Notes under the pieces: model-generated
What the model was told of the DNA's origin: nothing
Database searches by the model: none
The model's input: the letters and a program-made list of their open reading frames with translations, nothing else
Shown here: one piece after another, positions 1 through 64,000 of the stretch
Numbering within the stretch: the stretch's first letter is position 1
Layout of the letters: each line of letters starts with the position of its first letter
From: Aphelenchoides besseyi
Taxonomy: Eukaryota; Nematoda; Chromadorea; Rhabditida; Aphelenchoididae
Direction: 5' to 3'
NCBI GenBank assembly: GCA_024699855.1
Contig: JAMPIQ010000001.1
Span: 17,608,001 to 17,672,000 of the forward strand
DNA: 64,000 nucleotides
Program-made: the position numbers and the translations under genes

Positions 1-1767
1 TACAAGCATATTCCCATCAAATTCGGAACTACAACGATCATTCCGCCGCTCACTCCTGATTTAGCCGGAAGACCGACTTTAAAAGCGAACTGCCCCGAGA
101 AGTCGTACATTCCACAGGAATACATGAGCGACAAAGCATCCCTACACGGTCCTGGGGTGATACAAGCTTCGTGGGTCAGTGGACACACTCCACCGTTTGC
201 GAACGTAGCAGCCATCACAGCCGCTGAATCACAATGAGTTTCTAGTGAACATAACTGAAAACAATTCAGTTCGTATTCCTATTGATTTGACGTACTTGAA
301 AATAGAAGTCAAGTTCGTTTCGAAGTGAAGCTTCGATTCCGGGTGGAAAGCACTTGTGCTCTTTTAGGAAGTATGCCAATGAGAAGTTTCGAGATGATGA
401 GTCACGTTCAGAAAGAAAGACCGAGTTGTTAAAACCAATGTATTCGCCGCCTGAGAGTTTTTTGTATTCGTTATAAGCCTGAAGTTTAGATAAAAAGATC
501 TACTTAGCTGCAAAACTCACAAAATCATAACGATCAGCCATACATAGTCCTCGTTTCATCAGTGATGTGATGATAATAGCGCCGCTGTTGATCATCTAAA
601 AGTTTGCATTCAAAAGGCTTTCATAGTCCAAAACAAATCTAATGTTATTCAAGAGTCAGCACAAAATTGTTTTTTTAAAATTAAACAGATGTTAAGCCTT
701 GCATAACAAAAGTAACTTGTTGAAAGATTGAATGCAAACTTACCGGATTGTGTGGTTTGTTATCGCCGTCCAAACAGATTTCGTTGAAAAGGCGACCTGA
801 TGGCTCGTGGCCAACGAACCTATGAACATAATCGGTACCCAAATCAGAAGACACAATTGCGTAATTGAAGGCCTAAAGAATCAATTTGAATGTTCCGCAT
901 GTTTGCCTACCTTTGAAACGGATTGAAAGCAAAACGGAGCTTTAGAGTCGCCGAGACTGAACCGTTGACCATCGATTGTACAAATTGAAAGACCCCATTT
1001 GTGTCTGTCCTGACGAGCCAATTGTGGAATGTACTTAAAACAAGTAAATTAGTACTCAACATTTGATTATATCATACGTACGCTCGCCAATTCGCCGTCG
1101 TTTATGCAGCGACACTGCAAGAGAAACGGGTTTGCAAAGTCGAAAAGTCAACTAACCTCATTGAAAATCTCCGTGACTTTGTCCGTGAACTCCTGAAATT
1201 GCGAGTTTAATCGCCAATCAACGACGTCAACTCACTTTCCACGAAGGCACGATCAGTTCGTTTCGTAGAGCTTGACTGATAAGACTAATGGATGGATGAA
1301 TACAACTGAAATCAAAAAAGTTTTGGGAAGTCAATAGTCGTGAACCGACTCTTTGAATTGTTCCCGTGGAAGACGATATCGCTTCACATCCACCGACTCG
1401 TCCTGCATCCTCGTTTCGTATTCGCAAATCTTCTCCATCATCGGCTGAAGTCGTGGGTCATTGTCGCGAAGGCCGAGACTGAAAACAAAAGAATTTGCGT
1501 CAAACTACAAAGCGTCTCGACTACAAGTCGCAAACTCACCTTTTTAGAATCAACAGCAACTTCCCGATACTCGCCTCGTCCGAATTGGTAATCTTGAAAA
1601 GATCGTAAACAATCTGAAAACAAAATGAAAGCTATTCGGGTTGAAACTCACATCTTCGGGAGTGTCCGATCGTTGTTCGAACGATGGCTGAAGATTGTCC
1701 ATGGCTTGACTCATTACTTGGGCCACCGATTTCTTGCGATCCAAAATCTCGCCGATTACATTCACTG
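1..1767 (-). CDS. Glutaminase (GLS type), partial, 3' end outside the window
   Basis: Hydrolyses glutamine to glutamate and ammonia; metazoan members are usually mitochondrial. Exons read on the minus strand from about 1767 down to 1 match the family in order: an N-terminal helical part (exons near 1767-1650, 1610-1540, 1480-1336, 1310-1234), then YIPQLARQD and [20 protein letters not shown] (about 1030-911), [19 protein letters not shown] (about 872-745), [12 protein letters not shown] (about 445-300), and [12 protein letters not shown] plus [10 protein letters not shown] plus [11 protein letters not shown] (about 263-1). These include the serine beta-lactamase-like core motifs and the conserved YDFSGQFAF tyrosine region. 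Introns are short with GT-AG borders. The protein runs off the left edge, so the ankyrin-type C terminus is not seen. The first exon(s) upstream of 1767 are unresolved: basic, possibly mitochondrial-targeting stretches lie at 1990-2165, but I could not join them with confidence. Confidence 0.93.
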
Positions 1768-3143
1768 CAAAAATGAACTTCGATTAACAGTTGAGACGAA
1801 ATCGTTTGATGGCGAGCAGTTGGCGTCACAGTTAAGTGAGTTATGACGTGACCTTTTCGAGCACATTGAAATGCCGTTAAACGGGGATTTGTTGAAAGAA
1901 AGAATTCAAAGTGTTCGCAATGAAACGAAAAACAAATGTAAATGCCAAAAGACGTCCAAATGCAAATTGCCGCGACTAATCCAACGGGCAATTTTAAGTC
2001 CCAACACATCCGAAAAGCTTTCGAAAGGAGAACGGTCGCTTGCCGGAACGACGGGAAGCGCAAAACGTTGTCGCATTGAACGTATCGTGTTCGAGGGCAC
2101 TTCGCAGTCTTTTAATCGCCGTCTCCGCTCCAACAAAATGCCACGAACTTACGTGTCTGCTCCGAATGGACACTTCGAATCCCATTCAACTCTCGTTGCT
2201 GTGCACTCGTTACACCGTTCAACATTCCGTGCAAACTGACTGTCGACGATCTGCTGTTCATGTAACGACCATTGGTCGTCTGCGGTGGTTGGGCGGAACT
2301 GAAATCGAGTTTCGTAAGCGTTTGATGAATTCACGATTTAACACATCGGGAAGAGACGTTCGAGTGGTGAATCAAAAACAACGAAAAGAAAATTTGCGTC
2401 TCCGTTCAAGGCTCTCCAACTCTGTCGCCTTCTGATGTCATTGGCCAGAAAAAACATTTCGCTGCGGTGGCGAACTGCAATGGCTGGGGACAAAATAGCA
2501 CGTTGTCAAAAAGCGAAAACGTCCGCTTTTTTAAACGAACATCCGCGAAGGCACACAACGAAAAATTTGCGGTCAGAGGCGAGAGCTATCAGCTTACGAG
2601 ATTTTGGTCTTCGAAATGAAAACACTTTTAAATGAAAGGTATTTTGCAGCCGTTGAGCTTCGGCTTCTAATCCACTTAATTTGAAGTTTTTGTTTGTTCA
2701 CAAAAACTCACGTTCCCAATTGCCCTTTGCTGTTACGATGCTTTCGAGAGCCGCTGGAGCGCATAGTCGAAATGGACCGGTAGCTGGCGAAGCGAACTGA
2801 ACTCATACACGACGATCAAAAGTCTTGGATGAAAGTTGAAAAGGCGGTCACGGTCGGAGGGTTTCGGGGCCGTCGGCTTCTCGGCTTTCCGCCCTTCGAT
2901 GTGTTCCGTTTTGATTACTCATTTTTTGGCCGCCTGTTCATGGAGCACGTGACATCTCACGAAGAAAGACGTCAAGATCTCGTTCAAATCGACTCTTCCT
3001 TGTTCTTTGGGCTTTGCATTTAGAATTGCTTGAGCATTTATTTAATTAGTTAAACTAACAATCGATAAATAATAACAAACAAAAACAAGGAAATTCAATT
3101 CTGAACAAAGACATGATCTTCGTGGATGAGCGTGTGCTGCTCC
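1768..3143. other. Interval upstream of glutaminase, no gene assigned
   Basis: It probably holds the 5' exons and promoter of the glutaminase gene and the 3' end of the IMPDH transcript. Minus-strand open frames at 2063-1994 and 2790-2700 have basic or protein-like composition and splice-like borders, but none matches a family I recognise and I could not chain them in frame. Confidence 0.4.
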
Positions 3144-5163
3144 TCACTTCTCGTACCTAAAAACTGACATTAAAAAGGAAATTGGAAACTGAAACTTGCG
3201 AGTGAAGTGAGTGAACTCCTCCTTCCAACTGGGCATTCTGAGAGCGCCGTTCGAATCGAATACGACCATCGTAAACACCATCTCTGAAAAAAGATCATTT
3301 TAATCGAAGATGTTTGAACTTACTGAAGATCTTGAATGCTCCGTACTCCAATGTCCTGGAATCCATGTTGAACGCCACGAACGATGTACGGCACGAACTT
3401 GTGAATACTTCCACGGTCTCGCATGGTCGCCGAGACTCCTTGAGCCACTTTGATTACATCCGATTCGCTGAAAACATAAGTTGAAATGATGAAAGGTCTC
3501 GTCACTTACTTTGTGAAATAGCGTTCTTGACTTGTCGCGTTCGCTTCCATTGCATCCAAGGACCCCATTCCTCGATACCTGAAAGTACAATAAATTATTT
3601 CGCATTAATGGGCAGTTACTTACTTTTTTAACCGAACGCCAGAAGGTCCCCAGAAGTATTCACCAGGTGCTTCATTCGTACCGGCCAACAAACCGCCCAT
3701 CATGACAGTCGAAGCGCCGAGAGACAACGCTTTCGTAATGTAACCGACGTCTCTGAAATTAAATGTTCAATGGAGAATCTGAAATATTGAAACAAACCGA
3801 ATTCCACCATCCGCAACGACTGGAATACCACGAGAATGAGCATATCGAGCGACTTGGTAAACTGCTGAGCCTTGAGCTCGACCCACAGCCATCACTAGAA
3901 TTTACGTTTAGCTTCATCGACTTCTATGTTCTTACCTTCCTGTGTGATGCAAATCGAGCCACTGCCCATTCCAACTCGAAGTGCATCAGCTCCGGCATCG
4001 ATTAGAACCTTTGCTTGCTGCATCGTGACCACATTGCCGGCAATCACTTGCGGACCATCGGGGTATGTTGCTTTGATCCATTTTAATAGCTGGACTTGGT
4101 ATTCGCTAGCGCCATTTGACGAGTCCTGAAAAAACAATAGACTATCAAGAATCTACAACTTACAATCACGAGCACGTCCACCTCCGCTTTCACAAGCTTC
4201 TCGACCGCTTCCTTTGCCGTTTCACGTGTGTTGACCGCTGCACCGACCATGAGTTGTCCCTTGGAATCGTAGCTCGAGAGTGGAAAGTCGCGAGCTTTCT
4301 TCAGATCCGTTCGTGCAATCAACGAAATCAGTTCGTCGCGTTCATTAACGATCGGTAATTTTCCTGTAAGACATGGAAATCAAATGAAATTGAAATCTGC
4401 TCACCTTTCTTTTCTTCCTCCAGAATCTCGTATGCTTTGTCAAGATTCATCGATTCGGTGCCGATGGTCAGTTTGTCGCGTGGAACCATGACATCTTCGA
4501 TTTTTGTGGAATCGTATCGTTCGACTTTAATGAAATCAATGTCTCGTGACGTTACCAGTCCTACAAACAAATAAGGTTCAAACAAACAATCGCAAAGACC
4601 CACCGAGCAATTTAGAGCCACAAGTTCCGTCTGAAGTCACTGGGGTTCCCGTGAATCCGTGTTTGTTTTTGATTTGAATGAGTGTGCGAACAGTGTCTTT
4701 GGGCCCAATGCATTGGGGATTTGTAATAAAACCCTGCTTGTACCGTTTCACCTTCAGCACTTCCTCCGACTGTTCGTCCAAAGTCGCGAAGTTGGCGTGA
4801 ATGATTCCGATTCCACCGTGCAACTGAAAACATCGCTTTTAAGACAAAAAACAAACTGAACTAACCGCCATGCCGATCGCCATTTCACTTTCGGTTACCG
4901 TGTCCATTGGCGATGAGATGAGCGGAACGTTGAGTTTGATCTTCCTCGTCAAATTGGTGCCGAGACTCACGGCCGTCACCGGGAAATCGATATAGCCGGG
5001 GAAGATATTGAAGTCACTGAAATTGCAGAACACAAAATGACAAATCCAACGATCGAACTTACTTGTACGTTGTACCAACTCCAGTCGAGAAGAGTTGCTC
5101 GATCGTTTCACCGTCTTGTTGGAATTCGCGCTCCCAGTTGACGGCCGATAATTTCGCTTGCAT
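3144..5163 (-). CDS. IMPDH: Inosine-5'-monophosphate dehydrogenase
   Basis: Oxidises IMP to XMP with NAD+, the committed step of guanine nucleotide synthesis, in the cytosol. Multi-exon gene of about 500 codons. The start at 5163 ([13 protein letters not shown]) is chosen because a 3' splice site (AATTTCAG) lies 14 bases upstream and the following GVGTTYK stretch aligns with the family N terminus. Seen in order: [19 protein letters not shown], the CBS-pair region ([46 protein letters not shown]), [46 protein letters not shown], then [12 protein letters not shown] containing the catalytic cysteine loop, and later IHKFVPYIV. The last intron appears to use a GC donor (GCAAGT after 3200); joining it gives HSLHSYEK then stop, matching the family C terminus but three residues shorter than human. 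Full length, all core motifs present. Confidence 0.97.
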
Positions 5164-6962
5164 TCTATGGTCGATGACTGAAATTACGAGATGAACGAGA
5201 GTCGAGAGTCACATCTCGATTAAACCACGAACAGTTGAAATAAACGTTGGAGAATTTGAAAGCAGAAGACACTTCGGCATCTCGACGTTAATTATACGAA
5301 CAAGCAATGGAATCCGTTGGCTGCTAGGCAACAGAAAGTTTTCCGAAGATGTCGCCAGTTGGTGTCCACCGACTAATGGATTTTGTCGAGAGGAACGTTC
5401 GATGAGAACCGTGGGGCGTTTAAATGGCGCTGATGGCGATCGCAACACGATTGTTACAACAAAAGAAGCTAATGGGCGTTAGCGGAAAAATTTCTTCGAA
5501 CTTTCTCACAATCACATTTGCATTAGAATGGTCGTCTGGACGTGTGATGTCAAACGAGTGAAAACCCTAAAAAAATTCCCGACTTTAACACATCGACTTA
5601 ACGTCTTCAAATCGATTCGGTTAATTTCGTTTTTGTGTCTGCAACTGCTCGTTAATGAATTTCGGTTACTTGAGTTTTGAGTTGAAGCGATTCGACCATT
5701 TCGGAAGTGTGTTTCTGGGGTTTCGAGGAGTTCATTGCAAATGAAAAGTCGGGACCTGGTTGTCTCGAAGGTCCCTAATGTTGCCAATTAATCTCGTTGG
5801 AGTTGTCTGCGATTCGAACTGATGGATGGACGCCATTAATGTCGCTCTTCAAACGCACGATGGCATTTGCAGGACGCGCCACATGGTCCACAAATTCTCT
5901 GCGTCTTGCGAATCAAAAGCGTCAACATCAAAACAAGTGCGCCGCGGAGACGTCGAAGCATCGGGAAACGACGATCCGAACGCTTTGGCGTCCCCTTCGA
6001 ATAATTTGCATTCGAAGAGTCGACAACTTTTGCACCAACGACGTTGAAGGTCAAAGTGCAAAAAAGATCTTGCGCGCAGCTCTCCACCAAAAGGTTCAAC
6101 GACCATTTCGGGCAGAAACACGAGAGTTGACAACACCGGGAGGCTTTTTAGCAAAAAAGTCCGATAACAAACACCCGAAAAACAACAAAAACAAGGTGAT
6201 GAAATCGACCGCAATTTTTTTGTTTGTTTCGCTTTTTTAGTCGATGTTTGCTGCTTGAGATTCTTGGGAGTGCTCGTCGATCTTCGAGACCCGGCGAGGG
6301 ATTAGAAGACTTTTTTGAGGGAGCGAATCCACGAGTTTGCGTGTTTCGAACTCGAAAATCGTTGGCACTTTAGGAAACCATAGATCACGTGGTTCCATCG
6401 AAATGTTTATACGCACAGGCTCGTTGTTTTTGGACCTTCGAATTGGCCATTACGACGGACATTTGGCATCGTCGAGTCATGGGAAAAGAGAGACAAACGA
6501 GCCGACGGACTTGTTTACGTCCCTCCAACATTGCAGTAGTGTTATTCATCCGGTGGACTCTGGAAATTAGCTTGTTGCCGGTCGTTTGTTATTTGTTTAT
6601 ATCCGAGAGCGGACAGCACGCCCGGTTGTTTACGTCGCTGCTACTCGTCCGTCTCTCCCGCCAATCCTCAAAGATCACAGAACGTTCGAGAGAGTGAGCG
6701 GACTGAAAAACAACATCGCGGCCTTCTCCCCATTTCGCGACAATGTTTTTGCCGTTGCAATGGGGCGGAGCCAAACGGACGTTTGGGGTGGAGAAGGGTT
6801 GTTGTTTACGACGAGCTTTTTGGGGCTGACTAGAAAAGGGCCGAGTGGATCTCTGAGCTTCAGCATTTTGCCATTCAGTTTCACTTTTGCGATTCGCCAT
6901 TTTCTTTCCTCGCGTTCCACTCCATAGCACACTAAACGTTTTGGTTTTCAGAAATTCCAAAC
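5164..6962. other. Intergenic, no gene recognised
   Basis: About 1.8 kb between the IMPDH start and the LEA-type gene. Several open frames of 75-150 codons occur on both strands (for example 5797-6240 plus), but none has family motifs, consistent splice borders or conserved composition, and they overlap one another. Presumably it contains the divergent promoters of IMPDH and the LEA-type gene. A 3' splice site ends at 6951, 11 bases before the LEA start. Confidence 0.5.
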
Positions 6963-8736
6963 ATGAAGTTTTCTGCAATCTTTTTCTTAACGATCATCGC
7001 ATTCACGGGATTGTTGGTGAGTTCGAACGGATGTAACGAGAGACTTATCGATTCTTCTTCAGTACGTTCACTGTGATGATGCCGTCGATTCGGCAGCTGA
7101 CAAAGTGAAGGAAGGAGCCGATTATACTCGGGTAGGTTTTGCAATAACAACAACACGTTGACTCATTGGTTTCCTTCGTTTCAGGACAAAGTTCATGAGG
7201 GTGCGAGCAAAGTGAATGAAAAGGCCGAAGACGTGAAGGATGGAGCCAGTAAGTTTTGTTTTTGAATTCAAAAACTCTTCCGCACTTGTCGTTGTCCCGC
7301 TTTTGTCAGTTTTTTCGGGTAGCTGTCGGTTAAGTTTTTCATAACCAAAAGAACACTGAAACGCTTATTTCCACAAAAAAAAATTTTCTTTAAAATTGGT
7401 GTGGTGTGGTGGTTTTTGATTGTCCGTCCGACGTTTCAGGTGCGTATCTGCACAAAACGTTCGACAAGGACAAATGCACTGGTGAAGACGGTTTCTTACC
7501 CGAATCGTGTCAACAAGTGGAGGAAGGAATTGAGAAGATTCACTCGAAGATCGACGATTCAATTAACGGTAATTGCGTGCACTTTTGCTTATCACACGTC
7601 TAACTCCGCTGGGTTTCAAGATGATGGTACCGTAAACCATTGGGTTCAATCGGCCAAGGAAAAAATTCGTGCCGCCGCCAACTTTGTGATGGGTCATGCC
7701 GAAGAGGCGACCGAACATTTGCCGAATTCGGTTGATGAAGCGAAACAGAAGTCCAAGGATTTGGCTGAAGATATTAGCGAACATGCTCGTGAGGGATATA
7801 ACAAAGCGGAAGAACGAGCGAGTACGTTTTGTGTTTGTTTGATTTTGAGTTCGTACTATTTGGTTGTGGTGTGATTGTTGTGTGAAATCTGATCGAAACG
7901 CTTTCACTCGATCATCTTATTGTGTTGTCTGTTTCAGAGGACCGTGCCGAACAACTCCGCGAAGAAGGCAAATCGGTTGGTGAAACTATTGCCGACAAAG
8001 TTTCTGGAGCTGCTGAATCCGTAAAAAATGTTGCTGTCGGAGCCAAAGACAAAGTATGAATCGTTGTTTTACATATCGAATTGATCGTTTTCAATTGTAG
8101 GTTGTCGATGCTGCTGTTGGAGCCAAAGAAGCAGTTGTTGGCAAAGCTGAGGAAGTTCAAGAGGCCGCCGAAGAGAAGAAGGATCGTTTGAAACGTGATT
8201 CCGAGACTGTCAAAGACAAATTGGGACAAGCTGCTGATGATGTTTCGCAAAAGGCTGGTGAGGCAAAGGACGCAGTCAAAGAGAAAGTTGGCCGACTCCG
8301 TCGTGATTCCGAGACTGTCAAAGACAAAATGGGACAAGCTGCTGATGATGTTTCGCAAAAGGCTGGTGAGGCAAAGGACGCAGTCAAAGAGAAAGTTGGC
8401 AAAGTTAAACGAGATATTGGATCGGGAGCCGAAAAAGTGAAGGTAAGCAAATAGATGCCCGACAACCACAGATTCATTGCTCGTTTGCAGGAAGGAGTCG
8501 CTGAAATTGGCTCGGGAGTTGCCGACAAAGCTTCGGATGCTGCGGCTGGTGCACGCGACGCCGCCGTGAACGCCGCCGAAACGGCCAAAGAGAGTGCAGC
8601 GGCCGCAGGTCAAGCCGCAGCTGAAACAGCCAAGAACGCTAAGGATGGAGTACAAAACGCTGCCGCCAACGTCCGCGATGCCACTGGAGAAAAGATCGAA
8701 GATGTTGGAAAATCGATCCAAGGAAAAGACTCCTAA
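6963..8736 (+). CDS. Secreted LEA-type (group 3-like) repeat protein
   Basis: About 407 residues over some eight exons. Begins MKFSAIFFLTIIAFTGLL, a clear signal peptide, so the product enters the secretory route, unlike most LEA proteins, which are cytosolic or mitochondrial. The mature part is alanine-, lysine-, glutamate- and aspartate-rich with LEA-like 11-residue periodicity (AADKVKEGAD, KDAVKEKVG, SGAAESVKNVAVGAKDK) and almost no hydrophobic core. An insert around residues 62-105 has two cysteines (DKDKCTGEDGFLPESCQQ). Positions 8194-8409 hold two near-identical 108-base units (36 residues each). The C-terminal exon (8490-8736) is an Ala-rich amphipathic stretch. LEA proteins fold on drying and protect proteins and membranes; this role is inferred from family resemblance. 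A strong 3' splice site ending at 6951 precedes the ATG, suggesting trans-splicing or a 5' UTR intron. Confidence 0.9.
8194..8409 (+). repeat. Tandem duplication inside the LEA-type gene (2 x 108 bases)
   Basis: The segment starting CGTGATTCCGAGACTGTCAA at 8194 recurs at 8302 with only a few differences, mostly near the unit border (for example KDKLGQAA versus KDKMGQAA). The unit codes for 36 residues, not a multiple of 11, so the LEA 11-mer phase shifts between units. The near identity points to a recent duplication or gene conversion. Confidence 0.92.
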
Positions 8737-9149
8737 ACATCTGTCAATGTTGCCATAAACAAGCTTTATTGTTCTACAATTGTTTCTCTCTTTAACTTCA
8801 TTGTGTATGTAATTTGTGTTTTGTCCATATGATTTTCTGTTTATAAACAATGTACGAGATTAAGCGACCTTACAATTATCGAAATGCATCAGAAGTGATC
8901 GGAGCAATTGAGTTCGAGTTTACTTGATTTTTAACAACAGGAAAAGCAGTTTGTTGCTGTCAGAACACATTGGTTTCTAAAAAACAGTTGAATTAGAACC
9001 CAATTTGATGCACTGCACAACAAACAAGTAACCATTCCGCAACAAAAATCGACCACTGATGTTGAAGTTCATTCTTCGGACAAGCACTTTCGAGTCAGTA
9101 TCTTCAAACTTATAGTTTGTTCGGCTATCTGTTCAAGTAAATTAGTTTA

Positions 9150-10043
9150 CTGTTCTACAATTGCACTTAACTTTTACGCAAATAACAATTACAGAGACCA
9201 AATCTGAAGAGTTCGCTAGTCGATTGAAGGTGCTCAATTTTAGGCGATTCGTGAATGTGTTCTCGATTACAATTCTGCTTTTGGTCAACCTCTGCGCTGC
9301 AAACTTTCAGCGTTGTAGTTTCCGGATTTCTTTAACATTTAAGCCAAATTACAGCTCACCAACAACAGCGAGAAGGTCTGCACAAACTTTTGCAATTTCG
9401 GACGATTTTTGACAGATTGTTCGGCTTTGAAGGGCTCTCATTTCTCTCTCAGTTGTCCAGTAGCTACAAGTGTGGACATATTGAATAGCCAGTTTATTTG
9501 GCTTTCTATTGATATAAAATGAACACTAGTTGTTGCCAGAATCTCCGAAATACATCGGTTTGTGTGGTGGACGTACTATATAAGGGAATGGGGGGTGTTG
9601 TGTATTTTAGCTTGTTGGCTGATCGGATTCTGTTGATATTCATAGGGTTTTGAGTTCACCAGTAGTGTTTGTTGTTCTGTTGATCACAAGCGTGTACAGT
9701 TAATCGTTTTCGAGTTGGAGTCAATGGAAGCTGGTTTCTCAGAGGTTGATGTCTGATAGTTGACATTCTTCTCTGTTACCTTTTCAGGTCAACTGCTTCC
9801 ACTAATTCGTTTGTGGATGGCTATTCTATGTAATTGATTGTTGTAGAAATGAACTTTGAGTGATTGCATATTTCAACTTATCACCTCAATCTGAAGCTAT
9901 TTCTGACTACGTTTACTGGTCAGAGCTGAGTAGTGAGAGGTCATGTGGTAACAAACTTAGTGTTCACTTCCTTCATATGATTGCTCAATAAGCTCCAGAA
10001 GAATATAAAGTCAACAAAAAGTCCAGACGTTCATGGTTTCAAT
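9150..10043 (+). repeat. Dispersed repeat family R1, copy A (longest form)
   Basis: Roughly 890 bases that recur at 40235-40663, 59415-60200 and 62560-63245. Best conserved blocks: TTTTGCAATTTCGGACGATT (near 9388), GCTCTCATTTCTCTCTCAGT (near 9434), CTATATAAGGGAATGGGGG (near 9577), TTAGCTTGTTGGCTGATCGG (near 9607), TTCTCTGTTACCTTTTCAGG (near 9770), and the end block AAAGTCCAGACGTTCATGG (near 10018). Copies carry frame-shifting differences, so it is not protein coding. No clear terminal inverted repeats or target site duplication were found. The conserved TATA-like block and downstream splice-acceptor-like block suggest a transcribed unit or a promoter-bearing repeat. Confidence 0.85.
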
Positions 10044-10343
10044 CCGCAGTAATTGCGATCAGAACCAGGAGCAGAGATGGAGAAAACGAAACAATCGAGT
10101 GACTTTCTGGTCAAAGATGATTCCCATCGTTGGTTTGATTCTGTTCAATCCAACACCCAGTTTGGTAAGCCAGACGACGATTGTGGAAGTTTTGAGTTCA
10201 TTCGTTGCAATGTTTTGTGCTTGTTTAGCCGCACAAGCTGGCCGTTTATTCAAATCCGCTCATTCACATAAATCCGATTGTCGTATGTTCATCAAACGAT
10301 TATTCTCCTATTCAAGACTGTTTAGTCCAATACGTCGGTTTCA

Positions 10344-10583
10344 ATGCCAGCTGATGGTCAAGCAACGGTCGTTGAAGAGCAAATGGACACCAAGGATCAT
10401 GAGATCTTCAGAACCGGATCCAATGAGCAGATTCTGATGAGGACGTTGGTCAAATTGGACACCGAATTGCGCTCAGTCAACGAATCTACGACTGAATCAG
10501 CTGCGGATGTCGGTTCGACTGTTGACAGCAATCACTTCGATTGGTTTTTGCTTTCGTTTTCTTTGTTTCTCTTTCGATTTTGA
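10344..10583 (+). CDS. Small protein with C-terminal hydrophobic tail, hypothetical
   Basis: 79 codons starting MPADGQATVVEEQMDTKD. A 3' splice-like site (GACTGTTTAG) lies about 18 bases upstream. The body is acidic and helical (EQILMRTLVKLDTELRS), and the last 15 residues (FDWFLLSFSLFLFRF) form one membrane-length segment, as in tail-anchored proteins. I do not recognise a family. A possible upstream exon with ATG at 10077 is out of phase with this frame. It lies just downstream of repeat R1 copy A and converges with the coiled-coil gene on the other strand. Confidence 0.35.
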   Translation: MPADGQATVVEEQMDTKDHEIFRTGSNEQILMRTLVKLDTELRSVNESTTESAADVGSTVDSNHFDWFLLSFSLFLFRF

Positions 10584-10680
10584 ATGAACTGGTCAACAAT
10601 GAGCAGAACTTGCTTTACTTCACTCGTTTGTATTGTAAATGATTAGCAGAGTTCTTGTTTATTGATAAAACAGTAAAACG

Positions 10681-11667
10681 TCAAAAGAAACATTTAGAAG
10701 ATGGGACATTCCGTGGGTTATTGTTGAATCGTGCGCGAATGACGTCAAGATCTTTGAGCAATAGTGAAATATTTCGCAGTTGCACTGCAGCTTTTTCCAT
10801 TTGCGACTGGTAAAGAGCAATTTTGCGCTCATCGAGCTCCTCGTCTTGCTGGTGGGCTTGGTCCTGAAAAGCGCATCGATTAGATATCAAAAGGTTATTC
10901 AACTTACAATTAATTTTTCTGTTTCAGGTGGCATGTTAAATCCGTTCATCCCTTCCGATACATCTACGACGGGAAATTAACAAGTTGACAATAGAACTCA
11001 CATTTGACGTACTTTGCTACGTCAGTTGCCGATTCACTTGTTCCAGCTTGTACACTTTGAAAACCATCGATCCATTTTCTTTGTTGGACAAGATCGAACC
11101 GCTTTATGAAGTGGATCGAGTCTTCCGAATCCAGTATTTGTTGTAGTTCTTCCCACTTCTCCTTGTAGTTGTCACGCTGCTTTTGCGCAGCGTATAGTTG
11201 AGCTTCAACTTCGATACGCCGACAAAGCCTTTTTATTTCTTTTGTGATATCTGAAAGAAGAAACCAATGAAAACAAGTGACTAAAAGTAACAGCATTCCA
11301 TTTGTGAGTTATAGTCATCCTTTTAGCGTATGTTCACTGATTGTATTGGTTTGTAACGAAAATTTTGTCTGATTGCGTCATGGGTGACTAAAATTTGGAA
11401 TAAAAGAAATCGACTGGTCGGTTGGAAGTACGTGAACGAAGTTTGGCTGAGTAAAGGGATTCCCTCTTTCTTCCTTTTCTACTATCTTCCTACTCCTAAA
11501 TTCCTCTAGCACTCCGCTTGGACTATTCTCGTGTTCGCACCTTCCATTTCTTCTCCAGGTTTCTCTTCAGTCTTCTGTTCTTCAAGTTTATCTTCTTCCA
11601 TCTCTTCTGGCTTTTCTTCGGGCTTTTGTTCTTCTGGTTTATTTTCTTCCATCTCCAAGTTGTTCAT
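10681..11667 (-). CDS. Coiled-coil protein of unknown function, first exon inside a mariner element
   Basis: Four exons read in frame. Exon 1 (11667 to about 11541) codes an acidic start, MNNLEMEENKPEEQKPEEK and related EEQK/EEKP repeats. Exon 2 (about 11251-11000) is a charged coiled coil (ITKEIKRLCRRIEVEAQ, NYKEKWEELQQILDSED). Exon 3 is short (SEGMNGFNMPPETEKLI). Exon 4 (about 10864-10681) is helical (DEELDERKIALYQSQMEKAA, LLLKDLDVIRARF). The ATG at 11667 has a 3' splice site (CAATTTTAG) only three bases upstream. All joins keep phase with GT-AG borders, although the exon 1 donor (GTGCGA) is weak. No family recognised. Exon 1 lies inside the transposable element at 11356-12761, while exons 2-4 lie outside it. 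Confidence 0.6.
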
Positions 11668-12761
11668 TTGCTAAAATTGGGATTAAGTCTTGCTACTGAT
11701 GTTTAGTTGCCTACTGTCCTAAGTATGGTTTCCATTGTAGATTAGAATTCTTTATTATCTATTAACCGAGCATTAAAAATAGTCGCCATGTGGGTTGATA
11801 GTTCGCCGCCACCGTTCGGGCAATTGGGTGATTCCGCAGGAGTAGAATGAGTGATGACGGGAGGCGAAGAATGAGTTCAGGGATCTGCGGACATGACCGA
11901 CGTCGTTGAATCGGCGTCCTTGTATCCACGTCTTTAGCGAACGGAAGAAATGGTAGCCCGTTGGCGATAGGATTCGGGGAGTACGGCGGGTGCTCGATGG
12001 CCGTCCAAGCCAAAGTCTTCAGGTGCTGTAGAGTTCTTCGGGCGGTGTGCAATCGTGCGTTGTCCTGGAGCAGTAGAACGTCGCGGCGACTCGATCCATT
12101 TGGGCACAGTATAGTTTTGAAGTGATCGTCTGCCCGCGGTTTAACAACTCCCAGTGCACAACACCTAACCGATTCCACCAAACAGAAAGCAAAACTTTTA
12201 TTTGGGAAAAGATTCAGCCGTGGCGTACTAACCGATCGCTGATTGGGGCGCAATTATCGTCGCAGGTTAGGAGCCGGTGGACGAACGGGTTAGCACGTGG
12301 CTACCGGAGACCTAGACGAGAGTACCCATTAGTGATTGTAGACATAAAGAATTGCTTGCCCGCTCGTCTCAATGTCCTCCATACGGTCATTGCAGAACAA
12401 CCAATGGCCAATTCGCGAGTTGATTGCGCAGGTCGATTGGCCACAGCATTGAGAATCGTCGCTTTCTGAACCATTGACATGCCGTGCTCTCGGTGGTCGT
12501 TCGCGCTCCATTTGCCGAGTTGATGATGACGCGGCTTTGGCGGGCGAGTGATGAAGACGATATTCGTTGAGAAGCAGAAGTCGCACTTGTTCACGAGTGA
12601 GGCCCATTTTGACGAAATTAGTCAAGAAAACAGGAGTAGCGATGTCGAGAACAGCAGATCCAATAAATCGAATTTAAGACTTCGTTTAATTTCCAATCGA
12701 CCGGTCAATTTCTTTCGTTTCAATTTTAGAAAACGCATTGCGCAATCAGACAAAATTTCGT
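11356..12761 (-). mobile_element. Mariner-type DNA transposon with about 70-base terminal inverted repeats
   Basis: Left end ACGAAAATTTTGTCTGATTG (11356) and right end CAATCAGACAAAATTTCGT (to 12761) are inverted copies. The similarity continues inward about 70 bases, including the block TTCCAATCGACCGGTCAATT at the right and its inverted match near 11410 at the left. Both ends are flanked by TA (11354-11355 and 12762-12763), the target duplication of Tc1/mariner elements. At 1406 bases it is close to usual mariner length. The inside carries a decayed transposase on the minus strand and, at the left, an acidic exon that appears to belong to the neighbouring host gene. Confidence 0.88.
11762..12625 (-). 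pseudogene. Decayed mariner transposase
   Basis: Across frames on the minus strand the mariner order can be followed: N-terminal helix-turn-helix region (about 12625-12300), then a piece with LTCDDN, a piece matching VLLSVWWNRLGVVHWELL (about 12200-12130), LLLQDNARLHTARR (about 12080), and HPPYSPNPIANGLPF (about 11980). Pieces lie in different frames with at least one in-frame stop, so no intact enzyme is encoded. The third catalytic position, usually aspartate after PPYSP, is asparagine. It reads as an old copy that could move only with help from another element. Confidence 0.85.
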
Positions 12762-12763
12762 TA

Positions 12764-13608
12764 GAAAGCAATAAAAGCAAGGAATGAAAGCAAAACTGAA
12801 TTCATTTAAAGGTTTGAATAAACACGAAAATATGCAAATTTCAATCAAACATACTCTTCCATTTTGATTACAAGTTGATTTATTTCATTGATCAGCTCTT
12901 GTTTGATATTAGAATCCATTTTTGTTGGGAAGAAATATTTAGAATGGAGCTACATATAAATTTTAAAAATCCGGCGATAAAGACACGAACAATCGCAAAA
13001 AATAAAAAGCGCCAAGAATCCGAAAAACAGTCGACTCACATTGCCAATTTTTTTCGTGAGAATATTCAAAAGAATTTTTGTTGGATAGTTTATCAAGAGA
13101 AATCTGCAATTTGCAAAATAGGATTTCATACAAAGTCTATGTGTGGACATATCTTTATTCTGTTTGCATGTAAAACCTTGCAAAGCGCCATAGTGCTCTA
13201 GAACAGTCATGTTATGCAAGAGCTTGTTCATGGAGATGTTTTAGTCAGTTTAAGCACAAGTCTATAGTGCGCCAGAAAGGCTAATACTACTGGTTCAGCA
13301 AGCTCTCGCGCTCAACCTGAAATTCAGTTTAATAAAAAGCGTTAATGATCACACTTAAAATTACGAATTGTTCTCCATTGTAGACGAATTAAAAAACAAC
13401 TGAATATGTAACTAACATGTGCGTTGAACACAAAAGCGAGAAATTGCAGTGAATTGGCCGCTCATTTGAATTCGATTGATTCACGAATTTCGTCCCGGAA
13501 ACGCCAACAAATGTGCGCAAAATCCTTGAACTAAGAAGTAAATCGGCAATTTTCCAGACGCATCATTCGACGGCCTTTTGGGGCCGACTTCCGGGACAAG
13601 CGATCGAA
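12764..13608. other. Intergenic, no gene recognised
   Basis: Rather A+T-rich sequence. Open frames at 12875-13231 on both strands overlap as mutual shadows and show no motif. Nothing else is supported. Confidence 0.5.
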
Positions 13609-13996
13609 ATGTCTTCCAATAATCAAAAGGACGACCGATTCAATAACATTTGCATGTTATGTTTTAGTTGGGGTAGAACTGCTTTGGACGACGCTCGACA
13701 TTTCAGTCGACCGATCTGTACCGCTTTGCTTCTTCGTGCCTTGAAGTCACTGACTCGTGGAAACTCGATCAGTGTTCCGTCAGAAAGGAACGGACTGACA
13801 AAGTAAAAGATCAACTCCCAGCTGATTACTGATCGGTTATTTCAGTGAAAACGAAACGGCGAGCAGCACAGGATCTGAAGAGAACGCCTGTGGAATAATG
13901 CTGTTGGAGTTACAAGACAAAATCGACGAAGAAACGGCGTCCGTGAAGTGCAATGGCGTCGATCCAAAAACGAGCGACAACATCAACTTCTACTAG
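13609..13996 (+). CDS. Small hypothetical protein
   Basis: About 115 codons: MSSNNQKDDRFNNICMLCFS at the start, running to 13802, then an intron (GTAAAAG to TATTTCAG) and a second exon rich in acidic residues ending KTSDNINFY with a stop at 13996. The join is in phase. The first part has two cysteines separated by two residues (CMLC); the second is hydrophilic (LELQDKIDEETASVKCNG). No family recognised. Further introns inside the first exon are possible because internal TTTTAG and TTTCAG sites occur. Confidence 0.4.
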
Positions 13997-14016
13997 AACC
14001 TTTCCCATTTCTCGGA

Positions 14017-14373
14017 TCAGACATCCGCTGTTCCAGTTGATTTCGAAATCGAACGTATCCTTTTTGAAGTCACTTGACTTGAATGGTTTTGCGTCCCATT
14101 TTTAAAATGGACAATCTGTAATAAACATGTAATTAGTATATACATAGCACTTACGGAGTTCAATCGCAAATGAAGGTCGCGCATTGTGTCTGCCGTTTCA
14201 TTCCAAGCTGGTAACAACAAAGTCATCCCGTTTTCCTTGCTTATCAGCAAACGCATTGAACGAGTAGCCCTGTCGTACAACTTGTAGGGCCACATATAGG
14301 TCCCATAACCGATAGCTTTAGTGTTCTTGTCAAATGATCCGACTGCCTTCAAAGCGGTGTTGGACGAAAACAT
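14017..14373 (-). CDS. Small hypothetical protein, possibly mitochondrial
   Basis: Starts MFSSNTALKAVGSFDKNTKA and continues through YGTYMWPYKLYDRATRSM and LPAWNETADTMRDLHLRLN. An intron (GTAAGTGC to TTTATTACAG) joins in phase to a basic C-terminal exon ending SKSTGTADV. About 105 residues. The Ser/Lys-rich, acid-free N terminus could be a mitochondrial presequence; that is inference. No family recognised. Confidence 0.45.
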   Translation of the reverse strand: MFSSNTALKAVGSFDKNTKAIGYGTYMWPYKLYDRATRSMRLLISKENGMTLLLPAWNETADTMRDLHLRLNSVSAMYILITCLLQIVHFKNGTQNHSSQVTSKRIRSISKSTGTADV

Positions 14374-14609
14374 TCTGATAGCAAATCGTTCATAACCCAA
14401 CAACCGACCTTTGTTATTTCATAAAAGAGCAAATGAATTTGACGAACCAATTTGTAGTTTATCTTTACTCAACCAAACCCTACAACAATTCCGAGCGCTT
14501 ACAAATGAACAGTCGATTGAAACATTTTTTCCGTCAAAATTTGCATGCGATGACGGACAAGCGGAATAGGCAAAAGGGATGACTTGAGAATCATTTTAAC
14601 GTTGTTTAT

Positions 14610-15826
14610 TCAAACCGAATGTGAGTGTTCGAGATTTCCGTTGCCCATCTTTCGTTTGTCTTCACCTGATTTTGGGACCACGTGAAATGACGCACGAATC
14701 TGACGACCTTCCAGTGGCTGGACGCTGAAAACAAAGTTACTGTTTATTCGTTTAAGTTTTGTTATTCAAGCATCATATTAATTAAAAATCAAAAGTAGGA
14801 GTTTGACAAAAAGCAAAAGAACGAAGCAAACAAACGGCACCTTCGAACATTACACGGAACGATTGATCTTAAGACGTTCATCTAAACTAAATGCTACAAT
14901 AAACTCAATCAACCACCAACTTGATCCCTGAAATGTTTTGCTTACAATTGATGGCAATTACTTCTTACCTTCCAACGTGGACGTGTTTTCGGAGAATCGT
15001 CCAAATGACACACTCGTTATGCGGCGGTGTAGTCAGAGAACCGTGATATGTGTAGAACGAGTGTTTCTCTGAAATAAACTGTTCGCTTGACAACCCTTTG
15101 TCGTTTACCGGGCATCAACAGATTCAAATCGAAGTTGGAGACAACCGCCGCCTTTCGATTTTGTGCTCGTTTAGCCACTTTGATTGCGTCGATGATCGGT
15201 TCGAAAGCGAAACTGTTGTGTCGATGTTCCTGAATTCTAAGTCAAAGTTGAAACAAATTTGCGTGTTTACATGCAAAAAGATCGCCAGAACGGTCATTCC
15301 ATCGGGATGTTTGAACGAGTTTTCCGGAGTTCCGTAGCGCGTGTTCCAAAAGACACAATGAATCTGAAACGCAAAGAACAGCTTGAAAGACACGAAAATT
15401 GCCGTTTCAGTTGACATACCTCACCGCTTAATGGTTTCCCATTCAGAAAGTGCTCGCTGCCGAAATGATGATTAGCACCCCAGTGACAATGAAATTGAGC
15501 CAAACGATAATCACAGCCCTGCGGCAAATGGGTACCCGCAATCGTCGATTTTGCTCCCGACTTCATCCAACAACAAAAACCGTTGTTTGTAATCTAAAAG
15601 AACGAGTGAACTGACCGTTAGCTCACCAACCTCAAGAGTTTCAGCGTCGCCGATTTCGTAGTTAATTTTCAACTTTTTACTCTTCAACGTGTGATCGTGA
15701 ACCACTTGACTGGTGATTATGTTAACCGGTGATTGTTGATGTCCGGCGTTTTCTGGAAACGAGAAAGATTGAAATCAACAAGAATCAATTACCTTCTTTA
15801 CCCAACAATTTGCCATTGGTCGTCAT
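14610..15826 (-). CDS. Alpha-carbonic anhydrase, apparently shortened
   Basis: Interconverts CO2 and bicarbonate at a zinc centre. Exons on the minus strand give MTTNGKLLGKE, AGHQQSPVNIITSQVV, NYEIGDAETLE, ITNNGFCCWMKSG, DYRLAQFHCHWGANHHFGSE, IHCVFWNTRYGTPENSF, HPDGMTVLAIFLH, FYTYHGSLTTPPHNECVIW and VQPLEGRQIRASF. The three zinc histidines are present (QFHCH and the H of IHCV), as are the gatekeeper glutamate (GSEH) and threonine (LTTPP). The proton-shuttle histidine that usually follows NNG is phenylalanine. Between RKHVHVG and VQPLEGRQ about 28 family residues are missing; the splice joins in frame across a 250-base intron, so this is either a true deletion or an exon I missed. There is no signal peptide on the chosen start, but an upstream first exon cannot be excluded. 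Confidence 0.9.
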
Positions 15827-16579
15827 CTTTTTAGTTAATCTACTTGTGAAGTGAAGACGACAAATCTTAATTTTACCGACGGCATCTTGGCAACGAAAGT
15901 ACAAAAGAAGTTGGCCATACCCGGGCCGATTGTGTCTCAAAAAATTTCGACGAATTGAGACTCCATTCACGCACAAAAGCAACGACACAGATTAGGCAGG
16001 TGAAACGAACGAGGTCGAATGTTTGGCCCCAACGGCAAAATGGCCCTCGTGACGAATGTCCATAGAAAAGAAAATGAATGAGTATCGTTGACCGAAAGAA
16101 GTGAATAAAAGGGCACATTCACGGAGAACTTTGAAATTTGCATGCAATCAAGTTTATCTTGTAGTTTGCTTGTTTACATGTTATGGTCAAAAGAAAGTCG
16201 GATGTTTGTTTGTTAACGAAAAGTTTGAAACATCTTGTATTGACACACAAACCTTTCAAAAGTCTGTCGGCAACACCAAAGTGCACAAAAACCGTCGATT
16301 CGAAGTGCAAACTTTGTCGGATTCCAATTGAGTTTGCGTCTATTTTTTGAGTATTGCATTTGATTTCAATTTGAAACACGCAATTTCAGAGCAAACAACA
16401 AACTTGTACGTAGTTCAGAAGATTAGAATCGAGACACACAGTCGGGTTCATGGCAAAAATTGGCCGTTTGTTTCGTTTTTACACCTTTTGCCTTCGACCA
16501 CAAGGATCAAGATCGAAGACAAAACGGTCGATTAGAGCATACGGACTGAATACCGCGTAAATTGTTGACCTTCATTTTA

Positions 16580-17802
16580 ATGTTGAAATGTTTTAGGAGA
16601 CGTGATTCGACCACTCAGTCAGTTGAATTGTCTCAATCGACTCAACTTTCCGATCAAAAATCAATTCGTGCTTTTGAAGATCCGGCAAATTTTGAAATGG
16701 CTTTTGATCTGTTGGTTCAGATTATCGGAACCATTTTTGGGGTCTTCGACTTTATCTACAAGGTTGTTCGTGTGATTTGGGAGGCGTTGAAACCTGCTCC
16801 GAACTTGCGGAATCTTCAAGGAAAAGTAAACTTAAAATCCATAGCCACTCATCAAAGTTTGTTCAGAGAGTTTTGATCGTTGGTGGAGGAGGCGGAGTTG
16901 GTAGCGCCGTAGCTCGAAAGCTTGCCGACGAAGGCGTTGAAATAGCACTTTGGGACAACGATGAATTGAAATTGAAATCGCTATCCAAAGAACTCAAAGA
17001 GTCAGGCTACGATGTAATCACTCAAGTTGTTGACATTTGCCATGCGAAAGAAGTCAGCAATGCGGCTGATCAATTGGCTAAAAATCACAATTTCGAAGTG
17101 GAGATCTTGTTCAATACCGCTGGCTACTGTCATCTTTACGATTCGTTACACGACTCGGATGAGCGAATTGAACGTGTTTTGGATACCAATTTAAAAGGAG
17201 TTGTTTGGTGCTCAAGAGTTTACTGGAAACAGTTTCTTCAGAAGCGAAAAGGACACATCATTTCGATGGCTTCTGTTGCCGGAATTGCTCCCGTACCACG
17301 TGAGCTAAGTTCAGCGCTTTATCTAAGCCAGTGATTTTAGATTTGAACGAATACACGGCCACACTGCATGGCGTGGTTGGTTATATGGATGGTAAGCTGT
17401 TGTGCAACCAAAAATATTTGGCTTTGCTTTCAGTTCTTGAAGCTGATACTTATGCTCGAGGTATTCATGACATCAAGTTCTCGACCATCAATCCGCCATT
17501 CAGTAATTACTATTTAAATGAAATAATCATGAGATTCAGTTAACACTCCAATGGCTAATACTTTAAAAACAACCGGAAACGCTCGTTGGCCATGGTTGGA
17601 GGCCACACAGGTCGCCGAAAAGGTTGTTTATGCGATGCGAACACACGAGCGAACACTCACTTTCCCGGCTGAAGCGGCACTGTTTTGCAGTTTAAAGAGG
17701 TGATCACAAATCCAGTGGCTGAAATCAATGAATCAGTTTAGTATTTTGCCGACGCGACGTTTCAATCTATTAAACGGTCGTTGGTGGAACTATGAGACTT
17801 AA
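16580..17802 (+). CDS. Short-chain dehydrogenase/reductase (SDR16C/retinol dehydrogenase-like) with altered active site
   Basis: About 330-345 residues in six exons. The N terminus has a membrane segment (LLVQIIGTIFGVFDFIYKVV), typical of ER or lipid droplet SDR16C proteins; the start may instead be the internal ATG at 16697. Rossmann motif VLIVGGGGGVGSAVARKLAD (first Thr of TGxxxGxG is Val), then IALWDND, ILFNTAGY (NNAG changed to NTAG), catalytic-Ser region HIISMASVAG, then the YxxxK position reads YTATL, so the catalytic lysine is Leu. Downstream parts match the subfamily: IKFSTINPPFINTPM, ARWPWLEATQVAEKVV, and a C-terminal SILPTRRFNLLNGRW. The splice before YTATL uses GTGAGC to GATTTTAG. 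If the reading is right this is a likely pseudoenzyme or one with a changed mechanism. Confidence 0.85.
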
Positions 17803-18182
17803 GCTAAGCATTTGAATTGACTGGAAATTTCAATGAAGTCTGTTGAAGTTTTAAAAAAAAGTCAAGCCACCTGTAGATTGCCGTTAACCAAATTTACTAT
17901 TCAATCATTTGTACGAACTTTTTCTAATGAAGATTGACAGGTCCGAGTAAAAACATCTTGTTGCGTTTATTCCTGCGTGACAGTGTAATTTTGTTCTTGT
18001 GTCCGATTGCACTGATAAGATGAAGTTGAAAAGTTCCGACTAAAAGTCACTGGGAGAGTGTTTACGCACCGTTCCAAGAACTTTCGATCACTAATTCCCG
18101 GTAATCAGTAGATTGAACAGACGTCGAGAGTACTTGGAAACGATGAATGTGCGTTGTAAGGAATCGACAATGTAGTCGGGCA

Positions 18183-18190
18183 TATAAATA
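18183..18190 (+). promoter_or_regulatory. TATA box
   Basis: TATAAATA, 32 bases upstream of the ATG at 18222. The short distance implies a very short 5' UTR. Confidence 0.45.
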
Positions 18191-18221
18191 GAGAGTGGAG
18201 GGAAAAAGTAGTTGAATCGAA

Positions 18222-18471
18222 ATGTTCGAGGGTTTCGCTCACAGTTTGGCAGTTCGAGCTCGTAACCAAGCGGCACAGTTGTGTCGGCCGGTTAGAAAGA
18301 TATCGAAAACGATCCGAAAGTTATCGGCAACTGCTCGTCCTCCACCATCAACGGTAAGTTAGCAGCTGAAGGTGCTTATTTATCGAATGATTGTAGGAAT
18401 CGAATACTGCGACCTCAGCCACGATTCGTAAACAATCGACAATCGCATTTCTTTTAAGTGCTATTCATTGA
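18222..18471 (+). CDS. Small basic hypothetical protein
   Basis: Two exons. Exon 1 starts MFEGFAHSLAVRARNQAAQL and is Arg/Lys-rich (RKISKTIRKLSATARPPPST). A GTAAGT to ATTGTAG intron joins in phase to SNTATSATIRKQSTIAFLL and a stop at 18471. About 66 residues. No family recognised; the basic, Ser/Ala-rich N terminus could be organellar targeting. Support is the TATA box, good splice sites and preserved phase only. Confidence 0.4.
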
Positions 18472-18766
18472 TCTCAATCGTTTAATTTCTTGGATAACGT
18501 GCAAATAAATGGCTTCACACTCTTTAAACATTGTTTATTGGGGGCTCATCAGTTAAAAGAAACAACAAAAGATGCATTTTTGTGTGTGAATTCGTAGTTG
18601 TGCTCATTCGAAAGCAAGCAAAGTGGTTAGGCATAGTTATTCGTGATGTAATGGCCAATCTTTAACAGCGAAAGTGCGCGGAATCGATAATGTTCAACGA
18701 AGATTTAAATTAAACAAGAAGATGAGATTCGAAGGTTGTGTGATGGTTTTTCGTGCGAACAAGTGA

Positions 18767-19205
18767 TTAGAAGAAACCGTTCGGTCGAAAGAAACGTGAG
18801 TAGTCCACTTGATTACCGTACATCTCTTCGGGTTGGACGGGCATTGACGGATCGGAACGACGCCCGATTCGCATCATGTTGCGCAGTTGGTTGGCGGCAC
18901 GTGCCACGCGATTGTATTGACTGGCCGGTCTGAAATGAAGGCGATTAGATGATCAAACCACAGAATTGCGAATTCACACGCGTTTTCACTTTTCGTTTTT
19001 GTAACAAAAGACACGTGTTCACTTTCGTGGGAGTTTTGAAAAAAGTGTAAACAAGTGGTGTCTTGTAAAGTGACGGCACCTCCTCCACTTACCCCCGATA
19101 ACCTGCCGTTTCGGACGATTCGACGGATTGTTGTGCCAAACTCATACTGCAGACAAGACCGAGAATAAGGACAAGAGCCAATTGGAAGTAGGAAAGAGTG
19201 TTCAT
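18767..19205 (-). CDS. Neuropeptide-like precursor with one amidation/dibasic site
   Basis: Two exons, about 91 residues. Exon 1 (19205-19093) encodes MNTLSYFQLALVLILGLVCS followed by MSLAQQ, a strong signal peptide. After a long intron (GTAAGTGG to CATTTCAG), exon 2 (about 18930-18767) encodes PASQYNRVARAANQLRNM with the site MRIGRRSDPS, then a Tyr/Phe-rich tail ending FFRPNGFF. Gly-Arg-Arg is the standard signal for cleavage and C-terminal amidation, so a peptide ending NMMRI-amide is predicted; an upstream monobasic site (RVAR) may set its N terminus. The peptide does not match a family I know, so the neuropeptide role is inferred from architecture alone. Confidence 0.7.
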
Positions 19206-21536
19206 TGTTTGATTCAAATCAACGACGCTTACAAGTTACCAAGCTGAAACATGAGTCAAGTAATTTGAGGGAAGTCGCGAATGAGTTCACACGACAAACA
19301 GACGACTATAAACGCGAAATGTTGGGAAGTGAATTATAAGAAACCACGAGACAACACTTCTGATTTCTTAGTTTTGTTAAGAAGCCGTAGCCTATGACGA
19401 TCGTGTGTTTCCTTCCGCCACAAGTAATTGGAAGTGACCTACGGACGGATAAACAGCACAACTAGAAGCTTCGCTCATTGAGATTTGTGGTCCAAGGATT
19501 AACAAAGACACAAAGGTGGAAATCACGTTCGTCGTCAAGTTCCGCATGCGACTGTCGGATTGACATTTCCGTCCGTTTGTCTTCTGCAGAACAATACCGA
19601 AACATTCCGAGCGGTTTTATTGTCCGACTACTTGAATGCGAAACGAGGGGGTGGAACCGTTGCAACTTCATTTCCCCATTTTACTTCCCGCCTCAAAAAG
19701 TACTGTACGAGAGTCCGCGATGGTGCATGGCTCAACAACAACCATGAGGTGGTCTTTTAATCGAGTTCAATTGTCGAAAGACTTTGTTTTTGGAGTACAA
19801 TACGTGGAAATTATTCATCAAAAGACGATTGGGTTTCAAACGGAATGCCAACTTGTAAACTGAGATGCCGAGCAAATTGGCTACACAAGCGAATGAAACG
19901 AGAATACGAAATTTTGAACTTTTGGAAACGTGCCGCTCTCTACGGTAATCAGATTCAAAGTTCGTTGGACCACGTAGTTGGCAATGGATTAACGAAACAA
20001 TTTCGAATGTCATTTCTATTCTATTAATCCCAACATCAACATCCACAATCTTTTGTGCTCGAAAACAACGATCGTCACTCATGGGTTTGCGGGTGGAATT
20101 GAATTTTCAAAATATATTGGAATGCCGAAAATAATCAATACAATAAGGACATTTAACCGATGCCATTTTAGTGGAAGATCAAAAACCAGTGGAGGGAAAT
20201 TGAATAGAAGATACAGTACTGAAACCACTGAGCATCTTTTCGAACAGCTCATTAAACGTGTACTCTTCGTCGCGAGGTTATTTATGGAGCTTGGAACCGT
20301 TTATGGATACCCCAACAACGTCAACGACCGAAAATGATTCAGTCGACAATGAACTTGGACTTACGGTCAAATTACTATAAGCGGAAGACCATTGCGTATG
20401 CGCCGACAGTTTCGGTTGATTTGTTCGTGGAGTAAAATGGGCGGAAAAGAACGAAAATTGGAATGTCTACCACAATTCTGAAGATGCGTATCAACACATC
20501 ATGCTTTGGCGGAGAAGAATAAGCGGATCATACGCATGAGACTTAACTTTTGTTCCCGAGAACTCGACGATTAAACGCATGCCTACAAGTGATCATCAAC
20601 GAAATGAATAGTCGAGGAATGTACGATGGAATTCCGAAATGACCATTTTGACCATCTGGCCACTCTCGCAACTCAAGACTAGACGCTTGTTTTATTCATT
20701 TCATGACTAAACTATAGCCCCCACAGTTTTTCTTGCAACCATGAGGCGGACAATAAACTCGTGGTTTCGAACGGTGTGAACGTCGAGGATTCAATTAACA
20801 AGCAAACTAATGTTTTGTCTTTCAACCCGTGGGAATCGGCCGCGTCATTGGAAGGTTGGAACAATTGGGGCGAAATCACGCTCTCGATTTCAATATCACG
20901 ACTTTGTGTCGACAAGTTGGGAATTGGGCAAAAAGTTTTCGAGACCACCAATTTGTTGAAGACCGACGGATGTTTACGCCTTTTATACCACAAGAGTGTG
21001 TCGACCAATTGATATCGTAATACGAAGAGGAACGAAATTCGATGATTAAAAATTGATGTTCGAATACGAGAATGACGCGTCCGCAAACCCGAAATTTCAA
21101 ACCAAACATTTTTGCAGCGAGCTTGTGAATTGACTTTCACGTGAATTACTGGGACGCCATTTTTGGGATTTTAAAGTCCGAAAATAGAATGGCTCCTCAC
21201 GTATCAGACGAATGTTTGATGGACAGTTGGAAGTGAGGGTAACAACCGTAGGGTTATAAATGGATGCTCGTCATTTTTGTTGCTTAATCCGATTGGTCTG
21301 CAAGTGTTCGTTCTTGGATGCCGAATTTGGAAACATGCTTTTAAGGTTTTTATCTCATCATATTACAAACGTTTTGGAATTGAAGACGAAAAATAACTTA
21401 GACCATTGAACGAGAGGATACTGTCATGATTGGAATAGAAATTGGATGATCACCGAAAAAGAATAACAAAGAGCTCGAAAATGTGCGATTGAGAGAAGAT
21501 CGCAGGTTGTTGATTTTACCGAACGGTAAAAGGCAG
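19206..21536. other. Intergenic, no gene recognised
   Basis: About 2.3 kb. The region next to 19205 should hold the neuropeptide gene's promoter. Open frames at 19478-19863, 20053-20337 and 20712-21140 overlap on both strands without family motifs or paired splice sites. Nothing further is supported. Confidence 0.5.
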
Positions 21537-21636
21537 TTAGAATTGAGGTTGTACTTTGTCGTCTGATTTGAACCATTCGTCATTGAGCGGAACCTCCACT
21601 TGACCTCCGGCTATTTGGCCCGTTGTTCCGCGTCCC
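21537..21636 (-). other. Possible alternative 3' exon of the transmembrane collagen
   Basis: After a CAATTTTAG splice site the minus strand reads GRGTTGQIAGGQVEVPLNDE and continues to a stop at 21537. It starts with glycines and lies just downstream of the collagen's own stop (21815). The exon before it (down to about 21692) ends with a GTGAGC donor. It may be an alternative C terminus or the 3' end of a small separate gene. Confidence 0.3.
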
Positions 21637-21814
21637 TAAAATTGGAGAGTTGTGTTGTTGAATGTTCGTGGATTGATTGCCATTAGCCGCTCACCTGTTC
21701 TTTGTTAGAAAAGTGCATGAAGTTTTTGTGTGGTGGAAATGTGCAATGAGAGGACTCGTGTCTCAAGTCTCCTCGGCCGACCATGTGAACTCGCCGTGCA
21801 TCGTGTTCACGCCG

Positions 21815-24800
21815 TTAGTTGACTCCACGCCGCGAGATTCGTCGTCCTCCGTTTTCTTCCTAAACACCGAAAGTAAAAGATCGGAAGGCGAATGGAAACA
21901 CAATAATGAACCAATTAAAAACTTTTCATCTTATGTGCGATTGTTGTTGTGCAGTTAACTATCAATTAAAAATGTCTTTGAATTGGCATCAAAAAGCGTT
22001 TGACTGTAAAGCAACGACACTTAGCGACTAGTTTCTGCACATTTACACAACACTCTTACCCTCCGTTTTCAACTTTTGATTGATTCTAAACGCCCATGTT
22101 AATAGTTGGCTTTTTCAGCACCGCAGTTTTTGGTTAGATTGTGAATGTTAAAGGACTTACATCAAAGCTTTTCCATGCACAAGACGCAAGCGGCAAGCCG
22201 TCGGATCCGAGTGGGCATGGAGCATCGAGTCCAGGAATGCCTTGTTCGCCCTAGAAAGCTCAATTTGTATAAGAATGACGTTCTCGTCTAATCACTTTTG
22301 GTCCTCGTAATCCTGGCCGGCCTCTTGGACCCTGAAGTTAATTAACTGAATGCTGATGATCACTGGCCATTTACCTGGTCGCCTTTGTCCCCTTTGATCG
22401 AGTCACCTTTGTCTCCTTTATCTCCCTAAGAAAGTGGATGTTAAATTAGGATAGTTAATTCCAAGAAACTATTGAAAAAAGTTATGAAAAACTATTTAAA
22501 AATGGAAATGTGATAAAGTGAATACCGTTCCGGGTAATCCGATTGATCCCTAAATAGACACTTAATTGCTTGTAATTGTTCGACAATTCATACCGGCTCT
22601 CCTTTTTCGCCTCGTTCGCCTTTGATTCCAATTCCTGGCAGTCCCTTTAAGCAAAATGATTGACCCTAATCTTCAAGTTTCCTCTTACTCTTGGGCCAGG
22701 AGGACCGACGAGTAGTTGTCCAGGCCCATTGCCGGTCGCCTTTTCACCCGGTGGTCCGGGCATTCGTAAAGAAATTCGATTAGAGAAATGCAACTTAAAA
22801 CGCAAACATATCTGGTAAACCGATTCCACCCGCATCTCCTTTGTCTCCTAAGTGTTTTCAGTTAACAATCAGTTGTAAGCAAAAGAACGAAACCTTTTGG
22901 TCCTTGTGAACCCGGCAAACCGATTGGACCTTCAAATTTGCTGCGTAACTTTCAATACTCGCTTATTAATTACCCGGCGGCCCTCGTGAAATATTGGAAA
23001 GAAGTTGATTGCGAAGAAGTGGTAAGAGAACGGGCAGAAGCTCTTGAATCTCTTCCGTCGATCCAATACGACTCTTATGCTAAATACACAGAAATAGAGA
23101 CAAAACACAAGAACACAAAAGAAAGTCACCATCACCATTGTTCTGTTGTAAGAAGTAAACTCACTTTCTTTCCTCGCTTGCCGTCACGTCCTGGTATTCC
23201 TTGTTCACCCTAATTCAATGAATGTTTTTGATCCTAATCGAGCAACTAGCCTTTTCACCACGTAATCCAGGCGGTCCAACAATTCCAACGCCAATGTCGC
23301 CCTAAAACGTAATCTTGTTATGCAAATTTACGTCTTTATTCGCCTGCCTTCTCTCCTTTCTCGCCATCTTTTCCCGGAATTCTAGAATTCAATTGATCAA
23401 GATAAATACACTGAAAATACCCAGGTGGTCCTTGAATGACCGTATTCGAACCACTTGTTGCTTGAATCGTTGAAACACCCGGTTCACCCTACAAAAAAGC
23501 GTCGAATGATAAGATCTTTTGGTTTCACTCACCGGCACACCACGAAGACCGCGATCTCCTTTCGAGCCCTAAGAACAGTGATTCAATTGTTTCAAGTACA
23601 TAAACAACTCTTAGATTAAAACTTGAAAGCACAAACAACAAAAAATAGACACGTGGACAAAACTCAAACCTTGGGTCCTGGTAATCCTCTTGGACCAGAC
23701 GGACAATTGCATATTGGCGCTTGAAGTGTTGCAACTGTTGTCGTCGTACCGAACGGTGTCGTCAATAATGTGGGATTAACAAACTCGACTTTCTGTCGTT
23801 CGCATTCTCCTTTTTCGCCCTTGTAGCCTCTGGGACCGATCATTCCATCGCGACCGTCACGACCCGGCATTCCTTGAGATCCCTTGAAGAAACTGTCAAG
23901 AAAAGACAAAAGAACTAATTAAAAGAACCAATCAAAAACTTGTTTCTGAATCTTTTGCAAAAAACTTCGTTGACAACTAACCTTCGGTCCAACATCTCCT
24001 CTTTCTCCTTTCTGACCAAATCCAGTGGCTCCACGTTCACCCTTCAAATTCGATTTATGTTTTTAAAGTGATGGAAACTTTACTTTTGGACCCGTACGCG
24101 ATTCACCATCGAAGCCGGGTAGACCTCGTTCGCCCTAAACAAAGTTCGGTCATTAGTATATTGTGATCGAGTGAAGTTGCATTTTTGATTGTAAAAGAAG
24201 TGCGTCTTCGGTCTTCATCTGTTGCTCAACGGTGATCACGCGATCACAGAACACAATTCAGTGAACGTCTGACCAACAGATCACGACATGAAGTCAAACC
24301 ATAAAAGGCATTTAGAAAAGCAACCTTCTTCACGATTACAATCAAGTTCAATGAACATGTATTTTGCTCTAGTTCCTCACCTTCAAACCTGGTGCGCCAA
24401 TTGGCCCCGGTGGACTAAAATCGTAGATGTTACAGCAAAATGAAAGAATTCAATCACCCTGGAGGTCCCTGAACAACAATCGGTGCCATTGTTTCTGTGG
24501 AGTACGATGCAGCTCGATTATTGGCAATGTATGGACGTTGTTGCGGATAAGTAAACGGCGTTGAGTCGCCTTTCTGACCCGGCGGTCCGACAGGTCCCAT
24601 AACCTTCAAAATGATTGAATGAGTTAACTAAACATATAAACTCACTCCCGGCTCGCCTCGATCGCCTTTGCTTCCCGGAATTCCCTAGGAACAGTCGTTT
24701 AGGCAGTTCAATTAAGCATCTGTAAACATACGGGCAAACCACGAGGTCCATCAAGACCAATTGGACCGGGAAACCCTAAGAAGATCGTTTAACACATTTG

Positions 24801-26652
24801 CTCATCGCACATTCACTTGCCTGGATACCCACGAACACCTTTCTGACCCTAAAACAGAAACCATCAACTTATTTGTGTTGTCTGAATTAGACACAATAAC
24901 AAAAAAGTTAAGAAACTAAGATACAAAAACCGTAAATCAAAAACAAACCGGCGGTCCCGGTGGTCCAATTAGACCGCGAACTTCAATCGTTTTACCGTCG
25001 GGCGAATACAAAAAACCGTAGTGTCGAAGTTTGCGCATGTTTCGCTTGTCCAGTGGCTAAATTTCAAGAACTCAACACACAAACTCACGACTATTAGAAC
25101 GTTATAGTTTTGAACAAAATGTAGCTGATCAGAAAACTTAAAATAAAAAACTAACAACAACTCGCTCCTTGTACCATCGCTGATGCTTATGATGACAGAT
25201 GCCCGGAGGTCCCTTAAGATTGTAAATATCACAATAACACACGAAAAATTTCGTAAGAAAACCGAAACGTTCACTCCTCTTCGAAAACTCACCACTTCGC
25301 CGGGTTCTCCTTTTGGACCTAAAATCTTCGTTTAATTGCGTTTTTGAATTTGTTTTTGAATCTTTTCCGTCCCCTCCGATTGATCTTATTTGTTTGACAA
25401 TCGAAAGCAGATGGACATTCCGCTTGATGAGGCCGACAGTCATTTTTCGTGATGTCCAACCGCGAAACTCGTCAAGCGGAAACACGACGTCGTGTGCCGA
25501 AGAATGACGAGCCGCGGACATGACCCTTCTCGCATGCCAATCAGCTTCGAACAAACAAAAACCAACCTGCCGGACAATTGCATTGACGTTGCGGTTCGGA
25601 GGATTGGGCAAAAATCGATCGGTGATGTCGCGATGCGGGCACCGTGATAGTGAAGTTGTCGTCGGCACGCAACTCGGAGGCTATGGGCTAAAAAACCGAG
25701 GATTACGGGTCTTAGTGCAAAGCATGCGTTGCTTGAGGTCAATTGAAAGTTCTCATCGCTAACTTCGTGATCGTAAATCATGACCGCGAACTCGAAAGCC
25801 AAATTGCCGACATTTCCAAAAGCAAATTTTCATGCATTCCCGTTTAACGACCTTGTTAAGACCACCCGTTGGGTTGTTCTTTTGCAAATTTTTCGAATCC
25901 AAAGCTCAATCTCGTATAACAGGGAATCCTATCGGCCAATTTGTCTCGTTAGACTTCGAAGCGGCTTTTGAATCAAAAAAATCAGTTTGCGTTCCGACAA
26001 GTCGATTGATCGATTTCTTTTGGTTCCAATCGAAAAGAGCGATTGTTTAATGCCGGCACGTGTTATTGTGTGCTTCCGAATTTATCAACCGGGGACATGT
26101 AACGGAGTGCGCAATAATCGACGATTGAAAACAAGAAACAGCTGCCTTCGATCTTACGAGATCTCCCCGGCATCCAATACCCGACCATTTTGTCCGGAGA
26201 TGAAAAACGGCCAAAAGCCACAAAAAAGGGCAGCAATCGGTTGAGAGCAGATGCGCGCATCGAATTGGCCAAATTTCGCTGAGAACTCTCTACACCTGCG
26301 CAGTCGAGAAAAGTTGGCACCCGGTCAAAGGTCAACAGCATAATGGGAAAGGCAAAAGAGGAATTACAACCTGATTGCATAACGTTGGATTCGAACGTAC
26401 CGTTTTACTTCCGAACATTCGCTCCTCCAGTGCATTGACACGTTTGTTGAGGTTGTCCAGCTGAATCTGTTGCCAAACCAAAAGTACACCACAGGGCACG
26501 AGAACACTGAAGGTTGCGAGAAAGAGTTGAAGTCGTGATGCTGCTGTTGTGTTTTGACAATGTCGTCTTGATCGCTGCGAACTTTGACTGGCGGATCGTC
26601 GACGACCGATGGCGGCGAATGAAGTGGTCGCTCCGGCACTCGTAGCACTCAT
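21815..26652 (-). CDS. col-99: Transmembrane (MACIT) collagen, COL-99 / type XIII-XXIII-XXV-like
   Basis: Type II membrane collagen with interrupted triple helices. Start at 26652: [20 protein letters not shown], a basic cytoplasmic tail, then one membrane segment ([20 protein letters not shown]) and a short coiled coil ([19 protein letters not shown]). After non-collagenous exons ([26 protein letters not shown]) come many small exons of Gly-X-Y repeats between about 25325 and 22165, with breaks such as [12 protein letters not shown] and [19 protein letters not shown]. The end has the hallmark [18 protein letters not shown], shared with vertebrate types XXIII and XXV and nematode COL-99, then a short tail with stop at 21815. 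In worms this family acts in axon guidance and synapse organisation. Exons between 26330 and 25680 are the least certain. Confidence 0.88.
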
Positions 26653-28897
26653 TTTCGTTTGTGATTCACAAAAACCCAACTCTTCGACTCCAAAACTTCA
26701 TAATCACGTGGAATCGTAGTTTTTAAAAGAAACAACGAAACTGAAAGAAAGTTTACGGGAGGAGATTTTGGAACGCGTGGTTGAGTGCCGTTTGGTGGGG
26801 TCGAGATTCGCGAACTGTGAAGAAATTGAGTTGTCGAGGCTGTAAAGTGGTGCTGATAATCGGAAAACGACACGACAACCAGAAACTTTTTCCACGTCTT
26901 CAGAAGTTTCGTGTGAAACAGACACCCGGAGCTCGGTCGTTGCGTATCGGACGAATAGCTGATTAGATGGCCGTTGGCTAACAAGTGCGCGCGAGACTGA
27001 CAACTTCCAAGAGTGGACAAACGAATAAGTGGAGGCCGCACAGGTACGCGAATCGGTTATGCATCAACGAAAAGCCGTGTCGACTAATTTCGACAAGTCA
27101 ATGCAATCGTGTTTTAAAGCAAAATTTTGATTGAAAGTTGGTTGGAAGATTGAGCTTATGAAGAAGTTGAAGGAACGTGTGGAAGTGCGATGATTTCAAT
27201 GAAAATCGTTCATTCCCGTCAATCGAAAGACATTCGATATTCCGGTTCTTTTTAGCCCAAACGATCGTAGGGTCCACAAGTAAAGCGTGCAGCCAACAAA
27301 AATGGTTTGTTGATCGAGAGCACACAGCCGTTGGGCATCTGTGGATTATTGCGCGAGTCAGAATCGAAAGTGTGTGTGGACGAAAACAAAAGAGAGCGAA
27401 CTCCAGGAGTTTCGAAGGGAATCGATCGGCGAGATCAATGGTAACGAAGGGCTCATAAACTAAAAATAAGTGCGACAAGTGAATTAAAACAAAAAGCAAT
27501 GGACAAACGAACAAGACTAATTGATCCGCCTGTCCATTGTCGTGTGTTTTTTCTCGGATCGGATGAGCCGTTCGATCTCACGAAATCGCAACTCAATCGA
27601 TAGGGCCTCCAAATCGAGACGCCGCCCTCCCAACACGACAAAAGTGACCTCCGTCCATGAAAGCACCGCCCCAAAATCGTTAGCTCATCTTCCCGGCTCT
27701 CGTACCTCGAAAATGCCAAAACTCTTAGTGGATAATAAGATTCGTCCGAGGGAACTATGAGGTTATGACCATGAGCCTACAAATTGAATTAGGAGCGTCT
27801 GGAGTTGTGAGTCTACGAAGTCGCGCGCGGCATGTTTTACGATCTTCAGCTCCCGTAAACGACTTCAAGGCTGATTGCTACAGACGATTGAGAGTTTTGA
27901 TTGGAATCGAAGACCGCAAAATCCGACGGGTGTCATTAAACAGCGAATTTGGTGGTTTACGAGAAATCAGAACAAAAAAACTCTCGAATAACATGTCGAA
28001 GAAAAATGTTTTGGAGCGTGAAGAACGGGAATTAAAATCCCGTCCGCCAACGATCCATTCGAATTTATTGGCCGGGCCATTGGGACCGCTTATCAGAACG
28101 AAGAAAAACCATCGCAATTCTCCGGACGACCATTTCGCTTGCAATCGCAGATCTTCGTTGTGTTCGTAACCTCACGGTAATTTGCGATCACCGGGAAGTT
28201 GTTTTACTGATTGTAATCGCCGGATTGACACACGTCTCAACGGCAAGTTTTCTTTTGACCTCAACCTCAAACAAAAAACCAACTGGTGGTCGTCTAATTA
28301 CACTCGAAAGCTCTTCAACAGTTCATTTCGAAGTGTAACGCTTCTTGGAATTTCGATCGTTTTTCCTTCAAACTCAGCGGGTGGTTTCGAACGTTCGTCC
28401 ATCAATTCGATAGACGAAAAATTTTCATGGTCATCGAAAAAATGGAAATTAAGTGTTCGGTGATTGGCGGGGCCTGGAACTTGAAAGTGGGTCCCTCAAT
28501 CATAATTACGACGATTTGTTTTTCCGATTCGATTGCTTGATAAGCGTAGATCCGATTAGTGATCTTACGAGCTCTTTTTTTCATCCGCCATTCACTTGTC
28601 AATTTGCGGATGGAAATACGATGTTCGGCGCGATCGGTGCGCTTCAAGTGGGTTCTTTAGGAGCTTTGAGTTAATCTCATGCATATTCTCGGCATCACAT
28701 CAAAACGTAATTTATGCGCAGCACGAAGCTACGAAACAAACAAATCAAGAGCGAATGACAAGACAGTCGGAAGCGAATTGGATCGATGGGAAGTTCGCCT
28801 TCGACGGAACGCAACGTAACGGTGGTGGATTGAGTTTTGACTAAGCGCTGGACCTATGTGCGATGCGTTGCGACTCCGGAGTACGTGAAAAAGAAGT
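26653..28897. other. Intergenic, no gene recognised
   Basis: About 2.2 kb upstream of the collagen start. Open frames up to 138 codons (27098-27514 minus, 27765-28169 plus) are basic, low in motifs and overlap on both strands. It presumably holds the collagen promoter. No RNA gene or repeat seen. Confidence 0.5.
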
Positions 28898-29487
28898 TTA
28901 ATAGTCGGGTGTTATGAGTCGATAGCCACGAGAAAGTTGTCCGCCAGATCGTTTGCCAAAGCGAATGATCGGATCTTTCATGAAGTCTTGCTGAAAACGT
29001 CAACCTTTCAATAAGCATTTCTTGGAACTTCGGAGTGTTTGTGTGACTAAAAGACCAAAAATTCAGAGCTCAGCCTCACGCTTCAATTGCTTTTCTTGTT
29101 GTTTTTTTAACCCATCCGATGTTTGCACACTTTTTTCCGAATAACCCTCGAGCAATTGCCAAAAATAAGCGTTGAAGCATGCTTCCTTAAGTAACTGTTG
29201 ATTCCCCGTACTTACACTGCGAATCATTCGATTCATGTCATTGATGTTGGATTTTCTAAATCGAGCCAACGGTCCGGCAATTCCCAAATCGAGAATATCA
29301 GCACGTTTTGTAACTGAAATGACAATACGATTATTGGGTTAATGACTTATTGGGTAACTCACATGCTTTCGGGCCATTTGGCCACTCCAACAATCGAATT
29401 TCCGTGGAATCGAAGGCTTGAACACCGTTGCACATGATTGCGAAAAGAAGCGTGAAAGATAAGAGAAGCGACCGTACGAGCATCATT
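28898..29487 (-). CDS. RFamide-type neuropeptide precursor (FLP-like)
   Basis: Three exons, about 104 residues. Exon 1 (29487 down) encodes MMLVRSLLLSFTLLFAIMCN and GVQA, a signal peptide, then STEIRLLEWPNGPKAF. Exon 2 begins with a Lys-Arg site (TKRADILDLGIAGPLARFRK) and ends NINDMNRMIRS at a strong GTAAGTACG donor. Exon 3 (about 28995-28898, after TTTTCAG) reads QDFMKDPIIRFGKRSGG and ends YRLITPDY. The motif IIRFGKR predicts an RF-amide peptide released by dibasic cleavage. Between the two Lys-Arg sites the peptide would be about 45 residues, closer to NPF/NPY size than to usual short FLPs, unless RFRK is also cut. A TATAAAAG box lies 84 bases upstream of the ATG. Confidence 0.78.
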
Positions 29488-29570
29488 GCGTTTAAATCGG
29501 AAAGAAAGCCACAAGCCAAAAGAATTGGTAAAGCAAATTGAAATGAATTGGAAACCCTAAAATTAAATCT

Positions 29571-29578
29571 CTTTTATA
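29571..29578 (-). promoter_or_regulatory. TATA box of the RFamide precursor gene
   Basis: TATAAAAG on the minus strand, 84 bases upstream of the ATG at 29487; no splice acceptor lies close to that ATG. Confidence 0.6.
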
Positions 29579-31998
29579 CCATCGAGTGAGATCTTGTAGA
29601 ACAAGAACAGGTGCACACATCGACGTCATGTCGACTTTTGACGCGCACTAAGTTTTATAATAAAATATGTGCATATGAAAAGACTTAATGGTATGAAATT
29701 GGTACGAAATGCGTCTATCGAATCGACGAATGAAGAGTTCGAAGGATGCTACAGAAGGCGGATATTAGGAAGACTACGAGATTTGTAGGCTCCAACAGGT
29801 TTCAGGTTCGAGTTTTTAGAAAAAACACCGAACTACGGTAATCAGCGAAGAAGAAGAGGAAGAACAAGTCTGAAGGTTTATAAGCGTCTGTGAGGGCGAC
29901 GCTCTAAACCCGTTAAATAAAAAGCAAACGAACTCGAATTTCTCAGTTTTTAAATCCATAGATAGTAAATGGGCGTGCACATTTGCAAACAACCGTACGT
30001 TAATTATAACTGAAGAGTACAGTAAGTACGAAGATTAAACATTAATACTATTAAGTTTGTTTTTAGCTTGCATCCTAATTAGATCATAGTATGTTAGAAG
30101 AAACAACGAAAGTGCAATACTCGAACCACGAAACGGTAGTAAAATTGATCTTATTCTGGCAGGCTCTATACTAGCAAATCGAGTTAGCGAGCTTCGAGCG
30201 GTCAAATGACATAACCTCAACTTTTATGGATCACTCAATAAGATTACGTCTAGGTGCAGTGTGATGCACGTCATCGAAAGAAAATGAACTACGGTGAACG
30301 AATGGAAAGAACGTGTTTACGAACTATCCGAAAAAGTTAGGAACACCGGTGAAAAGACTAAAAGGACAATACGCAAAATCGTTAATTTCAGTCCGATGAA
30401 GTTTTGAAGGCTCTTGTGGGTTCTGCCCTAATGAGTGTAGGTGGTTAGCTGGGGTTGTGATTGAGTGGGTTGTTTGAAACATGGATTGTGCAAATACACG
30501 AAGATATCATAAGTCCAATGGAGAGAATTTCTTTACGCTTTGAAGTGTTTTTGTGCTTTTGCTCGACTGTTTTTATCGAGGAAATTCGTGCTAATGAGAT
30601 TTGGAGAGTTCGAACAAGATCCGCTTCATTGAACCGTTCACTCCTAAACTCGTTCGAAAACTTTATTTTTTGAAGAGCAGACGACAGCGGAAATGGTCGC
30701 AAAGGAAGTAAACAGGAACGTCGACGTCAAACAAATTTAAATGCCATATGCACTCTAGCAAGATGTTGGGAGGTCTCAGCATTTCAATCAAAGTATATGA
30801 GTCGACATTCGAGCACAATCTTTAGTCTTTTTAGTGTGAGAGTTCGCGGCGTGCCCTCGCATTGTCTGCAAAACAAACTCGAAATAATCGCAATTACCAC
30901 GTTCCCGGGCTATTTATAACCTACAGGTTAATTCGTTTGGGATGTGGGAAAAGTTTCGAGGGCTCGAGTTTGCTCATTTTTTACCGTAAAGTTAGCTCGA
31001 CTATAGTCCACGTGTTGTGACGATGGAATTTGTACGAGTGCAGCGAACGGTTTAATACGAGAAGCGGAAATCGATTTCCAAGAGAATTCTTCCAAACGGT
31101 AGTCTATGGTGGATTTGATGGAACCGAGGAAGAATAGACGTCGATTTTGAGTTTCGAGCGGTAAAGTAACGGGAAACTGTGGGTTGAATGTACGAAAGAG
31201 GAGGGGAAAAACAATACATCCGGTGCGACGGGCATATCCGGGTTTCTCATGATTCCGCGGGAGTTAAATCCCTGCCTAAACTACGCCGGAGATTGTTGGC
31301 GAGAATTGAGTTACGAACGGATGGAACATTGGTTGGATGGGTGTGATTTCAATTGTGACGAACATCGACAGACTCGAAACTGGAAATTCAGCAAATGCAA
31401 ACGCTTTGCAAGAGTATCGTCGAGACCGTCTTTTCGTATCACTTGACTATACGACCATCCATCCCGTTGTTTACTTACGCTTAAAATAGGAGGTCACGAT
31501 GACGGAAAGTCCGAAAAATAGTAACGATCTTTGCATTGTCTACGGGATTGAATATCTTTAAAGGTCAAATGGCCAGCCGGTTCCGTTTGAATTGCATAAA
31601 AAACGTGTTCTGTTCACGAAGGAGTTCAACAAAACGTTGATGGAACCTACGAAATTTCGTAAAGAAAGATCGAACCATTTTGTCAACACGAATTCAAATG
31701 CTTTGAATTCGGGTGGGTGGTTTGGCACAATAAACGACGTTTAAAACACTTGGCGTGGAGGTTCGAGTTACTTTCGGGTTGCTCTGAAGTTACAGTGATC
31801 GTAGAATTGACGTCTGTATTTCGTCATCACCGAGTGGTTAGTCAAACAAAGTCATAAGTTTTTGTATGGAAATGCGATCGAATTTCGAATTGACTTCGGA
31901 CACATAAAGCACGTTGTGTTTATTAAAATGTGACGATTTAGTCGATGGGAATCGATTTTACGTTTTGTTTGTTTGCATTCTGTGATGTTTCGAAAGCT
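29579..31998. other. Long intergenic stretch, no gene recognised
   Basis: About 2.4 kb between the RFamide gene promoter and the last serpin cassette. No open frame above 90 codons with motifs, no further reactive-loop exon and no tRNA signal found. An AATAAA signal for the distal serpin transcript lies near 31919 on the minus strand. Confidence 0.5.
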
Positions 31999-32163
31999 TC
32001 AGCCCATGAAGTTACCGAAGAAGAGCGGATGGTCGGCGTAGGAAATGACGTAGAAGAACGGATGGTCGGCTTTGAACACGGGAACGACTGGTGGCATCGA
32101 CGGTCGTCCACGATTCATCACAAGTGCTGTTGCAGCAGCGGCTTCCGAACCCTCTTCATTGAC
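31999..32163 (-). other. Serpin reactive-loop cassette C (distal)
   Basis: 165-base terminal exon after CTCATTTAG. Hinge [12 protein letters not shown], loop [15 protein letters not shown], then [20 protein letters not shown] and NFMG stop. By counting from the hinge, P1 falls at or next to the Arg-Gly of NRGR, suggesting a trypsin-like or subtilisin-like target. An AATAAA lies about 80 bases downstream. Confidence 0.9.
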
Positions 32164-34002
32164 CTAAATGAGGTCGAGATTATGAAGGGTTTTCTCAAAT
32201 TGCATTTATTTCGTTGGTCATTCAAGTGGACAGATATTTTGGCGAGCTTTTCAAAAAGACGATTCAATTCTAGCCGAAGTATTGACCCAAGAAAAGAGGT
32301 TGTCCATTGAAGTAGATTCCGTAGACGAACGGATGATCGGCCTTAAATCTTATGGGTTCGGGAGTTGGCTCGGGCATTGAAGCAAATGTCATGACGATAC
32401 CAGTCGCTGCCGCAGCTTCTGATCCCACCTCATTGACCTAAACGTATAAAAATTGGATGGAAATGACAAGCAAATCCCTCAGTTTTCTTTACTATGAAAC
32501 AACAAATGACAATCAGCAAAAAAAGCGACACTAAATACAAACAGTGAAATAAGTTAAAAAGAAACGAAAAAACTACGACGAGCCCTTGAAGGTGCCCAAA
32601 AATAGCCACTGGTCTTTGAAAAGTACACCGAAAAGGAAGGGATGATCAGCGACGAACTGCTCGATCGGATCGCCAATCATTCGACTCATGATAATCGCAG
32701 TGGAAGCAGCAGCCTCAGTACCAGATTCGTTCGACTGCAATGATCGGATGTTTATTCCAAACTCCTGCGAGTGCACACTAGAGAATTAGAATCGCACACA
32801 GGTTAGAGGAATGGCCGTGGAGTGAGTAGAGTTAGTGAGGATGAAGAATTCAAGCACCAGAGTTCAGTTCACACTTTCAACCCCCAAACTTTTTACAAAG
32901 TCACTTACCTCAATGAATGCCTTGTGAATGACTTGGGAGATGAACAAATCTCCATCGCTAGTGATTCCGCTGAAGTCCGCTTGTTTCGAAAAGCCTTCGG
33001 AGAAGCCGAGTTTGTCCAACACGTCATTTAATTCGATCTGAGAATTGATCTTGAAACGTGGCAGTTCAATCTGGAATTTTCGAATGCAAATTTCCGGTCG
33101 TTTAGTCGCGAACTCACGTTGACTTCACGGCGTTCGAATTGGGACTTCAATTTCAACAGTTCGGAGCCGTTGGTCTTCTTAACCCAATCGGCCAAACCGA
33201 ACTTTTCTTTGGGCAAAAACGCAACGAACGAAGCGTGCGAATCGGCGTACGGCAACTCCAGAACTTGAACGTCCGAGTTTTCAACGTAGTTGACTTTGGT
33301 TTTCATTTTCATCATTTTGACCTAAAGAGCAATTGAACATAAACAAGTTCAAAAGGAACACCCACTTGTTGGTCTTTGTTTTCGGCGACAAAGAACTTCT
33401 CATCGGTGGTACGCTTCTCATCAAATTGTTTGAACCAATTGCCCTTGAAGTAGACGGCGTTGATAAGGACGAGTTTGGTTTGAGCGCTGATGGCATCGTT
33501 GCTGAGAAGGTTTTGGATTTTGTCGTGGGTTGTCTTGGCCACAAAATCGTTGATCTCTTTGACCGTGGAGTCAGCTTGCGAAAAATCGACTTGTTTGAAA
33601 TCGCCGTTGAAATTCTTCGTGATCAGCTCTTTGTATTCAGGTTTGATGTTCAGTCTCTGGTCCGTGTAGGCGCGATTAGCAATTTCCAAAGTGATGTTTT
33701 TGTCCGGTGAAGTTAATTGCTGAAGAGTTTGATGGAAGAGAGAATTGAGAGCTTCGTTGTTGATTCCGCCTTGAAAAAGTGTGTTTGCGGTAAGACGAAG
33801 ACATAAGTGGGAACAAACCTTTGGCAAAAACCGAATCGAACTCTTTACGTGTATCACCCGAAGAGCCGGAATACGCCAACGACAGAGCCAATGCGATGGA
33901 GATAGGTGACAAGATGCACGATGCGGTGGAGTTGATGGCGGTTTCGCGGAGTAGACCAACGGCAAATTCAGTGGTGGCTTCAATGAAAGCAAGATCGGCC
34001 AT
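31999..34002 (-). CDS. Intracellular (clade B-like) serpin with three alternative reactive-loop exons
   Basis: Serine or cysteine protease inhibitor. The start [20 protein letters not shown] at 34002 lies 3 bases after a splice site (CGATTTCAG). There is no signal peptide, so the product is probably cytosolic. Common exons run from 34002 to 32909: [83 protein letters not shown], and [11 protein letters not shown], ending in phase 0 at a GTAAGT donor. Downstream lie three separate exons, each starting in phase 0 with the serpin hinge ([36 protein letters not shown]), each encoding a complete reactive loop, the ADHPF motif and its own stop. All hinges look inhibitory (small residues at P12-P9). 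The whole is a standard serpin of about 370-380 residues with a replaceable inhibitory end. Confidence 0.93.
32270..32437 (-). other. Serpin reactive-loop cassette B (middle)
   Basis: 168-base terminal exon after ACGTTTAG. Hinge [12 protein letters not shown], loop [17 protein letters not shown], then [20 protein letters not shown] and QYFG stop. The P1 region is Phe-Ala-Ser, suggesting a chymotrypsin- or elastase-like target. An AATAAA lies downstream near 32208. Confidence 0.9.
32573..32734 (-). other. Serpin reactive-loop cassette A (proximal)
   Basis: 162-base terminal exon after CATTGCAG. Hinge [12 protein letters not shown], loop [15 protein letters not shown], then [20 protein letters not shown] and TFKGSS stop. 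The P1 region is Arg-Met-Ile. No clear AATAAA was seen before the next cassette. Confidence 0.9.
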
Positions 34003-34090
34003 TTCCTGAAATCGAATTATTGAGAAAGCGATTCGTGGAGCCGAAAAGTGAATTGATGGCGTGCAGACGGCGCGTCATATCTTTCGCTCA

Positions 34091-34310
34091 CAAGGAAAGG
34101 TTGCGACTTGTCCGAGCCCGATTCAAGTGAATTTGGTATCAATCGATGCATCTGAGTGTGCTGATCACTAAATGGTAGGCCATTTTCCCCCGGATTCAGA
34201 ATCCGAAAAGTTATAGGCAAAAAACAAAATCCAAAACAGTCACCGCAGGCGGAGTCGAACCATCGCCCGCTGACGGCCGCCCGCTCCACTAACCACTCGG
34301 CCACCGCTGC
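34091..34310 (-). repeat. SINE-like element with a tRNA-derived head
   Basis: Minus strand 34310-34241 has RNA polymerase III boxes in tRNA spacing: box A TGGCCGAGTGG and box B GGTTCGACTCC. The acceptor stems do not pair properly and no good anticodon arm forms, so it is not a working tRNA. The body continues to 34091. A near-identical 145-base body copy lies inverted at 34459-34603. tRNA-derived head plus repeated body is the usual SINE layout. Confidence 0.7.
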
Positions 34311-34458
34311 TCACGCTCTCGAATACGAAACGCGCGCTTATATCGCCAAGAAAACAATGATGCTCCATATCTCGCTTCTGAAGCATGATAACAAAAAACG
34401 GAGTTCAGATTCGGATTCCCCATAGTTGAGAACCTCTAAAACCATAAAAACGCAAAAA

Positions 34459-34603
34459 TTTTGGATTTTGTTTTTGCCTATAACTTTTCGGATTCTGAAT
34501 CCGGGGAAAAATGGCCTACCATTTAGTGATCAGCACACTCAGACGCATCGATTGATACCAAATTCACTCGAATCGGGCTCGGACAAGTCGCAACCTTTCC
34601 TTG
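34459..34603 (+). repeat. Inverted body copy of the SINE-like element
   Basis: About 145 bases beginning TTTTGGATTTTGTTTTTGCC match the reverse complement of 34236-34091 with only a few mismatches. It lacks the tRNA-like head. The two arms, about 220 bases apart, could form a long hairpin in RNA crossing both. Confidence 0.9.
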
Positions 34604-36193
34604 TCAGCTTTCCGACGACTGTTGATTGCAAAACAGCCCGCCGATGTTTTTTGTTATGAGAATCGAAGAAAAAACAATAATCCCGTCTACTGCCCTACCG
34701 CTGTGTTGTTGTTTCCCCCTTCAACCCGTCGACGTCTTATCCCTTCCGATCTTCGACTTAACACTCGCGAAAGATTCGGCTCTAAAATAACCGAACTGCT
34801 TCGACCACATCAATGGTTTTTGGTCTTCGTGAAGCCAATTAAACAAAACGAAATAAACAATCCGAAGAGATGTGGCCTTTGAGCAAACCTTTTTGTTTGT
34901 TTCCGACATTCCCAACGTTCCGGAACGATGAGTTACGATCGCTGATGAATTGGCAGCTAAAATCGAGAAAACTTGAAATTTTAATGGCGAACGTTTCGAA
35001 GCTCCAACGAGCAGGTCGTTTGCTTTCGCAAACGCAGTGGAATGGAGGGTTCTTTCGGGAACAAAAAACAACGAGACCGATTGATTCACGGACAAAAACA
35101 AGTCGAATGGGTTTTGAAAGAAAAACAGAAAGGTTAAGGTGATTTATTGTGTGGTGGAATCGGTATGACTGACCGGTTTCTTTTGAATTCACAAAGTGAC
35201 ATTCGAAGTGAAATTGAGAGATTGCCCCCCAAACAAGTCAAGAGTCAACAGGAAGCTTTTACTTGGACTGCTGGTTGTTGACATGCAAATCGAATTCTAT
35301 TTGCTGTAGGTGTCCGAAACAATCTGATAGGTCAAGGATCTCCGACTGACGTCTAACTTGCAGTCGAACCGATTAAATGACACATCTCCAAGAAACTGAT
35401 GTTGAATAGAAATTTTTTGTGGTTTTGAAATTTCCATGACGACAAAAACGTTTGTCGCCGTTGAGTCAGTTTCTGTGGACGAGTGTTGAGTAATGATTGT
35501 TTGACTAACGTTTGGAAGTCGTCATTGTTTGAGGGGCCAAAACGGCCGTTCAGTGATCTTCGATTCGAATTTTGTGTTTGTCAACGATTTTGAAGAACTT
35601 AAGAGACGTAAACTTCTTAACGCTACGAATGGATTCAATTGAGAAGGTCTTCGATGGTTGTTGTGCAAATAGGAAATGTCGTAGCGGAGGAGTTCAATGC
35701 GTGGGCCACGTCATTGAACGGCAATCAACGAGTTTTTGGAAACATGTGATTGATGCAAAAGGAAAGACCGTTGATAAGCAAGTTGTTTACGTCAAGAGAA
35801 GAATCTTAAGAGCTGAGAACGGGATCCACGGTCACATGATTCGATTTTAATGGCCGTCGTAAACCATGAAAACAATGAAGCAACTTTCGAACATTCTAAT
35901 GGCATTTCTAATTAAGACGCATTGATTTTGTGAACGCGATTTTTATAAGAAGGTGATAAAATTCGACTTTAGGTGCTGCACCTTTGGAAGGTACGATTCC
36001 GACTATCTCTCCGCCCATCTGAAGCACAAACAAAGCTGCCAAAAGTTGAATATAAGCACGGCTCAGACTGACTCTAACATCAAGCACTTCGAATCCTTTG
36101 CTTTCCATCTTCTCATCAAACACTCACAAGTAAGTTCGAGAGCTTACAGTCAAATGGCTGTCATTGGAATTAACTGGTAATCGCTCGATTTTC
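34604..36193. other. Intergenic, no gene recognised
   Basis: Overlapping open frames on both strands at 34721-35192 and one at 35572-35850 (plus) have no family motif. A minus-strand frame at 36123-35908 (MESKGFEVLDVRVSLSRAYI) has some protein-like character but no splice support. Confidence 0.45.
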
Positions 36194-36202
36194 AGACCAA
36201 CA

Positions 36203-36430
36203 ATGTCGGGACATCACGAAGTTTGTTTGAAAGCTCATAACCTTTTTACATTGTTCTTTTCTTTATAGCACGGTCATGAACACGGACACCACGATTCGCA
36301 TGGCCATGAACACGGACACTCGGCTCACGTTGTAGCACCACATCACGATGCGCACCATGACTCGCATCACGATGCACATCACGATTCGCACCACGACTCC
36401 CATGGACATCATGATTCCCATCATCATTGA
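36203..36430 (+). CDS. Histidine-rich mini-protein, likely metal-binding
   Basis: 59 residues in two exons: MSGHHE, an intron (GTTTGTTTG to CTTTATAG), then HGHEHGHHDSHGHEHGHSAH and repeated HHDS/HHDA units, ending HHH stop. About 28 of 59 residues are histidine, the rest mainly Gly, Asp, Ser, Glu and Ala. A TTTTCAG splice site ends 7 bases before the ATG (36195), suggesting trans-splicing. Such sequences chelate Zn, Cu, Ni or Cd; this is inferred from composition. There is no signal peptide, so it is probably cytosolic. Confidence 0.75.
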
Positions 36431-36506
36431 TCCGTGTAAATGTTGTACGAAATACATAAATGTTAAAATAAAGTATTTTAATCCAAAAGAACAACAAACA
36501 AGTGGA

Positions 36507-37456
36507 TCAAACGGTTTTTTCGATTACATAGCCGTGGGTACCGCCGTTCTTTCCCCATCCACGACTTTCTGTGTGCCAAATCAAGACCTCTTGATTGGTG
36601 CCCATCGTTTTTATTTTGGATTGATTGAACAACTTCAGAATACAAGGTACGACTTTTGGCGCGTTTTTCTGAAACCTACCGAGTGAATCGAGAACCTGTA
36701 AATGAACAGACCTTAAGCATACATTGACGTTCCTTCTGAGGTCTAAATTGAAACCATTAGGAAGATCAATAAATGATTACTTGGCGTTGAGTAATAAACT
36801 CAGACGAATAGCGAAACCAGAAACATGGACGGGAATTGAACTGCGCATTTCGGCAATCGAAATCTCAGCATCTTCGGCTTTTGTGTGATTCTTTCCATCC
36901 ACCAAACCCACGGGCCAAATTCCAATCGAATCGACTCTACGGACAAGTGAATCGAAGAACCGCAGGTCGTACGAGGTTTCGGCGTCGGCGAAAAGAACAA
37001 TCGAATCTTTAGCGTAGTCGTTGACATTTTTGCGTATTCTCTTCACCGCCGTCCATCGAATTGACCATGAAGCTAAACCAGAGAATGAAAACGAAAGTTC
37101 TGCTTACAAATTAGCTCTCGGTTCTGTTGATAAGTGAGATATTCGTGTGGAATACGAGATCGTTTCAATAGACGCTCGACGGCAGGAACTTTTGTAGTTC
37201 CATTCTCGACTACAATCCAACGAACGTTCTTAATGTGCATCAGCGTTTGGGAGAATCTAAAACACACGTCGAGAATTGAAAGGTTGAGGATCGACCTCAT
37301 TAAATCCGCTAATCGTTCCATTTGGCGATTGGTGGCCGTGATCACAACGATCGTCCTATTTCGATTGTCGCGGTTGTAAAGCACGAAGATCGATGAGATC
37401 AAAAGAACGATCACAAACAAACATTTCAGCTGACTTTTACGTTTTCGAATCTCCAT
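36507..37456 (-). CDS. Beta-1,3-glucuronosyltransferase-like (GT43) type II membrane enzyme
   Basis: GT43 enzymes add glucuronic acid to galactose in the Golgi, for example to complete the proteoglycan linker. The start MEIRKRKSQLKCLFVIVLLI shows a short basic tail plus signal anchor. Then IVVITATNRQMERLADLMRS (ITPTYxRxxQxxxLxRL region), NVRWIVVENGTTKVPAVERL (WLVVED region), FADAETSYDLRFFDS, SIGIWPVGLVDG (VxxWPVAxVGG), VSGFAIRLSLLL (DMAGFAVN region), and VLIWHTESRG near the C terminus. The metal-binding DDD of the family reads DAE here, and the usual acceptor-site glutamate region (GGFxES) was not found with confidence between 36770 and 36660, where exon borders are uncertain. Activity is therefore open. 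Confidence 0.8.
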
Positions 37457-37926
37457 TTCACGTGGCCATGAATGTTTTTTATGTTCGTTTCTTCGCGTTT
37501 ATTGTTTTTGCTTTGCGATTCATTTTCGTGGCGAAAAGACCCACTTGTTGTTCGATGAAACGTGTGGGATTAAGAGGACGATTGTTTGAATGGAACTAAT
37601 GGAATGAGTTTGGCGGGTTGTTCATCGACAAACAACTTCAAGCGCCCGAAAAACGTGCAGTAAATGGAAGTTGGCGGGCGAACCTGTGAACTCTTGTTAA
37701 TTTGCTGGACGATCGTTTTACTGCAGAAAACGGGTCGCTGAAGAGCTTGCGCAGAAGCGAGTGCGGGAGTGGAAAGTTGGCGCGACGATACGAAAAGCGC
37801 AGTAAACAAAATGGGCGGCGTTTGAGGCATCGATCATAGGACAGTTTCCTGGTCCGGTTCTTGGGCCCGCCAACCGGTCCACTGTGGTGGCGCAGTAAAA
37901 TTACTGCACTCCGAGAATAGCAGGCA

Positions 37927-37934
37927 TATAAAAG
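37927..37934 (+). promoter_or_regulatory. TATA box of the cuticle collagen gene
   Basis: TATAAAAG, about 110 bases upstream of the collagen ATG; part of the interval is a 5' UTR intron (GTAAACTG at 37991 to TTTAG at 38035). Confidence 0.55.
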
Positions 37935-38036
37935 TGGAAGACCGAGAAGGGAAACAGCAAGACGAGCCAATTCGCCTCATCAGTTCACAAGGTAAACTGA
38001 GAAGTGCAATTAGTTCTTAAGTGAATTGACTTTAGA

Positions 38037-39785
38037 ATGAGTGCTAAATTTGCTGTTCAGTTGGCGAGTGCCGGATCGGCGGCTGCGGTCGTCTTGGCGA
38101 TCTTTGCATCCGTTTGGATTGTTCAAGACATCAACTCATTGTACCGTGAAGTGATGAACGAAATGGACGAATTCCGAGATCTTTCCAATCAAGCTTGGGA
38201 TGGGTAAGCCAAAATGAAGTGATCTTCAACTCGCAATTGAATGTTCAGAATGCTCACCTTCAATGTTGCACACAATCGTGAAGCTCGTCACGTGCGTCGT
38301 CAATCTTACGCTCAAGCCGGTGGCTACAGCGGTGGAGGCGGTTATGCTCAAGCTCCTCAACAACACGGCGGCTACAGCGCTCAACAAACCGGAGGCTATG
38401 GAGCTCAACAAAACTATGGAGCTTCTCAATCTTATCATCAACAAGCTCCTCATGTTGCTGCTACTCACTCAACCGGTGGACATCAATACCAACAACAACA
38501 CACGGCAGCTACCGGCGGTCATCAACGCTCTCAATCGCAACATCAATGTCCTCCCGGTCCTCCAGGTCCACCGTTTGTTGTTGTGTTTGAATCGAAGTCT
38601 TAATTGCTCTTATTTAGCGGTCAACCCGGTATTCCCGGAGAGGACGGTTTGGCTGGAGGCAAGTTGAGATTAAAGGACTTCAGTTAATCTCGGTGTTTAG
38701 AACCCGGACGTGCTGGTGGTGCTGGAGCTTCGCAAATTGGCAGCGGATACGAAAGCCGTGGTGGTTGTGTTTCTTGCCCCGCCGGACCTCCGTAAGCTGT
38801 GCACCGTATTTCTTGCCTAATCGATTGATTTCAGCGGTCCTCCAGGACCTGATGGACCACCAGTATTGTTTTCTATTAAAGTATGTGATTCAACACAATC
38901 ATTTTAGGGCCCAGCTGGACCAAACGGTGATGATGGAGCCCCTGGAGCTGTAAGTTTGAAGCATTAAGGTCGTTCATCATCGTTTGTCCTTTAGCCCGGA
39001 AATGGCGGCGGTGCTGGAACTCCCGGTTAGTTTAGAAGATGAATGGAGTAGTCAATAAGTCAAATTGAAGGTCCTCCTGGTGATGCAGGCGCTCCCGGAC
39101 CAGCTGGTAAGATTTTATTCGGGTTGCAAGCAATTACCGTTGATCTAATTTAGGTGCTCCTGGACAACCCGGTATTTGATTTCTAGTCCCCGTGTTTGTG
39201 TTAATGTTCAATTTGAAGGTCAACCCGGTGCTCCCGGTACTCGATCCACTTCTCAACCTGGACCAAAAGGACCTCCAGGGTTAGTTTCCCAATCGAATGA
39301 GCCCACTAATTGTTCGATTTAAGCCCCGCTGGCCCTCCTGGATCTCCAGGACGTAAATTCGATCAAAATTGAATTCGCCCTTTACATTCATGTTTCAGAA
39401 CCAGGACAATCGAATGGCGTTGGTGCTCCAGGACCAGCAGGTCCAGCGTAAGTTTTCCTTTCACTCTTCATTTGACTAATCATTTTTAATATTCAGCGGT
39501 CCACCCGGTCAACCAGGTTGAACTTGATTGTGTCGATGTGAAGGTAATAATCGCTATTTGAAGGTCAACCGGGACAAGCAGGATCGCCTGGACGTGAGTT
39601 GAACCGAATTGAAGCATCTTATTTGCACTTGTATTCTAGAACCGGGATCCTCTGGGCAACACGGTGGCGATGCTGCTTACTGTCCATGTCCCAGCCGCTC
39701 TTCGAATGCTCCAGTTACAGGCGGCCAACAACAAGGCGGCTATCGTGGTGTTGCTCGTTTTGCATCACGACGTGTCAAAGCTTAA
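38037..39785 (+). CDS. Cuticle collagen
   Basis: Secreted cuticle structural protein. Starts MSAKFAVQLASAGSAAAVVL with an N-terminal membrane segment (AIFASVWIVQDINSLYREV), then a processing site RHVRR and a Gln/Tyr/Gly-rich spacer (QAGGYSGGGGYAQAPQQHGG). Gly-X-Y blocks follow over about a dozen small exons (CPPGPPGPP, CVSCPAGPPGP, GPAGPNGDDGAPGA, GPPGDAGAPGPAG) flanked by cysteines, ending DAAYCPCPSRSS and a basic tail RFASRRVKA. Cuticle collagens normally have few introns; here there are many, and some exons are tiny, for example 39154-39171 (18 bases, two Gly-X-Y triplets). The layout is the standard nematode collagen order. Confidence 0.95.
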
Positions 39786-40234
39786 AAGTCTTTAATTCAC
39801 AACTTCTGTTACTTCAAACAATAAAATTGACCAATCAAATTTGTCCTCTCTGTTGAATAATCTTTTGAAGTTGAATCAAATACCAACATGAAATAGAAGT
39901 TGGATAGTGGGTCTATTTGCAATCATGAGAAGATGACTTTTATGCAGCAGGACATGAAGCTGCTGATCATCCGGACTTCAACGTTCACTTCTCAGTGGAC
40001 TCCAAGTGAATGGCGACTACAAGAACTTTAGTTGAGTGATTGAGGGTACAACAATAAAACTTCTAAGGATATTAACGGTTTGTGTTCAACTTCGATCTTC
40101 TCAACCGGTGAACTGATTGATTTCTCGTTAGCACTACTCATTAAAATAGTTGTCGTTGATTACTACTGCAAATTGCAGCGATTAAAGTCAATTACCGTTG
40201 TTGTTATGGTCAACTCCAGAGAACTCAATTTCTG
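39786..40234. other. 3' flank of collagen, no gene recognised
   Basis: An AATAAA-like signal follows the stop (ACAATAAAATTG near 39819). No other feature is supported. Confidence 0.5.
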
Positions 40235-40663
40235 AGTATGTTTTCGATTCGAATTCTGCTCTCGATCAACTTCTATCCTCCAAACTCTCAAGACAATGAT
40301 CTTTTACTCTCATTAACATCCGATTCAAATTACAGTTGACCAACATCAGTGTGAAGAGCTGCACAAACTTTTGCAATTTCGGACGATTTTTGACAGATTG
40401 TTCGGCTTTGAAGGGCTCTCATTTCTCTCTCAGTTGTCCAGTAGCTACAAGTGTGGACATAGTGAAGAGCTAGTTTTTTGGCTTTGTATTGATATAAAAT
40501 GAGCACTAGTTGTCGTGAGAATCTCCGAACTACATCGATTTGCGCGATGGACGTGCTATACAAGGGAACGGGGGTGTTGTGTATTTTAGCTTGTTGGCTG
40601 ATCGGATTCTGTTGATATTCATAGGGTTTTGAGTTCATCAGTAGTGTTTGTTGTTTTGTTAAT
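40235..40663 (+). repeat. Dispersed repeat R1, copy B (3' truncated)
   Basis: Aligns with copy A from its 5' third through the CTATACAAGGGAACGGGGG block and GCTTGTTGGCTGATCGGATT, then diverges after about 40660. One G shorter in the G-run than the other copies. A minus-strand open frame of 102 codons here is not kept in other copies. Confidence 0.85.
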
Positions 40664-40784
40664 TCTACCTTTCTACAGTCAATGGGTCTCGAGTTGCTGT
40701 AAAAGGTAGTTGGTCGCTCTCATAAGTTGTCTTTTGCTTAACCATCTTGTGATTAATTGGTTGTCTATTTAACGTGTTCAATTA

Positions 40785-40905
40785 GTAATTTTATAATTGC
40801 ATTTAAGATCCATGCAAATAACCTTTTTGAAGATTGATTTCAAAGCGTTTGATAGTCAATTAAAGGTACTCGAGTTTGAGCTAATGCTGAGTATGTTTAT
40901 TGTTG
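40785..40905 (+). repeat. Partial R1 5' fragment
   Basis: ATAATTGCATTTAAGATCCA and the following GTCAATTAAAGGTACTCGAG resemble the first 110 bases of copies A and D (9160-9260, 62580-62640). It lies downstream of copy B, so it may be the start of a second, mostly lost copy. Confidence 0.55.
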
Positions 40906-41775
40906 GTTGCTTTGTGATGGGTGCTCGTAAGGCAGCGAGATTCGTGTTTATGTATTTCCAACAACATGCTCAACAGTCTAGGAATGTAAATAGAAGATGG
41001 AAATTTTAACATCTTGAACTAAATTCCAAAGAATTTCGTTAATCGGCTCTTGTCGAAAAGTTCGATGTTCATTTTCCATTTGAAGCTCGTCGGCCAAGTG
41101 ATTACAAAGATTATTGGATTGCAGGTGATAAACTCGTTTACAAAAACCTTTAGTGACTGAAATCGTTTGTCGAGATCAACGGACAAACTCGATGACCGTA
41201 AAGTTCACTGGAACATGACGAGACGAATGGAAGTGAAGTCTGTTGTTAACCTTCGCTTCCTTCCAAGAGCTTCTTTGCGTTCGAATTTTGTTTGTTGTTG
41301 AATGTGCTTTTGCAATTTATTTCATTGCGATTGTCGATTCGATTGTTTCACAAATCGCATCTTTCGGCTGGTCACGAAAATGCTCCGAAAACAAATTTGT
41401 GCGGAAAGCCTTCGAAACAAGAACGTGAAATCGGCAATTTCTCGGTCACATTGTTTGAAGACTTTTCGGACTCATAATCTGGAAGCGTTTGGATCAAAAA
41501 GGTTCTCGCAAAGAACCAAACCGACAACGCTTTCGCACGATCATCGGCAAACGGAACGCCAATCGAAAATCGACGTTTGTAATCGAGGGCTCGAGCCCAT
41601 GACTCGCATTCCACTCGCCAAACTTTACCGTAGAATCGCCCATCGCTTTGGGGTCATCGATGGGGTCGGCGAGAGAACAGCCGCCGATCTTCTCAGCCGT
41701 TTTTTTCGATCGTGCGTGTTTGCCATCTCCTTCTCCGTTGACTTCTTTGTTCAGGTTCCCCACCGACCAACGAGC
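40906..41775. other. Interval upstream of Argonaute
   Basis: Overlapping open frames on both strands (41302-41916) are shadows without motifs. A CTTTGTTCAG splice acceptor ends at 41754, 21 bases before the Argonaute ATG; the frame upstream of it could be a 5' UTR or trans-splice outron. Confidence 0.45.
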
Positions 41776-44700
41776 ATGTCGTTTGCCACCAATGATATGC
41801 GAGAAGCTTTGCCTTCTGAGCAACGTGCCGGAACGAAATACGAAGACGCGTGCCGTGACTACTTGTCCGAGAAGAAAGTAAGTTTTCGAATGCCGATTGC
41901 ATTGTCTAATTTCCATTTGTTTTCAGATTCACGAAGGTGGCGTCAAGATCGAGAATCGTCCCGCGCCGTCTCCGCAGCGCAGCAACAATGTGATGGTGAA
42001 GACGAACATGTTCCGTTCGGTTGTCAACAAGATCATTCCGATCTATGAGTACAAAGTGAAGATGAGTGGCCGAAGAAACGACAAAAGTGAATGGAGCGAA
42101 ATTTCCGAAGGATCAACTAATGAGTAAGTTTCAAGTTTTCGATTACTTTTTCGTTGTTATTTTTCAGCTACTTCAACATGGAGCGTCGTGAGGCGTGTCG
42201 TCATCTGTACGTCACCGCCCGTCTGTACATTCCGGAATTCAAAGACGCTGAGACTTGCTTCTACTTTGATGGACGTTCGACTTTGTACTCCGTCAACAAA
42301 ATCAACAGATCGGTGAGTTTGTTTGATTCAAAACGTTGATCTCATGATTGTGACGTTTCAGGTGATTTCGTTGCAGTTAAACCGTGAACAAATCATCGCT
42401 GGCGCCGGTTTGGAAACGACAAGAGTCGCTGACATGGTTGTTCTTCGCGGTTACAACGAGTTCATGGTCGAGATCAGCAAAGTGAGTGATGGCGAAACCG
42501 AGAACTTCACGACTGACATCTCGACTCTTCTTGACGACGAAAGTATGGAGATTACAAATCCGCAGTTCGTTCGCTTCTTGGACGTTGCGACGTCGCAATT
42601 TGTCATGGAAGATCGTGAGAATCACATTTCGTTCCCGAACGGCATCACTTACTTCGCAAATCCTGAAAACAGCGGGTACAGGCTCGAAGAACTTCAACAC
42701 GAACACGGCATTTACTTTGCTCCGGGCGTCTCCAAAAGTGCTCGGTTGATTCAAGAGCAAAACGACAAGGTGAAATCGGCAATTGTCGTTCAGCGTAAGT
42801 GTCACAGGTAATCGATCGATTAATTCTTTTTAATTTTTCAGCCAAGTTGTCACCCTTTCACAACGTTCAAAGCGTCGCCGAGAAGGTTCGAGATATCCTC
42901 GATGAACGGGCCATTCTGCCGAACATTCGTGGTCTCTACGTAAGTTCCAAAACAAGTTTCATTCGCAAATTAAAGTCATGACTTTTTTCAGGTCTATCCG
43001 GTTCATCTCTTCTATCGCGAGAATCGACCAGTGCTTCGACCGTTCAAGATCGCTGGTTTGGGTCCATCAGCAAACGAACTTAAATTCGAATACCAGGGTC
43101 AAACAATTACGGTCGCCCAGTACTTTGAGAAAGTTCATGGTCACATGCTCAAGTAAGTCGATAAAGAGGTTGTCAAATTTAATTATTTGAATTTTAGATT
43201 GCCGTTTTTGCCGACGGTTGAGTGCAAACAACAGGATAAGAGCAAAATTTACTACCCGATGGAAGTGTGCGAGATTCTCGACAATCAACGTGCGACGAGT
43301 TCTCAAGTTGTTGATCGATTGGTTGAGGTAAGAGAACGCCGGTTAATTCGAGGTTCGAATTATTTTTATTCAGTTGGCCGCTATCACACCAAACGTCTTG
43401 GATGGAAGAATTCGTCGATGCGCTGAATTGTTGAATTTGAACAACGAGTACATGAAGAATGCTCAAATCAACGTCGATAAGGACCAAATTCAGGTAATCA
43501 AATACAACAATTAATCTGTAATTGTGATTCTTATCTCCAGATCGATGCGCCTCTTTTGCCAAGGCCGACGTTGTGTTATTCTGGTAATAATACCACGCAG
43601 CTCGACTATCAAAATGGCACTTGGCCGACTCGTAGCTGCAGTTACGTCAAAACTGAACCTAGTGCTGTTTGGGCTCTTTACAGTCAAGACGAAAAGATTG
43701 CTACTAAAAATGAAATGCAGTGAGTCGAATTGCTCTTTTAACCATTTTACCCATTGATTTACAGGAAGTTTGTTAGCGTTTTGCTTCAATCGTCCAGATG
43801 GAAGAATATGAATCTGTCTAAGCCAGCGGAGATCGCGGTTTTGAATAAGACAAACACGTTGAAAGAACGCATTCAAGCGGCACAAGAACACGAATGCAAG
43901 TTCATCATGCTTATTACCATCAACAAAAACGACAAGGAGATTCACGAGTCGTTGAAATCGTACGAACAACAATACGGAGTGGTGAGTTCGCGATTGGAAA
44001 TGGATTTGATAGTCGCATTGTTTCAGGTCACTCAAAATGTTACAAAGAAAATTTTTATCGAAGTTTCGAGCGGAACAAAAAAGAATACGACCGAGAACAT
44101 TCTGAACAAGATGAACATGAAAATGGGCGGATTGAACTACACGGTCTCACCAGACGGAATTCAATTGAACACAAGCGATTTGATTATCGGCTTGGCTATC
44201 GGTCATCCAGCCGGTGGTATTGGCGAGTTGAACAGCAGTAGTTCGACACCTTCAGTTCTCGGAGTAGGTGAAAGGAATTAATGGCAATCGCTAATTCGTG
44301 ACCTCCATTTCAGTACTCAGCCAACGATGGAAAGCAACCTTCGGAGTTCATTGGAGATTTCTTCTATCAACCTGCGACACGTGGTGCGCATTTGAAAACG
44401 TTGCATCAACTGATCATCGATGTGGTTGTACGTTACATGAATGCTCACCATAACAAAGCACCACAACGCATCATCGTCTACCAAAATGGCGTTTCTGAAG
44501 GCGACTACGCATCGGTTAGTTTACGTTCCAATTGAAATCCTTCAACTTTGTTTAGATTCTTCGTTTCGTTGTTCCGACAATTCGTCACGCAGTTGCAGAG
44601 TATTATGGCAATACGCCAAAGATTCCATTGACGTTCGTCGTTTGCTCGCGTCTTCACAACACTCGTTTCTATCCATCGAAATTGTCGTCGTCGTCTAAAA

Positions 44701-45138
44701 AAGCAAAGGAACAATGCTTACCAACTGGAGTTGTGATCGACAAATACGTTACGAATGTCTTGTATCCGGAATTCTATTTGGCTTCGCATTACGCGCTTAA
44801 AGGAACGGCCAAGTACCCGCGCTACACGATTCTCTACAACGCTTCAAAGATGAGCATGGACGAGCTGCAACGTTTGAGTCATGCACTTTGTTTTGCTCAT
44901 CAAATCATTAACTCTCCAATTTCTGCGCCGGCTCCAGTCAAGATCGCCGAAGAATACGCGAAACGTGGTCGAAATTTGTTTAATGCTCGTGCGAAGTGAT
45001 TTTTTCGACTTCACGAAATCAACTAAACGATTCGCTTTCAGCCCAGAAACCCCGAAGGTCGGTGGAGATCCTGAAGCTCTTACGAATCTTCTCAGTTACA
45101 AAAAGCTCGGAATCCGTGATTATCGAGTCAACGCTTAA
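41776..45138 (+). CDS. Argonaute, nematode WAGO-type, catalytic residues lost
   Basis: Binds small RNAs and silences targets. About 900-950 residues over some 14 exons. Start MSFATNDMREALPSEQRAGT. N domain (NNVMVKTNMFRSVVNKIIPI, EACRHLYVTARLYIPEFKD), PAZ (VAQYFEKVHGHML, LPFLPTVECKQQDK, YYPMEVCEIL), MID, then PIWI with SDLIIGLAIGHPAGG, RIIVYQNGVSEGDYAS, PLTFVVCSRLHNTRFYP, GVVIDKYVTNVLYPEFYLAS and APVKIAEEYAKRGRNLF. Slicer Argonautes have DVTHP, YRDGVSEG and a histidine in the AYYAHL-type motif; here these read AIGHP, YQNGVSEG and Lys, so slicing is not expected. That pattern is typical of nematode WAGOs, which bind secondary 22G siRNAs. A splice acceptor 21 bases before the ATG suggests trans-splicing. 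Confidence 0.96.
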
Positions 45139-45781
45139 ACCTCTCTATATTCTATAATTCAATAATTAATCATGCAATTATCTCATATTATCTCATGTAT
45201 TCTCGCAATCTTTGTACTCGTTAGTCATGTTTTATATCTTGTTTTACTCAAAGTAAATGACGATGTACATTCCGGAATGATGTTTTGAAAAACGAAAACA
45301 ATGATTGTTGCCAATGAACACCTGCAAACCATTGTTTGTGTCTTTTGGTTTGCTGTGGAGCTCCAAAGGTCACGAGACGATCGTCGTTGTTTTGTTCGGC
45401 AGCAAAAAGCGGAGAACGCGGAGTGAGAAAGTCGAAGGTGTTTGTTGTTCCGCACAATCGTTTGGTTGCGTGATTTGAATTCGAAAGCTCTTTTCAACAA
45501 ACATGTCGATTGGAAACGGAAGACCTTCAAAAAGCATTTGAACGCTCAAAATACGCAACAACAATTCAATTCGTTGCGAACTTCAAGTCAACAGTGAAAT
45601 AAAAAGTTTGAAACAAAAAGTAACTTCAACTAATGGCTTGGATCTCAAGCAACAAGTAACGTGGGCCAGGAAGTGGATTTGCTGTTGAGTACAATTCTGA
45701 ATCCATCTAATTGTATTCTTTGCATTATAATTAGCAAGCCGAAGAAGTCATTCGTCTTCACGAGATCGTTTACTCGGAAGT
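45139..45781. other. Intergenic, no gene recognised
   Basis: Minus-strand open frames at 45225-45564 carry no motif. This interval separates the Argonaute 3' end from the GH16 gene and should hold the GH16 promoter. Confidence 0.5.
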
Positions 45782-46762
45782 ATGTCTTTCTTTTCGATTT
45801 TCTATTCGACAGTTTTGCCGACTTTGCTTTTTGCTTACAAGCTTGTCGACAACTTCCAATCGAACAATCTTCTCGACAACTTCGACTTCTTTACGGAAGA
45901 TGATCCGACTCATGGGTTTGTGAATTACGTCGATCGAAAAGATGCCGAATGGATGGGTATGATTAGAGAGCGTAACAATCAACTGTACATCGGCGTCGAA
46001 CATCAACTTCAAGTTTATGCGGGAGCAAGAGGTCGCAACTCAATTCGCATCGTTTCGAAGAAAAGTTATAATAAGGGACTTTTTATTCTCGACCTCGAAC
46101 ATTTGCCAGCAGGTCAATGCGGAAGTTGGGGTGCTTTCTGGATGGTTGGCGCTGATTGGCCGAATAACGGCGAGTTGGATATAATTGAAGGTAAATGAAC
46201 AAAATCTTTCGTTGACAAGTGAGTTTTAGGCGTAAATACCGCAACAGTGAACGGTGTTGCAATGCACACAAACGAGGGTTGTCAAATACGTAACTCGACG
46301 AACTTTACCGGGCAAATCATTTACTCGGACTGCGACGTCAAAGCCGCCAATCAACCCGAGAACGTTGGATGTTCGATTAGAGGCGGTCCGTTTGGTTTGG
46401 CTTTCAATCAACAAGGAGGTGGAATTTATGCAACGGAGTGGACTAGGGAGTATGTTCGTGTGTGGTTCTTTTCGCATTCTCAACTTCCATCCGACATTCG
46501 CGCTTTGAATCCGCAACCTTCGAATTGGCAAAAACCGTTGGCTGAGTTCACAAACGAGGAATGTGATTTGGACTTGCATTTTCGTTATCAACAGATCGTT
46601 TTCGATGTCACGTTCTGTGGTGACTGGGCCGCCAAAGTTTGGACGGAGGATAAGGAATGCGAAGCCACTGGTCAGACATGTATTGAATATGTACAACATA
46701 ATTCGTTCGTTTTCAACGAAACCTATTGGTTAATCAATTCACTTCAAATTTATGAGCAATAA
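45782..46762 (+). CDS. Fungal-type GH16 endo-beta-1,3(4)-glucanase, candidate horizontal transfer
   Basis: Cleaves beta-1,3 or mixed-linked glucans. About 313 residues, two exons with one 39-base intron (46191-46229) inside the catalytic-motif region. Signal peptide MSFFSIFYSTVLPTLLFAYK. GH16 catalytic motif GELDIIEG (ExDxxE with both glutamates), preceded by HLPAGQCGSWGAFWMVGADW and followed by HTNEGC, NVGCSIRGGPFGLAFN, GGGIYATEWTREYVRVWF, VFDVTFCGDWAAKVWT and YWLINSLQIYEQ. This order, with FCGDWA and HMPAG/HLPAG-type motifs, is that of fungal secreted GH16 enzymes, not of animal beta-glucan-binding proteins. The intron and normal-looking flanks argue against contamination. It could digest fungal or bacterial food walls. 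It sits directly upstream of a Tc1-type element. Confidence 0.93.
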
Positions 46763-46992
46763 GATCATTTGTATAAATGCAAAACTTTTATGAATAGTGA
46801 TCTCCTGTTCTTCCTCTTTCTTGTTTCCGATGAAGTACATGTACCCGATCTACTTTTCAAACACTCATATTGGCTTCCAATCAGAAAGAACTGTGATATG
46901 AGCTTTATACGATTAAAACCAGGAAGTAAAAACAAACGAACAGTTAATCGAAAGAATGAAACTTTGTAGATAGAACAAAGATCCGAATTGTA

Positions 46993-47905
46993 CAGGGTGG
47001 CGCAAAATAAACTGCAAGGTTTATTTTTTAAATAACTGCAAAACTAAGAATTTTTTCCTGAACAAACCGTATATTTTCTGAATCCTCATGGTCCCCAAAT
47101 TCAGATGAGCTCAAAATTGAAATTTTGAAATTTTCGAAAAATTTTGCCTTGGTCCCCCCTTGTGTCGCTTTTCGGGCAGCTTCGAATTTAAAGAAAAAAA
47201 CGTTTATTAACAAGAGAAAACTCAACGAATTTCGACTTGACCTCCTTCGCGATCAATGCACATTTGAAGATCAAGTGCTTCCGGAACTTCGAACTTGGCC
47301 AAACTTCGCCACGTTGATCTTCCAGCAGGATGGAGCACCTCCCCACATCGCCAGTCGTGTTCTTACTGTGCTCGATAGAGAATTTCCGGGTCGATGGATT
47401 GGTCGTGGAACAGCAGCTCGTCCCGCTCCGGTTTCTTGGCCTCCTCGAAGTCCGGATTTGACTTGGATGGATTACTCAATATGGGGAACCATGAAAAGTC
47501 AAATTTGGCACAGAGAGGATCGACCACAAAACCTCACCGAATTAAGAAGTGCAATTGTTGAAGCAGCCAACGTGATTCGGCAAAATCGTCAAATGCGAGA
47601 ACGAATAGCGGCCAATTTTCCTCGTCGACTTCAAATGTGCATTGATCGAGAAGGAGGTCAAGTCGAAATTCGTTGAGTTTTCTCTTGTTAATAAACGTTT
47701 TTTTCTTTAAATTCGAAGCTGCCCGAAAAGCGACACAAGGGGGGACCAAGGCAAAATTTTTCGAAAATTTCAAAATTTCAATTTTGAGCTCATCTGAATT
47801 TGGGGACCATGAGGATTCAGAAAATATACGGTTTGTTCAGGAAAAAATTCTTAGTTTTGCAGTTATTTAAAAAATAAACCTTGCAGTTTATTTTGCGCCA
47901 CCCTG
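46993..47905 (+). mobile_element. IS630/Tc1-type element with 277-base inverted repeats
   Basis: The ends CAGGGTGGCGCAAAATAAAC (46993) and its inverse (to 47905) are flanked by TA on both sides. Left arm 46993-47269 and right arm 47629-47905 match as inverted repeats with only one base difference that I can see. The 359-base middle codes for the C-terminal catalytic half of an IS630/Tc1-family transposase. The right arm includes the natural 3' end of that gene, so the left arm is an inverted copy of the gene's 3' end replacing its 5' half. Near identity of the arms suggests recent origin. Confidence 0.92.
47270..47676 (+). pseudogene. Transposase fragment (IS630/Tc1 superfamily), 5' half missing
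   Basis: The open frame reads through TLIFQQDGAPPHIASRVL (second catalytic Asp in QDGAPPH), then WPPRSPDLTWMDYSIWGTMK (PPRSPDL with the third acidic residue), and a C-terminal helix region QNRQMRERIAANFPRRLQMC. The helix-turn-helix half and first catalytic Asp are absent. The frame continues upstream into the left inverted repeat but that part is inverted 3'-end sequence, not transposase. Confidence 0.88.
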
Positions 47906-48103
47906 TAGTTTCAAGTCACTTGAATTATCTCAGTTAAAAATCGAGCTCAAGAATAAATTGGAGTACCTGTCGCATGTCTAGTTTTCATATTGTTTATTCG
48001 AGGTTTCGATGAAACAAGTGACGAATGGGGCAAACAATAAACGTAGAATGTATGGCAATAGTTGAGAGTAGAAATCCGAGCACTCGTTAAAAGATCATTG
48101 GTC

Positions 48104-49933
48104 TTACAAACGCATTCTTCTGTTGTAATAGCCGGGATTCGATCCGTAACCCTCGGTAGCGGTCTGGCTTCCCGTTGCTGCAGAATTCGATTCGTAACTA
48201 CTCGCCGGTTTGCTTGGTGCTGGTGCGGGCACTGAACCGCGTTGATCGGCGACAACAACTTCAGTATCTTGACACACACAAGTACCGGGGGTTCCTGGTG
48301 GTCCTAAAGCATTTTTTCAGCAATCATTAAAGTTATTTCTATTACCGATTTCTCCTCGAGATCCTGCCGCTCCATTCGGGCCTTGAGGTCCGCTGAAATC
48401 GATGGATTTAAATGAAATACAAACGAAGAAGCACTAACGTTGGTCCGGGCGGTCCTGGCATTCCTTAAACGAACAATTAAAATCATCAGCACTTATCTGC
48501 TTCCCTTTTTCGCCAATAGATCCTGGATAGCCATCCGATCCCGGAGCGCCCTAAACTTGATGTTTAATCAAAAATTATTCGTTCAGAAGTTCGAGACGTG
48601 ACAGAAGTTCAGAAAAGCAAACCTGAAGTCCGGGTAATCCCCAACTTCCTATAATTGGACACAAATTGGTTGATGCTCTACAGACACTTACCGGGTTCAC
48701 CAACGTCTCCTGCTGGACCGGGAATAAGTTTAGCATCCGGGGTTACGCCCTTATCGCCAACAGGTCCAGGTTCTAAAGATTTAAATTCAATGAGATTAAT
48801 TAGAATCTAAAATCACCTCCGGGAAAACCTTCAATACCTTGAGGACCATCGGGTCCTTTCGGTCCAGGAGCACCTAAGAAATGAAGTTAGTAATCGAAAT
48901 TCTATTGAGCAAAATTGCAATTAAAAGATTCTCATCATCTCAGTGCTTTTGCGTGAAATAATGAATTTCTAGCAATCTTTAAAATTTACCATCTTTGCCC
49001 GGTAATCCTTCAGGTCCAATCTAAAGCAGAGATTAACAACGGATTCGTATTTTTTAATCAAACTGGTCCTGGATCGCCTGAAAATCCGGGGAAACCAATC
49101 GTGCCCCGAGGTCCTTAAATTTAAATATTAGAGAACTGATTATTATGAAGCAATAACCTTGAGGACACGGCAAACATGGAGCTGGCTCAAAAACTCTTTC
49201 AGGAATACACGATGCGTTTGGAGTTGTTCCTGGTCGACCCTAAAACGTTACAAGTTGGATGCTGACTTCTAATGACAGTTCTTACTTGAACTCCATTGGG
49301 TCCAGGAGCCCCTCCGAGCCCGGGCAGACCCAAATCGCCTTGTGGCCCAGGAGCTCCTAAAAATTAAACATTAAAAGTTGACTGTAAATTGGAAGCTTGT
49401 TTGTTCGACTATAACTTACCGGGAGTACAACAAGCTAAAAAACAAGGAATTGAATCGACTTTTACTACTTCATTTAGTTACCTGGACATTCTTGGAAAGT
49501 CGGAGCGTTTGCGTGCAAAAGTGTTGGATTATAACCCGCGTATTGTCCGTTGGCTCGTTTTGTTCGATTCAAAGCAGCAGCCATTTTCGCGCTCATCGTC
49601 TCCATTTCGACTTCCATATCGGCAGTTGCGGACTAAAAGATCGGTTCGATTTCGACTTTTCAACCTTCATCTTACTTCACAATACGCAAAATCCTGAACA
49701 GAGAATGTGCTCATCGTATTCACGTAGCTGTACATCGATGGCACAACCAAACAAAGACATAACAACGACAAAACACTCAACGTGCCGGCAATACCAATGA
49801 TCAGCTGATAAGCGGCTTCTTTCGTCTCATTCAACTCCTCGACGCACTCATCGTGATGTCGAATGGACGATTCGCCGCCGTTGCTGAAACGCCGATGCGG
49901 TAGCCACGAGTGCGATTTGTTGGTCGTCTTCAT
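48104..49933 (-). CDS. Cuticle collagen, second gene
   Basis: Start MKTTNKSHSWLPHRRFSNGG at 49933, with an upstream splice acceptor (ATATTTCAG near 49953). A cytoplasmic part is followed by one membrane segment (LIIGIAGTLSVLSLLCLCLV), then an exon with a furin-type site NRTKR and GQYAGYNPTLLHANA, then many short Gly-X-Y exons with cysteines, ending GPPGTPGTCVCQD and a Ser/Ala/Tyr-rich tail (YGSNPGYYNRRMRL, stop at 48104). This is the standard nematode cuticle collagen order. As in the plus-strand collagen at 38 kb, the number of introns is unusually high. Opposite orientation to the other collagen, about 8 kb apart. Confidence 0.93.
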
Positions 49934-49953
49934 TGGCCCTGTGATTGTGTAAC

Positions 49954-50700
49954 TGAAATATGAAAAGTTATAAACGCGAGATGGAAAGTCAATCACGAAT
50001 GCGAATCGTCACGATCAAATGAAATCAGTACGTTTCAATAGGTTCCGGATCGCCAATTGAATAGAAAACAAAAATGCGAATTCCGACGAGACCGCTCGCG
50101 CTCATCCGTCCATCATCCCGACTGATAAGACCGACCGGCTGAGGTGGTGGTGAAGATTGGCGATATCCGCTGCTCGACTAACCCAATTTGCAATCGCTTA
50201 TCCCGTCGGAGCGTTGAAACGAGCAGACCATACGAAAAGTAAAATCGCTACCCGGACTGCGGAATTCGAGAGCAATTGCGACGGGAATCGTTTGTAGGAT
50301 GTTGCACAACGATGAAGAGATTGTTAAGCAACTTCTCGAAATCGAACGAGAAAGTGAAATCCAAGAGATTGGCGTTTCCTGTCTTCTTGTAGCTTTTGGA
50401 GTTGCATTCAAATTTGAGAGCTTACGTCACAACTTCGAGTAACAGATCTCAAGTGTTCTTGTACTTTTTCACGCGCATTCAAACTGCCAATTGAATTCGG
50501 AAAGAAAACGGTAAGTGCAGATCTGCGCCTATGAGTAAACAAACAATTCGAACGTTCAATACGAATTCGATTCTCCAGAAAATTCCGTTTTGTTAACTTC
50601 GAAATGACAAACAAACCAAATGTGCGTATAAAAACTCGATGGTTTCCATCGTTGGCATAAACTGAAGTGACTATTTGAAAGTTTTCTGTTCGCATCCACG
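49954..50700. other. Shared 5' region between collagen and Tyr-rich precursor
   Basis: Divergent promoters lie here. TATAAAAA at 50627-50634 belongs to the plus-strand gene. Minus-strand open frames at 50178-50710 have no motif. Confidence 0.5.
50627..50634 (+). promoter_or_regulatory. TATA box of the Tyr-rich precursor gene
   Basis: TATAAAAA, 67 bases upstream of the ATG at 50701. Confidence 0.6.
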
Positions 50701-51271
50701 ATGTTGACAAAAATGTGGGTTTGATTATACGGGAATTTGAAGTCTTGAGCTTTTAGTTCGATTCTCTGCATTGTAACGATTGTTGGAGTGTGGGCGGAAG
50801 TGAGTAGACTGTTTGATGGAAACTCATTCGCCGTTGATTTCAGGACGATAACAAAGATAAAGATGAGGGTGCGGGAGCCCCGAAAGCACCACAAATGTAT
50901 TACTATCCAGTGAGTTTGATCGGTCTTTGATTGAAACGAACTTTGTTTTCAGTATCCCTATTACACTTATCCATACTACTACCCAGTGAGTTCGAGAGTG
51001 CGTTCGTTGAAGACCAGTTCATTTTTAGTACTATTTCTACGGAAAACGTGAAGCAAAAGACGACACCGAACCGCCGAAAACTGACGTTCTACCCGTTCCG
51101 GACATGGTTCCCGCACCGTTGACGACGACTGTTCCACCGAAACCGGCTGCTCGAAGAATAATGGGTCGGGCTTTCCGTCCAACTTATCGATCTTTAGCTC
51201 CAATGGCGTGGCCGGGGTTCTCGAAGCACGAACAATTGGCTTCCCAATTTCGAAGTCAAATGAGCTTTTGA
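50701..51271 (+). CDS. Secreted Tyr/Pro-rich precursor with one GKR site (neuropeptide-like)
   Basis: Five small exons read in phase. Exons 1-2 give MLTKISILCIVTIVGVWAED, a signal peptide split by an intron (donor GTGGGT). Then DNKDKDEGAGAPKAPQ, followed by a tyrosine-proline tract MYYYPYPYYTYPYYYPYYF over three exons ending YGKREADD. Gly-Lys-Arg predicts amidation after Tyr. The rest is Pro-rich (DVLPVPDMVPAPLTTTVPP) with a basic end (ARRIMGRAFRPTYRSLAP) and stop at 51271. Architecture fits a peptide precursor, but a Tyr-rich cuticle or mucus protein is possible. No family recognised. Confidence 0.68.
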
Positions 51272-53967
51272 ATTATATGAAATTGGAGACATTTAATGAA
51301 AAGACTTCTTTAATAAACTTGACGCTTCTATTTGCTTAGCATTACAATATAAACAAAAAGTTAATTGGCAAATGTTCGCTCGGCTACAGGGATCTTTTGA
51401 CTTTACGAAAGAAAAGTCAATTTTGCAATAAACACTCTCGAGTTTTTTGCTTCCGGTCATTCAACAGGATTTGGTTTAAAAGGCCCGAGAAACGTCCATT
51501 TCGATTCCACTACTTAAAATCTCTCCCACTGCGCCAACACATCGACCAAAATGACCACTTTGCCGTCGATGCTCTTTGGGCCCCGAGGCGGTTTCCGGTC
51601 GGGCGTTTCCTTCATCGACTCATGACATCCGAGCGAATTGACAGCTTTGCAAGGCGAGAGAATGACCGGTCTTCTTCGCCGGGAATCTCATAGGCCGAAT
51701 AGATGTTTTTGATTCCGAATGATCTTTCCCACTTGAAATCTCGCGTAATCAATTGGATTTGACGCCTCTTCAGACACGGAAAGTCAAAGAGCGAAATGAG
51801 TTTTGGCGCAAACAAAAATCGTCCGTCACTCTGTTCCATTTGAGTTTGTGAACGTCCGAGCGCATTTGCGTTCTTCCCAAAAAAGTTCGTTTACGGTACA
51901 CGCAGGTTTCCAGTTTAGGCTTTTTTGGCCGCCTGTCATAACTCCCGTCACATTGCGATCGTAACGTCGGACGGCTTTTGTGCAAACTCCCGCGTCGTTG
52001 TTGAGAGATTTGTTGCGCGCCGCTAGAAAAAACCGTTAGACGATTACGATTTGACGAATTTCGATTCCCGCAGATAAGTTTTTTTTCAGCCTACTACCCT
52101 CCCATTCATCTCACCACCTGCAGAGCAATAGATTCCCGTGGGTCATAAACAAATATTTTCGTTGGGTTTCCCATTCGAGTGGACGTCGCTGATTGCGGAG
52201 CCTCGTCGACGAAGCCATTTGGCTCAGGAGACATCGTTGCGGTGGGCAGTTTGAATGGATCGATTGGTTTTCATCACGACTTCCGATTGCATAACATTGG
52301 AGCGTGTCTGCGCACTTCGATGCCCGAAATCGTACAACCAAAAACTCTCGCAGACAAATCGGCTTTCGGAAGGCCGACAGCTTGTCATAATCCCCGAGGC
52401 CGCTTGTTATTGTCGACAATGAATTTGATGACAATGAGAAGATTGGTGCTGAAAGATGATGAGCGGCGAAAGAAACTTGAACATCGCCGTTTCCACTTTT
52501 GTCTGCGAATCGGCACTTTTTTCTAATTTCCGCTTCACAGGTTGATTTACAACTTGCGAAGCGCTTCTCCGCGGCGCCGTTGACATTTCGATACGACGAT
52601 TGAAGCGAGCAATTCGTTTTCCTCTATTGTTCTCTGCCGTGGAATCGATCGTCGAGTTCGACAACCACGGTGGTCGTGATAACGTGGAGCTGTCAAGAAG
52701 ATGATCCTCAAACGTTTCGAAGGTTTCGATGTTACGAATGAGTCAAACAAAAAAGAAGTGCGACAAAGAAGATCGTGTATCATCAGCGAGTTGGAGGTCA
52801 TGAAACAACAACAGTCGAGGAAACCCGTTCCTTATGTCTTTCGCGTTTCGTGTTCGCGACCTGCAACGGTCCCCAAAAAAGAAAACCGATTTTATCGTTT
52901 AATTTACTGAACCGTTTTCTTGTGCTTACTGCCGACCAAAGTTCTTGTTCACGAGCCGTCTATCGAATTGCACGCCAATTGGCATACGACCACCGGGTTT
53001 GTTTATAATCTTTGTGGTAGAGGCCTCAAAATTAACGGAAACTGTTTGTAAACAAACGAGATTGCGCGACGTTGTGCTTATCGAAATGACCACCATCCAC
53101 CACTTCAGAACACAATTCAAGACTTTTGGTTTGTAAGTGAGCGGAACGAGATGTTTCTTTTGTTCGTCCGGTTCTCTTGTGTGTTTCACAGAGTCGGGAT
53201 CTGCCAATAAGCCAACGGAGGGAGAGTTTTTTCGTTATCCGCTTTAGGGTCATTAGGAAGATCGAATGATGAGGAGATCAAGCCCAAATTCAATCTCGCT
53301 AATGACTCCAGTTTTCGTAAGCAGACGATTTTTGTCGTTCATATGGGGATTGTAATCGAGAGTCTCCGCCCGATGATTATAATTTTGGTGGGCGTGTCGT
53401 TTACCGATTTCTGCTTGTTGTACATATTTTCCTTCTCTCCCGGTCCGAATACCCGCCCTTAGTCGAGAGTGATGAAGCAACGAAATAAACGAGTTCACGG
53501 GAACAGTGACGCTGTTTTCGTGTTCGCAGCTTCCGCTCAACAGCCCTCATGATACCCGGCCGGTCCTTGTCATTAAGGTCGCATTTCAATACCTGAGTGT
53601 TATTATCGCAAAATACTCGCGTGCCGCGATGGTCGGTAATTTTGGTCGTGTACTTAGAATGCCGTTGGCTGGCGAAGTTTTATGAGTCTATGGGATTAAT
53701 TACTTCGCATACGATGTTAATCAGTGTGTGGTGGTCTACTCGGAGGTTTTCGCTCTATGGAGACACGTGAGTTGTCTTCTTGTTGTTTGAGAGCGAAGAT
53801 TCCCATCCAATAAAGAAATTTGATTCTCGATGGCACCTTCAAACTCATAAGCTTCGGGTTGTTGTTTGTTCAAAACTACCGCTTTTTTGCATTCGCGGAA
53901 ATGGCGTTTGGATTACCGAGCTCGTGGTGTTCGTTTGATAGAACTGAAAGTCTATTGATGTGTTTTC
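51272..53967. other. Long intergenic stretch, no gene recognised
   Basis: About 2.7 kb. Open frames of 60-115 codons occur on both strands (51612-51985 minus, 52111-52526, 52407-53009, 53253-53589), mutually overlapping, without family motifs or convincing splice chains. No repeat or RNA gene found. Confidence 0.45.
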
Positions 53968-53988
53968 AGAACTGCTACAGAATTTGCC

Positions 53989-54755
53989 ATGAACACTCGT
54001 TTGGTTGCCCTCTTCGGATTCTTGTGTTTTGTCTCCGTTGCATTGGCACAAGACAACGTAACTGAAACTGTGGCGGTAGTCAACGGTAAGTTATGACTTC
54101 AGATTTAAGGTCCAAAGCAATTTCTTAATTGAAATACTTTTCGTTTTTGCGGGTTACGGTAGTCATCGACGAAAAAATGGGCCCTCGAAATATTGGAAAC
54201 CAAGCGGGTAATCTCGTTCATCCGCTTTGCTTTTCGCAATCCATCAGTGAGGATTTTGGTCTCATTAGAGAGGGGAAAACTTTTGTGTTCCATCCAAACG
54301 AATGATGAGAAAACTACTTTGACTGTGACATCAAAATTGCAGAAGATGTAAAACCCGCACTTACAGAAACCGAAGCTGCAGCGGGAGCCAACCAAAAGGT
54401 TGATACTCAATCGTTGGACACTGAAACTGTTAAAGAAAAACTGAGTGATGCCGGCGAATCGATCTCCAATGCCGCTTCATCAGCTGGTGAATCGATTTCC
54501 AACGCGGCCGATTCGGTCAAATCGAAAGCCGGTGATATGGTTGATTCGGCGAAAGAAGGTTTGAGCAGCGCTGGTGACAGTGTTTCCAAGGGTGCTTCCG
54601 ATGCCAAAGGTATTCGCGAATAAGTCCAGAACTAATCTAACACTTGAACTTCAGAAAACGCTAAAGCAGCAGTTCACGATCAACCACCAAACGCCGCCAA
54701 CTCGTTCGGTTTCTCCGCTCTTTTGGTTGCAATGCTCGCAATTGCTCGTTTGTAA
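53989..54755 (+). CDS. Small LEA-like repeat protein with signal peptide and apparent GPI signal
   Basis: Three exons (53989-54085, 54343-54609, about 54654-54755), about 155 residues. Starts MNTRLVALFGFLCFVSVALA, a signal peptide. The body is Ser/Ala/Lys/Asp/Glu-rich with 11-residue LEA-like repeats (GESISNAASSA then GESISNAADSV, AGDMVDSAKEGLSSAGDSVS). The last exon ends PPNAANS followed by FGFSALLVAMLAIARL, a small-residue site plus hydrophobic tail as in GPI-anchored proteins. A TTTTCAG acceptor ends at 53969, 19 bases before the ATG. It resembles the LEA-type protein at 7 kb in composition, but GPI anchoring would place it on the outer cell surface. Confidence 0.82.
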
Positions 54756-55269
54756 ACCTGTGGATTTCAATCGATCATGTACATCCAATTTTCCCATTGT
54801 CAATCTTATATTCCTCTTACTTCTTTACTGCACCGCCCAGCGCTTACGGTTTTTCTTTTGACTCCAAGATCCGATGAATCGCATATTCAACACAGAACCA
54901 CTCGATTCCATTTACTCTCTGGCATAGCTCACTTCTAATCGATATTCCAATAGCATATAGTCTTTTCCAAACACGAGTTTCCTCTCGGAATCGCAAAATT
55001 CATCACGATTAGTTGCACACTCACATATTTGTAAAATTGCGTTTATTTCTTGAAAATAAACTTCTAAACACACACAACTTCAATGGAAGCCAACGAATTT
55101 TATACGCAAAGAAAAAGTATGTACAGGAAGATAACAAAAAGTCAATTTTGCTTTACCGTCTTTCCAACGTTCGTACGATACTTCAACAAACCGGTACCCT
55201 TTCCGACCATGTAGTCGAGTTTAACATTCAAACTAAAAAACGTGAGATCTGTAAGATGAAAGTCGAGAA
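54756..55269. other. Convergent 3' flanks, no gene recognised
   Basis: Interval between the LEA-like stop and the desaturase stop. An open frame at 55013-55294 (plus) has no motif and overlaps the desaturase end. Confidence 0.5.
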
Positions 55270-56645
55270 TTACCGCAAGAACTCCAAAAGATGATCGTAA
55301 GTTGAAACCGATTTGTAGCATCCCGGATAACGACTCAGGACCTTTTTAACGGCTTCCGTTGCTGCTGGCAAATGGTAATGCGGAATCTAAAAGACGATTT
55401 GTTATGTGTCGTCAAAACAAAAGCACCTTTGTGAAGAAGAAATGATGAGCAACCTAAATGATAAAGAAGTTGTGCAAAAGGCCAGTTAATTTTCTTACAT
55501 GACAGTCAGTAATATGGTGAGTAAGCTTGTCGATTCCGAATCCATACTTGCGATCGATTGTCTCTGATTGCCCTTTCACAAATGTCCAATGACCTTCTTC
55601 GTAGACTTTCGTCTCTTCATGTGAATGTTGTAGATAAGTAACCATGACTAACCTAAAAGCGACAATTAAGACATCAATTTCATTTAACAAACCAGAGACC
55701 AAAGAACATCAACGGCACTTCGTAGTATTTAAGCCAACGAACAAAATCGTAGTCACATAACACAAAAGCAATCTGCAATCATATCCAAGTAATTATTCGG
55801 CTATAGAATCTCTAACATATGCCGAAGCCAAACAGCAAAGACTTGAGATCGCACATTGAATTCGCTCCCTTCGGGTTGTGAACAGCGAACTAAAGGGATA
55901 GAAATGCGAACCATCGGGCAGTCCTTTAAAGTTGATGATCGGTTGACCACTGTGATGCCAACAACTAACCGAGCATTGTGTATCCTTGCCACAAAAACAA
56001 TCCGGCAATTGGGAGCTTACGGAAATGCCGACGAAAGAAATCCAATTCGTTGTGACGTTCTTCGGTAATCCACGCATGCCCACGATCTTTCTCCAAGTGT
56101 CCGGTATGTTGATGATGTTGTCGATGACTTTTTTGCCACTAAAAAGCCCGTACTTGATTGTCTAAGATTCCATTGAACAAACCGAAAAATACGGGACAAG
56201 TAATGGTGCATGAGCCAAATGACCGCAAACATCATTGACCCACTGGTATTGACTGAAAGTCGTGTGTCCACAGTCATGACCAACAACGAAGAGCGCAAAT
56301 CCAAACATGCCAATCACATAGCTCCTTAAAGATGTTGACTAAAGAGTCTCAAAGCCCAAGTCACTACCACAAAAAAAATCCCGGCCATCCGGCGTATTTT
56401 TCGACGTATGGTACCGCCAAGTAGAGAGCCGCAATAACGACATAGTCCCAAACCAAATAGAAAAGCGACAATCCGAGATTCTTTTCGAAGCATTGTGGTG
56501 GAATCGCTTTGCGAACTTCCTCGTAGGTCGGATACATTTCCGTTGGCTTCTTCATGGCCGTGACCTCGTTTTCGATCGCGTACGTCGATTTCTGATGAGC
56601 ATCGCCGTTGCCGTTTGTCGCCTTAAACTCGTCGTTTATACTCAT
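55270..56645 (-). CDS. fat-2: Delta-12-type fatty acid desaturase
   Basis: Front of the polyunsaturated fatty acid pathway in nematodes: inserts the delta-12 double bond into oleoyl chains in the ER. Start [20 protein letters not shown] at 56645. Order matches FAT-2: [40 protein letters not shown], first His box [27 protein letters not shown], second box [55 protein letters not shown], third box HVAHHFFF, then [17 protein letters not shown]. All three histidine boxes are intact. The C terminus ends soon after ([12 protein letters not shown]), about 30 residues shorter than C. elegans FAT-2. FAT-1 (omega-3) is the main alternative; SHRQHH and overall wording favour FAT-2. Confidence 0.94.
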
Positions 56646-57501
56646 GTTCACGGCGATTAATTCAAGTGACCAACCCACGGACGAGCAGCCGAATCGAAAT
56701 GACGTAGAGTGTTGTGAAAAGTGAACTTCTAGATGCAAATAAGCCCCTTGAATTCTGTGGATTTCAAAATCTCCAGACACCTTTTCGTCTAATTAGACCC
56801 TTTGAATTGACGCACGAATAGACATTTCCGCTTCAAGATTTTGACTATAGCGTGCGTATTGGAGTTCTAACACCAAAATATCAGCCGGATATCCTTTCAA
56901 ACTGTTAACGAACATACAAGTAACTTACCTTCTTAAAATTGTTGTAATCATCAACCAATCCGAAAGCAACTGTCGCTACGGTAATTGGCATCAGAACTCA
57001 CGTGCGATCTTCGAACAGCTGCTATGAATGTCAGCACGAACTTTTATACCGTGTTTCCGAAAATTTCGTCGATGATTGAATTAGTCAACTCGACTGTAAG
57101 ACTTCATGGCTGACAGGCACTGAGAAATTTGGTCCTTTCGCTCTTCATACTCTTGGGGGTCATACTTGGCGTGAACATTGTAATTAACGAATGTTAAGCA
57201 CACTGTTCGAACAATTTTACTAACTCTACTTTCGAAGCCAATTAGTCAGGTAATGGGATTTGCGGTGGTTGACGATCGACGAACTTCGTATGAAACCAAA
57301 AGATTAAACTTTAATGAGTGAAAATTCGGTTGTTGCATCGATTGAATGATACAGAAAAGTTCAGGAAGTCAAAGTTGGAAAATTAAAACATGACTTTATC
57401 GGCACTCATCTACGCACATCTGATTTTGTAGCCGAAATGATTACCGAAGCGTTAAACTAACGACAAAAATTGAACTTCGATTTCAAAGCTCTAAATTCGA
57501 G
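56646..57501. other. Interval between desaturase and GT92 gene
   Basis: Minus strand: TATAAAAG at 57041-57048 and a short exon-like frame 56991-56939 (MPITVATVAFGLVDDYNNFK) with a GTAAGT donor. It may be a 5' exon of the desaturase transcript, since no splice acceptor sits next to the desaturase ATG. Otherwise nothing recognised. Confidence 0.4.
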
Positions 57502-59065
57502 ATGTTGAAGTTTGTTGCCGGCGTCGCTGTATTCATTGTCTTGGGATTGTTTGTTTCGGAAGAGTATCCTCGAACTTTATCGGCGATTAAAAGCAAATCA
57601 AAGACACCAACACATTTGTTCGTTGCCGCCGCTTTCCATGCACGTGAGAGCGAGTGGAGGTATGTAGAATGATGATTTCGTTGATAGTAGGTCTTTAGCA
57701 CAAAGTCGTTGATTCGAATGCTCGTTCTTGCCGACAATACGCAGATTGATGGCCAACTGGAATGCACGTATTTTGATCAAAAAGCCGTTGCAAAGGTCGA
57801 GTTGTTGGAACGAAAGAAGGGTGTTGGATGTCAATGGCGATCGTTTTTTGTTGACTGCTCATTTTCGAATCCTCATATTGACAGTTTCAATTTGACATTA
57901 CTAGATAAAACATTGGAACATACGATCGGTGTGCAAAAAGCCGATTATCGTCATCACTCACTGGTTGTATGCTATTCTCGAGCCTTCCGATTAGAACGAT
58001 GGCAATCGGTAATCTCGGCCATTCACTTCTATTCCTATCAGCAAGTGGATCTTTTGGATATTCGATTGGCAAGTGCAGTTAATTCGGTATACGAATTGTT
58101 GAGGGCTTACGAAGCTGAAGGTCGAATTCAATTACGACCGGCTTTAATTTTACCACCACTCTCCGATCTCATCGGCTATGACGCCAATGAAGAGGCGGAC
58201 GTTTATCATCAAACGTTGAATTACGATGCGTGTCTTTACGAGCATAGAGAGATAGCTGATTTCATTATATTCGCGGATTTTGATGATTGGCTCAATGGAC
58301 CGATTCTGAACGAGTTGAAACGTTTGATGGCGAACTATCCGCTTGCTGCATCGTTCGAATTTGCATGGCCGCCTGCTGCGATACTTGATGGTAAGTTCAA
58401 TTAAACTGTGTGATAACAAAGAACTTTAGTTAAGGAACCAGCCAACTTTGAGTTGAAGTCGTTTGTTGAATCGTTGACTTGGTCATCGATCGGAGTTGAT
58501 CTGCCGTTGTACGGTAAGTCGGTGGTTAGACCGATGAGAATACGACATTCGTTTGTTCATCGACCGTTGCTGCGCAAAGTTCAATTGGTTAGTGGATTTG
58601 AACATCACTACTTGCCCAATTCATCGATTGTTTTCGTTCATGCTCGACATTTTGTTGAACGAAAGTTTTTCGATTCCAACGATCTCAAACATGCTCAGCG
58701 ATCGGCAGTTAACTTCACTGCGTTGAACGAGGATTTTCTTCAATTCCTCGATCTTAATTCGACATACAGAAAAGTAGACTTACTAACAAGTTTAATTCTT
58801 ATCCATGTGATTCCAGTTGTTTCTTCGATTACCAACTTCTTTTCCTTATTACGATGCAACTCGTGCGTGTTTGGAACAACGACGGCGATCGTGTTTTAAC
58901 CCAATGATTTGTATTCCGATGGACCAGTCACTTCAACTGCCATCAAGTAAGGTTCTTCGAATTGAAAGGAAAACGACTTTCACCGACATCCGGGATTTCT
59001 ACATTCACAGTGTACAGTCGACAAAATTTGAAACTTCTATGCAGAAGACGAATTCAACTTCTTAA
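57502..59065 (+). CDS. GT92-family (DUF23) glycosyltransferase
   Basis: Type II Golgi enzyme; C. elegans members add galactose to core fucose of N-glycans. About 460-470 residues. Start MLKFVAGVAVFIVLGLFVSE gives a signal anchor. Then FVAAAFHARESEW, SLVVCYSRAFRLERW (AVCVAPLYG-type region), YQQVDLLDIRLASAVNSVYE, LNYDACLYEHREIADFIIFA followed by DFDDWL (acidic metal/sugar site), and RHSFVHRPLLRK. The last exon ends KFETSMQKTNSTS with stop at 59065. Introns are short; the exon after 58773 joins through GTAGAC to TTCCAG in phase. The exact acceptor sugar cannot be read from sequence. Confidence 0.88.
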
Positions 59066-59414
59066 TTTCTGTAAATCACAGTCGATGAAATTTATTCCGA
59101 GCATTTTCACTGACATTTTATAGTATAATTTTCTTTTCTATAATCAATCACTCATGCGCTTATTTCACTAAGATCACTAAAGTGTTTTGTCAAATTGACT
59201 TGGAGATCGTTCCACTAGTCGGTTGGTCAATCGGAAGAATTTACGGTCAACAGGTTTCATGGACCAATCTTTCACTGATGTCCAATTTGCCTGTTGTCAG
59301 TCTATTATTGCGCTTAAAAAATAACTGCGTTTCATCAACCTTAACAGTACAGAAATCAAAATGTTAAGTCACTTGCACTCGATTTTACAAAACTTAATTT
59401 TAGACAATTTTTGA

Positions 59415-60200
59415 GTGTTTCCGGTTCCAATTATGCTCCCGAACAACCTTTGCTCTTTAAACTTTTAGGGTCATAATCTCCTAATCTCTTTAATATTTGT
59501 GCCAAATTGCAAGTGACAATCATCAACGGGAAGGTCTGCACAAATTTTTGCAATTTTGGACGATTTTTGACAAATCTTTCGGCTTTGAAGTGCTCTCATT
59601 TCTCTCTCAGTTGTCTGATAAATACAAGTTAAAACACAGTAGATAGCTAGTTTATTCAGTCATCCATCAATATAATATGAACACTAATTGTTGCCAGAAT
59701 CTCCGGACTACATCGATTTGCGCGATGGACGTACTATACAAGGGAATGGGGGGTGTTGTGTATTTTAGCTCTTTGGCTGATTGGATTCCGTGGATATTCA
59801 CAGAGTTTTGAGTTCATCAGTAGTGTTTGTTGATCTGTTAGTTACAGGCGTTTACAATTACTGATTCTCTAGTTGGAGTCAATGGAAGCTGGCATCTCCG
59901 AGGTTGATGTCTGATAGTTGACATTCTTCTCTGTTACCTTTTCAGGTCAATTGCTTCTGCTGATTGTCTTATGAATACGAACGTCATGAATTTACTGTTG
60001 TAGAAATGAGCTTTGAGTGATTGTATAGTTCAACTTATCACCTCAATCTGAAGCTATTTCTGACAACGTTTACTGGTCAGAGCTGAGTAGTGAGAGGTCG
60101 TGTGGCAGCAAACTTAGTGTCTACTTTTTTATATAATGTACTCAACAATCTCCAGAAAAATATAAAGTCAACAAAAAGTCCAGACGTTCATGGTTTCGAT
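59415..60200 (+). repeat. Dispersed repeat R1, copy C
   Basis: Aligns with copy A almost to its end (AAAGTCCAGACGTTCATGGT at about 60176-60195). Shares with copy D the 5' block TTTAATATTTGTGCCAAATT and CATCAACGGGAAGGTCTGCA. Conserved central block CTATACAAGGGAATGGGGGG and acceptor-like block TCTGTTACCTTTTCAGGTCA. Confidence 0.88.
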
Positions 60201-60493
60201 TTAGTAGCTTGAAGCTCATCTCCAGCAAAGTTATTGCAATTCAAAGACTTGCAACGATGATATTACGCCAAACAGAATTGACTTCCAACGATGTTCAAGA
60301 CCAATTTCCAATTCTAATCGGTTTTCGGTTTCTCTTCAGAATTGAATAAAAAGCTCAACGATAATCAGTTGTTCGATTCAACTGATTCTTTTGTTTTCTA
60401 ATACAACAAATGTCAAACATGAAAGTTCTTTGTTAATCAATACAACAATCCAGTAGTTCGAGATCAAGACTAGGGATTTGAAACGTCCAATCT

Positions 60494-61223
60494 TCATTCG
60501 GCCTCTTCATAGTACTCGAGCGCCGCATGAAACATTCCAGCAAAACATTCGACGCGGTTTTGAAGCGTCTTCACGGACTGTTCTATTCTTTGACTGCCAT
60601 TGTTTTCTTCGCTCGATTGACTGGTTGATTGTGTAGGAACGTAAATCGTGTTGTCAAGACGAGCACCATCGAATTGTTGCCGATTGTACATGGACTTTTC
60701 GTTCAAGCTCTTCTTTTTGAGTTCCGTGCACATCTCTAGGCACTTCTCGAGCTTCTTTTGCACATCGTTTAGTTGAGCTAGTGTGTTGCGGGCTATGGTT
60801 TCGTCGTTTATCAACCAAGCGCGCGATTGTTCTTCGTACGCCTTCTCTCGCAGTTCCGTTTCCAAGTTTGATTTGATACTAGGTAATGGAGTGGTGACAT
60901 GGCTACTGAATTCACTGTCTGAAACCCATAAACTTAGCGTTATTTGAAGGCTATGGAAAGAGACACTTGCGTTTGAAATTGGTAGGCAGTTGGCTGAGAA
61001 TGAAGTCGTAAGCCGAAGATCGAGCGTCGAAGATGCGTTTCAAGCGCAACCAGACCAAAACGGAAAGTTTATCGGGTTGACTGAAGTGTTTCTTGTGAAT
61101 CGTTGATTTGAACCTCAACTTACTTGAAGACAAATCGATGAATACTTTTTGTCGTTACATCAATTCGGCCATCAACTCGGTGTTCGCGGGAATTCGACGT
61201 GTATTCTCCGTTGCCGCTAGCAT
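60494..61223 (-). CDS. Small coiled-coil protein of unknown function
   Basis: Three exons in phase, about 185 residues. Exon 1 MLAATENTRRIPANTELMAE (61223 down), exon 2 PDKLSVLVWLRLKRIFDARS and SAYDFILSQLPTNFK, exon 3 SEFSSHVTTPLPSIKSNLET then a coiled coil (LREKAYEEQSRAWLINDETI, LNDVQKKLEKCLEMCTELKK) and a C-terminal helix VECFAGMFHAALEYYEEAE. The intron between exons 2 and 3 appears to use a GC donor (GCAAGT after 60971); the nearby GT choice gives an immediate stop. No family recognised. Lies just downstream of repeat R1 copy C, as the other coiled-coil gene lies just downstream of copy A. Confidence 0.6.
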
Positions 61224-61278
61224 GCTTGTGCCCTAATTACTGACTTCTTCGGCTACCACTGAAACAAATTTCAAATTT

Positions 61279-61760
61279 TTATTCCAATCTCGCAGCCAAA
61301 TGAAAGAGAGTTTCTGCGTTGGTGGCTGTCAACGTCATGTTCGTCGTCGGGCTGGTCGTGGTAGTTCGAAAGTATTGCCGAGTTGTTGCCATCGGCGTTG
61401 GTTGTTTGCTGCTGCCCATGTAGCTGGATCGGTTACGCGGGGCGCCCAAGTTGCTTTCGTATCTCGTCCTCCCATCTAATTCGGGGTCGGCCATCACCGA
61501 AGCGTCGCGTGGTTGGTGGTTGCCATCCCACTGAAACAAATCATTTAAAATAAACTCAAAAACAAATTACCTTTGCGTTCGAGACCGTCCATTTTTTTCA
61601 GTTTTTTATAATCCATTTTGCATGGCAGAAAGTTCGCATCGGAATGTTGTAGTGTTTCTTGTAAAGTGTTCGCAATGTAGTGGCCCAGACAGCTGGTCGA
61701 CACCTGCTTGCTAGTGCTTTTGTTGTTGTTGTTGCGCAATCCGAACAACGCGTTCAACAT
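61279..61760 (-). CDS. Hypothetical protein
   Basis: Start MLNALFGLRNNNNKSTSKQV at 61760, about 120 bases downstream of a minus-strand TATAAAC (61873-61880). Continues through HYIANTLQETLQHSDANFLP and KMDYKKLKKMDGLERK; then an intron (GTAATT to GTTTCAG), with a Thr/Ser/Arg-rich second exon open to 61279 in one frame (RQYFRTTTTSPTTNMTLTAT). Phase at the join is uncertain. A further minus exon upstream at about 62120-62030 (GYEETIENLKKTHAAKIAEL, coiled coil, after a start near 62172) may belong to the same or another gene. No family recognised. Confidence 0.35.
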
Positions 61761-62559
61761 TCGTTCAGTTCTAGACGCAATCGGCTATTGGAATCTTTTT
61801 TTCGCGACCGTTTTCGGCAGTTTCGTTTTTGCGTCCGCATTCAACGTCATCGACGCACGATTGCGTCGAGGGGTTTATAAGCGCCGATCAGCAGCTGAGG
61901 CCAGCGGTCTTTCATTGTTCCCTCGAAAGAGAATAAAGTCTCGAGACCAAAGTCGAATGATTTCTATTTCCGCAACATCCTTTCACTGATCTCTTTCCTT
62001 TTCCGTTCTGTAATTCTGCAATCTTTGCGGCGTGTGTTTTTTTCAAGTTTTCAATGGTTTCTTCGTAGCCTTCATGGTGGGCGGATGCTGAGCCGCCGCT
62101 CGAAGTCTCGCCTGAAAATCGACAGTTGTCGACAAAAACCAACGGATAACTTACCGAGACATTCCTATCCATCGTTTCAAGAGATGTCGTTGTTTTCCAT
62201 TGTTTTCGAACACGATGATAACCAAAAAACAGAAATGGTGATGGAAATCGACGCTCCAGCGCCTACGATTCGAACGAAACTCCCGCCATTGGCTTAATGT
62301 TTTCCGTTTCAAAGACAAATCTTGTCATTTGGTGTCAACAAAACTTTTGGTTCTTCCAGCAATGTCTCCGTCAATACTCCAACCATCTTAATGAAATGGA
62401 GTCCAAGTGAATACCTCGGGAAACACTCAATCTTATGACTGTCACTTTTCAAACAAATTGCCTATAACCAGGCTTGTGAATTGGCGTTGACTTGACGATT
62501 TGCAGTGAACAGCTTCGAGCCTATAAAAAAGTATTTGGAAATAAGTGTTAATACAAGCT

Positions 62560-63245
62560 TTGAATTAGGTGGTAAACATTTTAAACTTCATTCTCCATTC
62601 TAAAGAGTTTCATAGTCAATCGGAGGTACTCGACTTTAGGCGATTTCCGACTATATGTTCGACTCCATTTCTGCTCTCGGTCAACTTCAGCTCTCTAGAG
62701 TTTCATAATCATGATCTCCTAATTTCTTTAATATTTGTGCCAAATTGCAAGTGACAATCATCAACGGGAAGGTCTGCACAAACTTTTGCAATTTTGGACG
62801 ATTTTTGACAAATCTTTCGGCTTTGAAGTGCTCTCATTTCTCTCTTAGTTGTCCAGTGGCTACAACTTTAGGCATATTGAACGACTATTTTATTCAGTTA
62901 TCCATCAATATAATATGAACACTAATTGTTGCCAGAATCTCTGAACTACATCGGTTTGTGTGATGGACGTACTATATAAGGGAATGGCGGGTGTTGTGTA
63001 TTTTAGCTTGTTGGCTGATCGGATTCTGTTGATATTCATAGGGTTTTGAGTTCATCAGTAGTGTTTGTTGTTCTGTTAGTTACAGGCGTTTACAGTCACT
63101 GATTCTCCAGTTGTAGTCAATGGAAGCTGGTTTCTCAGTGGTTGATGTCTGATAGTTGACATTCTTCTCTGTTACCTTTTCAGGTCAATTGCTTCTGCTG
63201 ATTGTCTTATGAATACGAACGTCATGAATTTACTGTTGTAGAAAT
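62560..63245 (+). repeat. Dispersed repeat R1, copy D (3' truncated)
   Basis: Aligns with copies A and C from CATTCTAAAGAGTTTCATAG through ACTATATAAGGGAATGGCGG and TCTGTTACCTTTTCAGGTCA, then diverges after GTTGTAGAAAT near 63245, about 160 bases before the end of copies A and C. Confidence 0.88.
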
Positions 63246-63883
63246 ATGTTTTGGATAGTTTTATATTTCAAAAAGTGAACTCAAACCAAACCCATTTGTG
63301 AGTATTTTTGCTGTTTTCAGCTCACTGTGTTTGTTCAAGTCGATGAGATCAGCAATGGGCACGTAATCTCGAGGTTCCGTGATTTCAAACGTTGTTATCA
63401 AGTGCTTACAAGTGACTATCAATTAGAGCTTGCTGAATGTTTGAATTACGATTTCAGTCCGTTCCCAATGTCGCAACTTCAATTCATTTTTATGAGAAGA
63501 ACTCTCAGCATTCTAATCAATTAGTAACATCGGCATTCGATTTCAGATTCTCCGTCTGTGAATCTGATGAAGAAGCGAGCAGATTAGTAGTTCCATTCCT
63601 ACACTCCCGAGTCTCAATTGAAGTCCTTCGATCTTCGGAGGTTTGTTCTTTTGGTGACTGAACTCTATGGTTGAAAGGCGACTCGCAGCAACTCGATTGA
63701 CATTTAGATTTGGATTCGAAGAGAAAGTGTTTTGGCGCCTTTATGGAAAAATGCAGAGATGTTTTCCTGCGACGATTGAAAGCAACTAGTTCGCGTTTTC
63801 GCTTCGAATTGCAGCTGTGAACCTTCGATTTTTTTGTTATTTCGCGTTTACATTCTGCTGATTACTGACGAGTGTTCTTGCAG
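63246..63883. other. No gene recognised
   Basis: An open frame at 63327-63524 (plus) lacks motifs. It may be an outron or promoter of the gene starting at 63897. Confidence 0.4.
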
Positions 63884-63896
63884 CATCTACTTCTTC

Positions 63897-64000
63897 ATGG
63901 CTTCGATCTTTGCTTCTGATCATTCGAACGTTGCGGTTTGGCGCATTGATGATTTTGCCGCTAAATACCAACAGTCAATCGACGGAGATTGGATGAGCAG
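63897..64000 (+). CDS. 5' end of an unidentified gene, cut by the window edge
   Basis: MASIFASDHSNVAVWRIDDF followed by AAKYQQSIDGDWMS, open to the end. The ATG lies 13 bases after a TTCTTGCAG splice acceptor (ending 63883), the same arrangement as other probable trans-spliced genes here. Too short to assign. Confidence 0.4.
   Translation, partial: MASIFASDHSNVAVWRIDDFAAKYQQSIDGDWMS

What the first reader, a model, noticed from the sequence alone, without database searches (positions are those of the whole stretch)
31999..32909. Serpin with three alternative terminal exons, each a complete reactive centre loop
The common serpin exons end in phase 0 at 32909. Downstream, three separate exons (32734-32573, 32437-32270, 32163-31999) each start in phase 0 at the same structural point with the inhibitory hinge, carry different P1 regions (Arg-Met-Ile, Phe-Ala-Ser, Arg-Gly-Arg), repeat the ADHPF motif and end with their own stop. 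One gene could thus make three inhibitors with different protease targets. Reactive-loop exon swapping is established for insect serpins (for example Manduca serpin-1); this nematode array looks like an independent, compact case.
Basis: partly seen in the sequence, partly recalled or inferred. Interest (0 to 1): 0.82.

Follow-up and report, generated by a model that had tools for sequence, protein, structure and literature searches.

The report
Three-loop serpin gene in Aphelenchoides nematode
A plant-feeding nematode gene for a protease inhibitor carries three interchangeable last exons, each encoding a different protease-binding loop, so one gene can probably make three inhibitors; the arrangement is already known from insects and nematodes, but a public protein model of this gene seems to fuse the three ends into one protein.

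Summary
On the minus strand an intact serpin body (ending in phase 0 at 32909) is followed by three in-phase exons (32734-32573, 32437-32270, 32163-31999), each with hinge, loop, ADHPF and stop. Each joined isoform is a full Pfam serpin, 346-357 bits. The body is identical to Aphelenchoides besseyi P0001, whose public model fuses all three loops through splice sites inside the exons. An A. fujianensis model has three loops too; its first and third are mutual best matches of A and C. Best explanation: alternative terminal exons, each with a polyA-like signal, give three inhibitors. No RNA evidence was available. It is not a new kind: a 2002 Gene paper is titled on such cassettes 'in insects and nematodes' (title seen). 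Possibly notable: a genome search found only these three loop exons and one of a broken paralogue, and they begin before the hinge, apparently unlike Drosophila Spn42Da. Verdict: new member of a known kind.

The parts
34889..34909 (-).
   Evidence: N-terminus of P0001; found in the window followed by GT, acceptor before 34005; similar MSEPNKQE start in A. fujianensis P0002
33819..34005 (-). body exon (Met of the shorter model at 34002)
33366..33769 (-). body exon
   Evidence: Pfam serpin hit 1.1e-35
33118..33321 (-). body exon
32909..33070 (-). last common exon, ends ...HKAFIE in phase 0, donor GAG|GTAAGTGA
32573..32734 (-). alternative terminal exon A, 53 aa, loop ...[16 protein letters not shown]
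   Evidence: first loop of A. fujianensis P0004, 30 of 46 identical, tree fork 98/98
32488..32493 (-). AGTAAA polyA-like signal, about 80 nt after the stop of exon A
   Evidence: A[AGT]TAAA occurs in 11.5% of sampled 80-nt stretches of the window
32270..32437 (-). alternative terminal exon B, 55 aa, loop ...[20 protein letters not shown]
32205..32210 (-). AATAAA polyA-like signal, about 60 nt after the stop of exon B
   Evidence: AATAAA occurs in 4.5% of sampled 80-nt stretches of the window
31999..32163 (-). alternative terminal exon C, 54 aa, loop ...[19 protein letters not shown]
   Evidence: third loop of A. fujianensis P0004, 34 of 54 identical
31919..31924 (-). AATAAA polyA-like signal, about 75 nt after the stop of exon C

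Best explanation
It is one serpin gene of Aphelenchoides besseyi (or a very close lineage) with three alternative terminal exons. The common donor at 32909 is spliced to A, B or C, and the transcript ends at the polyA signal behind the exon chosen. Each choice completes the same serpin body with a different reactive loop, so one gene probably supplies three suicide protease inhibitors, with Arg-Met (A), Phe-Ala (B) and Arg-Gly-Arg (C) at the bait position. By eye the N-terminus has no signal peptide, so they would act inside cells. Shown: anatomy, open frames, complete serpin profile, conservation of loops A and C in a sister species. Inferred: that all three are spliced, how the choice is made, the location and the protease targets.
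For: All three exons are in phase with one donor and have their own stop. Each isoform scores 345.9-357.0 bits over profile positions 2 to 366-368 of 370. Third-position excess shows that the three evolve as coding exons. A. fujianensis P0004 holds three loops in a row; its first and exon A are mutual best matches (TRMI/SRMI, NQWLFLG/DQWLFLG; 30 of 46), as are its third and C (MNRSRP/MNRGRP; 34 of 54); A pairs with the first loop at 98/98 on the tree. The clusters HPF and F-x-G, which PMC4006314 calls crucial in the swapped Drosophila loops, are present in A, B and C. The end of exon A (QWLFLG) that P0001 leaves out is kept in P0004. Each exon has a polyA-like hexamer 60-80 nt behind its stop.
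Against: No RNA evidence. Splice-site scoring was uninformative at best: the B and C acceptors scored at the 14th and 16th percentile of a noisy self-made set, A at the 66th, and B and C were not among the best 12 of 36 AGs in the region. An AATAAA at 32756 lies just before exon A. The public model P0001 uses one fused transcript instead. C and P0004's third loop are unresolved on the tree, and B's best match in P0004 is the third loop, not the second.
Confidence: 0.87

Rival explanations
1. The public gene model is right: one 463-aa serpin carries the three loops in series, through splice sites inside the exons.
For: P0001 is exactly this protein, and multi-loop models exist in A. fujianensis, Acrobeloides, Toxocara and Heterodera trifolii.
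Against: It needs donors inside A (GGT|GTACTT) and B (TTGG|GTCAAT) and an acceptor inside the start of C, and it discards [21 protein letters not shown] and VNE. It loses the F-x-G cluster of the first two loops although three complete, in-phase exons with stops are there. The discarded end of A is conserved in P0004.
Confidence: 0.05
2. Only one exon (for example C) is used; the other two are unused duplicates on the way to decay.
For: The paralogue at G000:C1:17249097-17250348 has one loop exon of the same type.
Against: All three frames are intact and differ mainly at third positions; A and C keep their bait residues in A. fujianensis.
Confidence: 0.07
3. Exons B and C are remnants of neighbouring serpin genes that lost their bodies, not parts of this gene.
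For: Gene duplication happens in the genus: 19 of the 120 listed matches are A. fujianensis models.
Against: The exons start only 297 and 274 nt apart, on one strand and in one phase, and no serpin-body hit lies between them in the Pfam search of the genome.
Confidence: 0.01

Closest known systems
[quoted passage not shown] 2002, Gene 293:97-105; title seen only)
   Same: Nematode, several loop exons behind one body; PMC2770083 says cassettes are described in Caenorhabditis.
   Different: The paper is not held, so exon position and 3' ends of the C. elegans genes could not be compared.
Drosophila Spn42Da (Spn4)
   Same: Constant body, four alternative 3' loop exons, different protease targets (PMC4006314); solved chain 4p0f matches isoform C at 6.5e-62.
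   Different: There the hinge appears to lie outside the variably spliced region; here it is inside each alternative exon. Alternative signal-peptide exons exist there; none was looked for here beyond the one 5' exon.
Manduca sexta serpin-1
   [quoted passage not shown] PMC5691223; passages).
   Different: 12 variants or 14 exon copies; first 336 residues constant (PMC2689274 passage). A secreted protein with a variable tail of 39-46 residues (both recalled), against 53-55 here.
A. fujianensis serpin model P0004
   Same: Three loops; first and third match A and C.
   Different: Seen as a protein model only, with body and loop ends clipped; middle loop differs from B; the species has many more serpin models.

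Membership tests
Inhibitory serpin (Pfam PF00079) | Full-length serpin domain | tested here: met
   Isoforms A, B, C: 345.9, 357.0, 356.2 bits against a cut-off of 27, profile 2 to 366-368 of 370
Inhibitory serpin (Pfam PF00079) | Small-residue hinge (P15 Gly, P14 Thr/Ser, P12-P9 Ala/Ser; numbering recalled) | tested here: met
   [24 protein letters not shown]
Inhibitory serpin (Pfam PF00079) | Forms a covalent complex with a protease | not testable with these tools
   Needs recombinant protein
Serpin gene with alternative reactive-loop exons | One body followed by two or more loop exons in the same phase at the same structural point | tested here: met
   Three exons, phase 0 after 32909
Serpin gene with alternative reactive-loop exons | Each exon completes the fold (HPF and F-x-G clusters, stop) | tested here: met
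   DHPF and LFLG/LFLG/LFFG in A/B/C, each with a stop; clusters named in PMC4006314
Serpin gene with alternative reactive-loop exons | Alternative transcripts observed | not testable with these tools
Serpin gene with alternative reactive-loop exons | Isoforms differ in protease target | not testable with these tools
   Loops differ; no assay
Insect-type (Spn42Da) cassette by common descent | Same junction position relative to the hinge | tested here: inconclusive
   Here the exon starts before the hinge, four residues ahead of its Gly; PMC4006314 names G335-V338, after the hinge, as variably spliced but gives no exact boundary in the section read

The most novel reading that the evidence does not exclude
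In this nematode a single three-loop gene supplies the whole intact inhibitory serpin repertoire, its loop array predates the A. besseyi/A. fujianensis split, it arose independently of the insect cassettes (junction before rather than after the hinge), and the choice is made by competition between self-contained terminal exons with their own polyA sites.
Probability: 0.3. Interest if true: 0.5.

Novelty: new member of a known kind. Interest (0 to 1): 0.3.

Why it matters
It adds a clear, compact example in the Tylenchina, and it points to a recurring annotation error: gene predictors seem to fuse alternative loop exons into multi-loop serpins in several nematodes, so loop repertoires would be misread in public databases. 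If the one-gene repertoire is real, it is a small, testable system for how loop choice is regulated.

Tried and rejected
Fourth loop exon in the window, both strands: none matched the hinge pattern. An upstream in-frame acceptor for exon A (exon start 32764) would add 10 residues before the hinge; it is not used in P0001 or P0004, scored at the 11th percentile, and was rejected. Home-made splice-site matrices: the training set of 83 putative introns was noisy and limited to GTA/GTG donors, so the two GTT donors of this gene scored at the bottom; discarded as a test, its results against the model told above. Shared ancestry of the stretches behind the exons: A-C scored 21.0 with 4 of 200 shuffles as high, A-B 14.0 with 167 and B-C 15.0 with 147 of 200; not used. 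Loop-exon tree of 33 chosen rows and 57 columns: 5 of 30 inner branches well supported, 17 open; the second Toxocara loop and the loops of P0017, P0021 and P0121 were not put in; only the fork of A with P0004's first loop was used. The protein searches scored a capped candidate list and showed 120 matches; the third showed all 7. ARAGORN found no tRNA in the window. Paper searches: loop + splicing + nematode terms gave 3 papers and 19; a looser C. elegans query gave 108, of which 20 were listed; 'srp-7' with serpin terms gave 0; serpin + Aphelenchoides gave 3, none on these genes by title or start of abstract; serpin + SRP-2 + SRP-6 gave 1, whose text does not use 'splic' or 'exon'. Structure prediction was not run: profile and solved-structure matches already give the fold.

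Full report
What is there. On the minus strand an intact serpin gene runs from 34909 to 31999. Four body exons (34005-33819, 33769-33366, 33321-33118, 33070-32909) have GT-AG introns and join in one frame of 318 residues from MADLAF to HKAFIE. The public A. besseyi model adds a 7-codon 5' exon, which is in the window at 34909-34889, followed by a GT and an acceptor before 34005. Behind the common donor GAG|GTAAGTGA at 32909 lie three exons, A, B and C, each in phase 0 after an AG, each with hinge, loop, ADHPF, an F-x-G end and a stop. The joined isoforms are 371, 373 and 372 residues from MADLAF; compared without gaps, A-B and A-C agree at 330 positions and B-C at 336. All three cover the Pfam serpin profile. 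The closest solved chains by sequence are serpins, best 9j91 at 1e-68 for isoform C.

Whose gene. The window lies in a 47.4 Mb, 31-contig genome. P0001, 'putative serpin-like protein [Aphelenchoides besseyi]', contains the window's 318-residue body letter for letter and long identical pieces of all three loops.

The public model is probably wrong. P0001 (463 aa) holds all three loops in series. It leaves out [16 protein letters not shown] of A, GQYFG of B and VNE of C, by splice sites inside the exons. The same sign, two or more hinge motifs in one model, was found in 17 of the 239 proteins held, which are the listed matches of three searches and not a random sample; 10 of the 17 carry nematode names: P0001; P0004, P0005, P0021 (A. 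fujianensis); P0016 (Acrobeloides nanus); P0029 (Toxocara canis); P0030, P0032, P0121 (Heterodera trifolii); P0017 (Globodera pallida). P0017 also repeats part of the body and may be two genes run together. The other seven were not studied.

Conservation. P0004 of A. fujianensis holds three loops, the first two clipped at their ends by the model. In the three-by-three comparison exon A and the first loop are mutual best matches (30 of 46 identical), and so are C and the third (34 of 54). On the tree A pairs with the first loop at 98/98 support, while C and the third are unresolved. The second loop's best match is B (23 of 49), but B's best match is the third loop. So the outer two loops, with SRMI/TRMI and NRGRP/NRSRP, are probably ancestral to both species; the middle one is uncertain. 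A search with the last 67 residues of isoform A gave 7 proteins at E <= 0.001 among 22 candidates, the two best being P0001 and P0004.

Repertoire. A whole-genome search with exon C at E <= 10 found four loop exons: A, B, C and the one of a paralogue about 390 kb away on the same contig. By eye that paralogue has the same intron positions and one loop exon, but its body has an in-frame stop and a shifted frame; a related intact protein, P0006, is listed for an A. besseyi record on another contig. The Pfam serpin search gave 16 matches: besides these two genes, one divergent serpin-like locus (L010) whose last part shows no inhibitory hinge and whose intactness I did not settle, and four weak hits that are copies of one dispersed repeat. 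The tool warns that only the best candidates are scored, so 'one intact inhibitory serpin gene' is likely but not proved.

Mechanism. Each exon is followed within 60-80 nt by a polyA-like hexamer (AGTAAA 32493, AATAAA 32210, AATAAA 31924), while AATAAA occurs in 4.5% and A[AGT]TAAA in 11.5% of sampled 80-nt stretches of the window. I therefore prefer alternative terminal exons with their own ends over swapping of an internal exon. How the choice is regulated is unknown; splice-site scoring gave nothing reliable, and what it gave did not favour B and C. Bait residues: plasminogen activator inhibitor-2 aligns to exon A without a gap through the loop. With its P1 Arg as I recall it, the P1 residues here would be Met, Ala and Gly; one residue earlier gives Arg, Phe and Arg. 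From memory, SERPINB1 uses both of these positions and alpha-2-antiplasmin the earlier one; neither was tested here.

What is known. Reactive-loop exon cassettes are established: Manduca serpin-1 (PMC1761132 and PMC5691223, passages), Drosophila Spn42Da (PMC4006314, passages and section 8), Anopheles (PMC2770083; PMC4015677; passages) and Caenorhabditis (PMC2770083). [quoted passage not shown] Krueger et al. 2002 is known to me here by title only. One difference bears on origin: in Spn42Da the hinge N324-T334 is discussed and coloured apart from the variably spliced region, which includes G335-V338, whereas here the exons begin before the hinge. That favours a separate origin from insects, but the C. 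elegans junction could not be compared.

Verdict. A real, well-built member of a known kind; modest interest, mainly for the likely annotation error and the possible one-gene repertoire.

Noticed in passing
window 34086-34608 (intron 1 of the serpin gene): Inverted-repeat element: 150-nt arms, 94% complementary, 223 nt between. Five full-length copies including this one at 90% identity or more (on C1 and C2), and partial ones on C1, C2 and C3. The middle looks tRNA-like to the eye, but ARAGORN calls nothing.
   Followed up: partly
L011-L014 (G000:C1:3913700-3915900, C3:8926600-8928800, C1:8179100-8181300, C2:17306300-17308500): A dispersed repeat, 95-99.5% identical over about 2.1 kb in four copies, carries a serpin-like fragment with a shared in-frame stop; the fragment resembles the divergent serpin-like locus L010, perhaps a serpin piece copied by a mobile element.
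   Followed up: partly
L009 about 2070-3356 (G000:C1:17249097-17250348): Serpin paralogue with one loop exon whose hinge departs from the usual pattern (VNEQGTVAAAYS) and a broken body frame; a related intact protein, P0006, is listed for A. besseyi.
   Followed up: partly
P0030 and P0032 (Heterodera trifolii): Four and three loops per model; all but the last share nearly identical ends (PPPPQFVADRPFVAFLVN) but have different tips, as if the loop exons were homogenised outside the bait region.
   Followed up: no
window 36269-36430: His-rich repetitive open frame (HGHEHGHHDSHGHEHG...) on the plus strand.
   Followed up: no
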